64,000 nt of DNA, taken from contig NZ_CAOS01000003.1 in NCBI RefSeq assembly GCF_000315365.1, positions 124,001-188,000 on the forward strand, written 5' to 3'. Within the stretch, counting starts at the first letter, position 1; every line of letters begins with the position of its first letter. Under the pieces are notes generated by a model, which saw nothing but the letters and a program-made list of their open reading frames with translations, had not been told where the DNA came from and searched no databases. The DNA comes from Desulforamulus hydrothermalis Lam5 = DSM 18033 (GTDB taxonomy: Bacteria; Bacillota; Desulfotomaculia; Desulfotomaculales; Desulfotomaculaceae). A program made the position numbers and the translations under genes. Below are positions 1-64,000 of the stretch, in pieces.

Positions 1-374
1 GCCATAAAGCCTTTTGCTTGGTAAACCACCTCTTTGCCTTGGCGGTTTAATCCCTTGACAATTAATTTATCCGCCCTGGCCACCTCACCAATCATACCCG
101 GTACCGAAAGGCAACCTTCCGTATCCACCGCCTGGCCGGATGCTTCCACTATTTCCGGGTTGATTAACTCTACCAACCCCTCACCTACGTCCACCACGAT
201 AACACGCTTAGAAACTCCTATTTGGGGTGCGGCCAAACCGACTCCTTTGGCTGCGTACATGGTGTCGGCCATGTTGTCCAGTAGTTTTAAAATATGGGGC
301 GTTACTTCTTTAACCGGCTTCGCCTTTTCCCGCAGCACCGGATCACCGATTTCTACAATTTGATAAACAGCCAT
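1..374 (-). CDS. def: peptide deformylase, 3' part outside window
   Basis: Removes the formyl group from the initiator methionine of new proteins in the cytoplasm. The minus-strand reading from the ATG at 374 begins [20 protein letters not shown]. It shows the family motif [10 protein letters not shown] near residue 45 and the metal-site motif EGCLSVPG near residue 90. The third motif (HEXDH) would lie beyond position 1, so the gene is cut by the window edge. An SD (AGGAGGAC, 381-388) precedes the ATG. It lies just after priA, the usual order priA-def-fmt in Firmicutes, and is probably co-transcribed with it. Confidence 0.96.
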
Positions 375-452
375 TATCTGGTCCTCCTGTTCTTAAGCAA
401 ACCTTTTTATTATGAAGTATCTTTGGGAGCCCTTTTTAATTCCGCCGGCAGG

Positions 453-2651
453 CTATAAGTTAAGCGGGTCTACATCGATGCTCACGGCTACTTGCTTATA
501 TCGGGTGCCGGCTTGTTCCAATACGGCAGCTGCCAAGCGGCGAATATCCCGGCTGGCCATGCCTTTAAGAATCAGCTGCCAGCGGTAACGGTTCTTAATG
601 CGGGGAATGCCCGCCGGGGCAGGGCCCAGTATTTCCCAGTCCCGGACCGCCAAATTTCTGCCTGCCTCAGCTAAACGTTCCTGCCAGTATTGGGCAGCTG
701 CCATAACATCACCTTCATTAAGGCCGGTAAACAGTATCTTGATTAAATAGCTGAAGGGCGGGTATCGCAGCGAGCGGCGCACCGCCATTTCTTTGTGGTA
801 AAATCCCAGGTAGTCATGGTTTTGTGCCGTAATAATGCTGAAATGTCCGGGATCATAGGTTTGAATAATTACTTCGCCCGGTTTGCTGCCCCGGCCGGCC
901 CGGCCGGCCACCTGGGTAAGTAATTGAAAAGTTCTCTCGGCAGCACGGAAATCCGGCATATGCAGGGTAATATCCGCACTGATCACACCAACTAAGGTTA
1001 CCTGGTGAATATCCAGCCCTTTGGCTATCATCTGGGTACCGATCAACACCTGGGCGTCCCCGTGTGCAAACTCATGCAGCAACTGCCGGTGGGATCCCTT
1101 ACGGGCGGTAGTATCAGCATCCATACGCAAGACCCGGCAGTCTGGGAAAAGTCGTTTCACTTCTTCTTCCACCCGCTGGGTACCCACGCCGAAACTCCGT
1201 ATGGTTTGCCCGCCGCAGCAAGGGCAAATACCGGGCGCCCGGGCAGCATGACCGCAATAATGGCATTTTAGCCAGCCGTCACTGTGCAACGTGTAAGAAA
1301 TCTCACAGCGGGGACATTTCATAACCCCGCCGCACTGCCGGCAGATCACCACTGTGGCCAGTCCCCGGCGGTTAAGAAATAAGATGCTTTTTTCTCCCTT
1401 GGCCAATCGCCCGGCCAGGGCGTTTTGTAAAGCAACGCTAAAAATGCTTGTGTTGCCTGCGGCCAGTTCCTTGCGCAGATCAATTATATGTACTTTGGGC
1501 AGTTCCCTTTGATCCACACGTTTGGTCATGGTAATTAAGCCGTAAGGACCGCCTGGCCTGGCCCTGCAATAGCTCTCCAAGGCCGGGGTAGCACTGCCCA
1601 GCACCACCACTGCTTTGTTTTGGGCAGCCCTTTGCAGCGCTACCTCACGGGCATGGTACTTAGGGCTTTCTTCCTGTTTATAAGAATGTTCATGTTCTTC
1701 GTCGATGATAATTAACCCCAAATCAGGCACCGGAGCAAAAATTGCCGAACGAGCACCTAACACTACCGCAGCCTGGCCTGCACGAATACGCGCCTTTTCG
1801 GCATATCTTTCCCCCTGGGACAGGGCACTATGTAGCAGGGCCACCTGTTGGCCAAAGCGAGCCCGAAATCTTTCAACCATCTGGGGCGTTAATGAGATTT
1901 CCGGCACCAGCACAATGACCTGCCGCCTCATGTTTAAGGTTTCGTCAATCAGCCGCAGATATACTTCTGTTTTACCGCTGCCGGTGACACCATGCAACAG
2001 CCAAGCGGAGGGGCCGGCTGCCCGGAGGGCTTGCCGCAGTTGGCTGACAGCCAATTCCTGCTCAGCAGTTAGTGGGGGTATAGCCGCGCGGGGCATCGCC
2101 TCATGTCCGCCCGCCTGCACAGCTGCCGCCTCCTTGAGGAGGCCTTTAGCCAGCAGTGCATTAACAACTGCTGCCGATACCCCTGCCTTCGCCGCCAGTT
2201 GGCTTTTGGTTAAACCGGGACAAGCCCGGGCCGCTTCCAGGGTTATTTTTTGCTTGGGGGCCCTGGCTAAAACGGCCTGGTTAAACTGCCCGTCTGCCAC
2301 CACCAGCCCGTTTTCCTGCCTGGCCTGACTGCTGCCAACCGGCGAACCGGCTATACACTGTAGCGCGTCACCCAGGCTGCACAGGTAGCGCTGCACCATC
2401 CAACACGCCGTTTCATATAAATCATCATTTAAAAAGGGGGCCTGTTCCAGCACCCTTTTTATGTCTTTTACTTTCTGTAAATGCGGCGGCCGGCTAAACC
2501 CAACTACAAACCCTTGCACCAGGCGGCCGGCAAAAGGCACCTCAACCCGGCTGAACTTTTTCAGCTCACTCTGCAACTGCGAAGGCACCCGGTAATGAAA
2601 AGTTTGGTATAAACGCACCGGAACGATAACAGCCACCTCGGCGTACTGCAT
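453..2651 (-). CDS. priA: primosomal replication protein N' (PriA helicase)
   Basis: 3'-5' DNA helicase that restarts stalled replication forks by reloading the primosome. The 732-aa product has the DNA-binding N-terminal half, a Walker A motif GVTGSGKT (about 221-228), a DEEH Walker B box (about 317-320), and the cysteine-rich zinc insert (CRQCGGVMKCPRC to CPCC, about 437-479) that separates the helicase halves. The length is normal for the family. The ATG follows the coaBC stop codon directly, with no base between, and its SD (GGGAGGC) lies inside the coaBC 3' end, so translation is likely coupled. Confidence 0.97.
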   Translation of the reverse strand: MQYAEVAVIVPVRLYQTFHYRVPSQLQSELKKFSRVEVPFAGRLVQGFVVGFSRPPHLQKVKDIKRVLEQAPFLNDDLYETACWMVQRYLCSLGDALQCIAGSPVGSSQARQENGLVVADGQFNQAVLARAPKQKITLEAARACPGLTKSQLAAKAGVSAAVVNALLAKGLLKEAAAVQAGGHEAMPRAAIPPLTAEQELAVSQLRQALRAAGPSAWLLHGVTGSGKTEVYLRLIDETLNMRRQVIVLVPEISLTPQMVERFRARFGQQVALLHSALSQGERYAEKARIRAGQAAVVLGARSAIFAPVPDLGLIIIDEEHEHSYKQEESPKYHAREVALQRAAQNKAVVVLGSATPALESYCRARPGGPYGLITMTKRVDQRELPKVHIIDLRKELAAGNTSIFSVALQNALAGRLAKGEKSILFLNRRGLATVVICRQCGGVMKCPRCEISYTLHSDGWLKCHYCGHAARAPGICPCCGGQTIRSFGVGTQRVEEEVKRLFPDCRVLRMDADTTARKGSHRQLLHEFAHGDAQVLIGTQMIAKGLDIHQVTLVGVISADITLHMPDFRAAERTFQLLTQVAGRAGRGSKPGEVIIQTYDPGHFSIITAQNHDYLGFYHKEMAVRRSLRYPPFSYLIKILFTGLNEGDVMAAAQYWQERLAEAGRNLAVRDWEILGPAPAGIPRIKNRYRWQLILKGMASRDIRRLAAAVLEQAGTRYKQVAVSIDVDPLNL

Positions 2652-3863
2652 TTAGTTTGCCTCCCGCCGATCTGTCAGCAAACCAGCCACCCGATCCAGT
2701 ATCTGTTGGGCCACTTTATTTTTATCCATTAAAGGTAATGACACAACCTCGCCGTTACGGGCAAAAATTTTCACCTGATTGGTATCGCAGTCAAATCCTG
2801 CGCCGGGTGCCGTAACATCATTGGCCACCAACAAATCCAGGTTTTTGCCTTTTAATTTAGCTAAGGCGTGTCGCTCCAGATCATTGGTCTCAGCCGCAAA
2901 ACCCACCAGCAGTTGACAGTCTTTTTTCCGGCGTCCCAATTCGGCTAAAATATCCGGGTTGTGCACCAGCTGCAGTTGTAATTCCTGCCCCTGTTTTTTT
3001 ATTTTCCGGCCAGCCACATCCTGGGGCCGGTAATCAGCCACGGCTGCTGCTTTAATAACTACATCGGCCTGTTCAAAATGCTGCAAAACAGCTTCATACA
3101 TTTCTCTGGCTGTTTCTACCGCAATGGTTACTACATCCGGCGGCGCTGTCAAACCGGTGGGGCCGCTCACCAGCGTTACTTCGGCACCGCGCAGCGCAGC
3201 TGCCCGAGCAAGGGCATACCCCATCTTGCCGGAACTGCGGTTGGTCAGGTAGCGCACCGGATCCAGCGGCTCCCTGGTAGGACCGGCGGTAACAAGAACG
3301 TCTAACCCCGCCAGATCCTGGGGGGTCAAGAGTTTTTCAACATTATACAAAATGTCCGCCAAATCAGCCAAACGACCTTTTCCTGTGGCACCGCAGGCCA
3401 ATCGACCCTGCCCCGGTTCAACAAAACGATAACCTAGTTTCTTTAATTTATTAATATTCTGCTGAACCGCCGGGCTATGATACATAACCGTATTCATGGC
3501 CGGGCAAAACAAAACCGGACAGGAGGCGGCCATGATTAAGGTAGATACCAAATCATCGGCAATACCGCCGGCGGCTTTACCGATAATGTTGCCCGTAGCG
3601 GGAACAATGATTAAAAGATCGGCTTTTTGCGCTAAATCAATATGCAATACACCGCCTTCTGCCCCGGTTCGAAAAAGTCGGGTATGAACCGGGTTGCCGG
3701 TGAGAACCTCAAAGGTAAGCGGTGTCATAAATTCCTGGGCCGCTGCTGTCATGGCTACATGCACATCCGCCCCGGCTTTTACCAGGGAACTGACCAGCTC
3801 GGCGGCTTTATAAACCGCAATACCGCCGGTGATGCCAACGGTAACGCTTTTTCCTGCCGGCAA
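2652..3863 (-). CDS. coaBC: bifunctional phosphopantothenoylcysteine decarboxylase / phosphopantothenate-cysteine ligase
   Basis: Carries out two successive steps of coenzyme A synthesis: coupling cysteine to phosphopantothenate, then decarboxylating the product. The N-terminal CoaC flavoprotein domain has the active-site His (HIDLAQKADL, near residue 75) and the PAMN motif (about 120). The C-terminal CoaB domain starts at TAGPTREPLDPVRYLTNRSSG (near 193) and includes KAAAVADYRP (near 270). The 403-aa length is normal for the fusion. The start is TTG at 3863, with SD GGAGGTG about 9 bases upstream. It is followed without a gap by priA and preceded by rpoZ. Confidence 0.96.
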   Translation of the reverse strand: MPAGKSVTVGITGGIAVYKAAELVSSLVKAGADVHVAMTAAAQEFMTPLTFEVLTGNPVHTRLFRTGAEGGVLHIDLAQKADLLIIVPATGNIIGKAAGGIADDLVSTLIMAASCPVLFCPAMNTVMYHSPAVQQNINKLKKLGYRFVEPGQGRLACGATGKGRLADLADILYNVEKLLTPQDLAGLDVLVTAGPTREPLDPVRYLTNRSSGKMGYALARAAALRGAEVTLVSGPTGLTAPPDVVTIAVETAREMYEAVLQHFEQADVVIKAAAVADYRPQDVAGRKIKKQGQELQLQLVHNPDILAELGRRKKDCQLLVGFAAETNDLERHALAKLKGKNLDLLVANDVTAPGAGFDCDTNQVKIFARNGEVVSLPLMDKNKVAQQILDRVAGLLTDRREAN

Positions 3864-3880
3864 CTATTTTGACACCTCCG

Positions 3881-4090
3881 TTACTTTTGACCCGAGCGAG
3901 TGCGACGATAGGTTACCAAACCCTTTGCTATTTCCTCCAGAGCCAGGGTGACAGGTTTCGCTTTCAAAGACTGGTTTGTCTTCATTTCTTCTTCCGTCAA
4001 CATACGTGCCCTTTTGGCGGCAGCAACAACCAGCGTATAGCGGCTGTCTACCCTGGTCATTAACTCATCCAGCGTAGGTTTATTCATCAT
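3881..4090 (-). CDS. rpoZ: RNA polymerase omega subunit
   Basis: Small subunit that helps assemble and stabilise RNA polymerase. The product has the omega signature (PTLDELMTRVDSRYTLV, then AAAKRARML, and KPVTLALEEIAKGLV). I placed the start at the ATG at 4090 (MMNKPTL; the next codon is also ATG) because GGGGGAAG lies about 6-8 bases upstream. An upstream in-frame ATG at 4108 would add MWGEAA and lacks a good SD. The product is 69 aa. It lies between gmk and coaBC, the standard Firmicutes order. Confidence 0.93.
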   Translation of the reverse strand: MMNKPTLDELMTRVDSRYTLVVAAAKRARMLTEEEMKTNQSLKAKPVTLALEEIAKGLVTYRRTRSGQK

Positions 4091-4122
4091 GGCTGCTTCC
4101 CCCCACATGTCAAGACTGTCAA

Positions 4123-4731
4123 TCAGCAGGCTAAAAATTCTCTCAAGTCAAAGTTAAAACGTGACGGCCGACATTTTTCCGCCTTAATAATTGATTCGAT
4201 TTGATCTACCGCGTTTTCCACCGTATCATTAATAACCAGATAATCATACCGTCCGGTGTTGGTAAGTTCGTCATACACACAGCGCAAACGACCGGCTATA
4301 CTTTCGGGTGAATCAGTGCCACGTTTGATAAGTCTTTCTTTCAAGAGCGATAAGGAAGGCGGCACCAGAAAAATCAATACCCCCTGGGGGTATTTTTGCT
4401 TAACCTGCAGCGCACCCTGAATATCAATTTCTAAGATGACGTCCCGGCCGGCTGCTAATTTCTCTTGCACATAATTGAGCGGGGTGCCGTAATAGTTATC
4501 GTAAACCCTGGCATATTCCAACAGTTGGTTATTGGCAATCATTTGTTCAAAGGTTGGCCTGTCTACAAAAAAGTAATTGATTCCTTCTTGTTCACCCGGC
4601 CTGGGCGGCCTGGTAGTACACGAAACAGACAGGCATAAATCTTGATTCCTCTGCAGCAATCGTTGGCAAACTGTGCCTTTTCCCGCACCTGAAGGTCCTG
4701 AAATGACAATAAGCAGTCCTTGCCTGTTCAT
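4123..4731 (-). CDS. gmk: guanylate kinase
   Basis: Phosphorylates GMP to GDP with ATP. The P-loop GPSGAGKGT lies at residues 12-20, followed by the GMP-binding segment SCTTRPPRPGEQEGINYFF (about 37-55) and the EIDIQGA segment. The 202-aa length is typical. The ATG at 4731 lies 10 bases after the remA stop, with a modest AGGTG SD. It is part of the yicC-remA-gmk-rpoZ operon. Confidence 0.97.
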   Translation of the reverse strand: MNRQGLLIVISGPSGAGKGTVCQRLLQRNQDLCLSVSCTTRPPRPGEQEGINYFFVDRPTFEQMIANNQLLEYARVYDNYYGTPLNYVQEKLAAGRDVILEIDIQGALQVKQKYPQGVLIFLVPPSLSLLKERLIKRGTDSPESIAGRLRCVYDELTNTGRYDYLVINDTVENAVDQIESIIKAEKCRPSRFNFDLREFLAC

Positions 4732-4741
4732 TTATCTGCAC

Positions 4742-5014
4742 CTAGTCCGTAGGCTCGTCTACCTGAGCGGCTTCTTTGCTGACCAGGCGGTTGGCCACGG
4801 TTTCCGGCTGCACGGCTGAGAGGATTACATGGTCGCTGTCAGTAATAATTACTGCCCTGGTGCGGCGGCCGTAGGTAGCATCGATCAGCATCCCCCTGTC
4901 CCTGGCCTCGGTGATAATGCGCTTGATGGGAGCAGATTCAGGGCTTACAATGGCAATGATCCGATTGGCTGAAACGATGTTGCCAAAGCCAATATTAATA
5001 AGCTTGATATCCAT
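4742..5014 (-). CDS. remA: RemA family DNA-binding regulator (DUF370)
   Basis: 90-aa protein of the DUF370/RemA family. In Bacillus, RemA is a DNA-binding activator of matrix and osmoprotection genes; its role in this organism is unknown. The family pattern is clear: [18 protein letters not shown], then [29 protein letters not shown] and [15 protein letters not shown]. The last 12 residues are acidic and poorly conserved. The SD AGGGGGAA precedes the ATG. Its place between yicC and gmk is the classic one. Confidence 0.93.
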
Positions 5015-5034
5015 AGACAGTTCCCCCTATTACA

Positions 5035-5916
5035 TTATTCTATATTTTGCACTTGTTCCCTTATTTTTTCAAGTTCGCTTTTGGCATTTACCACAGCATT
5101 GGTGATCACCAGATCATTGGCCTTGGAGCCAATGGTGTTGATTTCCCGGTTCATTTCTTGCACCAAAAAATCCAATTTGCGCCCTACGGGGCCTCCCTCT
5201 GTCAGAATTTGTTCCAACTGCTGCAGGTGGCTTTGCAGTCGGACAATTTCCTCGGCAATATCTGCCCGTTCCGCAAAGATAGCTACTTCTGCAGCCAAGC
5301 GGGCCTCGTCTATAACCCCGCCGGTCAGCCATTCAGCCAAACGCTGGGACAACTTATCCCGGTACTCCTGCACCACCAGAGGCGCCCTGGCAGCCACGTC
5401 TTCTACCATCAAGCGCTTAATGGCTGCCGCCCGCTGCAGAATATCCGCCGTCAAGCGTTCCCCTTCCGTTTGCCGCATGGCCAGCAACCCATCAAGGGCC
5501 TGGTCAGTGGCTTGTTCAATGGCGGCCAACCATTCGTCTACGTTTTCTGCCGGCTGCTCCAGAGTAATGACGTTAGGCAGGGCAATAATATCTTTAATAG
5601 AAATTGCCTCGGAAATACCCAAACAACCCCTCAGTTCTTCCATTGCCTTATGATACGCCACCGCCAGGGCTTTGTCAACTTTTACCTCGGGCGTCGTCTC
5701 CCCGGTTTCCTCAATGGAAATATAGCCGTCCACCCGGCCTCTGGCCACTCGTTCTTGAATTCGCTTCTTAATTTTATCTTCAATTTGACTTAAGGTTTTG
5801 GGCTGCCGAAGAATAACTTCGCAAAAACGGTTATTGACTGACTTTAGTTCCACTATAAATTTGCGTCCGGCGGCGCAAGACTCCCCCCGGCCATAGCCGG
5901 TCATGCTTTTGATCAA
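5035..5916 (-). CDS. yicC: YicC family endoribonuclease-like protein
   Basis: Member of the YicC/YloC family, one of whose members has been described as an endoribonuclease in E. coli; its role here is unknown. The N-terminus has the signature IKSMTGYGRGES, and the C-terminal half has FLVQEMNREINTIGSKA, diagnostic of the family. I prefer the TTG at 5916 (MIKSMTGYG), which matches family N-termini. An upstream TTG at 5931 would add five residues, and neither has a strong SD. The length is 293 aa. It is the first gene of the block ending at def. Confidence 0.92.
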   Translation of the reverse strand: MIKSMTGYGRGESCAAGRKFIVELKSVNNRFCEVILRQPKTLSQIEDKIKKRIQERVARGRVDGYISIEETGETTPEVKVDKALAVAYHKAMEELRGCLGISEAISIKDIIALPNVITLEQPAENVDEWLAAIEQATDQALDGLLAMRQTEGERLTADILQRAAAIKRLMVEDVAARAPLVVQEYRDKLSQRLAEWLTGGVIDEARLAAEVAIFAERADIAEEIVRLQSHLQQLEQILTEGGPVGRKLDFLVQEMNREINTIGSKANDLVITNAVVNAKSELEKIREQVQNIE

Positions 5917-6224
5917 AATGCCATCACCCAATTACTTGTTATTTTTTAAATAATTTTTTAACAGTATAATGTTTCTACTTAAACTTAGATTATCCTTTAA
6001 ATTTGGCTTAAAAACTAAGATTTAAAAGCAAAAGAGCCGTTTCCTGATCATAACTCTTTATTTCATAGTTATGCCCGGTCCGGCCCCGTATTAGAAATTT
6101 TTCAATTAAAAATTACAAAGTGTTGCTAACCTAAGGGAGGTTTATGATCTCCTTTAGCTCCGGTCTTTACGCCGGCAGCACGATGATTAATTCGCTGCGG
6201 GCCCGCCTGGCCCGCAACTTTAAA
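5917..6224. other. intergenic region, yicC upstream
   Basis: AT-rich from 5932 to 6120, presumably holding the promoter of the yicC operon (minus). A TATACT box on the minus strand near 5966 is possible, but I cannot see a good -35. The rest is repeat copy A (6139-6215). No gene is seen on either strand. Confidence 0.5.
6139..6215 (+). repeat. foldback repeat, copy A (left arm only)
   Basis: Begins GGTTTATGATCTCCTTT and matches copy B at 10541 over about 57 bases with few changes (…AGCTCCGGTC…CAGCAC.ATGATT…CGCT.CGG). It then keeps the first internal hairpin, GCGGGCC-CGCCT-GGCCCGC (6197-6215). The right half of the element is missing. It lies just downstream of the TraR/DksA-type gene, in the opposite orientation to it. 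Confidence 0.7.
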
Positions 6225-6947
6225 TTAAAAATTGTTGCCCCGGTGGTTGTTGTTTTCTTTTTCCAGCGGGGTGCGTTCATCTGCAAATTCACGAAAGGAC
6301 TGGTAAAAAACCCCGTCGTCAACTTCATACGGAACACTGTCAGGATCTGTAAAACTCTCTGTGTGTTCTTCGTTGATCAATTCTTCGTCCCCGTAATAGG
6401 ACCCGGCCTGGCTGCGGTCAGCATGCTCATTCCAGCGGGCCACGGTTTCCCAGGCATCCTCGCCGTCAAAACCGTTGTAGTCTTCGTTGTCTCGCCAGGC
6501 ACGGCTGAAGGGGTCCGCCAATACATCTTCTTCCGCTGTCCGCTCCCGAGGCCGGGGCAGGCTTTCATCCTTAGATTTGCACCGGCTGCACTGGGTAGTA
6601 TAAGGAACAGCTTCCAGTCTGGCCGGGGGGATCTCCCGGCCGCATACCTCGCATATGCCGTATCTGCCCGTTTCCAGCTTAGCCAAGGCATCCTCAACAG
6701 CCAGCAAAATAAACTTGGCATCACCCTTTAAAGCCAGGTCTTTGCTGCGCTCAAACATCTCGCTGCCCAGGTCGGCCGGATGGTTATCATAAGAAGAAAG
6801 TTCTTCCAGTGATTCATCCGTAGAAAGTCCCAGACCGCCGCCCCTTTCCTGGTTATTGTAGTTGTTAATACGGTTTTGCATATGTTGTCGCATCTTTTGC
6901 AGGCGCTGTTTAAATACTGCCAGTTGCTGTTCTGTTAACAAAACCAT
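6225..6947 (-). CDS. TraR/DksA-type C4 zinc-finger protein (YteA-like)
   Basis: 240-aa protein with an N-terminal coiled-coil-like segment (LAVFKQRLQKMRQHMQNRI), the motif NHPADLGSEMFERSKDLAL (about 55-73), and a C4 zinc finger CEVCGREIPPARL...CSRCK (about 99-125). This is the layout of the YteA/YocK group of DksA-related proteins in spore-formers. DksA proteins bind the RNA polymerase secondary channel; whether this one does is unknown. The C-terminal half is acidic and low in complexity. It is monocistronic, bounded upstream by a strong terminator (6971-7011). Confidence 0.82.
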   Translation of the reverse strand: MVLLTEQQLAVFKQRLQKMRQHMQNRINNYNNQERGGGLGLSTDESLEELSSYDNHPADLGSEMFERSKDLALKGDAKFILLAVEDALAKLETGRYGICEVCGREIPPARLEAVPYTTQCSRCKSKDESLPRPRERTAEEDVLADPFSRAWRDNEDYNGFDGEDAWETVARWNEHADRSQAGSYYGDEELINEEHTESFTDPDSVPYEVDDGVFYQSFREFADERTPLEKENNNHRGNNF

Positions 6948-6970
6948 ACCCCCGTTTCCACCTGCGGGGC

Positions 6971-7011
6971 TAAAAAGCCCCGGGCTAAATTAACTATAAT
7001 TTGCCCGGGGC
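6971..7011 (-). terminator. intrinsic terminator of the aminotransferase operon
   Basis: Perfect 9-bp arms GCCCCGGGC (6977-6985) and GCCCGGGGC (7003-7011). On the minus strand they are followed by TTTTTA (6971-6976). It lies 17 bases past the stop of the aminotransferase at 7029. The other strand also has CTTTT after the hairpin, so weak two-way action is possible. Confidence 0.9.
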
Positions 7012-7028
7012 TTTTCAAAAATAATCTG

Positions 7029-8222
7029 TTATTGCAACTGGCGCAGCAGTTTTTCGATGCGATCCATACCCTCTTTAATATTTTCCATTGATGTAGCGTA
7101 AGACAATCTGATAAAGTCATCCCCGCCAAAAGCAATGCCGGGTACCACCGCCACTTCAGCCACTTCCAGCAACAGGTCCGCCAGGTCAGTGGCACTGTTC
7201 ACCGTTTTGCCCTGATAAGACTTGCCGAAGTAAGCACTGACATTGGGGTACAGGTAAAAAGCACCGCCGGGTTTCGGGCAGCTGACGCCGGGCAGGGCCT
7301 TTACCCGCTCCAGCATATAATCGCGGCGTTTGGCAAACTCAACCACCATGGCTGCCACCTCAGCCTGGGAACCATTGAGGGCCTCCACGCTGGCTGCTTG
7401 GGCAATGGAAGTGGGGTTGGAGGTGGCGTGCGACTGCAGGTCGGCCATGGCTTTCGCGACCGGAGCAGGAGCGGCTGCATAGCCGATACGCCAGCCGGTC
7501 ATGGCGTAGGCCTTGGAAACCCCGTTAATGACTACGGTATTTTCTTTTAACTGCGGACTGAGGGAGGCAATGCTGACGTGTTCTAAACCGTCGTACAGCA
7601 GTTTTTCATAAATTTCATCAGAAATAACGGTAATGTTGTGTTCCAGTAAAACCTCGCCCAGAGCAGCCAGTTCGTCGCGGCTGTAGACGGCGCCGGTGGG
7701 GTTGCTGGGGCTGTTGAGCAGAAAAACTCTGGTTTTGTCCGTAATGGCTGCCTTTAGCTCCCGGGGAGTCAGTTTAAAGCCGTTGGCTTCCCTGGTTTGT
7801 ACAATGACAGCCTGGGCACCGGCCAGTTTAATTTGTTCCAGGTAGCTGACCCAGTAGGGTGCCGGCAAAATAACCTCGTCACCGGGCTGGCAGAGCACCT
7901 GAAAAGCATTGTACAGTGAATGTTTGGCCCCCACCGAAACCACAATTTGATTGGTCTGGTACTCCAGACCGTTTTCCCTGCGGAATTTATCAACAATGGC
8001 TTGTTTCAGTTTTAGTGTGCCGCCGGCCGGTGTATAGCGGGTTTCCCCCGCTTGAATGGCTGCCACGGCTGCTTCTTTAATGTGGTCAGGTGTATCAAAG
8101 TCCGGTTCCCCCACCCCAAAGCTGATCACTTTGATGCCGGCGGCTTTCATTTGCTTGGCTTTGGCATCAATGGACAAAGTGGGTGACGGGCTGATACCCA
8201 AAGCTCGTTCCGCTAATCGCAT
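7029..8222 (-). CDS. class I pyridoxal-phosphate aminotransferase (aspartate aminotransferase type)
   Basis: Fold-type I aminotransferase close to the bacterial Ib aspartate aminotransferases, which make aspartate/oxaloacetate with 2-oxoglutarate. The N-terminus RLAERALGISPSPTLSIDAKAK is typical. Further motifs are YTPAGG (about 68), NSPSNPTGAVY (about 172), the PLP lysine in NGVSKAYAMTGWRIGYAA (about 231-248) and the C-terminal Arg in FIRLSYATS. The length is 397 aa, starting at the ATG at 8222 with SD GGGAGAG. It is 32 bases downstream of dapL, so it may supply glutamate/aspartate chemistry for the same pathway. Exact substrate not proven. Confidence 0.9.
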   Translation of the reverse strand: MRLAERALGISPSPTLSIDAKAKQMKAAGIKVISFGVGEPDFDTPDHIKEAAVAAIQAGETRYTPAGGTLKLKQAIVDKFRRENGLEYQTNQIVVSVGAKHSLYNAFQVLCQPGDEVILPAPYWVSYLEQIKLAGAQAVIVQTREANGFKLTPRELKAAITDKTRVFLLNSPSNPTGAVYSRDELAALGEVLLEHNITVISDEIYEKLLYDGLEHVSIASLSPQLKENTVVINGVSKAYAMTGWRIGYAAAPAPVAKAMADLQSHATSNPTSIAQAASVEALNGSQAEVAAMVVEFAKRRDYMLERVKALPGVSCPKPGGAFYLYPNVSAYFGKSYQGKTVNSATDLADLLLEVAEVAVVPGIAFGGDDFIRLSYATSMENIKEGMDRIEKLLRQLQ

Positions 8223-8254
8223 AACAGTCTCTCCCAACTATTATTAATATTTAT

Positions 8255-9433
8255 TTAAAACTCCACCTTGCCGATATACTTTTTCATCCGTTCAAGGGCT
8301 TCTGCAATCCGCTCCTTAGGAACGGTAACGGAAATACGGAAGTACCCCTCTCCCTGTTGGCCGTAACCGTTGCCGGGGGTTATTACCACGCCGGCCTTCT
8401 CAATGACAAATTCCGCAAAGGAAGCCGAGGTAAAGCCCTTAGGTACCGGCGCCCAGATATAGAAGGTGGCCTTTGGTTTGGCCAACTGCCAGCCCATGGC
8501 ATTCAGACCGTCCACCACCAGGTCCCGCCGTTCCCGGTATATTTCATTGTTGGCCGCCACACTGTCCTGCGGGCCGGTAAGGCCGGCAATGGCAGCATAC
8601 TGCACAGCCTGGAACTGTCCGGAATCAATATTGGTTTTAAAGCGTCCCAGCGCTTCAATAACATCCGGGTTGCCGGCCGCCCAGCCAATGCGCCAGCCGG
8701 TCATGTTGTAAGCCTTGGAAACGGAGTTAAACTCAATACCCACCTCTTTGGCACCGGGAATTTGCAGGAAAGAAAGAGGTTTATAGCCGTCAAAGGCAAC
8801 TTCTGAATAAGCATTATCATGGCAAACTAAAATTTCGTACTGTTTGGCAAAGTCAACAACTTCCCGATAAAATTTTTCATCTGCCACAGCTCCGGTGGGG
8901 TTGTTGGGATAGTTGATAAACATCATCTTGGCCCGTTTGGCCACATCCCGGGGAATAGCTGCCAAATCAGGCAGAAAACCTTTCTCGGCGGTTAACGGCA
9001 TGTAGTACGGTTCGGCACCGGCCAAAATGGCACCCCCGCTGTAAACCGGATAGCCCGGGTCGGGAACCAGCACGGTGTCGCCGGGATTAAGATAGCACCA
9101 TGAAATGTGAGCAATGCCTTCCTTGGAGCCAATTAAAGAAACCACTTCGGTTCCGGCGTCCAGTTCTACGCCAAAACGCCGGGCATAAAAGTCTGCCACC
9201 GCCTGTCGATAAGCCAGCATGCCTGCTGAAGAAGGGTACTGGTGGTTGGCCGGCACGGCCACTTGCTGCCGGGCTTCTTTGATAATGTGTTCCGGTGTAG
9301 GAATATCCGGGTCACCGATACCCAGGCTGATTACATCTACGCCTGCTTCTTTTTTCTGAGCAATTACTTTTTCAATGCGGGCAAATAAATAAGGGGGCAA
9401 ATTCTTTATTCTTTGAGCTTCTTCAAAGCGCAA
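8255..9433 (-). CDS. dapL: LL-diaminopimelate aminotransferase
   Basis: Converts tetrahydrodipicolinate directly to LL-diaminopimelate with glutamate, bypassing the acyl-blocked DAP routes used for lysine and cell-wall synthesis. Family features are [17 protein letters not shown] near the N-terminus, [24 protein letters not shown], and the PLP lysine in [20 protein letters not shown] start it at TTG 9433 ([10 protein letters not shown]), 6 bases after AAAGGAGGAG. The longer reading from 9526 has no SD and an N-terminus unlike the family. The product is 392 aa. Lying directly after dapF, it makes a dapF-dapL pathway pair. Confidence 0.93.
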
Positions 9434-9497
9434 AACAAACTCCTCCTTTTGGTACATTCGTGCCAAGTATAACAATGTCAGCCAGGCATTGGCAACC

Positions 9498-10346
9498 TTA
9501 AGGCTGCTTGTATACTGTATATTCACCGTTAAAAACTTCCTCAGCCGGTCCGGTCATAAATACCCTGCCATTGTCCGCCCATTCAATGAACAAAGAACCG
9601 CCGGGCAAATGTACAGTTACTTTTTTTTCTGTATAACCGTTTAAAACACCGGCCACAGCCACCGCACAGGCACCGGTGCCGCAAGCCAGGGTTGGACCGG
9701 CCCCCCGCTCCCATACTACCATGCGGACTTCGCCGGGACTTACTGTTTGAACAAACTCTACATTAGTTTTTCTGGGAAAGGAAGGATGGGTTTCCAGCAA
9801 GGGACCAATCTCGCTCAGAGGAACTGCCGCCACGTCCGGCACAAAAATAACACAGTGCGGGTTGCCCATAGAAACCGCTGTAACATTAAAGGTTTGTCCG
9901 GCCACTTCCAGGGGTTCATTAATCACTTGCCCCACCGGCCCCAGCATAGGAATGTCGGCCCTCGCCAGACGGGGAACGCCCATATCTACCCGTACCGCTG
10001 ACACTTCACCGTTATTATGGATGATTTGCGGCACCATGATACCGGCCAGGGTTTCAACCTTAATCTCGTCTTTCCTGACAATGCCATGTTCATATAGGTA
10101 TTTAGCCACACAGCGAATGGCATTGCCGCACATCTCCGCTTCGCTGCCGTCCGAGTTAATAATCTTCATCCGGACATCAGCAACTTCCGAATCCAGCAGC
10201 AGTACCAGTCCGTCAGCCCCGATGCCGAACCGGCGGTCGCACATCTCCCGGGCCAGCGTACTGCAATCATCCGGTAATCCTTCACCGGTGCCGGCATTAA
10301 TCAGTATAAAGTCGTTGCCTAAACCATGTACTTTGGTAAAAAACAA
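9498..10346 (-). CDS. dapF: diaminopimelate epimerase
   Basis: Interconverts LL- and meso-diaminopimelate, the last step before lysine and the meso-DAP cross-link of peptidoglycan. Both catalytic cysteines are visible: in MCGNAIRC (about 74) and in ACGTGACA (about 220). The N-terminus [15 protein letters not shown] is also family-specific. The length is 282 aa. The SD GGGGAGGTAGC precedes the ATG. It is first in the dapF-dapL-aminotransferase operon. Confidence 0.97.
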
Positions 10347-10484
10347 TGATGCTACCTCCCCGGAGTCTTTTATTCAGTTTACGCAATGTCGTTATTTTAT
10401 GTATTATGTCCTGTGAACGATAGATTTCTACTTGCTGCATGCTTTTCCTGCCGGCTCCCTGATTGTACATTGTATATCTGTCAA

Positions 10485-10515
10485 CAAAAAACTGATCCCA
10501 TTGTAATGGATCAGT
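10485..10515 (-). terminator. intrinsic terminator downstream of the Ca2+ ATPase
   Basis: Arms ACTGATCC (10491-10498) and GGATCAGT (10508-10515), followed on the minus strand by T6 (10485-10491). It is 240 bases past the ATPase stop, after repeat copy B, and separates the ATPase from dapF. The hairpin is clear; which transcript it ends is inferred from orientation. Confidence 0.75.
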
Positions 10516-10540
10516 CAGAGTGTCGACAAACATTAGCGGC

Positions 10541-10743
10541 GGTTTATGATCCCCTTTGGCTCCGGTCTACGCACCGACAGCACTATGATTCGCTACGGTC
10601 GCCCTTGGGGTCGCCTCAAACGGGCCATCCTGGCCCGGTTCGGCTGGCGCCCACGTCCTGTGGGCGCCACCCCAATGGCTCCTTTCGCTCATCAAGTGCT
10701 GTTGCCGGTGCTTGAATACGGTCTGCAACGGATGTAAAGAACC
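10541..10743 (+). repeat. foldback repeat, copy B (most complete copy)
   Basis: About 203 bp. The left end GGTTTATGATCCCCT is mirrored, with changes, by GGATGTAAAGAACC at the right end. The two halves pair over much of their length: CACCGACAGCACTATGAT near 10572 matches the complement of ATCAAGTGCTGTTGCCGGTG near 10692, and CCTTGGGGTCGC matches GGCGCCACCCCAATGG inverted. Between the arms stand two perfect hairpins, CGGGCC-ATCCT-GGCCCG and TGGCGCCCAC-GTCCT-GTGGGCGCCA. A 64-codon reading frame inside it is almost certainly not a gene. Confidence 0.75.
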
Positions 10744-10758
10744 GGTATTAATCACAGG

Positions 10759-13509
10759 TTATGCCCTGATGTACATTATACGTTCTTTAGCCCGGTCTTT
10801 GATGGCTTTAATAATAATGCCTGACAACTGGGGCAAGAGAGCTATAGCCAGCACCACCAGCCAGTGTTTCAAGGCCAGCGGCACTGTATGGAAAACCGGC
10901 TGCAGGAAACCGATGTAGTTGACGGCCAACTGCAAACAGGCCGAAACTGCCACCGCCAGTACCAGTTGCGGATTACCCAGCAAACCGGTTTCCAATATCG
11001 AGTGTCTTTCTGAGCGGCAGGAAAAAACAAAGAACAATTGAAAAAATACCAGCGTGTTAAAGGCCATGGTGCGGGCCAATTCTACCGGCCCCATCATCAG
11101 TCCCACAGCAAAGGCCACCAGGGTGCCCAGGGCAAACAGGATGCCGGTGCTGACAATGCGCCGCCCTAAACCGTGGGAGAAAACACTTTCCTGGGGATCC
11201 CGGGGGCGCCGGTACATCAGATCTTTATCTGCCGGGTCAACACCCAAAGCCATGGCCGGCAGGCCGTCGGTAACCAGATTCATCCACAGAATCTGAATGG
11301 GCAGCAGGGGCAGCGGCATACCCATTAATACGGCCAAAAACATGGTCAGTACCTCTCCCACATTGCAAGACAGCAAATAACGTATGAATTTGCGAATGTT
11401 ATCGTAAATGGCCCTGCCTTCTTCAATAGCAGCCACAATCGTGCTAAAGTTATCATCCGCCAGCACCATGGCGGAAGCTTCCTTGGTTACATCTGTACCT
11501 GCCTGCCCCATAGCCACACCGATGTCTGCTTCTTTCACCGCCGGCGCATCATTAACCCCGTCGCCGGTCATGGCCACCACATGTCCGTTCCTCTTCAAAG
11601 CCCGTACAATGCGAAGTTTGTGCCGTGGCGTAACCCGGGCATAAATTGCCGTATTAACAGCCGTTTCCTGCAACTCCTCATCACTCATACGGTCCAGTTC
11701 CGTACCCGATATTACCCGGCAGCCCTTAAACAGCAGACCCAGTTCTTTGCCCACTGCCTGCGCCGTAAGCCGGTGGTCGCCGGTAATCATTACCGTCCGG
11801 ATGCCGGCCCGCCGGCAGGCTTGTACGGCTTGCACGGCTGCCGGTCGTGGCGGGTCGAGCATACCGGCCAAACCTAAAAAGACTAATTGCTGCTCGATAA
11901 AATCTTCTTTAAGTTCTTCCCCTTCGTTTACGGACGGCAAATCGCGATAGGCCAGCGCCAACACCCGCAGAGCCTCCTTGGCCAAATCAGAATTCTGCTG
12001 CAAAATCTCCTGTTTGATGGTTTCCGTCAGGGGGACCAAGCGACCGTCACGGCAGATATGAGTACACATATCCAGTATAATATCCGGTGCTCCTTTAACA
12101 TAGGCGGTGAGACCACCGTTTTCCTTCTGATAAACTACCGACATTCTTTTGCGGGTACTGTCAAAAGGAAATTCTAATATTCTTTTTTCAGTTTGTTCCA
12201 CATCCTGGCGCCAAACCTTACCCTTGGCTGCCATCACCAGCAAAGCACCCTCGGTAGGGTCACCCGCCACTCCCCAAACATTGGTTAACTGGCCGGCTTT
12301 CAGGCTGCGAAACAGGTTTCCCACAGGTATTTCGCCCCGGGTTAAACGAGCATTATTACAAAGCGCCGCACATTTTAAAAATAACTCAAATTCCGGCCCC
12401 CTGGTTCCTTCAAATCGAAATTCACCTTTGGGATCATATCCTTCTCCCGACACTTTTATGCGTGCTTTACCTACCAGAGCTTCACGCACTGTCATTTTAT
12501 TTTCAGTAAGGGTACCGGTTTTGTCGCTGCAGATAACCGTGGCACAACCCAAAGTTTCCACTGCCGGCAGACGGCGGATAATAGCGTTACGTTTGATCAT
12601 CCGCTGGACTCCGATTGCCAAAGCAATAGTAACAATAGCCGGCAGTCCTTCCGGAATGGCTGCCACCGCTAAACTGACACCGGCTAAAAACATTTGGTAA
12701 AGGGGTTCTCCCCGCATTACACCCAACAGCACCACCAGGGCACAGATAATTAAACAAAACACGACCAAGGTCTTGCCCAACTGTTCCAAGCGCCTTTGTA
12801 AAGGGGTTTGATCCTCTGCTGCCTCCTGGATCATCTTGGTGATTTGGCCCATTTCAGTCTGCATGCCGGTGGCCACCACAACACCTTTGCCCCTGCCCCG
12901 AACTACCACTGTCCCCATATAGGCCATGTTCCGGGTATCTCCCAGGCTGACGTCCTCTTGTCCCGCCATATTGGCTACCCGTTTCTTGACCGGGTTTGAT
13001 TCACCGGTCAGGGCGGATTCTTCCACTTCCAGGTTGGCAGCTTCCCAAAGCCGCATGTCTGCCGGCACCTTATCCCCGGTATCCAGCAAAACAATATCGC
13101 CGGGTACCAGCTGGGCGGCGGGCACTTTTCTTTCCAAACCGCTTCTGATGACCCTGGCCTCCGGGGCAGTCAAAGCCTTAAGGGCTTCCATGGATTTTTC
13201 CGCTCGATATTCCTGGATAAAACCAAGAACTGCGTTAACCACCACTATCACCATAATCGTAACCGCATCAGCCCATTCGCCTAAAAAGCCGGATACCAGA
13301 GTGGCGGCCAGTAAAACTAATACCATAAAATCTTTAAACTGATCGAAAAACATTTTCCAGGGCGGCGTTTGGTGTTTGCTGACTAATTGGTTGGGACCAA
13401 ACTGGGCCAGCCTTTCCCTGGCCTGCTGCTCGTCCAATCCCTTGTGGGGACAAGTGGCCAGTTTGTCTGTTACCTCCTGCCTTGTCAAAGCAAACCATCG
13501 CGCGGTCAT
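10759..13509 (-). CDS. P-type Ca2+-transporting ATPase (SERCA/PMR1 type)
   Basis: Membrane pump expected to export calcium using ATP. The 916-aa product has an N-terminal cation ATPase domain, TGES in the actuator domain (about 168), DKTGTLT with the phosphorylated Asp (about 329), [11 protein letters not shown] and [11 protein letters not shown]. All calcium-ligand motifs are present: PEGLP in TM4, NVGE in TM5 and NLVTDG in TM6. I use the ATG at 13509, with SD GGGAGGGAAG; an earlier in-frame codon at 13542 lacks one. It is monocistronic, with an inverted repeat upstream (13553-13585). Confidence 0.93.
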
Positions 13510-13552
13510 GATGTCTTCCCTCCCAAAATGTTTATTGCACACATTGTATGTG

Positions 13553-13585
13553 CCGGTCAGCGGCGTTTTTTAAGCGGCTGACCGG
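13553..13585. repeat. inverted repeat in the ATPase leader
   Basis: Perfect 9-bp arms CCGGTCAGC (13553-13561) and GCTGACCGG (13577-13585) around a 15-base centre with a T6 run. It lies 44 bases upstream of the ATPase start. No T tract follows it on either strand, so it is more likely an operator or an mRNA leader hairpin than a terminator. The regulator is unknown. Confidence 0.6.
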
Positions 13586-13830
13586 TTAAGCCCCCAGAGT
13601 TTGACAAACTGTCAAAGTTGCAAATATTATTCCTCTGCCTGACTAATGCTTGTACCTTTTTAAATTTATGCAGCCCGTCCGAAAAAAAGACCGGCCATCG
13701 ATCAATAATCCCTTAATAGGCGCGATCGAAGGCACCGGCTTTCAGGTTTGGGCTTCCCGATTCCTTTTAATTTAGAGTGACAGGAAAGGCCCGGTTGGTT
13801 AAAATAAGATGAGTGAGAGGAGAAGATGCG

Positions 13831-15606
13831 ATGGCTTTTGATGGTTTGGTTATGGCTGCCGTAGCCCGAGAACTGGCAGATATATTAACAGGCGGGCGGG
13901 TGGAAAAAATACAGCAGCCCGGCCCCGGTGAAATTATTATGACTGTGCATACCCGTGAGCAGGGCCGGCGAAAGCTGCTGCTCTCGGCAGACGCCCGGGA
14001 CGCCCGGGTGCATTTAACCGAAAGCAACCACATCAACCCTTTAACCCCGCCCGTCTTCTGTATGGTTTTGCGCAAACACCTGGAAGGCGGCCGCATTCGC
14101 CAAGTAAGTCAGGCAGGGTTAGAGCGTGTTTTGCAGTTTTCCGTTGATTCCCGGGATGAGCTGGGGCGGCCAGGCGAAAAACTTCTAATATGTGAAGTAA
14201 TGGGCAAACACAGCAATATTTTGTTGGTGGACCCGAACAGCAATACCATTGTGGATGGCATACACCGCTATTCTCATGCTGTGTCACGTTACCGGGAAGT
14301 CTTGCCCAACCGACCTTACTTGCCGCCGCCTGAGCAGGCCAAACTGGATCCCCGCAGCCTTACGGAAGAACAATTTTCAAACGAAGTATTGCACAGTGAT
14401 GAATCTGCCCGGCTAGCGGACGTTTTGCTGCAAAAAATTGCCGGTATTGGCCCCCAGACCTGCCGGGAAATGGTATTCCGGGCCGGTTTGCCCCTGGATT
14501 TCCGGGTGGAACATTGCGGGGCATACGAGTTAAGGCAGCTCTGGCAACAAATCCAACTGCTTGGCCAAATGCTGCAGGAAGGTCGCTTTTCGCCCACCCT
14601 GCTGCTGGACCGCCGGGGACAGCCTCTGGCCTTTGCCGCGCAGGATTTAACTCATATTAAGGCACACCATAAAGAAACGGGCAGCATGAGCAGCATCTTA
14701 GACCGGTACTATGAAAAACTGCACGAGAGGCGCTTGCTGGAAAATTACCGCCAATCCCTCTGGCAAACTGTACGCCGGGAAATAACACGCCTTAAGAAAA
14801 AAACGGCTTTATACGAAAAGTCTTTGGCCGAGGCGGCCAAGGCAGATAACTATCGCATATACGGTGAGCTTTTAACGGCATATCTTTATCAGTTAGAACA
14901 GGGGCCGGAGGCCAGGGTGATAAATTTTTATGACCCGGCCGGCAGCGAATTAACCATCCCCCTTGACCCGACCTTAACTCCAGCCCAGAATGCCCAGGCC
15001 TATTTTAAAAAGTACCTTAAAGCCAAAAACACCCGGGAGGCGGTACACAGTCAACTGACCCAGACCGCTACCGAACTGTCTTATCTGGAGGGGGTAGAAA
15101 CCGCTTTGTTACAGGCCTCGGATATAGAGGCCCTAAAAGAAGTACGCAGTGAGTTGGAAGAACAAGCCTATCTTAAACCGCAGAAGCAGCCGGGAAGGCA
15201 TAAAACAAAAAAAGAACAGCAGCTACCGCAGCCACTGTCCTTTAAATCTTCGGACGGGTACCCCATTATAGTGGGTAAAAACAATAAGCAGAATGATTAC
15301 CTTACTTTCAAATTGGCGGCTGACCATGATATCTGGCTGCATGCCAAGGAAATTCCCGGCTCCCATGTTATTATCCGCTGCCCCCGTGATCTTGAGGCGG
15401 TGCCTGAGCAAACCCTTTTAGAAGCCGCTGCCCTGGCTGCCTGGTTCAGTAAAGGGCGGCAAGCCGGCAAAGTTCCGGTGGATTATACCCGGCGCCGCCA
15501 TGTCTGGAAACCTAAAGGTGCTAAACCCGGTATGGTGTTATATGATAACCAGAAAACCCTGTATGTTGCTCCGGCCGAAGAACCGGCAGAAAAACCGGCG
15601 CAGTGA
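13831..15606 (+). CDS. rqcH: NFACT family protein RqcH (fibronectin-binding-like)
   Basis: Bacterial Rqc2/NEMF homologue. In Bacillus, RqcH binds obstructed 50S subunits and adds C-terminal alanine tails to stalled peptides, marking them for degradation. The 591-aa product has NFACT-N (AFDGLVMAAVARELAD...GRVEKIQQPGPGEI), a helix-hairpin-helix region (IAGIGPQTCREMVFRA, about 200), a long coiled coil (about 300-440), and NFACT-R (SSDGYPIIVGKNNKQNDYLTF...DIWLHAKEIPGSHVI, about 478-520). The start is ATG 13831 with SD GAGAGGAG; the in-frame GTG at 13813 overlaps that SD. Confidence 0.93.
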   Translation: MAFDGLVMAAVARELADILTGGRVEKIQQPGPGEIIMTVHTREQGRRKLLLSADARDARVHLTESNHINPLTPPVFCMVLRKHLEGGRIRQVSQAGLERVLQFSVDSRDELGRPGEKLLICEVMGKHSNILLVDPNSNTIVDGIHRYSHAVSRYREVLPNRPYLPPPEQAKLDPRSLTEEQFSNEVLHSDESARLADVLLQKIAGIGPQTCREMVFRAGLPLDFRVEHCGAYELRQLWQQIQLLGQMLQEGRFSPTLLLDRRGQPLAFAAQDLTHIKAHHKETGSMSSILDRYYEKLHERRLLENYRQSLWQTVRREITRLKKKTALYEKSLAEAAKADNYRIYGELLTAYLYQLEQGPEARVINFYDPAGSELTIPLDPTLTPAQNAQAYFKKYLKAKNTREAVHSQLTQTATELSYLEGVETALLQASDIEALKEVRSELEEQAYLKPQKQPGRHKTKKEQQLPQPLSFKSSDGYPIIVGKNNKQNDYLTFKLAADHDIWLHAKEIPGSHVIIRCPRDLEAVPEQTLLEAAALAAWFSKGRQAGKVPVDYTRRRHVWKPKGAKPGMVLYDNQKTLYVAPAEEPAEKPAQ

Positions 15607-15627
15607 TTACAATAGCTGAATTATTCT

Positions 15628-17115
15628 TTACTGTTTATTATCATCATTTAACAATAAAGACTTGATAAACGGTACAATATCAATCAGGCGGGGCTTGTCA
15701 AGCCTTTGAGAAGTCCCGCTGATGATTAACGGCACCAGTGAATCCTCTTGATGCAGCGAGCCGTGGCTGCCTTTGCCGGGGCGGCCCGGGTTGCCTTCCC
15801 CCTGTAAGATATAGCCTGGTTTGGCTGTAATTACCAGTTCGCCGGCATGCGGGTTATCCAGGCAATGACTGATGCGTTCCAAGGCATTGGGGTATACGCC
15901 ATACCTTATTTGTTCCCCTTCCACCGTCATATCCAGAGCCGCTTTATCTCCCACTACCTCCCACCGGTTATGATAGTCGTCCTTGAGTTGCCCGCCCTTA
16001 CGAAAAGAAAGGTTACCCCGGTGAGTTGCCACATGATACCAGCCGGCTTCCTGCCAAATCACTTGATCCAGCTGCGGCTCCTCTAACAGGCATTTAACCA
16101 TATGTTTTCGCATGCCCGGCCGGTATCTGAGGATGTATATGTAGGCCATCCGCTCATTGGAACAAATGGCAATGTCCTTTTCTTCAATGTATTCATCAGC
16201 CGGTTTAGCCTGGGCATACATAGCCAGGCGGCGCGGAATTTTAATTAACGCTTGTCTGCCTTTGGTTAATGTTGATTGGGCATGATCCCCCACCACCAGA
16301 AAGGTGTATTGATTTAAAGCCTCCTGCCAACTGGGAAAACAGTTCAGCAGTTCGGCAATCTTTTGATCGAGTTTAGTTAAACAGGGATGGCAACAATCAG
16401 CATTTTGCGCATGAGCCGCTTTGTCAGTATCAGGAAAATATATTGTTAATAAGCGGGGGCGCTGTTTTTGCTGCAAAAACCATGCTGCCGCCCGGACGGA
16501 AAATTCATCATTAAGACCAAACTTGCGCCAGTATCGTATATCTTTAATAATCTGCCGCAGCTTACCCGGCGGCTGGTATAACTGACCCAAGCAAAAACCT
16601 TGCGGCCCGAAAATTTTCATGTCTGACAATTCAAACAGGGTCAGTAATTTGATAATAAAGGGCAGGCGGACAGAGTATGCTGTGTTGGCACGGTAAAAAA
16701 AAGGGTTTACCGCAGCGGTCAAGATGCCTTTAACTTCCAATTGCTCATAAATAGTTTGTACTTCCCAGCTGAGATGCCGGTGGTTTAAATTAAATACCAG
16801 GTCCTGAACCTTTTGCTGCAAACCCCTTTGAAAAAGCGATAACCAATTAAAATTATAATTAATAATTCTTCGCTCGCCCCGGTGGTACCAGACAATGCCC
16901 GGAACGGTATGCCGGCTGGGCGGTGCCCCGGTAGCCAGTGCGGAAGTACAGGCGGGTGTCATGGTGGGAAAATTAGAAACACAGCCTTCATCCAGGCTGC
17001 CGTTCTTAATCAGAAAGGACAAGGCCGGCAGTTTGCCTTGCTGAAGCCCCTGTGCCAACGCCCTGGGGTGAAAGGAGTCAATAATAATATAAATCATCCC
17101 TTTGGTTGTCGGCAT
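15628..17115 (-). CDS. alkaline-phosphatase superfamily protein (type I phosphodiesterase/nucleotide pyrophosphatase)
   Basis: 495-aa protein with the metal-site pattern of nucleotide pyrophosphatase/phosphodiesterases: IYIIIDSFHP (Asp near 12), FPTMTPACTSALATG (catalytic Thr near 50), YFPDTDKAAH (about 225) and VVGDHAQS (about 270), closing with GSHGSLHQEDSLVPLIIS. No signal peptide or membrane segment is obvious, so it is probably cytoplasmic. The start is ATG 17115 with SD GGGAGGG; codons upstream of it lack an SD. The substrate cannot be named. It lies downstream of the pyr operon but separated from it by 205 bases containing repeat copy D. Confidence 0.75.
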   Translation of the reverse strand: MPTTKGMIYIIIDSFHPRALAQGLQQGKLPALSFLIKNGSLDEGCVSNFPTMTPACTSALATGAPPSRHTVPGIVWYHRGERRIINYNFNWLSLFQRGLQQKVQDLVFNLNHRHLSWEVQTIYEQLEVKGILTAAVNPFFYRANTAYSVRLPFIIKLLTLFELSDMKIFGPQGFCLGQLYQPPGKLRQIIKDIRYWRKFGLNDEFSVRAAAWFLQQKQRPRLLTIYFPDTDKAAHAQNADCCHPCLTKLDQKIAELLNCFPSWQEALNQYTFLVVGDHAQSTLTKGRQALIKIPRRLAMYAQAKPADEYIEEKDIAICSNERMAYIYILRYRPGMRKHMVKCLLEEPQLDQVIWQEAGWYHVATHRGNLSFRKGGQLKDDYHNRWEVVGDKAALDMTVEGEQIRYGVYPNALERISHCLDNPHAGELVITAKPGYILQGEGNPGRPGKGSHGSLHQEDSLVPLIISGTSQRLDKPRLIDIVPFIKSLLLNDDNKQ

Positions 17116-17185
17116 GACAGACCCTCCCTGAAGCAACTGCAAAATTCTGTCCTTGTTTGTTCAACCTGCCTTGGCCGGCCTGATT

Positions 17186-17250
17186 GGGCGCCCCACCCCT
17201 GCTCATCTTGGCACAATAAGTTGTGATAACGGTGCTTCGGCAATTTGCTG
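17186..17250 (+). repeat. foldback repeat, copy D (degenerate right arm)
   Basis: GGGCGCCCCACCCC, then GCTCATCTT, then ATAACGGTGCTTCGGCAATTTGCTG. This parallels copy C (GGGCGCCACCCC ... ATAACCGGTGGTTCGACAAGTCGCTG) with scattered changes. The TIR is not recognisable, so this copy is called by similarity to C only. Confidence 0.45.
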
Positions 17251-17320
17251 CCCCCAAAATAACACTATCTGAGTTGTTAATAGCTTGCGCTTATGCAAGA
17301 AGTTTTATTTCTCTGTCTTT

Positions 17321-17893
17321 TTACAACCGTCGGCTGCCGGGCTTGCTGGCAGGCAAGCCTTGGGCGCACATGGAGCAGTCAGCCGGCTCAAAGGTTTCCA
17401 CAGTTACTCTTAACAAGGCTTCGGTGCGGACTCCCAAATCCACCCGGCCGCCGCTGCGGTCCACCAGTACTCCCACCCCCACCGGCTGACCGCCCAAACT
17501 GCGCACCAGTTGGATTACCTCAGCCACCGAGCCGCCGGTGGTAATGACATCCTCCACCACCAGCACCCTTTCACCAGGTGAGACAGAAAAGTTGCGCCGC
17601 AGCTTCATATGGCCGTTTTCTCGCTCCGTAAACAGGCTGCGTGCCCCCAGCGCCCGTGCCACCTCATAAGAAACCAGGATGCCTCCCATGGCCGGGCCAA
17701 TCACAGTATCCACGTCCAGCCCGGCAAACGGCTGTGCCAGGGCTTGACACAACCGTTCAGTGTATTGCGGGTATTGCAGCACCTGGGCACATTGGAAGTA
17801 ACGGTTGCTGTGTTTGCCGGAAGTCAAGAGAAAATGCCCGGTTAACATGGCACCTGTTTTGGTAAAAATTTCAAGAATTTCTTCTCTGGTCAT
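17321..17893 (-). CDS. pyrE: orotate phosphoribosyltransferase
   Basis: Joins orotate and PRPP to make OMP. The PRPP-binding motif VVEDVITTGGSV lies near residues 113-124. The N-terminus has TGAMLTGHFLLTSGKHSNRYFQCAQVLQYP, typical of the group with a central IGPAMGGI. The length is 190 aa. It is the last gene of the pyr operon, 129 bases after lspA. Confidence 0.95.
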   Translation of the reverse strand: MTREEILEIFTKTGAMLTGHFLLTSGKHSNRYFQCAQVLQYPQYTERLCQALAQPFAGLDVDTVIGPAMGGILVSYEVARALGARSLFTERENGHMKLRRNFSVSPGERVLVVEDVITTGGSVAEVIQLVRSLGGQPVGVGVLVDRSGGRVDLGVRTEALLRVTVETFEPADCSMCAQGLPASKPGSRRL

Positions 17894-18022
17894 TTGTCAA
17901 CCCCCCGGTTATGGTCAGCCGGCCCTGTTTGCCGGTCGCCTGAATTACTGCCGTTGCCTTGTTGCTATGAGCAAAACTACTCCCATAATAATGAAGATGA
18001 GTTTACATAATACTAATTATTG

Positions 18023-18469
18023 TTAACTTTGTTGGCGGCGAAACTCTCGCAGAGCATCCAGCAATATTAGCCCGACACCCAGACATATGGCTGTATCTGC
18101 CAGGTTGAAAACCGGCCAGATACGAAAATCCAGAAAATCAATCACTTTACCGAAGCGTATACGGTCCGCCAGGTTGCCGACCGCTCCCCCCGCCACCAAT
18201 CCAAAAGCCCACTGGTACAGGGGGCCGGCCTGGCGGATCCAGCCATAGCCGACCGCCATACCTGCCAGCACCAGGCCGGTGACGCCGATAAAAAACCATG
18301 TTTGGCCGGCCAGCAGGCCAAAGGCAGCCCCTGGATTTTGAATGTAAGTCAGGTGAAACAGGTTCGGCCAGACAGCAATTGACTGCCCTTCAGACATTTT
18401 CTGCATGACAAAAAACTTGGATAACAAATCAATAAAAAGAGTCGCCAGCATGATTACCACAAACCGCAT
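18023..18469 (-). CDS. lspA: lipoprotein signal peptidase II
   Basis: Membrane aspartic protease that removes signal peptides from prolipoproteins. It is 148 aa with four hydrophobic segments. The catalytic aspartates lie in GGAVGNLADRIRFG (about 100-113) and PVFNLADTAICLG (about 123-135), and NPGAAFG is conserved. Its ATG lies one base after the pyrF stop codon, so it is translated from the pyr transcript. This is an unusual place for lspA, which normally sits by rluD. Confidence 0.95.
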   Translation of the reverse strand: MRFVVIMLATLFIDLLSKFFVMQKMSEGQSIAVWPNLFHLTYIQNPGAAFGLLAGQTWFFIGVTGLVLAGMAVGYGWIRQAGPLYQWAFGLVAGGAVGNLADRIRFGKVIDFLDFRIWPVFNLADTAICLGVGLILLDALREFRRQQS

Positions 18470-18470
18470 C

Positions 18471-19208
18471 TTACAATACCTCAGCCAATTCAGTAATTAT
18501 TTTTTGCGCCGCCGCCGCCGGGTCAGCCTGGCCGGTAATCGGGCGACCCACTACCAGGTAACCGGCCCCCTGGCCAAGGGCGGCCGCCGGTGTCATAATG
18601 CGTTTCTGGTCGCCCGCCACCGACCAGGCCGGTCGAATACCGGGGGTAATGATAAGAAAATCTTCCCCACAGGCCCGGCGGATAACGGCAATTTCCCGGG
18701 GTGACGCCACCACGCCGTCCAAACCTGCTTGGCGGGTAAGGAGAGCCCAGTCTGCCACCTTTCTTTGAATATCACAGGTAAACCCCAGCTCGTACTGAAA
18801 AGCCGTCGGGTCAATACTGGTTAAAACCGTCACCGCGATTACCCGTGGGGCCGGCCGGCCAAGGGCCGCCGCCTGTTCCCGCACCGCTTCTGCAGCGGCC
18901 CGCATCATAGCAGTCCCGCCGGCAGCATGCACATTGATAATATCCGCCCCCAGTGCGGTCAGCCCCCGGGCCGCTTGCGCCACTGTGTTGGGGATATCGT
19001 GCAGCTTTAAATCAAGAAAGACCCGCACGCCGGCTTCTTTTAGCCGTTTTACTATATCAGGCCCGGCCTGGTAAAAAAGCTGCATGCCCACCTTAAACAT
19101 GCCCACCTGGGTTGACAATTTTTTTACCAGGTCCAGGGCTGCCTCACCGGTATCAACATCCAGGGCAACAATTAATTTTTCTTTTGCCAATTTTAATTTG
19201 TTTTCCAT
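18471..19208 (-). CDS. pyrF: orotidine 5'-phosphate decarboxylase
   Basis: Decarboxylates OMP to UMP. It shows LIVALDVDTGEAALDLV at the N-terminus, the catalytic DLKLHDIPNTV (about 65-75) and the phosphate-binding end LVVGRPIT (about 218). The length is 245 aa, with the start 20 bases after the pyrD stop. The SD GGTGGGATG is modest. Confidence 0.96.
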   Translation of the reverse strand: MENKLKLAKEKLIVALDVDTGEAALDLVKKLSTQVGMFKVGMQLFYQAGPDIVKRLKEAGVRVFLDLKLHDIPNTVAQAARGLTALGADIINVHAAGGTAMMRAAAEAVREQAAALGRPAPRVIAVTVLTSIDPTAFQYELGFTCDIQRKVADWALLTRQAGLDGVVASPREIAVIRRACGEDFLIITPGIRPAWSVAGDQKRIMTPAAALGQGAGYLVVGRPITGQADPAAAAQKIITELAEVL

Positions 19209-19228
19209 ATCATCCCACCATAAATAAC

Positions 19229-20152
19229 TTAGTTGCCGGGTACCTGTGCCGCACCCACCAGTTCTTTAATGTCAGTAATTTTATTTTCTTTTAAGTACAA
19301 CTCAATCCCTTCAAGTACATCCAGAGCAGCCCGGGGATTGATAAAGCTGGCGGTTCCCACCGCCACTGCGGTTGCCCCGGCCAGGATAAATTCCAGAGCG
19401 TCGGCAGCAGTGCTGATGCCGCCCATGCCAATAATGGGTAATTTGACCGCCCGGTAAACCTGCCAGACCGCCCGTACTGCCACCGGTTTTACAGCCGGGC
19501 CGGACAAACCGCCCATAACGTTGCCCAGTACCGGTTTACGCCGGCGAATATCAATGGCCATTCCCAGCAGGGTATTAATGAGTGACAAGCCATCTGCCCC
19601 CGCTTCTTCCACCGCCTTGGCAATTTCTTCGATATCCGTTACATTGGGCGACAGCTTGACAATTACCGGTAGGTCAGTGGCCCCTTTAACCGCCCTGGTA
19701 ACCTGGGCGGCTGTGCTCGGCCGGCTGCCAAAGGCCAAGCCCCCTTTTTTTACATTGGGGCAGGAAATATTTACTTCCAGCCCGGCAATGCCCGGTACAC
19801 CGTTGAGCCTTTCCGCCACCCGGGCATATTCCTCAACCGTGCTGCCGGCTATGTTAACAATAACTTTGGTTTGCAGGGTTGCAAAATACGGAGCATAATG
19901 TTGCACCAGGTAATCCACGCCGGGATTTTGTAAGCCAATGGCATTTAGTATGCCGGCCGGTGTTTCCACCAGCCGGGGGGTCTTATTCCCCTGTCGCGGT
20001 TCCCAGGTTGTTCCCTTGACCACTACAGCCCCCAGCCGGTTAAGATCAAAGTACGGCCGGTACTCCAGGCCAAAACCAAAGGTGCCGGAAGCGGTGGTGA
20101 CCGGGTTTTTCATTTTAATACCGCCCACATTGACTGCTAAATTAGGTTTCAA
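19229..20152 (-). CDS. pyrD: dihydroorotate dehydrogenase, NAD-linked catalytic subunit (class 1B)
   Basis: Oxidises dihydroorotate to orotate, passing electrons through PyrK to NAD+. It has [13 protein letters not shown] at the FMN site, the active-site Cys segment [13 protein letters not shown] (about 125), KLSPNVTDI and the phosphate loop GMGGIST. I start it at TTG 20152 ([11 protein letters not shown]), whose last two bases overlap the pyrK stop (TTGA) with GCAGGTGG before it. A longer reading from 20197 matches no family N-terminus. The length is 307 aa. Confidence 0.94.
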
Positions 20153-20943
20153 TCCCACACCACCTGCCAGGAGGGAAATACCGGACCGTCGGCACATGCC
20201 CTTTGCTGCCTAACTTGGCCATGATGAGCGATTTTAACCGCACAGGACAGGCAAGCACCCACCCCGCACCCCATTTTTTCTTCCAAGGTTACTTCCCCGG
20301 GCACGTCAGCTGACGCCAGCATAGCCGATATTTCTTGCATCATTGCCTTGGGACCGCACAGGTAAGTCATGGCCGTGCGTCGCCAATCACGGTGACGGCG
20401 CATCATGTCCGGCACAGTTCCTTGAAAACCCAAGGAACCGTCATCGGTAGCAATCACCACTTCTGCCCCCAGCTGGACAAACTGCCCGTCACAAAGCAAG
20501 CTTTTTTTGTTTTTGGCACCCAGATATACTGTTATGGGGCATTTCAGATTGGCTAATTCCTGGGCCAGGAAGACCAGGGGAGCCGCCCCGATACCGCCCG
20601 CCGCCAGCGCTACCCGGGAGCCCGGCAGCGGCAAAGTAAAGCCGCGCCCCAGAGGCCCCATTACGTTAACCACATCACCGGTTCGTTTTTGCGCCAGGAT
20701 AGCTGTACCCTTACCCACTACCCTGAACAGCAAAGCTACAATCCCCTGCTGTCGGCTGACCATGTGGATGGAAAGGGGCCTGCGCAGCAGCGGATCATGT
20801 GCACTGCTGCAGCTTACATGCACAAATTGGCCCGGCACAGCCAGCCGGGCAATCTCCGGAGCCTCTAACTCCATATAATAAGTTTCCGGCGCCACAGGAA
20901 AAACCGCCGCCACTTTAGCATCTGATACTTTAGACACAACCAT
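20149..20943 (-). CDS. pyrK: dihydroorotate dehydrogenase electron-transfer subunit
   Basis: Ferredoxin-reductase-type FAD and [2Fe-2S] protein that links PyrD to NAD+. The FAD motif is RRPLSIH (about 53-59), the NAD-binding region [14 protein letters not shown] (about 108), and the C-terminal iron-sulfur cluster cysteines lie in [15 protein letters not shown] (about 222-236) plus a later Cys. The start is ATG 20943 with SD GGTGGGGGG. The longer frame from 21060 would overlap carB and has no SD. The length is 264 aa. Confidence 0.93.
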
Positions 20944-21046
20944 CCCCCCACCTGTTAAATTGCCGCAATCTGCCTTAAGTTTACTCTTTATAAGCGGATT
21001 TTGGCAAGAATTTCTCCCTAACACTAACCTGTTAATATTAATTTTG

Positions 21047-24000
21047 TTACCGTTTGGCAAAGCTGTGATAGTTTTGCAGGGGAATTAAGTCGGGGATTTC
21101 CCCTTCCTGGATGCCGTAAAGCACCTCTACCACTGCCCAGGCGGTATCCATGGAAGTCAGGCAGGGAACACCGTGTTCCACGGCCGCCCGGCGGATTTTA
21201 AAGCCGTCCCGCCAGGGCTCTTTTCCTCGGCTGATGGTGTTAATAACCAGGTTGATCTGGCCCGCTTTAATCAGGTCTACAATCGTTTGCCCGCCTTCTC
21301 CCACTTTGTTGACAACGGTCGCCGGAATACCGTGCCGGCCTAAATAATCCGCTGTGCCGCGGGTAGCGCATATCTTGTAGCCCAACTCCAGCAACCCCTG
21401 TATAACGGGCAGTGATTCTTCTTTGTCCCGGTCGGCAATGGTGGCCAGCACCGTTCCTTGTTTGGGAAATCGGTTGCCGGCAGCCAGCAGAGCTTTGTAC
21501 AGGGCCATTGAAAAATCCCTGTCAACGCCCAGTACCTCACCGGTGGACTTCATTTCCGGCCCCAGGGAAACATCCACATCCAGCAGTTTTCCGAAGGAAA
21601 ATACCGGCGCCTTAACCGCCACCAGACCGGCAGCCGGCACCAACCCTCCTTGATACCCCAATTCTGCCAGGGTTTTCCCCAAAGCACATTTGGTAGCCAG
21701 GTGCACCATCGGGATGCCGGTAACTTTGCTTAAATAAGGAACTGTCCGGCTGGAACGGGGGTTAACTTCAATGACATAGATTTGATCTTCATGCAGCACA
21801 TACTGGATATTAACCAACCCTTTAACTTGCAGGGCCCGGGCAATGCGCCGGGTGTAATCAACTATCCGGGCTGTCTGCCGGCCGGTCAAGGTTTGGGCCG
21901 GGTAAACCGCCATGCTGTCTCCCGAATGGACACCGGCCCGTTCGATATGTTCCATAATGCCGGGAATCAAAACCTCACTGCCATCGCAAACAGCATCCAC
22001 CTCAAATTCCCGACCTACCAGGTAGCGGTCCACCAGCACCGGGTGTTCCGGCGTTACTTTAACCGCCTTTTCCATGTAAGCTAAAAGTTCCTGTTGGTTA
22101 TAGACAATTTCCATAGCCCGGCCACCCAGCACATAGGAAGGGCGTATCAGCACCGGAAAACCCACTTCGTCGGCAATGGCCGCCGCTTCCGCCAGTGAAC
22201 AGGCGGTTCGTCCGGCCGGCCTGGCAATATTTAACCGGCTCAGCAATTGATCAAACCTTTTTCGATCTTCGGCTTGATCTATGGCATCGACCGTGGTGCC
22301 AATTATCCGGTAACCGGCGGCAGCCAGCGGTTTAGCCAGGTTGATGGCGGTTTGGCCGCCAAACTGCACAATTACCCCCTGGGGCTTTTCTTGATCCAAG
22401 ATATTTAAGACGTCCTCCGGCACCAGTGGTTCAAAATACAGTCGGTCGGCGGTATCAAAATCGGTACTGACAGTTTCCGGGTTATTGTTAATAATGATGG
22501 TCTCCAGCCCCTCTTCCCGAAGAGCCCAAACCGAGTGTACCGAACAGTAGTCAAACTCAATGCCTTGTCCAATCCTGATGGGCCCTGAACCCAGCACCGC
22601 CACTTTAGGTCGCTGGGTGGGCAGCGCCTCGGATTCTGATTCGTAGCAGGAGTAGTAATAAGGTGTCACCGCGGCAAATTCAGCCGCACAGGTATCCACC
22701 ATTTTATAAACCGGTTGAAGGCCTGAAGATAACCTGGCCTGCCTTACCTGTTCCGCCGACCGGCCGGTTAAATAACCGATGTAGTTATCCGATAAACCAT
22801 ACTTTTTAGCTGCCAGCAATAATTCCCGGCTTAAGCCCCCCGCTGCCTGCCGCAGGTTTTCGGCAAATTTAACCACATCCTGTATTTTTTCCAGAAAGAA
22901 CCTGTCGATACCGCTCAGTGTATGAGCTTCCTCAACGGTACCGCCCCGCCGGAAAAATTCTGCCAGGACAAAGATCCGCCGGTCTTCTGCTTGCTTCAAT
23001 TTGTCGGCTAGCTGCCGGTCGGGCCAGGCAGCCGTTTCGGGCAGCTGCAGGGCTTCCAGGCCAATCTCCAGTGAACGGATAGCTTTTAACAGGGCCGCCT
23101 CAAAGGTACGGTCGATGGCCATCACCTCACCGGTGGCTTTCATCTGGGTACCCAGGGAACGGTCCGCATCGGTAAATTTGTCAAAGGGCCAACGGGGAAA
23201 TTTAACCACTACATAATCCAGCGTCGGTTCAAAACAGGCATAGGTTTGCCCGGTCACTGCATTGCGTATTTCATCCAGGGTCAGGCCGACGGCAATTTTA
23301 GCCGCCACTTTGGCGATAGGATAACCGGTAGCTTTGGAAGCCAGGGCTGAGGAACGTGAGACCCGGGGATTTACTTCAATGACATAATATTTAAAACTGT
23401 GGGGATCCAGGGCAAACTGAACATTGCACCCTCCCTCAATACCCAGGGCCCGGATAATTTTTATGGCTGCACTGCGCAGCATCTGGTATTCACGGTCGCT
23501 CAGGGTTTGTGAGGGGGCCACCACAATGCTGTCGCCGGTATGAACACCTACCGGATCAATATTTTCCATATTGCAAACAGTAATACAGTTATCCGCGCTG
23601 TCCCGCATGACTTCATACTCTATTTCTTTCCACCCGGCCACACTGCGCTCTACGAGTATTTGCCCAATCAAGCTGTGTTTAAGTCCCTTCACGGCAACAG
23701 CCGCCAGTTCATCCCGGCTGTGGGCAAGGCCGCCGCCTGTTCCCCCCAGGGTATAAGCCGGCCGCACAATTACCGGGTAGCCGATGGAGTCCGCAAACTC
23801 CACCGCTTCCCTGACAGAACAAACAATGGCGCTTTCAGGCACCGGCTCACCAATTTGTTCCATCATCAACTTAAACATTTCCCTGTCTTCTGCTTTGCGG
23901 ATGGCATCCAGGGGGGTGCCCAGCAGGGCAACCCCTTCTTCCTCTAAAATTCCCTGTTCCGCCAACTGCAGGGCAATGTTAAGTCCCACCTGTCCTCCCA

Positions 24001-24268
24001 GGGTAGGCAGCAGGCCGTCCGGCTTCTCCTGCCGAATTACCCGGGTGACAAACTCGGGCGTCAGTGGTTCGATATAAACTTTATCGGCCATGTCGGCATC
24101 TGTCATGATGGTGGCAGGGTTGGAGTTTATCAGCACCACTGCCAAACCCTCTTCCCGCAAAGAGCGGCAGGCCTGGGTGCCGGCATAATCAAACTCCGCT
24201 GCCTGACCGATAACAATGGGACCGGAGCCAATCACCAACACTTTTTGTATCCCTTGCTTTTTGGGCAT
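21047..24268 (-). CDS. carB: carbamoyl-phosphate synthase large subunit
   Basis: Makes carbamoyl phosphate from bicarbonate, ammonia (from CarA) and two ATP. The 1073-aa product has the expected duplicated ATP-grasp plan: [22 protein letters not shown] at residue 9 and a second copy [22 protein letters not shown] near 553. A C-terminal MGS-like allosteric domain ([13 protein letters not shown], about 960-972) follows. It starts 12 bases after carA. Confidence 0.98.
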
Positions 24269-24280
24269 GAGTTACCTCCT

Positions 24281-25360
24281 TCAACTTGCTGCCTGTTGCG
24301 TAATGTTTGCCAGGAAGCGGTCAAACAGATATTCTGAATCCATGGGACCGGGTGCGGCTTCCGGGTGATACTGCACCGAGAAAACCGGCAGATACTTATG
24401 GCACAAGCCCTCTACGGTATTATCGTTTAAGTTGAGATGGGACACTGCAACATCCGGCGGCAGCGATTCGGCAGCCACTGCAAAACCATGATTCTGAGAT
24501 GTGATATACACCCGGCCGCTGACCAAATCCTTAACCGGGTGGTTGGCGCCCCGATGACCAAACTTTAATTTGTAGGTTTTCCCTCCCACAGCCAGACCAA
24601 GAATTTGATGGCCCAGGCATATGCCGAAAATCGGCAGCTGACCGATGAGCTGCTTGACGGTTTGAATGGCATAGGGCACGTCGGTGGGGTCGCCGGGACC
24701 GTTGGACAGCATAACTCCCTGGGGATTTAAAGCCAGTATGTCCGCCGCAGCGGTGGTGGGCGGCAGCACAATCACTTCACAACCGCGGTTATTAAGACAG
24801 CGAATAATATTGGCTTTAGCACCAAAATCCAGCAATGCTATCCGGGGTCCGCTGCCGGGCACCGTGTAAATTTCCTTGGTAGCTACGGTGGGCACCAGCT
24901 CCTGTCCGGAAATTGGCGGGCATGATTTGGCTTTTTCTACCAGTTCACGGGGGTCGACCGCTCCGGTGCATATTACACCGCGCATGGTACCGTAGTTGCG
25001 AATACGCCTGGTCAAAGCCCGGGTGTCAATGCCGGCAATACCGATGATACCCTGCCGGGCCAGAAATTCATCTATTTTATTGCTGACCCGCCAGTTGCTG
25101 GGGCGGTAACAGGCTTCTTTAACCACAAAGCCCCGCACAAAAGAACTCTTAGCCTCAAAATCATCTTTATTAATGCCGTAATTACCAATCAGCGGGTAAG
25201 TCATTACCACTATTTGACCGCAATAGGAGGGATCGGTTAACACCTCTTGATAACCGGTCATGCCGGTATTAAATACCACTTCTCCCCATTGTTCGCCGCC
25301 GGCACCAAAACCCGTGCCGGCATATACAGTTCCGTCTTCCAAGGCTAAATATGCTTGCAT
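24281..25360 (-). CDS. carA: carbamoyl-phosphate synthase small subunit (glutamine amidotransferase)
   Basis: Releases ammonia from glutamine for CarB. The class I amidotransferase triad is visible: Cys in FGICLGHQ (about 243-250), and His and Glu in SVQYHPEAAPGP (about 328-339). The N-terminal domain has LEDGTVYAGTGFGA. The length is 359 aa, with SD GGAGGTG. Single pyrimidine-type carAB in the pyr operon. Confidence 0.97.
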   Translation of the reverse strand: MQAYLALEDGTVYAGTGFGAGGEQWGEVVFNTGMTGYQEVLTDPSYCGQIVVMTYPLIGNYGINKDDFEAKSSFVRGFVVKEACYRPSNWRVSNKIDEFLARQGIIGIAGIDTRALTRRIRNYGTMRGVICTGAVDPRELVEKAKSCPPISGQELVPTVATKEIYTVPGSGPRIALLDFGAKANIIRCLNNRGCEVIVLPPTTAAADILALNPQGVMLSNGPGDPTDVPYAIQTVKQLIGQLPIFGICLGHQILGLAVGGKTYKLKFGHRGANHPVKDLVSGRVYITSQNHGFAVAAESLPPDVAVSHLNLNDNTVEGLCHKYLPVFSVQYHPEAAPGPMDSEYLFDRFLANITQQAAS

Positions 25361-25434
25361 GATGCAAAGACACCTCCGTCAAGTTGCTTCTTTGTATAAT
25401 TATACATTAAACTGTATAATTATCTAGTATTGAT

Positions 25435-26721
25435 TTACACCAGGAGTTGTCTTTCTTGCATAACAACCCTGCCCTTTACCATCGTCAGTACCGGCAAGCC
25501 GGTTAATTTCCATCTGGCAAAAGGCGTGTTTTTGCTTTTGCTTTGCAATTTGGCAGGGTCCACCACTTCACTGCAGTGGGGATCAATTACGGTAATGTCT
25601 GCCTCTGTGCCGGGCAGCAGTCTGCCGCCGGGCAGCCCCAGCACCTGTCTGGGATGCCAGCTCAGTTTGGCCACCGCCTGGGGTACGGTAAGCACCCCCG
25701 GCTGCACCAGCCGGGTAAATACCAGTCCTACGGCGGTTTCCAGGCCAATCATGCCGTTGGGCGCATAGGCAAACTCTACATCTTTTTCGTGGTAAGCATG
25801 GGGAGCATGATCGGTGGCAATAACATCTATGGTGCCGTCCCGCAGCCCCTCCTGCACAGCCGCCACATCCTCCTGCCGGCGCAAAGGCGGGTTTACTTTT
25901 GCGTTGGTATTAAATCCCTGCACTGCCTCATCCGTCAGTGTAAAATGATGGGGCGTAGCCTCAGCAGTAACTCTGACCCCCCTTGCTTTGGCCTCCCGCA
26001 CCAGCCGCACACTGCCCCGGGTGCTAAGGTGAGCAATATGCAGCCGGCAGCCGGTGGCCTCAGCCAGCAGGATATCCCTGGCTACCATTACTTCTTCGGC
26101 AGCCGGGGGTATCCCTTTTAACCCCAGCATGGCGGCAACAGCCCCTTCATGCATTTGACCGTCAGCAGCCAGGTTTACATCCTCACAATGGGAGATTACC
26201 GTCAATCCCAACATGGCAGCATACTGCATAATTCTGTACATGGTGCCGGCATCCGTCACCGGTCGGCCGTCATCAGACAGGGCCACTGCCCCGGCTTCCT
26301 TTAAATCTGCCATTTCAGTCATCTCTTTGCCCTGCGACCCTTTGGTCAAGGCTCCGATGGGATATACCTGCACAGCGGCCTGGCGGGCTTTTTCTTTAAT
26401 ATAGCTGATTACTGCCCCATGATCTGCCACCGGGTTGGTATTGGGCATGCAAGCCACTGCGGTAAAGCCACCCATAGCTGCGGCCCGGGTGCCGCTAAGG
26501 ATATCTTCTTTGTACTCGTAGCCGGGCTCCCGCAGGTGGACATGCATATCTAACAAACCGGGACAAACGTATTGCCGGCCGGCTTCAATAACCCGGGCGG
26601 CGGGATCTGTCAGGTCATCACCCATCTCTAATATGAAGCCGTTATCCACCAAAATATCAGCTGTGGTTAAGCTGTCAGCCACCGGGTCAACAACCGTGCC
26701 GCCCTTAATGAGCAAGCGCAT
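25435..26721 (-). CDS. pyrC: dihydroorotase
   Basis: Cyclises carbamoyl aspartate to dihydroorotate. It has the zinc-site motif [10 protein letters not shown] (about 59), [15 protein letters not shown] and DHAPH (about 303). The length is 428 aa, class I type. The start is ATG 26721, 8 bases after AGGAGG; the GTG at 26730 overlaps the SD. It overlaps the end of pyrB by 17 bases, so translation is coupled. Confidence 0.96.
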
Positions 26722-27649
26722 GATATTCACCTCCTGTTAACAGGTATAATAACGCCATGCGAACTGCCACCCCGTTAGTAACCTGCTCATTTATGACCGA
26801 CCGGCTGCCGTAGGCCACCTGTGGATCAATCTCCACGCCCCGGTTCATGGGGCCCGGATGCATGATTAAGGCATCCGGTGCGGTTAATTGCAGCCGCTTC
26901 TGGTTGATACCGAATAAACGGCTGTACTCTCGCAGGGTGGGAAATAAGCCTTGCTGTTGCCTTTCTAATTGGATGCGCAATACATTTACTACATCTACCC
27001 CCTCCAGGGCGGCTTCCACTTCTGTAAATACTTTAACTCCTAATTGTTCAAGTTCCGGCGGCAGCAAGGTGCTCGGCCCTGCTACCCTTACCTCCGCCCC
27101 CAGTTTGCTGAGTCCCCATATATTTGATCTGGCCACCCGGCTGTGCAGAATATCTCCTACGATGGCTACCTTCAGTCCTGCCAGGCTCCCCTTTTTTTCT
27201 CTGATGGTGAACAGGTCCAGCAGGGCCTGGGTTGGGTGCTCGTGGGTGCCGTCTCCGGCATTGATTACTGCCGCCGGTATGCATTTAGCCAGGTACTCAG
27301 CAGCACCGCTGGCCGGGTGGCGCATCACCACCACATCTACTCCCATGGCCGTCAGAGTAAGGCCGGTATCCCGCAGGCTTTCACCTTTGGCCACCGAGCT
27401 GCCGGAGGCGGCCAGTCCTATGGTGTCGGCGCTGAGAAACTTGGCTGCCAGCTCAAAGGAGGCTCTGGTGCGGGTACTGTTTTCATAAAACAGGGTTACC
27501 ATACTGCGTCCCCGCAAAGTGGGTGTTTTTTTAATTTTGCGGCCGATTATCTCCTTCATAGGTACCGCAGTATCCAGAATCAGGTTTATTTCCTCCGGTG
27601 TCAGTTGTCTTAAGCCAAGCAGGTCCTTTCTTTGCCAAAACACACCCAT
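26705..27649 (-). CDS. pyrB: aspartate carbamoyltransferase, catalytic subunit
   Basis: Joins carbamoyl phosphate and aspartate, the committed step of pyrimidine synthesis. It shows the carbamoyl-phosphate motif [15 protein letters not shown] (about 53-67), [12 protein letters not shown] (about 137) and [12 protein letters not shown] (about 263). The length is 314 aa. No pyrI regulatory subunit is present, as usual in Firmicutes, so control is at the attenuator upstream. The SD is AAAGGAGGG. Confidence 0.97.
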
Positions 27650-27686
27650 CCCTCCTTTAAATTATTGGTTAGCAGTTACAGGTTAC

Positions 27687-27728
27687 AAATAAAACAGCCC
27701 CAACCAGGTTGTAATACCTGGCTGAGGC
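27687..27728 (-). terminator. pyrB attenuator terminator
   Basis: On the minus strand, GCCTCAGCCAGGT (27728-27716) pairs with ACCTGGTTGGGGC (27709-27697) around a 6-base loop, followed by TGTTTTATTT. It lies between pyrR and pyrB. Just upstream, TTGCCGGCC can instead pair with GGCCGGCAA beside the PyrR site, giving the antiterminator. Confidence 0.9.
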
Positions 27729-27796
27729 CGGCAATAAGGCTATAAATTCAGCAATCTTTGCATTGCTGCCTGCATTCCCACCCGGGAATCACCTTG

Positions 27797-27812
27797 CCGG
27801 CCTCACTGGACC
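27797..27812 (-). promoter_or_regulatory. PyrR-binding loop upstream of pyrB
   Basis: The minus strand reads GGTCCAGTGAGGCCGG, matching the PyrR-binding anti-antiterminator loop consensus (UCCNGNGAGG) known from Bacillus. With UMP bound, PyrR would stabilise this hairpin, block the antiterminator and let the terminator at 27687-27728 form. Confidence 0.9.
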
Positions 27813-27837
27813 GCTTTTAAAGGTTTGTCAGGTAGAG

Positions 27838-28467
<630 letters not shown>

Positions 28468-28494
28468 CTAAAATAAGGTTCTTTATGTTCCTTA

Positions 28495-28510
28495 CCGGCC
28501 TCACTGGACC
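28495..28510 (-). promoter_or_regulatory. PyrR-binding loop upstream of pyrR
   Basis: The minus strand reads GGTCCAGTGAGGCCGG, the same core as the site before pyrB. Spaced about 40 bases before the leader terminator, it forms the first of two PyrR attenuators in the operon. Confidence 0.9.
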
Positions 28511-28533
28511 AAATTAAAGGTTTTGCTGGTATA

Positions 28534-28562
28534 AGTTTAGCACCCGCCGCCGCCCCTGTCAA
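28534..28562 (-). promoter_or_regulatory. sigma-A type promoter of the pyr operon
   Basis: Minus strand TTGACA (28562-28557), 17-base GC-rich spacer, TAAACT (28539-28534). The expected transcription start is near 28527, giving a leader of about 130 bases that contains the first PyrR site and terminator. Confidence 0.85.
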
Positions 28563-28699
28563 CCACCGGATGCCATTAAGAAATGTTTATACCGGACTGT
28601 CGACCCATCCGCTTGTGATGACCGCAGCAAATGCCTGCGCTGCACGGTACTGACAGATGCCTGAGCCTCATAAGCCCCGGCAAGATTGTCTCATCTGGG

Positions 28700-28975
28700 T
28701 TACGGTCGGCTGATACCGTAAAAAATAAGTGCCACCCCGGCCAGGATAATGCCCATTTTGCTTAATGAAACTTTACCGGCCAGCCCCACCAGGCCCAGGG
28801 TGGTCACCAACACCATCACCGTAGGACCCACCATAGCCAGTAAAGCATTAATTTTCAAAGCCGTTTCCACTCTGCCAAACTTTATCATCAGAAAAGCAGC
28901 CGTTAATTCCAAGCTGGCCGAACAACAACGCAGCAAGGCCATGGCTATGACAATTTTATCGGCAACATAAAACAT
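28700..28975 (-). CDS. yqhV: YqhV family membrane protein (DUF2619)
   Basis: 91-aa protein with three hydrophobic segments: ADKIVIAMALLRCCSASLELTAAFLM, INALLAMVGPTVMVLVTTLGLVGL and MGIILAGVALIFYGI. This matches the YqhV/DUF2619 family, found near spoIIIA genes in Bacillus; its function is unknown. The start is ATG 28975, 6 bases after GGAGG. A longer frame from 29071 has no SD. It is divergent from the MFS gene. Confidence 0.78.
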   Translation of the reverse strand: MFYVADKIVIAMALLRCCSASLELTAAFLMIKFGRVETALKINALLAMVGPTVMVLVTTLGLVGLAGKVSLSKMGIILAGVALIFYGISRP

Positions 28976-29111
28976 AATTAACCTCCGCCGCTTGTCAGCA
29001 TTACCTATTCTTAGATATGCCGCAGCAGAGGGGAAAATGCATAGCAATAAGTTTTCAGAGAAAGAATACATTTGCCCTTATTTTAAAGTTTATATAAAGG
29101 ACGTGGTATGT

Positions 29112-30527
29112 TTGGCACAGGCAGCCGCAGCAGGAGATAAAAATAAACCGGTAAATAAATTTACCCTGGCCGCCCTGGCCGGGGTGCCACTGATTATGGT
29201 CTTGGGAAATTCCATGTTAATTCCGGTACTGCCGCAAATGGCCAAAACTCTCCGGGTATCTCAAATGCAGATCAGCCTGATCATAACCCTTTTTTCAGTT
29301 CCGGCTGGCCTGGTTATCCCTTTAGCCGGTTTTTTATCCGATCGTTTCGGGCGTAAAAAAGTAATTATTCCCAGCCTGTTTCTTTATGGGCTGGGCGGTT
29401 TAATCGCCGGGGGAGGCGCTGTTTTTTTAAAAGAACAGGCTTTTCCTTTAATTTTGGGGGGCAGGATTATTCAGGGCATCGGTGCGGCGGGCACCGCCCC
29501 CATCGCTATGGCCTTTTGCGGCGACCTTTGGCAGGGAAAAGAAAGGGCTAAATCTCTGGGGGTTATCGAGGCTGCCAACGGCATGGGTAAAGTGGCCAGC
29601 CCCATTTTGGGTTCTTTACTTGGCCTGATTGCCTGGTGGGCTGTCTTTTTCTTCTTCCCCCTGATTATTGCCGTGGTAATATTAGCCGTCTGGCTTCTCA
29701 CCAAAGAACCTGACAGGCAACAAGAACCCAAAACAGTAAAGCAGTACCTTAACGCCATCCGAAAAATCTTTAAAAAGAAAGCGCCTTTACTGCTCAGCTG
29801 CTTTTTCGCCGGATCAGCCGCCTTGTTAATCCTGTTTGGCGTGTTATTTTATTTGTCAGATTATCTGGAAAAAAAATTTGGCATGGATGGCCTACTAAAA
29901 GGAGCTGCCTTGGCTGTGCCTGTCTTATTTATGAGCACCACCTCTTATATTACCGGAGCTTTAATTAAAAAGCATGTAGCCGTTATGAAGTGGCTGGTTG
30001 TTTCCGGTCTGGGCCTAATGGCAGCTTCCCTGCTGACGCTGCCCGTATTTAACAATATTTATGCTTTTTTCGGCGGCATCTCGCTGGCCGGCATCGGCAC
30101 CGGTTTGGTATTGCCCTGTTTAAATACTTTGATTACAGGATCCACAGATAAAGATGAACGGGGGCTGGTCACTTCCCTGTACGGCGGCGTTCGTTTTCTT
30201 GGTGTTGCGGCAGGCCCCCCCTTGTTTGGCTGGCTGGTGGGCATCGGACAGCACATCATGTTTTGGGCTGCCGCCGGACTGGCAGCAACGGCGGGATTAC
30301 TGGCCTTCTTTTTGATTAAGGTCAGAGCCATCCAGGCTTCCCAGCCGTCTAACAGCCCGGAAGATCAGCAAGTCTCAAAACAAATCATGGTCAAACCGGT
30401 AGCCAGGCCGGCTTATATTTATAACAGCCTGGCCGGTCGCCCCCATGAGCTGCTGGTAGCCCGTAAGCCTTTGCCGGAGATGCCAAGGGGAAATAAGGAT
30501 GGACAGGTAAATAATGGCGATCTCTGA
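29112..30527 (+). CDS. major facilitator superfamily transporter
   Basis: About 471 aa with 12 or more hydrophobic segments. It has the MFS loop motif GFLSDRFGRKKVIIPSLFLYG after TM2 and PILGSLLGLIAWWAVFFFFP, as in drug/H+ antiporters of the DHA1/DHA2 type. The substrate is unknown. The C-terminal 60 residues after the last helix are hydrophilic. The start is uncertain: TTG 29112 has AAAGGA about 10 bases upstream, while ATG 29037 (MHSNKFSEK) has only GAGGGG three bases away. The last 30 codons have a different feel, and the reading ends just before the comA leader. Confidence 0.8.
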   Translation: MAQAAAAGDKNKPVNKFTLAALAGVPLIMVLGNSMLIPVLPQMAKTLRVSQMQISLIITLFSVPAGLVIPLAGFLSDRFGRKKVIIPSLFLYGLGGLIAGGGAVFLKEQAFPLILGGRIIQGIGAAGTAPIAMAFCGDLWQGKERAKSLGVIEAANGMGKVASPILGSLLGLIAWWAVFFFFPLIIAVVILAVWLLTKEPDRQQEPKTVKQYLNAIRKIFKKKAPLLLSCFFAGSAALLILFGVLFYLSDYLEKKFGMDGLLKGAALAVPVLFMSTTSYITGALIKKHVAVMKWLVVSGLGLMAASLLTLPVFNNIYAFFGGISLAGIGTGLVLPCLNTLITGSTDKDERGLVTSLYGGVRFLGVAAGPPLFGWLVGIGQHIMFWAAAGLAATAGLLAFFLIKVRAIQASQPSNSPEDQQVSKQIMVKPVARPAYIYNSLAGRPHELLVARKPLPEMPRGNKDGQVNNGDL

Positions 30528-30664
30528 AACATGTGACCTCTGCTCTACTGTTGGCATAGATTAAACTCAGGTAAACCACTCCCAAAGATACGGGTATGTA
30601 CAGGAGGTGCCAGAGGGATCTCGCTTAACCGTGAGCGAGCCCGGAAAGGAGTTGTGTTAGCCTG
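30528..30664 (+). promoter_or_regulatory. structured leader upstream of the phosphosulfolactate synthase gene
   Basis: 137 bases without a gene. Several pairings are possible and partly exclude each other: CCTCTG near 30537 with CAGAGG near 30611; CACTCC near 30577 with GGAGGTG near 30603; and the hairpin CTCGCT-TAACCGTG-AGCGAG near 30620-30639, just before GGAAAGGAG. It resembles a cis-acting RNA, but I could not match it to any known riboswitch class. Confidence 0.4.
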
Positions 30665-31474
30665 ATGACCAAAAAAGGGACAGAAAAAATGTGGCAGGAA
30701 CTGCTGCAATTTCCGATGGGAAAACGGACCGCTAAGCCACGCACCACCGGTATTACCATGATTATTGACAAAGGCCTTGGTTTGGGAGAAACCAGAGATT
30801 TGTTAAATTTGGCAGGTGATTATATTGATTTTTTAAAGTTGGGTTTTGGTACCGCCGCACTGTATTACAATGAGGTTCTGGAGGAAAAAATTCATCTGGT
30901 TACCTCCCACGGTGTGGACATCTACCCAGGTGGTACCTTTTTAGAAGTGGCGGTGCTCCAAGACAAGCTGCGGCAATACCTGGCAATGGCCCGAGATTTT
31001 GGCTTTACTGCGGTAGAAATTTCTGACGGCACCATTGATATGAGTTTGCAGCTGCGCGCCCAGGCCATCTCCACAGCCTGCGAAATGGGTTTTAAGGTAC
31101 TTTCAGAGGTAGGTAAAAAAGACCCTGACAACGAATTTGAGATAAAAGATATTATCAGGTTAGTTAACCATGACCTGTCCTGCGGCGCCTGCCATGTTAT
31201 AGTGGAGGGGCGGGAATCAGGCAAAGCTGTAGGACTGTACGACCGGGAAGGCAATCTCATTATGTCCGAACTGGAAGAATTAGTTTACAGCGTCCGGGAC
31301 GCTTCTAAATTAATTTGGGAAGCGCCGCTTAAAGAACAGCAGCAGGAACTAATTATCCGTTTTGGCCCCAATGTCAACATGGGCAACATTAATCCCCATG
31401 AAGTTCTGGCCCTGGAAGCCTTGCGGGCTGGTCTCAGGGCGGATACATTAAAGGCGGTACTGCAGAGAACGTAA
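30665..31474 (+). CDS. comA: phosphosulfolactate synthase (ComA family)
   Basis: Adds sulfite to phosphoenolpyruvate to give 2-phospho-3-sulfolactate, the first step of coenzyme M synthesis in methanogens. Bacterial homologues (YitD type) are known from spore-formers, where sulfolactate can be a spore solute. Family features are TGITMIIDKGLGLGETRDLLNLAGDYIDFLKLGFGT (N-terminal third), SHGVDIYPGGTFLEVA, AVEISDGTIDM, KVLSEVGKKDP and VIVEGRESG, with the end GPNVNMGNI. The length is 269 aa. ATG 30689 (MWQELLQ), with AAAGGGA 8 bases upstream, is an equally good start. No other comB-E gene is nearby. Confidence 0.88.
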   Translation: MTKKGTEKMWQELLQFPMGKRTAKPRTTGITMIIDKGLGLGETRDLLNLAGDYIDFLKLGFGTAALYYNEVLEEKIHLVTSHGVDIYPGGTFLEVAVLQDKLRQYLAMARDFGFTAVEISDGTIDMSLQLRAQAISTACEMGFKVLSEVGKKDPDNEFEIKDIIRLVNHDLSCGACHVIVEGRESGKAVGLYDREGNLIMSELEELVYSVRDASKLIWEAPLKEQQQELIIRFGPNVNMGNINPHEVLALEALRAGLRADTLKAVLQRT

Positions 31475-31545
31475 ACATTTATTAAGCAGGGACTGCGCTG
31501 ATTGGTGACCCTCTGCCTGAACCCTAAAATGCCGTTGCAGCACAG

Positions 31546-31565
31546 CCCCGGCCTGCCGGCCGGGG
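31546..31565 (+). other. GC hairpin after comA
   Basis: Perfect CCCCGGCC-TGCC-GGCCGGGG, 70 bases past the comA stop. No T run follows, so it may be a weak or factor-assisted end of the transcript or an mRNA-protecting hairpin. Confidence 0.5.
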
Positions 31566-31639
31566 GTCTGCCCTTTGTGCTAGAACCGGACAGGTGTGCA
31601 TATATTGTAATAAACTTGTCCGGAAAAGGAGCTAAGACA

Positions 31640-32095
31640 ATGCACGGGGGCGAAATTTCCATGCTCATATTACTTCTCATCGGTCTGGCAGCCAGGTCTA
31701 ATCTCATTTCCGTCTGTGCCTGTATTTTGCTAGTCCTGCAATTCAGCAAACTGGAAATACTGTTTCCTTATCTGGAAACCCACGGTTTAGAGGTGGGTTT
31801 GCTTTTTCTGCTTCTCTCAATCCTTATTCCCATCGCCACCGACAAAGTTACAACCGGCGAACTTCTATATAATATAACCTCTTTGCCCGGCCTGCTGGCT
31901 GTTTTGGCTGGCGTGCTGGCCACTCATTTAAACAGTGAGGGTTTAAAGTTGATGCAGATAAACCCAGGCATTATTTTTGGTCTTATTTTAGGGTCGGTGA
32001 TCGGTATACTGTTCTTTAACGGTCAGCCGGTAGGCCCCTTAATGGCCGCCGGAGTGACCGCCCTTTTCGTCGAAGCGCTCAACTGGTTTCGCTAG
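31640..32095 (+). CDS. DUF441 family membrane protein
   Basis: 151-aa integral membrane protein of the DUF441/YeaL family, function unknown. It has several hydrophobic segments, with ATDKVTTGELLYNITSLPG in the middle and GLILGSVIGILFFNGQPVGPLMAAG near the C-terminus, both typical. The start ATG 31640 has AAAAGGAG 9 bases upstream; the reading from 31502 runs through the GC hairpin and lacks an SD. It converges with the DUF5665 gene 6 bases away. Confidence 0.85.
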   Translation: MHGGEISMLILLLIGLAARSNLISVCACILLVLQFSKLEILFPYLETHGLEVGLLFLLLSILIPIATDKVTTGELLYNITSLPGLLAVLAGVLATHLNSEGLKLMQINPGIIFGLILGSVIGILFFNGQPVGPLMAAGVTALFVEALNWFR

Positions 32096-32101
32096 TTTTC
32101 T

Positions 32102-32395
32102 TCAATACATTTTTATTTGCACCATTTGAACAATCTGCGCAATAAAATCACTTACCAGCGGCAAGTTAAGCAATAATAATTTTTGCAAAAAATACAGTAC
32201 CGCCGCACCCAAAATTGTAAAACCCACCGCAATACCTAAGCCCCGGGCAATGCCTGAAATAAAGTTCACCCATAGCAAGCGCCTGGTATCCTCCAACAGT
32301 GCCACATACTCAGCCAGTTTCATTTTTTCCATATTCCTGGCCAGCGCATCTATCCTTTCCCGCAGCGCACACAATTGATGTTTAAGCTGTTCCAC
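32102..32395 (-). CDS. small membrane protein, DUF5665-like
   Basis: 97 aa: an N-terminal helix with heptad-like pattern (MEQLKHQLCALRERIDALARN), then LAEYVALLEDTRRLLWVNFISGIARGLGIAVGFT leading into one or two membrane segments. This matches the DUF5665 pattern of Firmicutes. The function is unknown. It lies 66 bases downstream of the rluD-type gene. Confidence 0.7.
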   Translation of the reverse strand: MEQLKHQLCALRERIDALARNMEKMKLAEYVALLEDTRRLLWVNFISGIARGLGIAVGFTILGAAVLYFLQKLLLLNLPLVSDFIAQIVQMVQIKMY

Positions 32396-32461
32396 GCCAA
32401 ACCCTCCCGGCTTTTAGTGTACCCCGGGACATTCTTTTTATCTGGTATTGGCTGAAGATCT

Positions 32462-33385
32462 TTACGGTGTAAAATTTTCCCTTAAATACTGCAGAACATC
32501 TGCAAACACCCGGGGCAGCGGGGCTGTAAATTCCAAGTAAGTGTCGCTGACCGGATGCCGGAAACCCAGCACCATGGCATGCAGCAGTTGACCGTCCAAG
32601 TTGAAATGAGGTTTGCTTGGCCCATATTTGGGGTCACCCACCAGCGGAAATCCCAGGTACGACATATGCACTCTGATTTGGTGAGTGCGCCCTGTTTCCA
32701 GGCGGCACTCAATTAAGGTGTAACGGCCAAACCGTTCCACCACCCGGTAATGAGTCACGGCCGGTTTGGAGTTGCGTTCAATAACCGCCATCTTTTGTCT
32801 GTCCCTGGGGTCACGGCCAATGGGCGCATTAACCGTTCCCTGTTCTTCTTTTAGGTTGTTATGGACAAGGGCAAGGTAGCGCCTGGTCACTGTGCGATCT
32901 TTCAACTGTTGAGCCAGCGCTTGATGAGCATTATCATTTTTGGCCACCATCAGAAGGCCGGAAGTATCCTTGTCTAATCTGTGGACGATACCGGGACGCA
33001 TCACACCGTTGATGCCTGACAAGTCCTGACAATGGTACAGCAGGGCGTTTACCAGAGTGCCTGAAACAGTACCGTCAGCCGGGTGAACAACCATCCCCCT
33101 GGGTTTATTCACGACTATTAAGTGACTGTCTTCATAGTAAATGTCTAACGGAATGTTCTCAGGTTCCACCTTCAATTCCGCCGCCGGCGGGACAATCAGG
33201 CAAACTTTTTCACCGGCTTTTAATTTATGGTTGGCCTTAACCGGCCGGTCGTCTACTGTCACCATTGCTTCATCGATCAGTTTTTGTATATAAGACCGGC
33301 TGATATCCTGGCAAACACCCGCTAAAAAAACATCCAGGCGGGTTTTCGCATGTTCCGGTTTGATAACAAATACAAGGGGCTGCAC
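32462..33385 (-). CDS. RluD/RluA family 23S rRNA pseudouridine synthase
   Basis: 307 aa with an N-terminal S4 RNA-binding domain (RLDVFLAGVCQDISRSYIQKLIDEAMVTVD) and a catalytic domain with HRLDKDTSGLLMVAK (catalytic Asp near 139) and RTHQIRVHMSYLGFPLVGDPKYG. It makes pseudouridine in 23S rRNA; RluD type is likely, given the S4 domain. The start is GTG 33385 with SD GAGGTG. In other Firmicutes lspA lies directly beside this gene; here lspA is in the pyr operon. Confidence 0.93.
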   Translation of the reverse strand: MQPLVFVIKPEHAKTRLDVFLAGVCQDISRSYIQKLIDEAMVTVDDRPVKANHKLKAGEKVCLIVPPAAELKVEPENIPLDIYYEDSHLIVVNKPRGMVVHPADGTVSGTLVNALLYHCQDLSGINGVMRPGIVHRLDKDTSGLLMVAKNDNAHQALAQQLKDRTVTRRYLALVHNNLKEEQGTVNAPIGRDPRDRQKMAVIERNSKPAVTHYRVVERFGRYTLIECRLETGRTHQIRVHMSYLGFPLVGDPKYGPSKPHFNLDGQLLHAMVLGFRHPVSDTYLEFTAPLPRVFADVLQYLRENFTP

Positions 33386-33567
33386 AAATACACCTCATGC
33401 CAAAATTTTATCAACAGTTTGATAAACCTTGCCTTCGGCAACATTCGTAAACCTTTTTTCAAGAGCATTATAACATAAAGCATCTGCCGAACGAAATTTT
33501 CGCCACAGAGGCAAAAGAAAAAGGCCCTTGATTTTCCGGTGCTCCGGCACTCAACAGCCCACAGTAC

Positions 33568-33604
33568 TTTTCAGACAGGCAGCTATTAACTGCCTGTCTG
33601 AAAA
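33568..33604. repeat. perfect 15-bp inverted repeat with outward T/A tracts
   Basis: TTTTCAGACAGGCAG (33568-33582), 7-base loop, CTGCCTGTCTGAAAA (33590-33604). On both strands the hairpin is preceded by T and followed by A, the reverse of an intrinsic terminator. It lies 10 bases past the stop of the PFL gene. The rest of the gap 33386-33567 shows nothing recognisable. Confidence 0.75.
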
Positions 33605-33613
33605 ACAACAGCA

Positions 33614-34972
33614 CTAGTTCTTCAAACTCTGTATGGGAGCCGGTATGCGTCCGCCACGGGACACAAAATCTACTGCAGCAGCTGTTTTTACTGGGATTAT
33701 CGGTGCATGTCCCAGTAAGCCGCCAAACTCCACATGATCCCCCACTTTTTTGCCGGGGGCGGGAATAATGCGTACGGCAGTGGTCTTAAAGTTCACCATG
33801 CCGATGGCCATTTCATCAGCAATAATTGCTGCAATGGTTTCCGCTGTGGTATCCCCGGGAACGGCAATCATGTCTAAGCCCACCGAACATACGCAGGTCA
33901 TGGCCTCCAGTTTTTCTAACGTTAATACCCCTTGCTCAGCAGCCCTAATCATGCCGGCATCTTCGCTTAAGGGTATAAATGCCCCGGAAAGACCGCCTAC
34001 ATAAGAGGAAGCCATGGCGCCGCCCTTTTTCACTGCATCATTCAGAAGAGCCAGCGCCGCTGTGGTACCGTGGGTACCGCAGGTTTCCAAGCCCATAGCC
34101 TCTAATACTTCCGCCACACTGTCTCCGACAGCAGGCGTAGGCGCCAGGGACAGGTCAACAATTCCGAAAGGCACCCCCAATTTTTGGGCGGCTGCCCGGC
34201 CCACCAGTTCGCCCATTCTGGTTATTTTAAAGGCAGTTTTTTTCACGGTTTCTGCCAAAGTGCCAAAATCGCAACCCTTTACTTTTTCTACTGCATTTTT
34301 CACCACGCCGGGACCGCTGACCCCTACGTTAATGGTACACTCCGGCTCTCCCACACCGTGAAAAGCACCGGCCATAAAGGGGTTATCCTCCGGCACGTTG
34401 CAAAATACCACCAGCTTGGCGCAGGCCAGCCCGTCTTGCGGGGCGGTACGTTCGGCACACTCTTTAATGACCTGTCCCATCAGATAGACCGCATCCATGT
34501 TGATGCCATCCTTGGTAGAACCCACATTAACGGATGAACACACCCGCTCGGTGACAGATAAGGCCTCCGGGATGGAGTTAATTAAAATGCGGTCACCTTT
34601 AGTAAAACCTTTATGAACCAAAGCAGAGAAACCGCCAATAAAATTAACGCCAACTTCTTTAGCCGCACGATCCATTGCTTCCGCAAAGGCAGTATAATTA
34701 TCGGCATTGCTGCTTTCTGCCACCAGTGCCACAGGGGTAACAGAAATTCGTTTGTTAATAATAGGAATACCGTATTCCCGCTCTATTTCCTCTCCGGCAC
34801 GCACCAGGTTGGCAGCCCGGCCGGTTATCTTGTCATATATTTTTTGACAAGCTTTTTTGTAATCAGCATCCGCACAATCCCGCAGGCTGATACCCATGGT
34901 AATGGTGCGAATGTCCAGATTTTCTTCTTGCACCATGCGTATGGTTTCTAAAACTTCATTGATGCTGTACAT
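33614..34972 (-). CDS. PFL family protein (DUF711/UPF0210)
   Basis: 452-aa cytoplasmic protein of the UPF0210 family, loosely related to glycyl-radical enzymes by fold; its activity is unknown. It has [33 protein letters not shown] at the start, then [54 protein letters not shown], and the C-terminal [13 protein letters not shown]. It lies 29 bases after the ACT-domain gene; this ACT-PFL pair is common in Firmicutes, which suggests one unit. Confidence 0.9.
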
Positions 34973-35001
34973 GACAACCTCCTGCTCATTTAACCCTATG
35001 A

Positions 35002-35304
35002 CTAAATGCGGTGCATATAGCGAAAAACATCCTCGTGCTGGGCTTCAATTTTGACACCCATTTCTTTCCCCAGTTGATTTAGTTTTTCTTTTAACGAGTC
35101 AAGCTCCAGGGAACTCTTTTCCATGTCGGCAATTAACACCATAGCAAAAAACTCTTGCAAAATTGTTTGGCTGATATCCAGAATATTAATTTGATGGTCT
35201 GCCAGTATGGTGGCAACCCGGGCAATAATGCCAACCCTATCCTGTCCGATAACAGTCACAATAATACGGTTGCGGGACATTTCGCTTTTTATTTGCTCCA
35301 GCAT
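35002..35304 (-). CDS. ACT domain protein (UPF0237)
   Basis: 100 aa consisting of one ACT domain: [37 protein letters not shown], a small-molecule binding fold. The ligand is unknown. The ATG has AAGGAGGAAG 5 bases away; an internal ATG (MSRNRII) is less well supported. It partners the PFL gene downstream. Confidence 0.9.
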
Positions 35305-35367
35305 AAACTTCCTCCTTGCAGTTATAAAAAATTAACGCGAGGGGTTACCCCGCGCAGTATTTTTATT

Positions 35368-36246
35368 TTAGGCAGCTGCCTTGGCAGCACGTTTGCGTTC
35401 CCTGTTCAAGCGCCTTAAATCATACCAGACAGGGCCGGCGTTAAAGATGGATGAGTAGGCTCCGCTGATAATACCGATCAGCAACAGGGTGACAAAGTTA
35501 TGGATGGTGCTGCCACCAAACCAGAACAGGGACAACAACACAAACACCACAGTCAACACGGTATTGATGGAACGGGCCATGGTCTGCCACAAAGATTTGT
35601 TAACCAGGTCAGCCAAATCTTCTTTACGGTTCTGACGCAGGTTTTCACGAATACGGTCAAATATAACAATTGTATCGTTAATGGAATAACCAATAATGGT
35701 TAATACAGCTGCCACAAAGGAGCTGTCTATTTCAACTTGCAGCAGGGAGGCCATACCTACCATCACCAGCACGTCGTGCAGCAGGGCACCGATGGCAGCC
35801 ATCGCCTGCAAAAATTCAAAACGCCAGGTAATGTACAGTACCATCAGTACTGATGCAATTGCCAAAGCCATTAAAGCCTGACGGGTTAATTCCTTACCGA
35901 TGACCGGCCCTACCAGCTCATTGCGCAACAGGGTAGCCCCGCCCAGTTTTTCACTGATGCCGTTAAAGGCTTTGTCGCTTTCCTGTTGGGACATCGCTTT
36001 AGTCCGGATAATAAAGGTGTTTTCGCCGCTGCTCTGGATCTTGCTGTCGGCCAAATCATATTCATCTAAGGCCGTCCGTACTTGTTCCACTGTTGTGGGG
36101 TTATTAAACCTTAATTCCACCAGGTTGCCGCCGGTGAAATCGATACCCAGGTTAAGCCCCCGGGTGGTTAATGAAACCAGCCCCAGGACAATGATGGCCA
36201 GGGAGAGAATATAGTATATCTTACGATTTTTAATGATATGAAACAT
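35368..36246 (-). CDS. secF: protein translocase subunit SecF
   Basis: Membrane partner of SecD that uses the proton gradient to help SecYEG export proteins. It is 292 aa with six membrane segments. The conserved GLNLGIDFTGGNLVELRF follows TM1 (about 30-47), and IGYSINDTIVIFDRIREN lies in the RND-type core (about 185-202). The end RRLNRERKRAAKAAA is basic. It starts 14 bases after secD. Confidence 0.96.
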   Translation of the reverse strand: MFHIIKNRKIYYILSLAIIVLGLVSLTTRGLNLGIDFTGGNLVELRFNNPTTVEQVRTALDEYDLADSKIQSSGENTFIIRTKAMSQQESDKAFNGISEKLGGATLLRNELVGPVIGKELTRQALMALAIASVLMVLYITWRFEFLQAMAAIGALLHDVLVMVGMASLLQVEIDSSFVAAVLTIIGYSINDTIVIFDRIRENLRQNRKEDLADLVNKSLWQTMARSINTVLTVVFVLLSLFWFGGSTIHNFVTLLLIGIISGAYSSIFNAGPVWYDLRRLNRERKRAAKAAA

Positions 36247-36260
36247 ACTTTTTACCTCCC

Positions 36261-37493
36261 TTACGCCCCGTAGAGTTTTGTGTTTTTGATGCCGGTATCA
36301 GCCGTGCTGTGCAGCAGCCATTTGGTAAAGGTAATGGCCGTAAACATACTGGTTAAAATGCCTACAGACAGGGCCACCGCAAAGCTCTTAATGGGGCCGG
36401 AACCATAGTAAAACAGTACGGCAGCGGCTATCAAGGTGGTTACGTTGGAATCCAGCACCGCCACCAAGGCCCGCTTAAATCCGGCATCAATGGCCGTACG
36501 CAGTGTTTTGCCGCTTTTCAGTTCTTCTTTTAAGCGTTCAAATATAATAACATTGGCATCCACCGCCATACCCATAGACAACAGGAAAGCAGCTATTCCC
36601 GGCAGCGTCAGCACCACATGCATGGCCGCAAAAATACCCAGCACAATCAGTGCGTATACTACCAGTGCAACATTGGCCACCATGCCTGGTATCCGGTAAT
36701 AAGCCAGCATAAAAGCTAAAATTGCAATAATGCCAATGATGCCTGCTTTAATCGATTTATCCAGGGAATCAGCACCCAAGGTGGGGCCTACGGTACGCTT
36801 TTCGATAACATCCGTTTTCAGGGGGAGGGCACCGGATTTCAGCAGTACGGCAATGGTATGGGCTTCTTCCAAACTGTTGTAACCGGTAATGCGGGCTTTA
36901 CCTCCGGTAATGGGTTCTTGTACCACAGGGTTTTGTAAAACTTGACCGTCCAAGATGATGGCTATCCGCTTGCCGACATTGGCAGAGGTGGCGGCGGCAA
37001 ATTTTTCTGTGCCTTCTTTGTTGAATTCAAGATCCACTTCCACCAAACCGGAAACAGCGTCCTTTGATTCTACCGCATTTTTCAAATCAGCACCGGTAAG
37101 GATTGTCTTACCGTCTTCGGTTTTAAATTCCAGATAAGCTGTTTTTATTATTTCATTAACAGCCTTTTCCGGATCTTTAATACCTGCCAGCTCGACAATA
37201 ATTCGGTTTTTGCCTTCCCGCTGGATAATTGGTTCGGCTACACCAAAGGCATTTACCCGCCGTTCAATGGTTTCCAGCAATTGCTTCATGGTTTCGTCAT
37301 TCACCTTGGCCTGCGGCGTATCTTTAGCCTCCAGGGTTACATGCACACCGCCCTGCAAATCCAGGCCCAGCGGAATTTCTTTGGTTAAAGGCAACCATTT
37401 GACATTTGGGAAGATGGGCTGTGTGCCGGCAACAGCAATAACAGCTACGGCAATAATAACTGCGAACAGTCTGAGTACCTTGCCCCATTTCAT
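36261..37493 (-). CDS. secD: protein translocase subunit SecD
   Basis: 410 aa, six membrane segments with a large extracellular domain between TM1 and TM2. It has EIPLGLDLQGGVHVTLEAKD (about 39), AYLEFKTEDG, KRTVGPTLGADSLDKSI (before TM2) and MAVDANVIIFERLKEEL (about 310). I start at ATG 37493 (MKWGKVLRLF), 9 bases after AAAGGGGG; the TTG at 37499 is too close to the SD. Operon: yajC, HD protein, secD, secF. Confidence 0.95.
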   Translation of the reverse strand: MKWGKVLRLFAVIIAVAVIAVAGTQPIFPNVKWLPLTKEIPLGLDLQGGVHVTLEAKDTPQAKVNDETMKQLLETIERRVNAFGVAEPIIQREGKNRIIVELAGIKDPEKAVNEIIKTAYLEFKTEDGKTILTGADLKNAVESKDAVSGLVEVDLEFNKEGTEKFAAATSANVGKRIAIILDGQVLQNPVVQEPITGGKARITGYNSLEEAHTIAVLLKSGALPLKTDVIEKRTVGPTLGADSLDKSIKAGIIGIIAILAFMLAYYRIPGMVANVALVVYALIVLGIFAAMHVVLTLPGIAAFLLSMGMAVDANVIIFERLKEELKSGKTLRTAIDAGFKRALVAVLDSNVTTLIAAAVLFYYGSGPIKSFAVALSVGILTSMFTAITFTKWLLHSTADTGIKNTKLYGA

Positions 37494-37577
37494 CTCCAAT
37501 TTCCCCCTTTATATACTGCAAATAAACAAATTTAATTATATACCTGCCAAAATCGCATGTCAATTAAGTATGAGCGT

Positions 37578-38240
37578 TTATAACAGCTTGGCGCCGTTAA
37601 TTACTAACTCAAAATTGCAGCCAAGGTAATTGGCTGCGCGGCGGCATAGTATCATTCGTGTGAGAAATATTTCAAAATACTCCATCACCGGACAAATTTC
37701 TATATCAATGCTTAGCTCCATGGTGATGGTGCGGCGGTCATCATTAACATAAACAAAAGCATGTGAAGCAGCATAGTTAACCCGATCATGAATATCAAAG
37801 GTGGCAAAGTCCTGGTTACGCACCCTTGACCGGTGAACGTCCGACTTATCCGCTACAATCAAAGCCGCCGCCACCGCATTGACAGGATAACCGTACTGTT
37901 CTTCGTGGTTGGCAATGGCTGAGGCCACCGTACAAACTTCATCCGGCGGCATACCCATATTTAACAGCAGATTAAATGCGATATTGGCACCGGAAATACC
38001 ATGATCATTACGGCTGATAACATTGCCGATATCATGCAAATAGCCCGCAATGGCTGCCAGCTCGCACTCCCGGGCCGGCCGGCCCAGTTTTTCTAAAATA
38101 TTTCTGGCAATGCTGGCCACCAGGTTAATATGGCGGTAACTGTGTTCTGTGAACCCCATAACTCCCAAATATTCATTGCCTTTCCTAATGCAGGCATCCA
38201 CCACAGGATTCTGCTTGACGTCTTCAAGGGTGATACTCAT
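37578..38240 (-). CDS. HD domain phosphohydrolase-like protein
   Basis: 220-aa HD-superfamily protein. The metal site is visible as HSYRHINLVASIARNI (first His near 33), then GYLHDIGNVISRNDHG (HD near 68-69), and ADKSDVHRSRVR (Asp near 130). The substrate is unknown; the family includes nucleotide and cyclic-dinucleotide hydrolases. The C-terminal 70 residues look like a small sensor-type beta domain. It sits between yajC and secD, as in several Desulfotomaculum-type genomes. Confidence 0.85.
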   Translation of the reverse strand: MSITLEDVKQNPVVDACIRKGNEYLGVMGFTEHSYRHINLVASIARNILEKLGRPARECELAAIAGYLHDIGNVISRNDHGISGANIAFNLLLNMGMPPDEVCTVASAIANHEEQYGYPVNAVAAALIVADKSDVHRSRVRNQDFATFDIHDRVNYAASHAFVYVNDDRRTITMELSIDIEICPVMEYFEIFLTRMILCRRAANYLGCNFELVINGAKLL

Positions 38241-38275
38241 CCTTGCTTCACTCCTGTATTTAACGCATTGATTGT

Positions 38276-38302
38276 AAAAAGAGTAGGCCTTGCCTACTCT
38301 CT
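38276..38302 (-). terminator. intrinsic terminator between yajC and the HD gene
   Basis: The minus strand has AGAGTAGGC-AAG-GCCTACTCT followed by TTTTTAC. It lies 12 bases past the yajC stop and before the HD/secDF genes, so it would limit readthrough from tgt-yajC into secDF. Confidence 0.85.
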
Positions 38303-38313
38303 TTTCTAATCGA

Positions 38314-38595
38314 TTACTCGGTTTCTTTCTTTTCTGTCACTTGAGCAATGGCGTTTTTTAATACCTCGATGTGTACTTTATCTGCCACTCTGATAACAAC
38401 CGTGTTGTCTTTAATCTTTACAATCGAGCCAAGCAGTCCGCCAACGGTTATAATATTGTCGCCAATATTTAATGCTTTGATCATGGCAGCATGCTGCTTT
38501 TGTCTTTTTTGTTGCGGCCGGATCATTAAAAAGTAAAGAATGGCAAACAAGGCAACAATATAAATAATAGAAGCCGTTTGTGGTCCTAAATCCAA
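38314..38595 (-). CDS. yajC: preprotein translocase accessory subunit YajC
   Basis: 93 aa with one N-terminal membrane helix (SIIYIVALFAILYFLMIRPQQKRQKQH), then KALNIGDNIITVGGLLGSIVKI and a C-terminal VHIEVLKNAIAQV. It binds SecDF. The end is charged (TEKKETE). It follows tgt, the usual order. Confidence 0.94.
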   Translation of the reverse strand: MDLGPQTASIIYIVALFAILYFLMIRPQQKRQKQHAAMIKALNIGDNIITVGGLLGSIVKIKDNTVVIRVADKVHIEVLKNAIAQVTEKKETE

Positions 38596-38669
38596 ATTGC
38601 ACCCTCCTTTCTGCTAGCATAACAACTTTTTCTGCTTCATGTCAGGTTTTCCCTGCCAACAGCACAAAT

Positions 38670-40816
<2,147 letters not shown>

Positions 40817-40990
40817 AGCATTAACTCCTTTGTTATTTCCGGGCAATTAATCCCAATGCCTGGGTAATAGTATGCCAAAATTTTTCTAAGGTTATAACCG
40901 CCGAACCTTGGCAGTCGCCCGTCATTTTTGTTGTTTCAGGTAACTTATGCTTTGTTCGACATTTATTGGCAAATTCCTGCTTTTCGGCCG

Positions 40991-41026
40991 GTTAATAAAG
41001 AAACGTCCTGTGTCAACAACAGGACG
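40991..41026 (-). terminator. intrinsic terminator after the DUF2905 gene
   Basis: Minus strand CGTCCTGT (41026-41019) pairs with ACAGGACG (41011-41004) around 7 bases, followed by TTTCTTTATT. It ends the queH-DUF2905 unit, so queA-tgt-yajC must have its own promoter in 40817-40990, where none is clear. Confidence 0.75.
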
Positions 41027-41078
41027 CCTGCACTGTCAACAAATCGGTTCACGATCTTCTTAGTCCAAAGAGCATGTT

Positions 41079-41303
41079 TTAACGCCTGAACAAGATATTT
41101 AAAATGAAAGTCAGCAGTATGCTTAATATAACAGAGGTAACCACCGGAAAATAAAAAGTGAAGTTTCCTTTTTGGATAAATATATCGCCCGGCAACTTAC
41201 CCAAACCCGGTAGCTTGCCGGCCAGCAGCAGCAAGCCGCCCAGCAAGGACAGCAGCAAACCGGCCAATAATAGCAATTTAGCCATAGATTCAAAGGGTGT
41301 CAT
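41079..41303 (-). CDS. DUF2905 family small membrane protein
   Basis: 74 aa with two hydrophobic segments (LLLLAGLLLSLLGGLLLLAG and FYFPVVTSVILSILLTFILNIL) separated by KLPGLGKLPGDIFIQKGNF, the DUF2905 signature. The function is unknown. The start at ATG 41303 overlaps the last 14 bases of queH, and GGTGG precedes it. This small gene is often found next to ruvB or queA in Firmicutes. Confidence 0.85.
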   Translation of the reverse strand: MTPFESMAKLLLLAGLLLSLLGGLLLLAGKLPGLGKLPGDIFIQKGNFTFYFPVVTSVILSILLTFILNILFRR

Positions 41304-41868
41304 TTTTTTCAACCACCTTGTTGACAGCATTTCGCCGGGGTCGGTAATACCGATCTCTTTCACTGAAGATACAGCCGCAATATTGCTGGCGGTACATTTC
41401 TAATTCTTTTGATTTTGCCACTGCCTCCGGAAAACCGGGGCGGAAATCTTCATAGTGAAAGGGTATGCCATATTGCTCAGCCAGGCTTTCTCCCAGTTGT
41501 CTGATTAAATCATGCTTTTGAAAGGGGCTGACCAACAGGGTAGTGGAAAAAGCATCAAACTTCCCCTTTTTAGCCATTTGAGCCGCTTTTTTCAGGCGCA
41601 TATAATAGCATATCTGACAGCGTCTGGCCTCCCGGTGGACGACTTCCTGCAGGTATTCTTCCAACCGGTAGGTATCGTCAAATATTACTTTTAAATTCTG
41701 CTGTCCAGCATACTGTGCCAATTGATCAAGTCTTTTTTGGAATTCAGTATAGGGATGAATATTGGGATTATAAAACAGCCCGTAAACTTCAAATTCCTGC
41801 TGTCTTAACTTTGCCAGCGGGTAAATGGTGCAGGGACCGCAACAGGTATGCAGCAAAATTTTTTTCAT
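41290..41868 (-). CDS. queH: epoxyqueuosine reductase QueH
   Basis: Iron-sulfur enzyme that reduces epoxyqueuosine to queuosine in tRNA, a non-cobalamin alternative to QueG. It has HTCCGPCTIYPL near residue 8, YNPNIHPYTEFQKR, CQICYYMRL (about 93) and CGCIFSERDRYYR (about 170), the conserved Cys set of DUF208/QueH. The length is 192 aa. With queA and tgt close by, the tail end of the queuosine pathway is covered here; preQ1 supply is not. Confidence 0.94.
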   Translation of the reverse strand: MKKILLHTCCGPCTIYPLAKLRQQEFEVYGLFYNPNIHPYTEFQKRLDQLAQYAGQQNLKVIFDDTYRLEEYLQEVVHREARRCQICYYMRLKKAAQMAKKGKFDAFSTTLLVSPFQKHDLIRQLGESLAEQYGIPFHYEDFRPGFPEAVAKSKELEMYRQQYCGCIFSERDRYYRPRRNAVNKVVEKNDTL

Positions 41869-42008
41869 ATAAACTTACTTCCCTTGTATGTTGATTTGTG
41901 ATGATAAATAATATCGCCCGTTGTTTAAAATTTATAACGCCAGTCTTTCTTCACTTATTTTACTTCCTCCCGGCTAACATTTATTACCGCTGTTCATAAT
42001 ACCCGCCT

Positions 42009-43043
42009 TTAAAACAGCGTTTTTTGTTCAACCTGGTGAGAACCCGTGTTTTGACAAGGGATTCCTAAGTGCCGGTAGGTTAAAGGAGTGACAATTCTGC
42101 CCCGGGGTGTCCGGGCAAGGAAACCCAACTGCATTAAAAAGGGTTCCAGTACATCTTCTACAGTATCTGCTTCTTCACTGATGGAGGCCGCCAGGGTGTC
42201 AAGCCCTACCGGTCCGCCATTAAACTTTTCAATAATGGTACGCAGCAGTTGCCGGTCGGTATGATCCAGACCAAGTGAGTCAACCTCAAAGAATTCCAAT
42301 GCCTCTGCCGCCACCGCTGCTGTAATTTCCCCCGCTGCCCTTACCTGAGCATAATCACGCACCCGTTTCAACAGGCGGTTGGCTATCCGGGGGGTACCCC
42401 GGGAACGCCGGGCAATTTCCTCAGCGCCTGATCTTTCAATGGCGACCCGAAGGATTCCGGCTGCCCGGGTAATGATCATGGCCAAATCTTCCGTACTGTA
42501 AAACTCCAGGCGGCTGATAATGCCAAAGCGATCCCTCAGCGGGGAAGCCAGCATGCCCGCCCGTGTAGTGGCACCGATAAGAGTAAACTTTGGTAATTCC
42601 AAGCGAATGGAACGAGCGCCGGGGCCCTTCCCCAACACAATATCCAAGGCAAAATCTTCCATGGCCGGATATAAGATTTCCTCCACCGACCGGCTTAAGC
42701 GGTGTATTTCGTCAATAAAAAGCACATCACCGGGGGCAAGGTTAGTAAGAATGGCAGCTAAATCCCCCTGCCTCTCAATGGCCGGGCCGGAAGTAATACG
42801 AATATTAACCCCCATTTCATTAGCAATAATGTTGCTCAAAGTGGTTTTGCCCAGACCTGGCGGGCCAAACAGCAGCACATGATCCAAGGGTTCCCCCCTT
42901 TGTTTAGCTGCTTGTACAAAGATGTCAATGGTTTCTTTTACTTTAGCCTGCCCAATGTATTCGCTTAATTTTTTCGGGCGCAAACTTGTTTCCAATTCAC
43001 TGTCTTCTAATTGTACTGACGCAGATAGCAATCTATCAATCAT
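42009..43043 (-). CDS. ruvB: Holliday junction branch migration ATPase RuvB
   Basis: Hexameric motor that drives branch migration with RuvA. It shows Walker [10 protein letters not shown] (about 60-68), Walker B DEIHRL (about 110), [18 protein letters not shown] (sensor 1) and a C-terminal winged helix ending [16 protein letters not shown]. The length is 344 aa. It lies 14 bases after ruvA. Confidence 0.98.
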
Positions 43044-43057
43044 GTTTTCCTCCCTGG

Positions 43058-43660
43058 TTATTTAATGGGCGCCAATACTTTTAATGCCTCTTTGATCAGG
43101 GTGGATACGTCTTTGGTTGCAGCCTTGGTCTGCACTCTGCCAACAGCCTCCCTGGCTTCTGTCTGGGCGTAACCCAGTGAAACCAAAGCAATCACCGCAT
43201 CTTCCGCTGTAAGGTCAGAGCCTGCGGTGTCTTGCGGGACAACCGTACCGGCGGATACAACAGGTACGGCCAACTTGTCTTTCAGTTCCAGTAAAATGCG
43301 CTGGGCAGTCTTTTTACCAACCCCCGGCACCTTGACCAGTTGATGAACATCCCCGCCGGCAATAACTGCCTGCAATTGTCCCGGCGGCAGGTGGGATACC
43401 ACTGCCAGAGCTACCTTAGGACCAACCCCGGCCACATTCAACAACGCCAGGAAACAATCGCGCTGCTCTTGATCAGCAAAACCGTACAGCTGTATACCGT
43501 CTTCCCTGACAGCCATATGGGCATACAGCTTTATTTCCTGTCCTAAAGCCGGCAGCCTGGTAGCGGCCGGCACATGCAAATAAAAGCCAATCCCCTGCAC
43601 CTCCAGCACGGCCCAGCCCGAGCCGCCGGCAGCCAGTTTGCCGCAAATGAAGTCAATCAT
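43058..43660 (-). CDS. ruvA: Holliday junction branch migration protein RuvA
   Basis: Tetrameric junction-binding protein. It has an N-terminal OB fold ([30 protein letters not shown]), the helix-hairpin-helix segments [17 protein letters not shown] and [23 protein letters not shown], and a C-terminal domain ([21 protein letters not shown]) that contacts RuvB. The length is 200 aa. It overlaps the end of ruvC by 8 bases. Confidence 0.97.
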
Positions 43661-44153
43661 TTTTTATTTTTAGTCCTCCCGGCTTGGTACTCCAGTGAGC
43701 ATGGCAAATGGCAACCGCCAAAGCATCAGCCACGTCATCCGGTTGTGGAATCTCCTTTAAGGACAGCAGTGTCTTGACCATAAACTGAACCTGTTGTTTT
43801 GCCGCCTTGCCATAGCCGGTAACTGCTTGTTTTACTTGCAAGGGTGTGTACTCAGCTACCGGAATACCTGCATTAGCTCCGGCCAACAGGGCAATGCCCC
43901 GGGCATGCCCCACTGCCAAAGCAGTGCGGGTGTTTTTATTAAAAAATAACTGCTCCACCGCCATAAACTCAGGTCGGTAGCTGTTAATAATTTCCTGCAG
44001 GCCCTGGTAAAGCCTTTGCAATCTTATCTCCGGCGAAAGATCCGGGCTTGTTCTGAGGCAGCTGTAAGCAATGGGCCGATAGCTGTTTCCCAAGTATTCC
44101 ACCAAACCAAAACCGGTTATGGCAGTGCCTGGGTCAATGCCTAAAATAATCAT
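43653..44153 (-). CDS. ruvC: crossover junction endodeoxyribonuclease RuvC
   Basis: Resolves Holliday junctions. The acidic catalytic residues lie in [14 protein letters not shown] (Asp near 7), MAVEQLFF (Glu near 67) and [14 protein letters not shown] (Asp near 138-141). The length is 166 aa. Operon: ruvC-ruvA-ruvB. Confidence 0.97.
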
Positions 44154-44250
44154 TTTGGCCTCCTAATAATATTAGCTGCCAATATTATACTACAAACTTC
44201 TGTTCTGTAGGAAATAAATTAAAAATAAATAACTCTTGAATCAAGGGTCG

Positions 44251-44868
44251 TTAGTCCTGCATTTCATCCAGGTTTTCTAAAATGGCATTGAGTGCTTCTT
44301 CATTGGCAAATTCCAGCTCATAGCGGAGTTTAGCCTGTGTTTCCGGTGTCATCCGGTGATATTCCATAGCCTGCTGTAGCTTTACCTGAAAGGCTGCCGA
44401 GAGACTTGACATAGGAAAAGACCGTTCTACTTTGAGCAATTTGTGCTGATAGCCCAAGGGACCCTGGTATACCGCCAAATAATTGTTATGAATACCTAAA
44501 TGCCGGAAAGAACGGTGATAACTGCAAAAGTCGTTAACTTTTTGTTTAACCAGCGCTTGGTCCTTAAATATTTCTGTTGTATATTCAGAACCGTTATAAG
44601 CATCCTGTAATTCCCGAGCCGTCTTAATTCCCAAAGAAGCCGCCGTTTTTCTGGCCGTTTCTTCACTGTCACCACACAAATATATTTTTTCTTCCTTAAT
44701 AACAAAATCCGCCGGCAGAGTGGCCTGAACCTGCTGGGCAAAAACTTGCAGCACAGACAGAACAGCACCGCTGTCTGCTTGCTGTACACGGCCGCCCATA
44801 ATCAAAATTCCCAACAACACTGCGCCCATCACACCGCCTGCCGCAATCCAGACAAATCTCAGCAACAT
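44251..44868 (-). CDS. BofC-like protein (forespore regulator C-terminal domain)
   Basis: 205-aa protein with one N-terminal membrane segment (WIAAGGVMGAVLLGILIMGG) and an exported C-terminal part. The end (NNYLAVYQGPLGYQHKLLKVERSFPMSSL...) resembles the BofC C-terminal domain. In Bacillus, BofC is a forespore protein that restrains sigma-K activation, and bofC lies beside ruvAB, which supports the call. The similarity is limited, so the function is inferred. The start is ATG 44868, 8 bases after AAGGAG. Confidence 0.6.
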   Translation of the reverse strand: MLLRFVWIAAGGVMGAVLLGILIMGGRVQQADSGAVLSVLQVFAQQVQATLPADFVIKEEKIYLCGDSEETARKTAASLGIKTARELQDAYNGSEYTTEIFKDQALVKQKVNDFCSYHRSFRHLGIHNNYLAVYQGPLGYQHKLLKVERSFPMSSLSAAFQVKLQQAMEYHRMTPETQAKLRYELEFANEEALNAILENLDEMQD

Positions 44869-44923
44869 ACTAACCACTCCTTCAAATGGCTAGTATTGCC
44901 AATTTAACTGGGATTATACCTGA

Positions 44924-44950
44924 AGAAATAAAAACCGGGCAGCACCCGGT
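44924..44950 (-). terminator. intrinsic terminator of yebC
   Basis: Minus strand ACCGGG-TGCTG-CCCGGT followed by TTTTATTTC, 8 bases past the yebC stop. Confidence 0.88.
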
Positions 44951-44958
44951 TTCAAAAC

Positions 44959-45690
44959 TTAATCAGCCAGTTCAAAATTAGTGTACACCGCTTGCACATC
45001 GTCGTTATCTTCCAGCAAGTCAATCATTCTAACCATCTTCTCGGCCTCTTCCCCTTGCAGCTTAACTGTGGTTTGGGGCACCATGGCAATTTCCGCATCC
45101 GCCACGGGAATTCCCTGTTCAATAAAGGCAGTCTTAACGTTTGCAAAATCTTCCGGTGCGGAAATCACTTCAAAGCTGTCTTCTTCCACCTTGACATCCT
45201 CTGCACCGGCCTCCACCGCAAGCAGCATAATATCATCTTCACTGATGCCGGTCTCCTGGCGGTCAATAATAATGATTCCTTTTTCTTTAAACAACCAGCT
45301 GACACAGCCTGACTCACCAAGATTGCCACCGTGCTTTGATAAAATATGTCGCACTTCCCCGGCGGTGCGATTACGGTTATCAGTGGCAACATAAAGTAAA
45401 ATAGCGGCACCGCCCGGTCCGTATCCTTCGTAAGTAAATTCTTCGAACTGGGTACCCTCGCCGCCGCCGGCACCCTTTTGAATGGCTCGCTGTATATTTT
45501 CATTAGGAATATTAGCCGCTTTAGCCTTTTCAATGGCAGCTTTCAACCGCATGTTGCCGGCCGGATCAGGACCGCCGTTTCTCGCTGCAATAATAATTTC
45601 TTTAGATATTTTAGTAAAAATTTTACCTCGTTGAGCATCAATTTTGGCTTTTTTGCGCTTGATCGTGGACCATTTGGAATGACCTGACAT
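44959..45690 (-). CDS. yebC: YebC/PmpR family DNA-binding / translation factor
   Basis: 243-aa member of the YebC family, described both as a transcription regulator and as a factor easing translation of proline stretches. The family marks are complete: MSGHSKWSTIKRKKAKIDAQRGKIF, NIPNENIQRAIQKGAGG, YEGYGPGGAAILLYVATDNRNRT and GCVSWLFKEKGII. It is monocistronic between two terminators. Confidence 0.96.
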   Translation of the reverse strand: MSGHSKWSTIKRKKAKIDAQRGKIFTKISKEIIIAARNGGPDPAGNMRLKAAIEKAKAANIPNENIQRAIQKGAGGGEGTQFEEFTYEGYGPGGAAILLYVATDNRNRTAGEVRHILSKHGGNLGESGCVSWLFKEKGIIIIDRQETGISEDDIMLLAVEAGAEDVKVEEDSFEVISAPEDFANVKTAFIEQGIPVADAEIAMVPQTTVKLQGEEAEKMVRMIDLLEDNDDVQAVYTNFELAD

Positions 45691-45707
45691 AAAAACACCT
45701 CACTCTT

Positions 45708-45752
45708 GAAAAAAGCCCGGTTCATTCCGGACCTTACCGGATGAACCCAGCT
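45708..45752 (-). terminator. intrinsic terminator of nadE
   Basis: Minus strand GGGTTCAT-CCGG pairs with CCGG-AATGAACC, with AAAGC and GCTTT at the base, followed by CTTTTTTC. It lies 34 bases past the nadE stop and just before yebC. Confidence 0.85.
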
Positions 45753-45785
45753 TTTATCACATTTCTGTTAATTTTTTATGTATAG

Positions 45786-46511
45786 TTAGAACTCCGGCGG
45801 CATGGGTGGCATAAATCTTTTATGAGCTCGTTTTCTTTCTAAAGTTTGAATGGTTTTCTTGACCGTTTCGGAAGCTTCGCCGGTAAGAATATAATGATCA
45901 AGATCTTGATAAGTAATACCCATTTCTTGCTCATCGCAGTGTCCAAACCACAAACCGGCTGAAGGCGCCTTATCAATTATTCGCTGAGGAATGCCTAATT
46001 CTTTAGCCAGTTCCTTCACCTGAAATTTAACTAAGTTGGCAATTGGCAACAAATCTACGCCACCATCACCATATTTAGTATAATGGCCTACTACCAGTTC
46101 AGCCCGGTTGCTGGTACCTACCACCAGATAATTATGTCTGGCGGCCAGATAATACAGGGTAATCATTCTTAGGCGCGGTTTTATATTGGCAATTGCCAGA
46201 TCGCAACTGTATAAGTCATAGTCTTGACCGGTAAAACGCCGCACAAACCAATCAAAAGGTTCATTAAGGTTTATCTCCTGATAGGGCACCGCCAATGTTT
46301 CTGCCACCAATTTGGCATCCTCAGCATCTTGCGGATTGCTGTAACACGGCATAATTACACCTAATACGTGATCCGGAAAAGCTTTTTTGCAAAGCGCAGC
46401 TACACAGGCAGAATCAATGCCACCGCTTAAACCAATTACCGCTCCCCGGGCACCCGCCTTTAACACTTCCTGCTTAATCCACTGTGTTAGTTTGTCAGCT
46501 AACTCCTTCAT
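45786..46511 (-). CDS. nadE: NH3-dependent NAD+ synthetase
   Basis: Amidates nicotinate adenine dinucleotide to NAD+ with ammonia. The P-loop-like GLSGGIDSACVAALC lies near residue 28. VVGTSNRAELVVGHYTKYGDGGVDLLPIANLVK (about 130-162) and KAPSAGLWFG complete the active site. No glutaminase domain is present. The length is 241 aa, starting at ATG 46511; GGGGAGG is 12 bases upstream, slightly far. Confidence 0.95.
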   Translation of the reverse strand: MKELADKLTQWIKQEVLKAGARGAVIGLSGGIDSACVAALCKKAFPDHVLGVIMPCYSNPQDAEDAKLVAETLAVPYQEINLNEPFDWFVRRFTGQDYDLYSCDLAIANIKPRLRMITLYYLAARHNYLVVGTSNRAELVVGHYTKYGDGGVDLLPIANLVKFQVKELAKELGIPQRIIDKAPSAGLWFGHCDEQEMGITYQDLDHYILTGEASETVKKTIQTLERKRAHKRFMPPMPPEF

Positions 46512-47144
46512 AATTATTGACAAGCCTCCCCAGGCCATTAATAAATTCATAATATCACAACTGCAGCACCAGGCGCAAACTAAAACAGCTTGATGAAAAA
46601 CTTCACAAAAAGCCTTTGTTTCAACTAATAAATTATCACTATTGTCTGATTTTTAATTAAATTTTTAATAGTAAATTTAGTTATACTATATTGTTAATTT
46701 GTGCAATTTATTAGACGTTTTTGTTTTGCATTTGATATTCTTTAATTGACAAGGAAATATTTGCATGCTTATAATATATTCAGAATCTTTCACATTTAAT
46801 TAAAATTTAGGCAAAAATTTGTAATTATTATATATTTTAATGCATTTTGGGAGTATTTGAAGGCTGATTGGCAGGTTTAGAATAGTAAGATTTGACTAAT
46901 TATTATATAATTAATTTGTCTAGTTAATTGTCTAAAAATAAAAACAAGATGTTCAATTTTGGCTATTTAGGGAAAGTTAAGTTTTCACTCCAAATAGTTA
47001 AATTATTTAATGAAAATTAACACTTTCCTTTTTATTTTTCTTGTATAGTTTTGCTTTTTTAGAAAAGGGGTGATGGCTGACAATTGTCACAAACTACGGT
47101 CTGTTATGAGGTTATTAGGGGCTTTCTACACCAAAGGGGGTTTT
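46512..47144. other. AT-rich divergent intergenic region between nadE and hydrogenase operon 1
   Basis: About 630 bases with no gene. From about 46600 to 47060 the sequence is very AT-rich, far below its GC-rich neighbours. It contains a near-consensus promoter (46746-46775) and several short palindromic AT motifs, for example near 46900. It must hold the control region for the plus-strand hydrogenase operon and probably for nadE. Confidence 0.7.
46746..46775 (+). promoter_or_regulatory. sigma-A type promoter upstream of hydrogenase operon 1
   Basis: TTGACA (46746-46751), 18-base spacer, TATAAT (46770-46775): both hexamers are perfect. The expected start near 46783 would leave a leader of about 360 bases before the first gene, so another promoter nearer to it cannot be excluded. 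Confidence 0.75.
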
Positions 47145-47636
47145 ATGATGGAAAACAGAGAGATAAAATTTTTAAAGTTACAGCAAATAATTGATGCCCA
47201 TGAAGGCAAGGTTTCTCACTTAATTGCCATTCTGCAAGAAACTCAGGCAGAATACGGTTATCTGCCAAAAGAAGCACTGACGTACATAGCCACGGCTATG
47301 GGAATTTCCCCTGCCACTGTTCTGGGGGTGGCAACTTTTTATGCCCAGTTTTCTCTCATACCTAAAGGCAAATACGTTATCCGGGTTTGCGACGGTACCG
47401 CCTGTCATGTGCGCGGCTCCGAACCCATCATGATGGCACTGCGTAAAGAGTTGTCCCTTACGCCTGACAACCCCACTACCAGCGACCTGATGTTTACCGT
47501 GGAAACCGTTTCCTGTTTGGGTGCCTGCGGATTGGCCCCGGTTGTGGTTGCTGATGAAGAAGTTCACGGGCAAATGACACCGGATGGCATAGTGGAGATT
47601 GTCAGAAAATTAGCTAAGTCTAACAGTGAAAACTAA
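47145..47636 (+). CDS. hydC: NADH-linked [FeFe] hydrogenase subunit, NuoE-like (operon 1)
   Basis: 163-aa thioredoxin-fold [2Fe-2S] subunit, like NuoE of complex I and HydC of the trimeric bifurcating hydrogenase. The cluster cysteines are CDGTACHVRG (C-x4-C, about 85-90) and CLGACGLAP (C-x3-C, about 126-130). ATG codons at 47145 and 47148 both follow GGGGG. It is the first gene of the operon, 12 bases before hydB. Confidence 0.92.
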   Translation: MMENREIKFLKLQQIIDAHEGKVSHLIAILQETQAEYGYLPKEALTYIATAMGISPATVLGVATFYAQFSLIPKGKYVIRVCDGTACHVRGSEPIMMALRKELSLTPDNPTTSDLMFTVETVSCLGACGLAPVVVADEEVHGQMTPDGIVEIVRKLAKSNSEN

Positions 47637-47648
47637 GGGGGGCCATCA

Positions 47649-49529
47649 ATGCTTAAATCACGTGAAGATTTATATAAGCTGCAACAAAAAGCGAAGGCTG
47701 CACTGGCCGAACAAACCATGCGCATTTTGGTCTGTGCCGGTACCGGCTGTGTGGCCAACGGTTCGTTAAAAGTATATGAGCGCTTAAAAAACTTGGTGGC
47801 TGAACATGGCTTACTGGCAGAAGTTGACCTGGTTAAGGATGTCAGTCATGAAGGTATCGGCGTCAACATCAGCGGCTGTCATGGTTTCTGCCAGTTGGGT
47901 CCGCTGGTGCGTTTTGAACCCTCCGGTTTGCTTTACTGCAAGGTTCAGCCGGAGGATTGTGCCGAAATCGTTGAAACTACTATTATCAACAACAGCGTGG
48001 TTGAACGTTTGCTTTATCAGGATCCCAACAGCGGGGAAAAAGTTAAAACACAGGATGAAATTCCTTTTTATAAACGTCAGGTAAGAGTTACATTAAAAGA
48101 GTGCGGACGTATTAACCCGGACGATATTAATGACTACATTGCCCATGACGGGTACCAGGCTATTGCCAAAATACTTGAGGGCATGAAACCCGAAGATGTC
48201 ATAAAAGAAGTGACTGATTCCGGACTGCGCGGTCGCGGCGGCGGCGGCTTTCCTACCGGTCGCAAATGGTCCTTTGCCGCCTCGCAACCGGGCCCTAAAA
48301 AATACGTTATCTGCAACGGTGATGAAGGCGACCCGGGTGCATTCATGGATCGTTCCGTAATGGAAGGCAACCCGCACTCAGTACTGGAAGGTATGATGAT
48401 TGCCGGTTTCGCCATTGGGGCAGACGAAGGTTATATTTATGCCCGGGCAGAATACCCGCTGGCCATTAAGCGCATGCGCAAGGCCATCGCTGATGCGGAA
48501 GCCCTGGGATTGCTGGGCAACCGGGTTTTAGGCTCTGATTTTAGTTTTAAAATTCACATTAAAGAAGGTGCCGGTGCTTTTGTTTGCGGTGAGGAAACAG
48601 CGTTAATTGCTTCTATTGAAGGCGAACGCGGCATGCCTCGGCCCCGCCCCCCCTTCCCGGCTGTCAAAGGTTTATGGGGTTGCCCCACTATTATTAATAA
48701 CGTTGAAACACTGGCTAACCTGCCCGCCATTATTAATAACGGCGCCAACTGGTTCAGAAGTTTCGGTACACCAAACAGCGCCGGCACAAAAACCTTTGCC
48801 CTGGCCGGTCAAATTCAGAACACAGGTTTAGTGGAAGTCCCCATGGGTATGACCCTGCGGGAAATTGTGTTTGATATCGGCGGCGGTTTACGGGAAGGCA
48901 AAAAATATAAATCTGTACAAATCGGCGGACCCTCCGGCGGTTGCTTAACTGAAGATAAACTGGATCTTCCTTTGGATTATGATGAGCTCATGAAGGTAGG
49001 CGCTATGATTGGCTCCGGCGGTCTGGTTGTCATGGGCGAGGATACCTGTATGGTTGAAACTGCCAAATTCTTTATGGGTTTTGTCCAAAACGAATCCTGC
49101 GGTAAATGTGTTCCCTGCCGTGAGGGTACCAAACAAATGTTAGCTTTGTTGACCAAGATTACCGAGGGTAAGGGTACCGAGGAGGATCTGGCGCTGCTGG
49201 AAGAATTAGCGCAAAATGTTAAAGACGGTTCCCTCTGCGGCCTGGGCAAAACCGCCCCGAACCCGGTTCTTACCACTCTCCGTTACTTCCGCCATGAGTA
49301 TGTTGCCCATGTACGGGATAAGAAGTGTCCGGCCGGCGCTTGCCAGGCTTTAAAAGAATACTATATTGATCCTGCTAAATGCAAAGGCTGCACAGTATGT
49401 GCCAGGGTTTGTCCGGCCGGTGCCATTACCGGAGATAAGAAGCAGCCCCATGTCATTAATGTGGATCTTTGCCTGAAGTGCGGTGCCTGCATGGAAAAAT
49501 GCAAATTTGGTTCCATTATTATCAGATAA
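47649..49529 (+). CDS. hydB: NADH-linked [FeFe] hydrogenase flavoprotein subunit HydB (operon 1)
   Basis: 626-aa NuoF-type subunit that binds FMN and NAD(H). An N-terminal thioredoxin-like [2Fe-2S] domain (CAGTGC... GCHGFC, about 26-85) is followed by the NuoF core with GLRGRGGGGFPTGRKW (about 190) and CNGDEGDPGAFMDR. The [4Fe-4S] cysteines ESCGKCVPCREG lie near 482. The C-terminus is a 2x[4Fe-4S] ferredoxin (CKGCTVCARVCPAGAI ... CLKCGACMEKCKFG, about 577-622). This is the same plan as Thermotoga HydB. It lacks nothing expected. Confidence 0.95.
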   Translation: MLKSREDLYKLQQKAKAALAEQTMRILVCAGTGCVANGSLKVYERLKNLVAEHGLLAEVDLVKDVSHEGIGVNISGCHGFCQLGPLVRFEPSGLLYCKVQPEDCAEIVETTIINNSVVERLLYQDPNSGEKVKTQDEIPFYKRQVRVTLKECGRINPDDINDYIAHDGYQAIAKILEGMKPEDVIKEVTDSGLRGRGGGGFPTGRKWSFAASQPGPKKYVICNGDEGDPGAFMDRSVMEGNPHSVLEGMMIAGFAIGADEGYIYARAEYPLAIKRMRKAIADAEALGLLGNRVLGSDFSFKIHIKEGAGAFVCGEETALIASIEGERGMPRPRPPFPAVKGLWGCPTIINNVETLANLPAIINNGANWFRSFGTPNSAGTKTFALAGQIQNTGLVEVPMGMTLREIVFDIGGGLREGKKYKSVQIGGPSGGCLTEDKLDLPLDYDELMKVGAMIGSGGLVVMGEDTCMVETAKFFMGFVQNESCGKCVPCREGTKQMLALLTKITEGKGTEEDLALLEELAQNVKDGSLCGLGKTAPNPVLTTLRYFRHEYVAHVRDKKCPAGACQALKEYYIDPAKCKGCTVCARVCPAGAITGDKKQPHVINVDLCLKCGACMEKCKFGSIIIR

Positions 49530-49566
49530 CTATTGGAATATTTAGTTAGTGAAAGGGTGTGACGTG

Positions 49567-51543
49567 ATGAGTGGTAAAATAACCATTAACGGACAAGTAA
49601 TAGACTTTACCGATGAGAAGAACATTTTATCCGTAGCACGCAAGGCCGGTATCGAAATACCTACCCTGTGCTATCATCCGGAATTAACCATTGCCGGCGC
49701 CTGCCGCCTGTGCGTAGTGGAAATTGAGCGCATGGGTATTCAGGCTTCCTGTTCTACCGCTCCGGTGGACGGAATGGTCGTCTACACTAATTCCGAGCGT
49801 GTTAACAGAGTGCGCAAAATGGTTTTGGAACTGCTGTTGGCCAATCACGACCGCGAGTGCACCACCTGCGAATCCAGCGGTGCCTGCAAGCTGCAAAAGT
49901 ATGCCAGTGATTACGGCATTAAGCGCCTGCGCTATCCCGGCCGCACTGCACCGGCACCGCTGGACACCTCCAGCCTGTCGGTGGTTCGGGATCCCAACAA
50001 ATGTATTTTGTGCGGCCTTTGCGTCAGGGTGTGCAAAGAAATCCAGGGCATCGGTGTTTGGGACTTTAAAAACCGCGGTTCCCGCACTGAAATAGTGGCT
50101 GCCATGGACCAACCCTTGGCTGAGTCCGCTTGCATTAACTGCGGCCAGTGTATAGCTGTTTGTCCCTGTGGCGCTTTAACTTCAAATTCTACTGCCATTG
50201 ACGAAGTATGGGCAGCAATCCGGAACCCCAAGAAAACCGTCATTTGCCAGATTGCCCCGGCGCCCCGGGCTGCCCTGGGCGAGGAGTTTGGCCTTGGCTC
50301 TGTTGATGTAACCAAAAAAATTGTAGCAGCTTTACGCAAAATCGGTTTTGACAAAGTTTTTGACACCGTCTTTACCGCTGATATGACCACCATTGAAGAA
50401 GCCAACGAATTTCTCAGCCGGCTGGTGAAAGGTGAAAAGTTGCCGCTTTTTACCTCATGCTGCCCCGGCTGGGTCAAATATGCCGAACAATTCCATCCGG
50501 AACTGTTAAATAATTTATCTTCCTGCCGCTCGCCGCAGCAAATGTTTGGCTCGCTATTAAAGAAAAAATATGCCAAAGAACTAGGCATTGCACCACAAGA
50601 CATGTTTGTGGTATCCATCATGCCCTGTACCGCTAAGAAATACGAAGCCAAACGGCCGGAATTTATGACTGAAGGCGCTTATGACGTGGACGCTGTTTTA
50701 ACAACCGTCGAAGCAGCCCGCATGTTCAGAGAAGCCGGCATCATTTTCAGTTCCCTGGCGGATTCGGAGTTTGACCAACCCATGCAACAGGCTACCGGCT
50801 CCGGTGTTTTGTTTGGTACAACCGGCGGCGTGATGGAATCTGTAGTAAGATATGTTGCAGGCAAAATGCTGAATGCCGAAGGGCGGGTTGACGTTGAATT
50901 TACCAGAGGCATGGAAAACACTAAGATAGCCGGCATCAATGTCGGTGAACACAAATTAACGCTGGCCGTAGTTAACGGTTTAGCTGCCGCAGAAGAATTG
51001 ATCAAGAAAATTCAGAGCGGACAAATTGAGGTACATGCCGTTGAAGTTATGGCTTGTCCGGGAGGCTGCGTCGGCGGCGGCGGACAGCCCTTCGTTAACG
51101 ATCAGGAACACCGCCTGGCTCGCGCCAAGGAAATTTATAATATTGATGCCCAGCTGGAATTGCATAAGGCTCAGGACAATGAAGACCTGGAAAATATTTT
51201 CCAAAAATATTGGGGTGGTTGCTGCAACCATGAAACCCATCATGATTTGCACACCCATTACCAGCCTAAAAAACGTATAGTCGGCAACGAAATCCTCATT
51301 AAAGACGGGACAGGCCCGGAGATTACCGTTTGCCTGGGCGAAGGTTGCTTAAAGAAAGGCTCTCTGGCTGTAGTGGAAAAACTGCTGCCCTTTCCGGTTA
51401 AATTGAAAGGCGTTTTCTGCCTTGAACACTGCGGCAACGGCGTATCCGTTAAAATAAACGGCCAAATACAAAACGTCGAACCGGATAATGTACTGGCTTT
51501 CATCAAAGCCAACTGCGGCTGCAACTGCAGTAGCTGTTCATAA
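49567..51543 (+). CDS. hydA: [FeFe] hydrogenase catalytic subunit HydA (operon 1)
   Basis: 658-aa enzyme reducing protons or oxidising H2. In order: an N-terminal [2Fe-2S] domain (CYHPE ... CRLC), a His-Cys cluster (NHDRECTTCESSGACK), 2x[4Fe-4S] (CILCGLCVRVCKE ... CINCGQCIAVCPCG), and the H-cluster domain with TSCCPGW (about 296), MPCTAKK (about 352) and EVMACPGGCVGGGG (about 494). After a His/Cys-rich linker comes an extra [2Fe-2S]-like domain (CLGEGC about 588, CLEHC about 617), ending in a cysteine-rich tail CGCNCSSCS. The start is ATG 49567 with AAAGGGTG. No maturase (hydE/F/G) lies in the window. Confidence 0.96.
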   Translation: MSGKITINGQVIDFTDEKNILSVARKAGIEIPTLCYHPELTIAGACRLCVVEIERMGIQASCSTAPVDGMVVYTNSERVNRVRKMVLELLLANHDRECTTCESSGACKLQKYASDYGIKRLRYPGRTAPAPLDTSSLSVVRDPNKCILCGLCVRVCKEIQGIGVWDFKNRGSRTEIVAAMDQPLAESACINCGQCIAVCPCGALTSNSTAIDEVWAAIRNPKKTVICQIAPAPRAALGEEFGLGSVDVTKKIVAALRKIGFDKVFDTVFTADMTTIEEANEFLSRLVKGEKLPLFTSCCPGWVKYAEQFHPELLNNLSSCRSPQQMFGSLLKKKYAKELGIAPQDMFVVSIMPCTAKKYEAKRPEFMTEGAYDVDAVLTTVEAARMFREAGIIFSSLADSEFDQPMQQATGSGVLFGTTGGVMESVVRYVAGKMLNAEGRVDVEFTRGMENTKIAGINVGEHKLTLAVVNGLAAAEELIKKIQSGQIEVHAVEVMACPGGCVGGGGQPFVNDQEHRLARAKEIYNIDAQLELHKAQDNEDLENIFQKYWGGCCNHETHHDLHTHYQPKKRIVGNEILIKDGTGPEITVCLGEGCLKKGSLAVVEKLLPFPVKLKGVFCLEHCGNGVSVKINGQIQNVEPDNVLAFIKANCGCNCSSCS

Positions 51544-51557
51544 GTTTTGATACTCTG

Positions 51558-51587
51558 GGTGCTGACAGTAGTTAGCACCTTTTTTTT
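51558..51587 (+). terminator. intrinsic terminator of hydrogenase operon 1
   Basis: GGTGCTGAC-AGTA-GTTAGCACC (9 pairs with one G-U) followed by T7, 14 bases past the hydA stop. The next gene starts only 28 bases later. Confidence 0.9.
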
Positions 51588-51615
51588 ATGTTAAAATATG
51601 TTTGGTGATGTCATT

Positions 51616-52074
51616 ATGTCGAAAAAACATCTTTGTTTAATAATCGGACCGGCTAAGTACCCTGAAGACGACGCCAGAATGGTGGCCCTGTTTTTAGCGG
51701 AGCCAGGCGAAAAATTCATCTGTGGGGCCAGTACCGCCAACATGGTGGCCCGCTACTTGCCTGCAGGTCAAAAGCTGTCCGATGTGCCCGGACTGGCTAT
51801 GGTAACGGACGGCACCTTAATATTAAGCGAGGTGCTGGACATCCTGGCCAGCAATTCCCGGCCGAATCTTCCCGAAAAACAGTATGATGCGCACCGGCTG
51901 GCGGTGGCTTTGCTGGAAGCTGATTCAGTATCTTTTCTTATTGGCATGGCCGTTAATAAATCGCAGCGTAGTCTGAGCTTGCCGGCCAAACCAATTGTGA
52001 AAAGCCGGTTTGTCAGAGAACTGGCGGATATGTTAAAACAAAAGGGCAAACAGGTAATGGCGGAGTATTTCTAA
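51616..52074 (+). CDS. small protein resembling the C-terminal region of hydrogenase-locus SpoIIE-type phosphatases
   Basis: 152-aa soluble protein. EKFICGASTANMVARYLPAGQKLSDVPGLAMVTDGTLILSEVLDIL (about 37-82) recalls the C-terminal region of SpoIIE/PP2C-like proteins found beside NAD-linked hydrogenases in Clostridia, with the pattern CGG(T/S)TA..VAR...G..L.TEG..TL. No phosphatase domain is present. The start is ATG 51616 with GGTGATG; ATG 51598 has no SD. It lies between two terminators and two hydrogenase operons, so a regulatory link is inferred only. Confidence 0.5.
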   Translation: MSKKHLCLIIGPAKYPEDDARMVALFLAEPGEKFICGASTANMVARYLPAGQKLSDVPGLAMVTDGTLILSEVLDILASNSRPNLPEKQYDAHRLAVALLEADSVSFLIGMAVNKSQRSLSLPAKPIVKSRFVRELADMLKQKGKQVMAEYF

Positions 52075-52228
52075 TCTCACCGGGGCCTCCCGGCCGGTAC
52101 GGCAGGCGCCCAAATGGAAAACCTGTGGAAATGCCAATGCTTTTCATTAAATGCTGTTACGCTGATTTGGCAAGCTGCCGTCGGAGATTCACAAAATAAC
52201 TTTATTTTTACGGCTTTATTCAGCGCGG

Positions 52229-52264
52229 GGTGGTGGAATTTTCAATTTCCACCACCTTTTATTG
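52229..52264 (+). terminator. intrinsic terminator
   Basis: Perfect 10-bp arms GGTGGTGGAA (52229-52238) and TTCCACCACC (52247-52256), followed by TTTTATTG. It is 155 bases past the small gene at 51616-52074 and directly before repeat copy C. The gap 52075-52228 shows nothing else recognisable. Confidence 0.85.
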
Positions 52265-52265
52265 T

Positions 52266-52361
52266 TGCCCGCATCCTGTGGGCGCCACCCCAGCGGCTCC
52301 TTCTTTCATCAAGTGCAATAACCGGTGGTTCGACAAGTCGCTGGCAGGGGATCATCAAACC
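52266..52361 (+). repeat. foldback repeat, copy C (right arm with intact end)
   Basis: GCATCCTGTGGGCGCCACCCC and CATCAAGTGC match copy B closely. It ends AGGGGATCATCAAACC, the inverted form of the left end GGTTTATGATCCCCT of copies A and B, so the full element has inverted ends of about 16 bp. Confidence 0.7.
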
Positions 52362-52634
52362 ACTTGAATTTCCTTTATCTACAGTCTGATTTATAATAAT
52401 ATATAATTTTTTCGCCGTAATATTTCATGTCGAAAAAACCCTTTAAAATACCCTTAAAACTACTTGACGCTCGCGAACGTTCTAGGTTAGAATTATTGTA
52501 GTTAATTGTAAGAATATTTATAATGTTTAAATTAGTTTAATTTATCTATTTTATTTTTCAATTATGTCATTTTTCAGACATTTTTCAACAATGAAAACCG
52601 TTAAAATACTATACAGGGAATGGAGGTGTGACGG
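52362..52634. other. AT-rich intergenic region
   Basis: About 270 AT-rich bases holding one clear promoter (52464-52493) for the small gene at 52635. No other feature was recognised. Confidence 0.6.
52464..52493 (+). promoter_or_regulatory. probable sigma-A promoter of the 67-aa gene
   Basis: TTGACG (52464-52469), 18-base spacer, TAGAAT (52488-52493). The spacer holds the palindrome GAACGTTC. The start would be near 52500, about 135 bases before the small gene. Confidence 0.6.
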
Positions 52635-52838
52635 TTGGGTACGCAACAACTGGTCAACGGGCAAATGATTATCACAAGTATTGCCAAATACTCCATCACC
52701 AAGGAAGAAAGCCTAAATTTACCAAAATTTGAGCCATGCATCGACGCTTATGATCAACTTATCTATTTGGTTGCCGACACTCCCCCGGAGATAAATCCTG
52801 CCTATGATTGTTACGGTCAACTGGTTAATTTTTATTAA
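52635..52838 (+). CDS. hypothetical 67-aa protein
   Basis: Not recognised. It has a TTG start 8 bases after GGAGGTG, a good SD, so translation is likely. The product is acidic and soluble, without membrane segment or signal peptide. Its second half shows a loose internal repeat: CIDAYDQLIYLV ... AYDCYGQLVNFY, i.e. Cys, Asp, Tyr and Gln-Leu recurring. It stands alone, 350 bases ahead of hydrogenase operon 2 and behind its own promoter. Function unknown. Confidence 0.6.
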   Translation: MGTQQLVNGQMIITSIAKYSITKEESLNLPKFEPCIDAYDQLIYLVADTPPEINPAYDCYGQLVNFY

Positions 52839-53190
52839 CTGATTAATTTACCATAACTGTTAACCGACAAAATCACATGGTCTTAACGCCAGGGTTTAAT
52901 CATAATATATTCAATGTGAAAATTTTATTTTTCCCCTTAACCTCTTTTATTTAGTATTTCAATCAGTTATAGTAAAGTCATGACAGTTATTTTTTGGAAG
53001 GTGGTGGTATCAGCATTATTTTTTGATTCTTCATAATTATCAAATGGTTAAGGGTTTTGGTGGGCTAGCAAGACAACTATAAAGCTGCCTTTCTTTTTAC
53101 AACCAAGCAGTACAAGCCCTTTATCTGCCAAGACACAGTGTACAAACAGGCAGCAAAAAAAGTGCTTCCGACGAAAGGAGGAACCATTGC
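52839..53190 (+). promoter_or_regulatory. leader region of hydrogenase operon 2
   Basis: About 350 bases without a gene. GCTGCCT near 53086 can pair with AGGCAGC near 53147, while CTGCC near 53129 can pair with the same GGCAG, so two folds compete just before the SD AAAGGAGG. A TATAGT near 52971 could be a -10, but no good -35 is seen. Confidence 0.35.
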
Positions 53191-53670
53191 ATGGGTGCAG
53201 AGTGCAAATGCCAATGTGAACAGGATAATAAGCTGGATGCCCTGTTTGCGCAATATAAGGGCAATCCCAACGGCCTTATTGTCGTAATGGCCGCCATCCA
53301 GGAATCCCAAGGTTACCTGCCCAAAGATCTTTTGGTTAGAACAGCCGAGGAATTGGGCGTTCCCCTCAGTGATGTCTACGGTGTAGCTACCTTTTATGCA
53401 GCTTTCAGCCTCCGCCCCAGGGGCAGACATACCGTCAACCTTTGCCTGGGAACCGCTTGCTATGTGAAAGGTGCTCCCGAAGTACAAGCCATGCTGGAAA
53501 AAGAAATGGGCATTAAGGCCGGCAACACCACCGAAGACCGCCGCTTCAGCCTGGATCTGGTAAGATGCTTGGGAGCTTGCGGCATTGCGCCGGTAATGAC
53601 CGTTAACGGAGAAGTTTACCCGCGAATGACAGCGGAAAAAGTAGCTGAAATTCTGGCCAAATATGAATAA
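53191..53670 (+). CDS. hydC: NADH-linked [FeFe] hydrogenase subunit, NuoE-like (operon 2)
   Basis: 159-aa paralogue of the operon 1 NuoE-like subunit. It has CLGTACYVKG (C-x4-C, about 90) and CLGACGIAP (about 130), and GVATFYAAFSLRPRGRHTVN shared with the paralogue. The N-terminus carries an extra pair of cysteines, MGAECKCQCEQDNK, absent in copy 1. The SD AAAGGAGG is strong. The frame reaches 53670, 22 bases before hydB2. Confidence 0.92.
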   Translation: MGAECKCQCEQDNKLDALFAQYKGNPNGLIVVMAAIQESQGYLPKDLLVRTAEELGVPLSDVYGVATFYAAFSLRPRGRHTVNLCLGTACYVKGAPEVQAMLEKEMGIKAGNTTEDRRFSLDLVRCLGACGIAPVMTVNGEVYPRMTAEKVAEILAKYE

Positions 53671-53692
53671 TACCTCCAGGGAGGTGAAATAT

Positions 53693-55402
53693 ATGAATTT
53701 TACTGAACTCGAATTATTAAGAGCAACTGCTAAGGAAGCTGTTAAATTACGTCTGGGTCAAGAACCCTCTGACAATTATAAATATCATGTGCTGGTATGC
53801 GGCGGTACCGGATGTATATCAATCGGTTGCCAAAATACCCTGGAAGCTCTCCGGAAAGCGATAGACAGTCACGGCTTACAAGATACTGTCAAATTGGTTG
53901 TAACCGGTTGCATGGGTACCTGCGAAATGGGACCGGTTATCACGGTTTTCCCGGAAGGATATTATTACTGCCGCGTGCAACCCGAAGATGCTGAAGAAAT
54001 CGTTACTTCCCACCTCAAACAAGGTAAATATGTGGAGCGGCTTTGCTACCACGCTCCTGACGGAACCGTACAACCCCGCAAATCAGACATGACATTCTTT
54101 AAAAAGCAAAAACGCAATGCCTTGCGCAACTGCGGCCTGATTAACCAAACTTCCCTTGAAGAATACATTGCCATGGACGGCTATGTTGCTTTGGCAAAGG
54201 TTCTGCAGCAAATGACACCCCAGCAGGTCGTAGATGAAATTAAAAAATCCGGCCTGCGCGGTCGCGGCGGCGCCGGCTTCCCCACCGGCGTTAAGTGGCA
54301 ATTCGTATTAGATCAAAAGTCAGACCAGAAATACATCGTGTGCAACGGCGACGAGGGCGACCCGGGTGCCTTTATGGATCGCTCTGTACTGGAAGATGAC
54401 CCCTATTCTGTTATTGAAGCAATGACCATTGGTGGATTTGCGGTGGGCGCCAATAAGGGTTATGCCTACATTCGTTTGGAATACCCCAGGGCTATTGATC
54501 ACTTCACCAAAGCCCTTAACCGGGCCAGAGAAGTGGGCCTGTTAGGCAACAATATCTTGGGCAGTGATTTCAGTTTTGATATTGAAATCCGGGTTGGTGC
54601 CGGCGCCTTTGTTTGCGGCGAAGAAACCGCCCTGCTGGCCTCCATTGAAGGTCGTCGCGGTGAGCCCCGGCCACGTCCGCCCTTCCCCGCCGTTTCCGGC
54701 TTATTTGGCAAACCCACCGTTATTAATAACGTGGAAACCTGGGCTAACATTTGCCCAATAATTATTAACGGTGGCGACTGGTATGCCTCTATGGGTACCG
54801 AAAAGAGCAAAGGTACCAAAGTCTTCACGCTGGCCGGCAAAATTACCAATACCGGCTTGGTGGAAGTGCCTATGGGCATTACCCTGCGGGAAATGGTAGA
54901 AGATATTGGCGGCGGTGTACCGGGCGGTAAAGCCTTTAAGGCTGCCCAAACCGGTGGTCCCTCCGGCGGTTGCATCCCGGCCGCTTATCTTGACACACCG
55001 ATTGATTATGAAAACCTGGCTGCCCTTGGTTCCATTGTTGGTTCCGGCGGTATGATTATCGTTGACGAAGGAACCTGTATGGTTGACCTGGCAAAATTCT
55101 ACCTGGGCTTTACCCAGGACGAATCCTGCGGTAAATGCACCCCCTGCCGCATTGGCACCAAGCGTATGCTGGAAATTCTTGAACGAATCACAAAGGGGTT
55201 AGGCAAGGAAGGCGATTTGGAACTGTTAATTGAACTGGCCAACTCCATTAAGGCTTCTGCCCTTTGCGGCCTGGGTCAAACTGCTCCGAACCCCATCCTC
55301 AGCACCCTGCGTTATTTCCGCGATGAATATGAAGCACACATTAAGGATAAAGTCTGCCCGGCCGGCGTTTGTAAAATGCCCCGCAAAGGCCTAAAATCCT
55401 AG
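53693..55402 (+). CDS. hydB: NADH-linked [FeFe] hydrogenase flavoprotein subunit HydB (operon 2), lacking the C-terminal ferredoxin domain
   Basis: 569-aa paralogue of HydB1. The N-terminal [2Fe-2S] domain (CGGTGC... GCMGTC), NuoF core (GLRGRGGAGFPTGVKW, CNGDEGDPGAFMDR) and [4Fe-4S] site (ESCGKCTPCRIG) are intact. After DKVCPAGVC the protein ends with KMPRKGLKS, whereas HydB1 continues into 2x[4Fe-4S]. The end is clean, and hydA2 follows 20 bases later with its own SD. I start at ATG 53693 with GGGAGGTG; upstream codons overlap the NuoE gene. Confidence 0.95.
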   Translation: MNFTELELLRATAKEAVKLRLGQEPSDNYKYHVLVCGGTGCISIGCQNTLEALRKAIDSHGLQDTVKLVVTGCMGTCEMGPVITVFPEGYYYCRVQPEDAEEIVTSHLKQGKYVERLCYHAPDGTVQPRKSDMTFFKKQKRNALRNCGLINQTSLEEYIAMDGYVALAKVLQQMTPQQVVDEIKKSGLRGRGGAGFPTGVKWQFVLDQKSDQKYIVCNGDEGDPGAFMDRSVLEDDPYSVIEAMTIGGFAVGANKGYAYIRLEYPRAIDHFTKALNRAREVGLLGNNILGSDFSFDIEIRVGAGAFVCGEETALLASIEGRRGEPRPRPPFPAVSGLFGKPTVINNVETWANICPIIINGGDWYASMGTEKSKGTKVFTLAGKITNTGLVEVPMGITLREMVEDIGGGVPGGKAFKAAQTGGPSGGCIPAAYLDTPIDYENLAALGSIVGSGGMIIVDEGTCMVDLAKFYLGFTQDESCGKCTPCRIGTKRMLEILERITKGLGKEGDLELLIELANSIKASALCGLGQTAPNPILSTLRYFRDEYEAHIKDKVCPAGVCKMPRKGLKS

Positions 55403-55422
55403 AGGATAGGAGGGGAAAAGGC

Positions 55423-57204
55423 ATGGCAACCGTAACACTGACGATTGATAATATAAAAGTTGAAGTTGAACAGGGTTCAACCATCTTAGAAGCTGCCAAA
55501 AAAATTGGTATTAATATTCCTACCCTTTGCTATATGAAGGAAATTAATGCCATTGGCGCCTGTCGTATTTGCGTGGTTGAAGTCCAGGGTGCCCGGGCCC
55601 TGCAGGCTGCCTGTGTAACTCCCGTGGCCGAAGGAATGGTTGTCAAAACCAATTCTGCGGCCGTACGGGCTTCACGCAAAATGACCCTGGAACTGATTCA
55701 ATCCAACCACCCGCAGGAATGCAATACCTGCCTGCGCAACAACAACTGTGAACTGCAAGCTTTGTCAGAGGCCATGGGTCTTAAAGAAATACGTTTCGTA
55801 AGACCGGCCCAAAGCCACAGCAAGGACGATATTGACAGTTCGTCACCCTCAATTGTCCGGGATCCCCGTAAATGCATTCTGTGCCGCCGTTGTGTAGCTG
55901 TTTGCGAAAAGGTACAGGGCGTTAAGTGCATCAGTGCGGTAAACCGCGGTTTTGAAACCATTGTTGCTCCTCCTTTTAATCAGGGCCTTATGGATGTTAA
56001 CTGCACCATGTGCGGCCAGTGCTCCCTGGTCTGCCCCACCGGCGCCATTACCGAAGTGGACGATACCGGTAAAGTATGGCAAGCCTTGGATGATCCCACC
56101 AAACACGTGGTGGTGCAAACCGCACCGGCCGTGCGTGTAGCCATTGCTGAGGAATTTGGCATGGAGCCCGGCACCGTCAGCACCGGCAAACTGGTAGCAG
56201 CCTTGCGTCGCTTGGGCTTTGACAGCGTAATGGATACTGACTTCACAGCCGACCTTACCATTATTGAAGAAGGCAACGAGTTTATTAAGCGTGTTACCGA
56301 AGGCGGCGTGCTGCCAATGATTACCTCCTGCAGCCCCGGCTGGATTAAATATATTGAAATGTACTATCCTGACCTGCTGGCTCACCTGTCCACCTGTAAA
56401 TCACCCCAGCAAATGTTTGGCGCCCTGGTTAAGACCTTCTATGCTGAAAAGAAAGGTATTGACCCCGCCAGTATTGTCAGCGTATCAATCATGCCTTGCA
56501 CCGCTAAAAAATTTGAAGCCCAGCGAGATGAACTGAAAGACAGCGGTTATCAGGATGTTGACGTTGTACTGACTACCCGTGAACTGGGTCGCATGCTGCG
56601 GGAAATTGGCATTGATTGGGAAAATCTGCCGGATGAGGATTATGATGCTCCCATGGGTCTTTCCACCGGTGCTGCGGTTATCTTTGGTGCTACCGGCGGT
56701 GTTATGGAAGCTGCCGTACGTACCGTATACGAAGTAATTACCAAAGAACCGATGCCGGACATCAACTTAACTCCGGTTCGCGGTATGGAAGGTATTAAAG
56801 AAGCCACTCTAAAAGTTGGCGACCTGGACGTTAAAGTGGCGGTTGCTCACACTTTGGGCAATGCCCGCAAGCTGCTGGATAAAATACGGGCCGGTGAAGC
56901 AGATTATCACTTTATTGAAATCATGTGCTGCCCCGGTGGCTGCATCGGCGGCGGCGGCCAGCCCATCCCCACCAACCTGGAAGTACGCCTCAAGCGTATC
57001 GGTGGTATCTATAAGGCTGACGAAGACCTGCCTATCCGCAAATCTCACGAAAACCCGGCCATTAAAGCAATTTACGAAGAATTCCTGGGTCAACCTCTGG
57101 GCGAAAAATCCCATAAGCTGTTGCACACCCACTATGTACCGCGGGGTGTCTACAGAAAGCCCGAGGGTCTGCCTGAAAGGGTACCAAGCGGTGATCATCA
57201 TTAA
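55423..57204 (+). CDS. hydA: [FeFe] hydrogenase catalytic subunit HydA (operon 2)
   Basis: 593 aa. It has an N-terminal [2Fe-2S] domain (CYMKEINAIGACRIC), His-Cys cluster (NHPQECNTCLRNNNCELQ), 2x[4Fe-4S] (CILCRRCVAVCEK ... CTMCGQCSLVCPTG), and H-cluster motifs TSCSPGW (about 300), MPCTAKK (about 356) and EIMCCPGGCIGGGG (about 500). Compared with HydA1, the second Cys of TSCCPGW is Ser, and there is no C-terminal [2Fe-2S]-like domain: it ends soon after LLHTHYVPRGVY. The SD AGGAGGGG precedes the ATG. Confidence 0.95.
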   Translation: MATVTLTIDNIKVEVEQGSTILEAAKKIGINIPTLCYMKEINAIGACRICVVEVQGARALQAACVTPVAEGMVVKTNSAAVRASRKMTLELIQSNHPQECNTCLRNNNCELQALSEAMGLKEIRFVRPAQSHSKDDIDSSSPSIVRDPRKCILCRRCVAVCEKVQGVKCISAVNRGFETIVAPPFNQGLMDVNCTMCGQCSLVCPTGAITEVDDTGKVWQALDDPTKHVVVQTAPAVRVAIAEEFGMEPGTVSTGKLVAALRRLGFDSVMDTDFTADLTIIEEGNEFIKRVTEGGVLPMITSCSPGWIKYIEMYYPDLLAHLSTCKSPQQMFGALVKTFYAEKKGIDPASIVSVSIMPCTAKKFEAQRDELKDSGYQDVDVVLTTRELGRMLREIGIDWENLPDEDYDAPMGLSTGAAVIFGATGGVMEAAVRTVYEVITKEPMPDINLTPVRGMEGIKEATLKVGDLDVKVAVAHTLGNARKLLDKIRAGEADYHFIEIMCCPGGCIGGGGQPIPTNLEVRLKRIGGIYKADEDLPIRKSHENPAIKAIYEEFLGQPLGEKSHKLLHTHYVPRGVYRKPEGLPERVPSGDHH

Positions 57205-57212
57205 AATTTTTA

Positions 57213-58552
57213 GGCTCTATGTCAAATGTTGGGGTGACAGGTGTCTACGGATACCTGTCGCCATATTTTTATGTCCAAAATTAAGCGCAGCAGTGAAGAA
57301 TACGTGAGCGGAATCTATTAAAATTTCTAAAACCAAAAGCATTACGCTTGATGACTTTAATTTTGTTGTTGTAGCCTTCAATACACCCATTTGAGTAAGG
57401 GACATCAAATGAATTTAGAATTTCAGTTTTCCAGTTTACGATTGTATTAGCCAGGTAGTAAAATTCTTTGATTTTATGTTGTTTAACGAGATTTAGCCAC
57501 CGGTTAAGTTTTGATTCTGCTTCAACAGAGGAACTTGCCTTTACAAAATCCATGAACTGTTCTTTCAAAAGATAAGAAACTCTAAGTTCATCATTAAAAC
57601 GAAGGATGTTGGCCAATTTGATTTTAGAATCATCGCTTAACTTATCGGGTCTTGAGAGAAGGAGTCTACGGCTGAATTTTAAAAATCGGCGTTTTTCATA
57701 AGGTAAAGACTGCTGAACACGTTTTCTGACCTTATCAATAGCCCAAATGCAGTTTCTGACGTAGTGAAAGCGATCAATAACAATCGTAGCGTTAGGAAAA
57801 ACCAGTTCGGCAGCCCGCTTATAAGGGCCCCACATATCAATAACAACATACTTAACCTTATCGAGATTATTAAACTTTTTAAAGTAGCTAACCAGATAAT
57901 CCTGGGTACGGCTTTCAAGGATGTCAAGGACTTTGGAACTAATGGGATCAGCCAGAATGCAATGGTATTTACCTTTGTCAGTAGTGCCTTTAAACTCATC
58001 AATAGAGAGGACAGTAGGCAATTCCTTAAGGCTATAGGATAGGTAATCAAGGATTCTAGTGATAGTACATGGAGAGAGAGAAAAATCATCAGCGACAGAG
58101 CACATACTGGAGTTTGAGCGGAGCCTATCCACAACGGCCATAATCAGTCGTTTAGTCATTCTTTGATATTTACCGACAAAGTCAACTTGTTCGTAAAACT
58201 TCTTGTTACATTTACGGCAGTTATATCGTCGCTTGCGATATATTAAGTAAAGGGGTTTATTTAGCCAGGGAATATCCTTAATCTTTTGAGTTCGGTAGTC
58301 ATGGATAGATTTAGTTAATGTCCCACAAGCAGGGCACTTATGGGGTCTAACGGGCATTGATAGAGAGATTTCAGAGTGGCTGTCAAAATGCTCAACATTG
58401 CTAATAATAACATCTTTCAAATTAATAAAATTTCTGATAGACTGAAATTGCATTTGGAAGAATACCTCCTCTTTGAGGGTTTGGTTTGGCGACTAAGGTA
58501 TTCGACCAAATGCTTTTCTTTTTCCTGTCACCCCAACATTTATTTTAGAGCC
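57213..58552. mobile_element. ISL3-family insertion sequence, about 1.34 kb
   Basis: The ends are inverted repeats. The left starts GGCTCTATGTCAAATG and the right, reversed, starts GGCTCTAAAATAAATG, both continuing TTGGGGTGACAGG. This gives 29 bp with a five- to six-base mismatched patch. One transposase gene lies between, reading leftward. No matching 8-bp target duplication is seen (left flank AATTTTTA, right flank AAAATAAA). The left end lies 8 bases past the hydA2 stop. Base use is clearly more AT-rich than the neighbours, suggesting recent arrival. Confidence 0.92.
57281..58453 (-). CDS. ISL3-family transposase
   Basis: 390-aa DDE transposase. The N-terminal zinc-finger-like domain (CPACGTLTKSIHDYR ... 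CRKCNKKF, about 39-85) is followed by a helix-turn-helix region (CSVADDFSLSPCTITRIL). Catalytic acids lie in LSIDEFKGT (about 165), YVVIDMWGPYKRA (about 220) and NGCIEGYNNKIKVIKRNAFG (about 360). The frame is intact, so the element may be active. Confidence 0.94.
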   Translation of the reverse strand: MQFQSIRNFINLKDVIISNVEHFDSHSEISLSMPVRPHKCPACGTLTKSIHDYRTQKIKDIPWLNKPLYLIYRKRRYNCRKCNKKFYEQVDFVGKYQRMTKRLIMAVVDRLRSNSSMCSVADDFSLSPCTITRILDYLSYSLKELPTVLSIDEFKGTTDKGKYHCILADPISSKVLDILESRTQDYLVSYFKKFNNLDKVKYVVIDMWGPYKRAAELVFPNATIVIDRFHYVRNCIWAIDKVRKRVQQSLPYEKRRFLKFSRRLLLSRPDKLSDDSKIKLANILRFNDELRVSYLLKEQFMDFVKASSSVEAESKLNRWLNLVKQHKIKEFYYLANTIVNWKTEILNSFDVPYSNGCIEGYNNKIKVIKRNAFGFRNFNRFRSRILHCCA

Positions 58553-58562
58553 AAAATAAAAT

Positions 58563-58590
58563 GAGCAGGGTGGTTTGGTAACCCCTGCCA
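58563..58590 (-). terminator. probable terminator of the YkgJ-family gene
   Basis: The minus strand has GCAGGG ... CCCTGC with an inner GG/CC pair, followed by TCATTTTATTTT, just past the stop at 58598 and beside the right end of the insertion sequence. Confidence 0.6.
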
Positions 58591-58597
58591 ACACAGT

Positions 58598-59326
58598 TTA
58601 ACTGTTTTTATTTAAAATCAGTTTGATTTGTAATAAATTTTGCAGTTTGCCAAGCTGTTCCGGCAACCATTTAAAGGCAAATTTCATTAAAGCAACATCA
58701 TCAGACATGATTTGCTGCAACTCAAGTTCCCCAACATCCTGTGTTAAAACGGGATGACTCCTTAGCATGCTTCTAAATTCATCCAGATTATAACAACCCA
58801 ACAAAATCATTTGCATAATAAATGAATCCAGCTCTTTTGCGCCGGTTAGTTTAATTTTAGAAGGTATTTGGCTGAAATATTTTTCCGGCTCTTCATAGGC
58901 AGCTAACCCCTGGTTATCCATCCACTCCTGAACAGTCCATTCCTTGGTTTCATTAAGGCCAAGACAACGGGCTTGATCAAAGGCAACACCATACTCCCCG
59001 ACCCCCCTCACCTCTAAGGGCGCCATACGGCAAGACCACGGGCGCACCTGATAAATAGTGCATCCCACATCAGAAATAAAAGGGCAAACCAGGTTGTCCT
59101 CCCGCATCTTAAGAATAACCACCGGAAACCCGACTTTAGGTGTTCTTAAGACATGAGTATAGCCGGTTAAAAATTCTTCAGAGGATATTTTTAAATAATT
59201 CTTAATCCGCAATACATCGTAAGGAGTTAAAAAAATATTTATATCCCGGCAGCATTTTTTAAAACAAGCCAATTGGGCATGACAAGAAAAAGTAAATTTA
59301 TCTTGTAATTTAAGGCTTTTACCCAT
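58598..59326 (-). CDS. YkgJ family cysteine-cluster protein
   Basis: 242-aa protein with the zinc/iron-binding Cys set of the YkgJ (CxxCxxCC-like) family: FSCHAQLACFKKCCRD (about 13-28), then LVCPFISDVGCTIYQVRPWSCRMAPLEVRG (about 83-112) and ARCLGL. Its role is unknown. The C-terminal 100 residues are helical and not recognised. The start is ATG 59326, 7 bases after AAGGAG; the longer frame from 59371 runs past that SD. Confidence 0.85.
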   Translation of the reverse strand: MGKSLKLQDKFTFSCHAQLACFKKCCRDINIFLTPYDVLRIKNYLKISSEEFLTGYTHVLRTPKVGFPVVILKMREDNLVCPFISDVGCTIYQVRPWSCRMAPLEVRGVGEYGVAFDQARCLGLNETKEWTVQEWMDNQGLAAYEEPEKYFSQIPSKIKLTGAKELDSFIMQMILLGCYNLDEFRSMLRSHPVLTQDVGELELQQIMSDDVALMKFAFKWLPEQLGKLQNLLQIKLILNKNS

Positions 59327-59427
59327 TACTCCGCTCCTTCTGTTCACCTTATGTTTTAATGCCTTGCTCAAAATTATATCACATGAAGATTATTTTACTG
59401 ATAAATTTATTTTTTCACAGTTATTTT

Positions 59428-60072
59428 TTAATTGCCCAACACTCCGCCCGGCAGGGTTAGAATTGCCGGCGGCACGTCGCCTACAATAATATCTTGGGCC
59501 AGTGGTACCTTGGTGTGTACCTTAAATACTTCTTTATACAAAGGAACAGCAATTTGAAATTCCGAATTAAGATCCAGCCATATAAGGTGTCTGGTTTGGT
59601 TAATACCTGCACCTTCAAACTTATCAATAATATCCACTCGTAAAATCCCCAGGGGAATCATACGAACGCTTAGCTGCGGCCCCAAAGCAGCCATTAAACG
59701 GATACCTAACAATTGACCGACAGGTATTCTGATGGTTTCATTGTCCAACTGCCGAAATTGCTCTTGAATGTTTAAAGTAATTTCATTTGACAGACGGTTT
59801 ATTTTAATGGTATCCGCCTGCACCAGCACAATCTTTCCCCGGTCGTCTTTGTGAACTTGCACTATATCCCGATACTCAACATGTTGTCGGGCCAGATGTT
59901 CCATGACTGATTTATTTATAATCTCCGTGGCGGCTTGAATGGCTTGCACCCTGGCAATAGCAAACAGAGTTGGCTGCAGGCAGCGATCAATAAATATAAA
60001 AACAATTGCCAAGCCCAGCAGCAGCAGCAACGCCAAGAGTTTTCCGGACACTTGTCTTTGCCTTTTAAACAA
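59428..60072 (-). CDS. yunB: sporulation protein YunB
   Basis: 214-aa protein needed for normal sporulation in Bacillus and made in the mother cell there. It has one N-terminal membrane helix (LLALLLLLGLAIVFIFI), then the family segments AIQAATEIINKSVMEHL, LIGTRLMA-like LLGIRLMAALGPQLSVRMIPLG and FEGAGINQTRHLIWLDL. I start at TTG 60072, 6 bases after GGAGGTG. That SD lies in the 3' arm of a perfect hairpin (60077-60111). It is downstream of tyrS. Confidence 0.9.
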   Translation of the reverse strand: MFKRQRQVSGKLLALLLLLGLAIVFIFIDRCLQPTLFAIARVQAIQAATEIINKSVMEHLARQHVEYRDIVQVHKDDRGKIVLVQADTIKINRLSNEITLNIQEQFRQLDNETIRIPVGQLLGIRLMAALGPQLSVRMIPLGILRVDIIDKFEGAGINQTRHLIWLDLNSEFQIAVPLYKEVFKVHTKVPLAQDIIVGDVPPAILTLPGGVLGN

Positions 60073-60076
60073 AACA

Positions 60077-60111
60077 TTCACCTCCACATGATATCTATAT
60101 GTGGAGGTGAA
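60077..60111 (-). promoter_or_regulatory. perfect hairpin enclosing the yunB SD
   Basis: Minus strand TTCACCTCCACAT (60111-60099), 9-base loop, ATGTGGAGGTGAA (60089-60077): 13 perfect pairs. The 3' arm contains GGAGGTG, the only SD for yunB. No T tract follows, so this is not a standard terminator. As folded, ribosome access would be blocked. Confidence 0.8.
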
Positions 60112-60143
60112 GCAAAAGGTGATAATCCTCAGCAACTTGTCTG

Positions 60144-61367
60144 TTATTTTAGGGATAGTTTAGCAAACCGACGCTTACCGGCCCTGATTACCATTCCTTC
60201 CTCAGGCTGAAAACGCCAGTTAGGATCAGCCACCCTGGCTCCGTCTATTTTTACCGCACCTTCTTTTATCAGCCGACGGGCTTCACTGTTGCTGGCTGCC
60301 AAACCTGCTTTGGTAAGCAGCCTGGGCAAGGATACCAATCCTTCTTCATACAGGTCTGAAGTAACAGTGAACTGTTCTATTTCATCAGGCAATTCTCGTT
60401 TTTGGAATACCTTTGTAAAATGTTCTTCAGCCTGCTGAGCTGCTGCTGCTCCATGGTAAAAAGTTACAATTTCTCGTGCCAGGCGCATTTTAACATCCCT
60501 GGGGTGAAGTGTCCCTTCTTCTAATCCCCTGGCAATGGCCCTCACTTCAGATAAGGGAACCGGTGTCACCAACTCAAAATACCTTACCATTAATTCATCA
60601 GGAAGAGACATGGTTTTGCCATACATTTCCTGCGGTGGTTCATCAATACCGATATAATTGCCCAGGCTTTTACTCATCTTGTTAACGCCATCTAAGCCTT
60701 CGAGTATCGGCATCATCAAGGCTACCTGGGGTTCCTGGCCAAACTCTTTTTGCAATGTACGCCCCATTAATAAATTAAACTTTTGATCCGTACCGCCCAG
60801 CTCAATATCAGCCGCCAGAGCTACCGAATCATAACCTTGCATCAAAGGGTAAAAGAATTCATGTATACTAATAGGAAGATTTTCTTTAAATCGTTTGGAA
60901 AAGTCCTCCCTTTCCAACATCCTGGCCACAGTGGTGGTAGCCGCCAATCTGATCACATCGGCAAATTTTAACGGAGCCAGCCAGGTACTGTTAAATTGTA
61001 CTTTGGTTTTTTGGGGATCCAGTATTTTAAATATCTGCTGTTCATAAGTGCGAGCGTTAGCCAACACCTCTTCCTCGGTTAACTGCTTACGAGTTTCCGA
61101 TTTGCCGGTCGGGTCGCCGATGCGACCGGTATAATCGCCCAAAATAATGGTAACCTGGTGACCTAATTCCTGAAACTGTCTGAGTTTTTGCAACACTACC
61201 GTATGCCCGAGGTGAATGTCCGGCGCTGTAGGGTCAAGACCCAGTTTTATATGTAAAGGTTTATTATTGGCAATTGATTTTTTTAATTTTTCAACCAGTT
61301 CCTCCTCAGGCACAATTTCAGCCGTGCCTCTTTTAATGATTTCCAACTGTTTTTGAAGGTCTAGCAT
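60144..61367 (-). CDS. tyrS: tyrosyl-tRNA synthetase
   Basis: Charges tRNA-Tyr. The 407-aa product has the class I HIGH-type motif HLGHTV in [16 protein letters not shown] (about 41-56), [27 protein letters not shown] (KMSKS loop, about 232) and a C-terminal S4 domain ([20 protein letters not shown]). It is the TyrRS group with a short connective loop. The promoter is at 61442-61470. No T-box leader is seen. Confidence 0.97.
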
Positions 61368-61441
61368 TTACTAAACTCCTTTCAAGAAACTACTGCAAAA
61401 CTTGTTTAGCAATTACAGTATAGCCCTGCAAAATCTTAATA

Positions 61442-61470
61442 ATTATACCAGAGCCAGCAGTATGTGACAA
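61442..61470 (-). promoter_or_regulatory. sigma-A type promoter of tyrS
   Basis: Minus strand TTGTCA (61470-61465), 17-base spacer, TATAAT (61447-61442). The start would be near 61435, giving a short leader of about 70 bases. Confidence 0.85.
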
Positions 61471-61509
61471 GAATAATAAAATGTCTGTCAAGAAAACCGG
61501 CAACTGTGT

Positions 61510-61515
61510 TATAAT
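61510..61515 (+). promoter_or_regulatory. extended -10 promoter element upstream of the PBP gene
   Basis: TGTTATAAT: a TG one base before a perfect TATAAT, as in promoters with a weak -35. The gene starts about 45 bases later. Confidence 0.6.
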
Positions 61516-61559
61516 TCTGTTATCGTTGAGCTTTAATCTTCCATAAAGGAGAGATTCTT

Positions 61560-64000
61560 TTGACCAGACGCAAAAGCCGAAGGCTCCGGCCCGGTCGCTT
61601 AATGTTCCTGATAGCGGTTTTTATATTTTTGCTTGGCGGTATTGCTTCCCTGGGTTATGTGGCCTATGCGTTATCAGATATGCCTGCATTTAATCCGGCA
61701 TCGCTGGAGAATATGGTGCCCACTTCTGTTTATGATAAGGACGGAAACTTAGTCACCAGAATCGGCACAGAAAACCGCGAACCCATAAAGTTGGACGAAG
61801 TGCCGCAAGTGGTAAAAGATGCCTTTCTGGCCACTGAAGATGACCGCTTTTATGACCATCACGGTATTAACTTTCGTAGTTTGGGCCGGGCATTGTTTAA
61901 AAACCTTGCTTCCGGCGAGATTCGAGAAGGTTTTAGTACAATTACCATGCAATTAGTTAAGCTGTCATATTTATCGCCGGAACGCAGCATTAAAAGAAAG
62001 CTGCAGGAGATTGTCTTAACCCTGCAGGTCGAAAGGCATTTTACCAAAGACGAAATCTTTGAAATGTATCTCAATAAAATTTATTTTGGGCAAGGTGCTT
62101 ACGGTATTCAGTCCGCTGCCCAAACCTATTTTGGCAAAGACCTGAAAAAAGATGAACTGACCCTGGAGGAAGCCGCTTTTCTGGCCGGGCTGCCCCAGGC
62201 TCCGTCAGTTTATTCCCGCTATCTGGACAGTGTTTCCTCCCTTGAGGAGGATGCAAATAAACAAAAACTTGATAAAAACAAACAACAAGATTTGGAAAAA
62301 CAGCAAAAAGATTATGATCTGGCGCTAAACCGTCGCAATACAGTATTACTGCGTATGAAAGAAGCAGGCAAAATCACCGAACAACAGCGCCAGGAAGCAG
62401 CGGCCAAACCACTGCCGGACGGCACCCAAATGCCGACTTCCAGGTATCCCTACCCTTACTTTATTGATTATGTGACGGAAAAGTTAGTGCAAAAATACGG
62501 TCCCGATATGGTTTATAAGGGCGGGCTTAAGGTCTACACCACCCTGGACCCAAAAATTCAAAAAACAGCCGAAACAGCCATGGCTAATGCAAAAAACTTT
62601 CCTAATTACCCGCCTGACAAAAACGGCTTGCTCCAACCCCAGGGTGCGGCCGTCTTTATGGAGCCGGGTACAGGCTACCTGAGAGCAATTGTCGGCGGCA
62701 GAGAACACAAGCAACAGCGGCAGCTTAACCGGGCTACCCAGTACCAGGTGTTGCCCGACGGACGCAAAATAGGACGCCAACCCGGTTCAGCCATTAAACC
62801 TATCGTAGCTTATGGCCCGGCCATTGAATTTAATGGCCTGGGACCTGCGTCAGTGATTGATGACATACCTACCAGTTTTGGCAATTACAGCCCTAAAAAC
62901 GCTGACGGTAATTTTAGGGGTTTAATTACCATGCGTACCGCTTTAACGCATTCGGTTAACATCGTAGCCATCAAACTGCTGCAGCAAACCGGCCTGGAAA
63001 AAGCGGTAAAATTTGCCCATGAATTGGGCATTACCACGCTGGATGCCAATCGGGACGGCCTGGCTATGGCGTTAGGCGGGGTCAGTTCCGGGGTAGTGCC
63101 GCTGGATATGGCAGGCGCCTATGGTGCCTTCGCCAACCAGGGAATCTATGTCAAGCCCCATGCCATTACCAGGGTAGAAGGTCCTGACGGTACTCTGCTT
63201 GACGAGTTTAAACCCGAGAAGAAACGGGTTATGAAAGCCACTACTGCTTATTTGATCACAGATATGCTGCGCTCGGTTGTACAGTCCGGCACCGGTACCC
63301 GGGCTAATCTTGGCGCCAGACCGGTAGCGGGTAAAACCGGCACTACAGATGAAGGCAAAGATATTTGGTTTATCGGCTACACCCCGGAACTGGTTGGTGC
63401 TGTCTGGATTGGACATGATGCGCCAAAGAAAATGCCCCAGGCATACGGAGGTATTTACCCGGCCATGATCTGGCGGGAGGTTATGAGTAAAGTATTAGCG
63501 GACGTGCCCGTTCGCCCGTTTAACAAACCTGAAGGTATTGTTACTGCTACCGTAGACAGCAAATCCGGTTTGCTGCCGGGACCCAATACCCCGCCGGACC
63601 ATCTGGTTACCGATTTGTTTGCAGCCGGTACGGTTCCCACAGAAACGGATAATTTGCATCAGGTGATGGAGGTTTGTGCTACCACCGGCGATCTGCCCAA
63701 TGAATTTTGTCCGGAGCGGATTACCAAAGTGGTAATTAAACTTCCTTACGCAGTGCCGTCCAATGTAGCAGATTATGCCCTGCGAGCGCCGGTAAAAACG
63801 TGTACCCTGCATAACGCCAACGGGATTGATCCTGCTGCAGCAGAAAAATACAAAACACCGTTTTTACCAACACCTGAAACATCGCAACCTGCAGACAGCC
63901 AGCCAAACAATGATATACCAACCAAGCAACCCAATAATAACGACAGCTGGCTTCCCGGTACTACCGGCAGCCGGCAAGCTGATGAAAAAGCTGATCTAAA
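61560..64000 (+). CDS. class A penicillin-binding protein (PBP1A type), 3' end outside window
   Basis: Bifunctional peptidoglycan synthase. It starts at TTG 61560 (TTG ACC AGA CGC), 7 bases after AAAGGAGAG, and stays open to the window end (813 codons). A basic N-terminus and one membrane helix (MFLIAVFIFLLGGIASLGYVA) precede the GT51 glycosyltransferase domain (FLATEDDRFYDHHGIN, TITMQL, QVERHFTKDEIFEMYLNKIYFGQGAYGI). The transpeptidase domain follows, with GSAIKP (Ser near 415), HSVN (near 463) and KTGTTD (near 595). A Pro/Asn/Thr-rich tail begins near 765. Confidence 0.95.
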   Translation, partial: MTRRKSRRLRPGRLMFLIAVFIFLLGGIASLGYVAYALSDMPAFNPASLENMVPTSVYDKDGNLVTRIGTENREPIKLDEVPQVVKDAFLATEDDRFYDHHGINFRSLGRALFKNLASGEIREGFSTITMQLVKLSYLSPERSIKRKLQEIVLTLQVERHFTKDEIFEMYLNKIYFGQGAYGIQSAAQTYFGKDLKKDELTLEEAAFLAGLPQAPSVYSRYLDSVSSLEEDANKQKLDKNKQQDLEKQQKDYDLALNRRNTVLLRMKEAGKITEQQRQEAAAKPLPDGTQMPTSRYPYPYFIDYVTEKLVQKYGPDMVYKGGLKVYTTLDPKIQKTAETAMANAKNFPNYPPDKNGLLQPQGAAVFMEPGTGYLRAIVGGREHKQQRQLNRATQYQVLPDGRKIGRQPGSAIKPIVAYGPAIEFNGLGPASVIDDIPTSFGNYSPKNADGNFRGLITMRTALTHSVNIVAIKLLQQTGLEKAVKFAHELGITTLDANRDGLAMALGGVSSGVVPLDMAGAYGAFANQGIYVKPHAITRVEGPDGTLLDEFKPEKKRVMKATTAYLITDMLRSVVQSGTGTRANLGARPVAGKTGTTDEGKDIWFIGYTPELVGAVWIGHDAPKKMPQAYGGIYPAMIWREVMSKVLADVPVRPFNKPEGIVTATVDSKSGLLPGPNTPPDHLVTDLFAAGTVPTETDNLHQVMEVCATTGDLPNEFCPERITKVVIKLPYAVPSNVADYALRAPVKTCTLHNANGIDPAAAEKYKTPFLPTPETSQPADSQPNNDIPTKQPNNNDSWLPGTTGSRQADEKADL

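Follow-up and report, generated by a model that had tools for sequence, protein, structure and literature searches.

The foldback repeats found in a 64-kb stretch of DNA from Desulforamulus hydrothermalis Lam5 (the whole stretch is referred to below as the window) are very probably copies of a MITE that is mobilised in trans by a DDE transposase of the IS1182 family and that inserts at the feet of terminator hairpins, with duplication of the whole hairpin. This interpretation builds on sequence comparisons, which show the ends and the copy number of the element, the duplication of complete hairpins, empty sites in related genomes, and a partner IS with matching ends and the same targeting. The preliminary description had offered two possibilities, a MITE moved by another transposase or a structured RNA family, and both were borne out: inverted ends, target duplications, empty sites and an IS1182-family IS with matching ends were found, and the core of the element is a recognised, strongly covarying RNA, TwoAYGGAY. 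It had not been recognised where the element really ends, that terminator hairpins are duplicated on its two sides, or that the RNA belongs to TwoAYGGAY.

Copies of the element in the window

Four copies (A to D) had been described in the window, and each of them is matched by a profile derived from 39 full genomic copies. They are all on the plus strand, as had been stated, and copy A does stop half way, its profile match covering the left half only. The starts previously given for copy A (6139) and copy B (10541) were placed too far inside the element, since the true ends lie further out, near 6116 and at 10516, respectively. The features are as follows.

6100 to 6114, no strand: left target repeat of copy A, TTTCAATTAAAAATT, the 3' part of an AATTTTT..AAAAATT stem-loop
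6116 to 6218, plus strand: copy A, left half of the MITE, with its left terminus decayed and without the right half (profile match 6117-6206, E = 4e-13)
6219 to 6233, no strand: right target repeat of copy A, TTTAAATTAAAAATT
10491 to 10515, no strand: stem-loop ACTGATCCCATTGTAATGGATCAGT, the target hairpin, abutting the left end of copy B (read from the sequence)
10516 to 10719, plus strand: copy B, MITE with an intact left end, the right end replaced after about 10713 (profile E = 2e-74)
10564 to 10718, minus strand: TwoAYGGAY RNA motif (RF01731) within copy B (Rfam cmscan 57.5 bits, gathering score 43)
52079 to 52212, plus strand: copy C, a degenerate remnant of the centre and right part of the MITE (profile E = 2e-12)
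52229 to 52256, no strand: stem-loop GGTGGTGGAATTTTCAATTTCCACCACC with a T-rich tail, separating copies C and D (read from the sequence)
52266 to 52388, plus strand: copy D, right-hand portion of the MITE, in which the right terminus TCTACAGTCTG is intact (profile E = 4e-27)

The target repeats of copy A (6100-6114 and 6219-6233) are identical at 14 of 15 bases and reach a score of 12.5; mismatched flanks, taken as the null, scored no higher than 11.5. Copy A is an old, half-deleted MITE that has retained both target repeats. Copy B is 100% identical to another genomic copy across 173 bp, and the layout at its left end, a hairpin followed by the element, is that of other genomic copies. Copy D represents the right half and ends exactly at CAGTCTG. 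A weak match to the MITE profile at 17185-17251 of the window (E = 3e-4) is possibly a fifth, very old copy.

Genome-wide census and structure of the element

The preliminary description had named a lack of further copies in the genome as a result that would speak against a repeat family. At least 105 sites in the 2.69-Mb genome match TTATGATCCCCTTTGGCTCCGGTC with three mismatches or fewer, while the reversed control gave none, and 40 genomic matches to copy B were obtained at E ≤ 2e-76. Being derived from pattern and profile searches, this census is a lower bound. The orientation of the 105 sites is mixed (53 forward, 52 reverse).

Alignment of the copies together with their flanks gave a full unit of 254-270 bp bounded by CAGAGTGTCGACAAACATTATCGGTGG and CAGACTGTAGACAAAGGTTGTAAAACAAAGTGAGGTGG; the unit is thus about 265 bp long rather than about 200 bp as first estimated. 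The true termini of the MITE are CAGAGTGTCGACAAAC and CAGACTGTAGACAAAG, whereas the inverted ends originally proposed, GGTTTATGATCCCC, are the inner arms of the long foldback. Full copies deviate from the consensus at 5-31 alignment columns. Internally deleted forms of 42, 51, 60 and 111-146 bp share the termini of the full-length element, and the ends therefore appear to be sufficient for movement. With a size of 42-270 bp, terminal inverted repeats and no transposase gene inside, the element has the structure of a MITE.

Two individual loci showed unusual arrangements. In L045 (G000:C10), two short copies at 331-444 and 1049-1162 have the same ends and flanks and lie 718 bp apart, which is probably a local tandem duplication that took in the element. 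At position 1755 of L119 (G000:C3:558654), an insertion has been nearly erased: two copies of one hairpin enclose a remnant of only about 24 bp from the left end (CAGAGTGTCGACAAACATTATTAG).

Duplicated terminator hairpins and empty sites

In a set of 54 distinct elements, the left and right flanks of each element carry one stem-loop that is specific for the locus. Alignment of the left with the right 38 bp gave a median score of 18.0, compared with 5.0 for flanks of mismatched elements (99% quantile 9.0, maximum 11.5), and 51 of the 54 elements score above the 99% quantile of the mismatched pairs. Target duplications next to the copies, which had been suggested as a check, are thus present in these 51 elements. 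Stem-loops with a score of at least 6 adjoin both ends in 46/54 elements (null 29% per side), and the spans of the left and right stem-loops are correlated (0.74, 54 elements). The length of the duplication is not fixed but tracks the hairpin and is mostly 15-29 bp. Pairing can survive where the two hairpin copies differ, as at L011, where GGTCTCC...GGAGACC stands opposite GGCCTCC...GGAGGCC. A few elements (L035, L049 and L100) have AT-rich surroundings and a repeat of only 7-8 bp, which counts against whole-hairpin duplication at these loci. Among 41 cases, for which ORFs were called by length only, the neighbouring genes were tandem in 29, convergent in 10 and divergent in 2, as is expected if insertion occurs behind genes.

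Empty sites were found in sister species, including Desulforamulus putei DSM 12395 (G001), a member of the same genus that gave a match in the pattern scan of named genomes. Downstream of ftsY (L022), the genome of D. hydrothermalis has the order hairpin-element-hairpin, and in D. putei and G006 the element is absent and there is only one hairpin, which has a T tract. At a second locus (L012), a region that spans 400 bp including the element in D. hydrothermalis corresponds in D. putei to some 50 bp, in which there is one hairpin whose sequence differs. Target duplications together with the empty sites in D. putei and G006 are likewise characteristic of a MITE.

Two terminators are often close together at convergent genes. 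The element could accordingly have inserted between two similar tandem terminators that were already present, without any target duplication, and the different hairpins on the two sides of most elements in genome G007 would fit such a scenario. We consider it extremely unlikely, however, since in 51 of 54 cases the hairpins agree within a locus but not with those of other loci, only one hairpin occupies the empty site in relatives, and full-length matching hairpins flank all eight complete copies of the partner IS described below. Moreover, several left hairpins in G007 equal the right hairpin of another element, as if halves had been swapped.

In G007, matching hairpins on the two sides were found in only 2 of 27 sampled TwoAYGGAY elements, which counts against a MITE that duplicates its target unless recombination or misassembly is invoked. 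Across loci L197-L203, L230-L232 and L237-L253 of this genome, a number of left hairpins are found again on the right side of a different element; the left hairpin of L203, for example, corresponds to the right one of L240, and the left hairpin of L245 to the right one of L239. Either the flanks were swapped by recombination between copies, or the draft assembly, which is 72% complete, was misjoined where the repeats lie; the duplicated hairpins serve as barcodes that expose such swaps or misjoins.

IS1182-family elements as candidate movers

A search of relatives with the end pattern gave mostly isolated matches, one of which (L090) led to the IS. The autonomous IS of G008 is 1607 bp long (L118:1035-2641), has the ends CAGACTGAAGACAAAC and CAGAGTGTCGACAAAG, and encodes a 539-aa transposase of the IS1182 family (NF033551, 447 bits with a cut-off of 270; PF13751 and PF05598 over cut-off). 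Autonomous IS1182-family elements of sister species measure 1.5-1.6 kb, and their ends are the same as those of the MITE or closely related. Related IS are present in D. putei (75% identity) and in G004 (53%; ends CAGACTGTCAAA), and the IS of G008 and D. putei carry MITE-type ends.

All complete IS copies that were checked at both ends (five in G008, three in G004) are flanked by duplicated whole stem-loops of 21-34 bp, with local scores of 21-34 versus at most 8 for mismatched flanks. The partner IS thus shows, in 8/8 complete copies, the palindrome targeting that is reported for some IS1182 members. For D. putei, the flanking stem-loops at two pairs of contig ends gave scores of 27 and 24. 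The same type of element occurs in G016, which belongs to another family of the same order, with hairpin duplications at 6 of 8 loci. Among more distant IS1182 relatives (26-59% identity), several of whose loci are partial, no long flanking repeats were found, a result that carries little weight given the partial loci.

In the genome to which the window belongs, no relative of the IS transposase was detected at E ≤ 1e-20. The MITE is therefore an orphan there, or else the partner is hidden in a gap of the assembly. The proposed search for a transposase with matching ends thus succeeded in sister species and not in the genome itself, and since none with these ends was found in the latter, we infer the action in trans from the sister species, whose IS1182-family transposase would move the MITE. 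Transposases of the genome itself, namely L053 (IS1634-type), L031 and L054 (both distant IS1182-like) and L055 (DDE), were discarded as candidates, as they have no MITE ends within three mismatches; the inverted repeats of L054 differ from the MITE ends.

Duplication of a whole palindromic target resembles the duplication of CRISPR repeats. This likeness, together with the lack of a close IS1182 relative in the genome of the window, would be compatible with a different enzyme, such as a Cas1-like or casposon-type integrase that duplicates palindromes, the IS1182 ends being alike by chance. We regard this as very unlikely, because IS1182 transposases are encoded by elements with these ends in G008 and D. 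putei and by close relatives of these elements in G004, with the same whole-hairpin duplication, and chance agreement of both ends and target behaviour is implausible. A Cas1-type mover had been considered on account of the palindrome duplication and was dropped once the IS1182 partner was found.

In the mechanism that we propose for the IS1182-family enzyme, the transposase would act on ends of the form CAGASTGTHGACAAA and would insert the element at the feet of intrinsic-terminator hairpins, joining the 3' ends of the element to the 5' foot of the hairpin on each strand. Gap repair would then copy the complete hairpin and leave one hairpin on either side of the element, although this order of cutting and repair is conjectural. 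The shape of the hairpin, perhaps extruded as a cruciform, may be recognised rather than its sequence, and both flanking hairpins presumably still terminate transcription.

The TwoAYGGAY RNA core

The opposite strand of the MITE core matches the Rfam family TwoAYGGAY (RF01731) above the gathering score of 43, with cmscan scores of 57.5 bits for copy B and 60.5 bits for L004. In an alignment of 18 sequences from nine genomes, 93% of cells are paired in the TwoAYGGAY fold and 30 of 34 pairs show compensatory changes, so that the compensating base changes that had been suggested as a check are present. The covariation score, for a structure predicted from the very alignment that was used, is 0.63. 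Shuffles gave 0.21 (sd 0.02), none of 500 reaching the observed value, and slid controls did not exceed 0.10. Since the fold comes from the same alignment, and since DNA-level homogenisation may also act on palindromic arms, covariation by itself is not proof of a role as RNA.

TwoAYGGAY is multicopy in several relatives: scoring, limited to 38 candidates per genome, gave at least 38 copies in this genome, 36 in G046, 34 in G007, 28 in G019 and 10 in G016. In the wider phylum, 51 of 398 sampled genomes contain the motif, 34 of them over the cut-off, and many have several copies. The core is surrounded by IS1182-type ends in this genome, G001, G007 and G016, and by other, mutually different pairing arms in G002, G005, G008, G009, G019, G038, G046 and genomes of the wider phylum, as though a single TwoAYGGAY core had been joined to a variety of inverted repeats. 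Occurring on several kinds of ends in different lineages, the core behaves as mobile cargo. It is dispensable for movement, since 42-60-bp versions without it were also inserted. Outer arms that are unrelated in sequence yet self-pairing were seen at loci L059, L068 and L074 of G009, at L278-L286, and at loci of G005, G008, G019, G038 and G046.

The repeats might instead be primarily structured regulatory RNAs, for example putative CsrA-binding RNAs, as proposed for TwoAYGGAY (PMC4333381), which are kept for their function and are only secondarily mobile. The Rfam match and the strong covariation are in line with this possibility, and the RNA strand shows a weak tendency to agree with tandem neighbouring genes (20 agreements, 9 disagreements). 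We nevertheless judge a primarily regulatory nature to be rather unlikely: internally deleted copies that lack the core insert likewise, close relatives range from no copies to dozens, and the copies, unlike 5' leaders, follow terminator hairpins and seldom separate divergent genes (2/41). The covariation, in addition, may reflect homogenised palindrome arms.

Going beyond the MITE with its TwoAYGGAY cargo, we tentatively suggest, with some doubt, that a subgroup of IS1182 transposases identifies extruded terminator hairpins purely from their shape and joins at both 5' feet, thereby rebuilding the terminator on each side, and that TwoAYGGAY is at the same time a selected structured cargo, either an RNA or a single-stranded DNA module, passed among unrelated transposon ends across the phylum.

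Relation to known elements

The element resembles IS1272, which has 16-bp end repeats, and TnSha1 (PMC5678879, PMC4923244) in the transposase family and in the use of stem-loop targets without a common primary sequence, some of them proven terminators. However, IS1272 and TnSha1 delete or replace the stem-loop without target duplication, whereas here the whole stem-loop is duplicated, and neither the MITE nor its partner IS behaves in the IS1272 manner. Hairpin duplication was drawn as a hypothetical pathway b by Wan et al. (2017; PMC5678879), who reported removal of the hairpin for IS1272 itself. For TnSha1, Furi et al. (2016; PMC4923244) reported deletion and noted terminators among the targets. 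ISPse1, another IS1182 member, is listed with a 4-bp repeat (PMC3281130).

Like RUP, SPRITE and QMITE (reviewed in PMC10969869), the element is short, high-copy, intergenic, strongly structured, internally variable and without a transposase gene. Unlike these, it has very long, hairpin-defined target duplications, a partner of the IS1182 type, which that review of bacterial MITEs does not mention, and a core that is an Rfam RNA family. IS elements in REP palindromes (PMC1525189) similarly prefer extragenic palindromes for insertion; the REPs treated there are repeated sequences, whereas here each target hairpin is different and is duplicated whole. The core matches TwoAYGGAY (PMC2864571) in sequence and fold above the gathering score. 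In contrast to the family as listed, it is the multicopy core of a mobile element whose ends vary by lineage. TwoAYGGAY is cis-regulatory according to Rfam and probably not cis-regulatory according to the discovery paper (PMC2864571).

In the open literature we found no account of whole-terminator duplication at such a scale, nor of TwoAYGGAY as mobile cargo, although some of it may already be on record. IS1182-related elements located in hairpins belong to a known kind; the whole-hairpin duplication at scale and the TwoAYGGAY cargo are apparently new. The dozens of natural insertions provide a data set for whole stem-loop duplication, so far only a hypothetical pathway, and a candidate transposase is now at hand for testing it. 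Landing behind genes and leaving a terminator-type hairpin on both sides suggests a low-cost route to more than 100 copies. The results also suggest that the orphan Rfam family TwoAYGGAY, annotated as cis-regulatory, be re-filed as mobile-element cargo, which bears on the proposal of a CsrA-binding RNA.

Other repeats in the window

Apart from the MITE copies, the window contains neighbouring paralogous stretches at 7472-7717 and 8674-8916, which are 81% identical, lie 1.2 kb apart and are probably one gene in two copies. Two sets of diverged direct repeats with a spacing of about 6.0 kb and 71-78% identity occupy 47547-57000 and represent tandem paralogous gene clusters. One of these repeats encodes a CPGGC(V/I)GGGGQP stretch, which, as read from the sequence, we take to be typical of iron-only hydrogenases.
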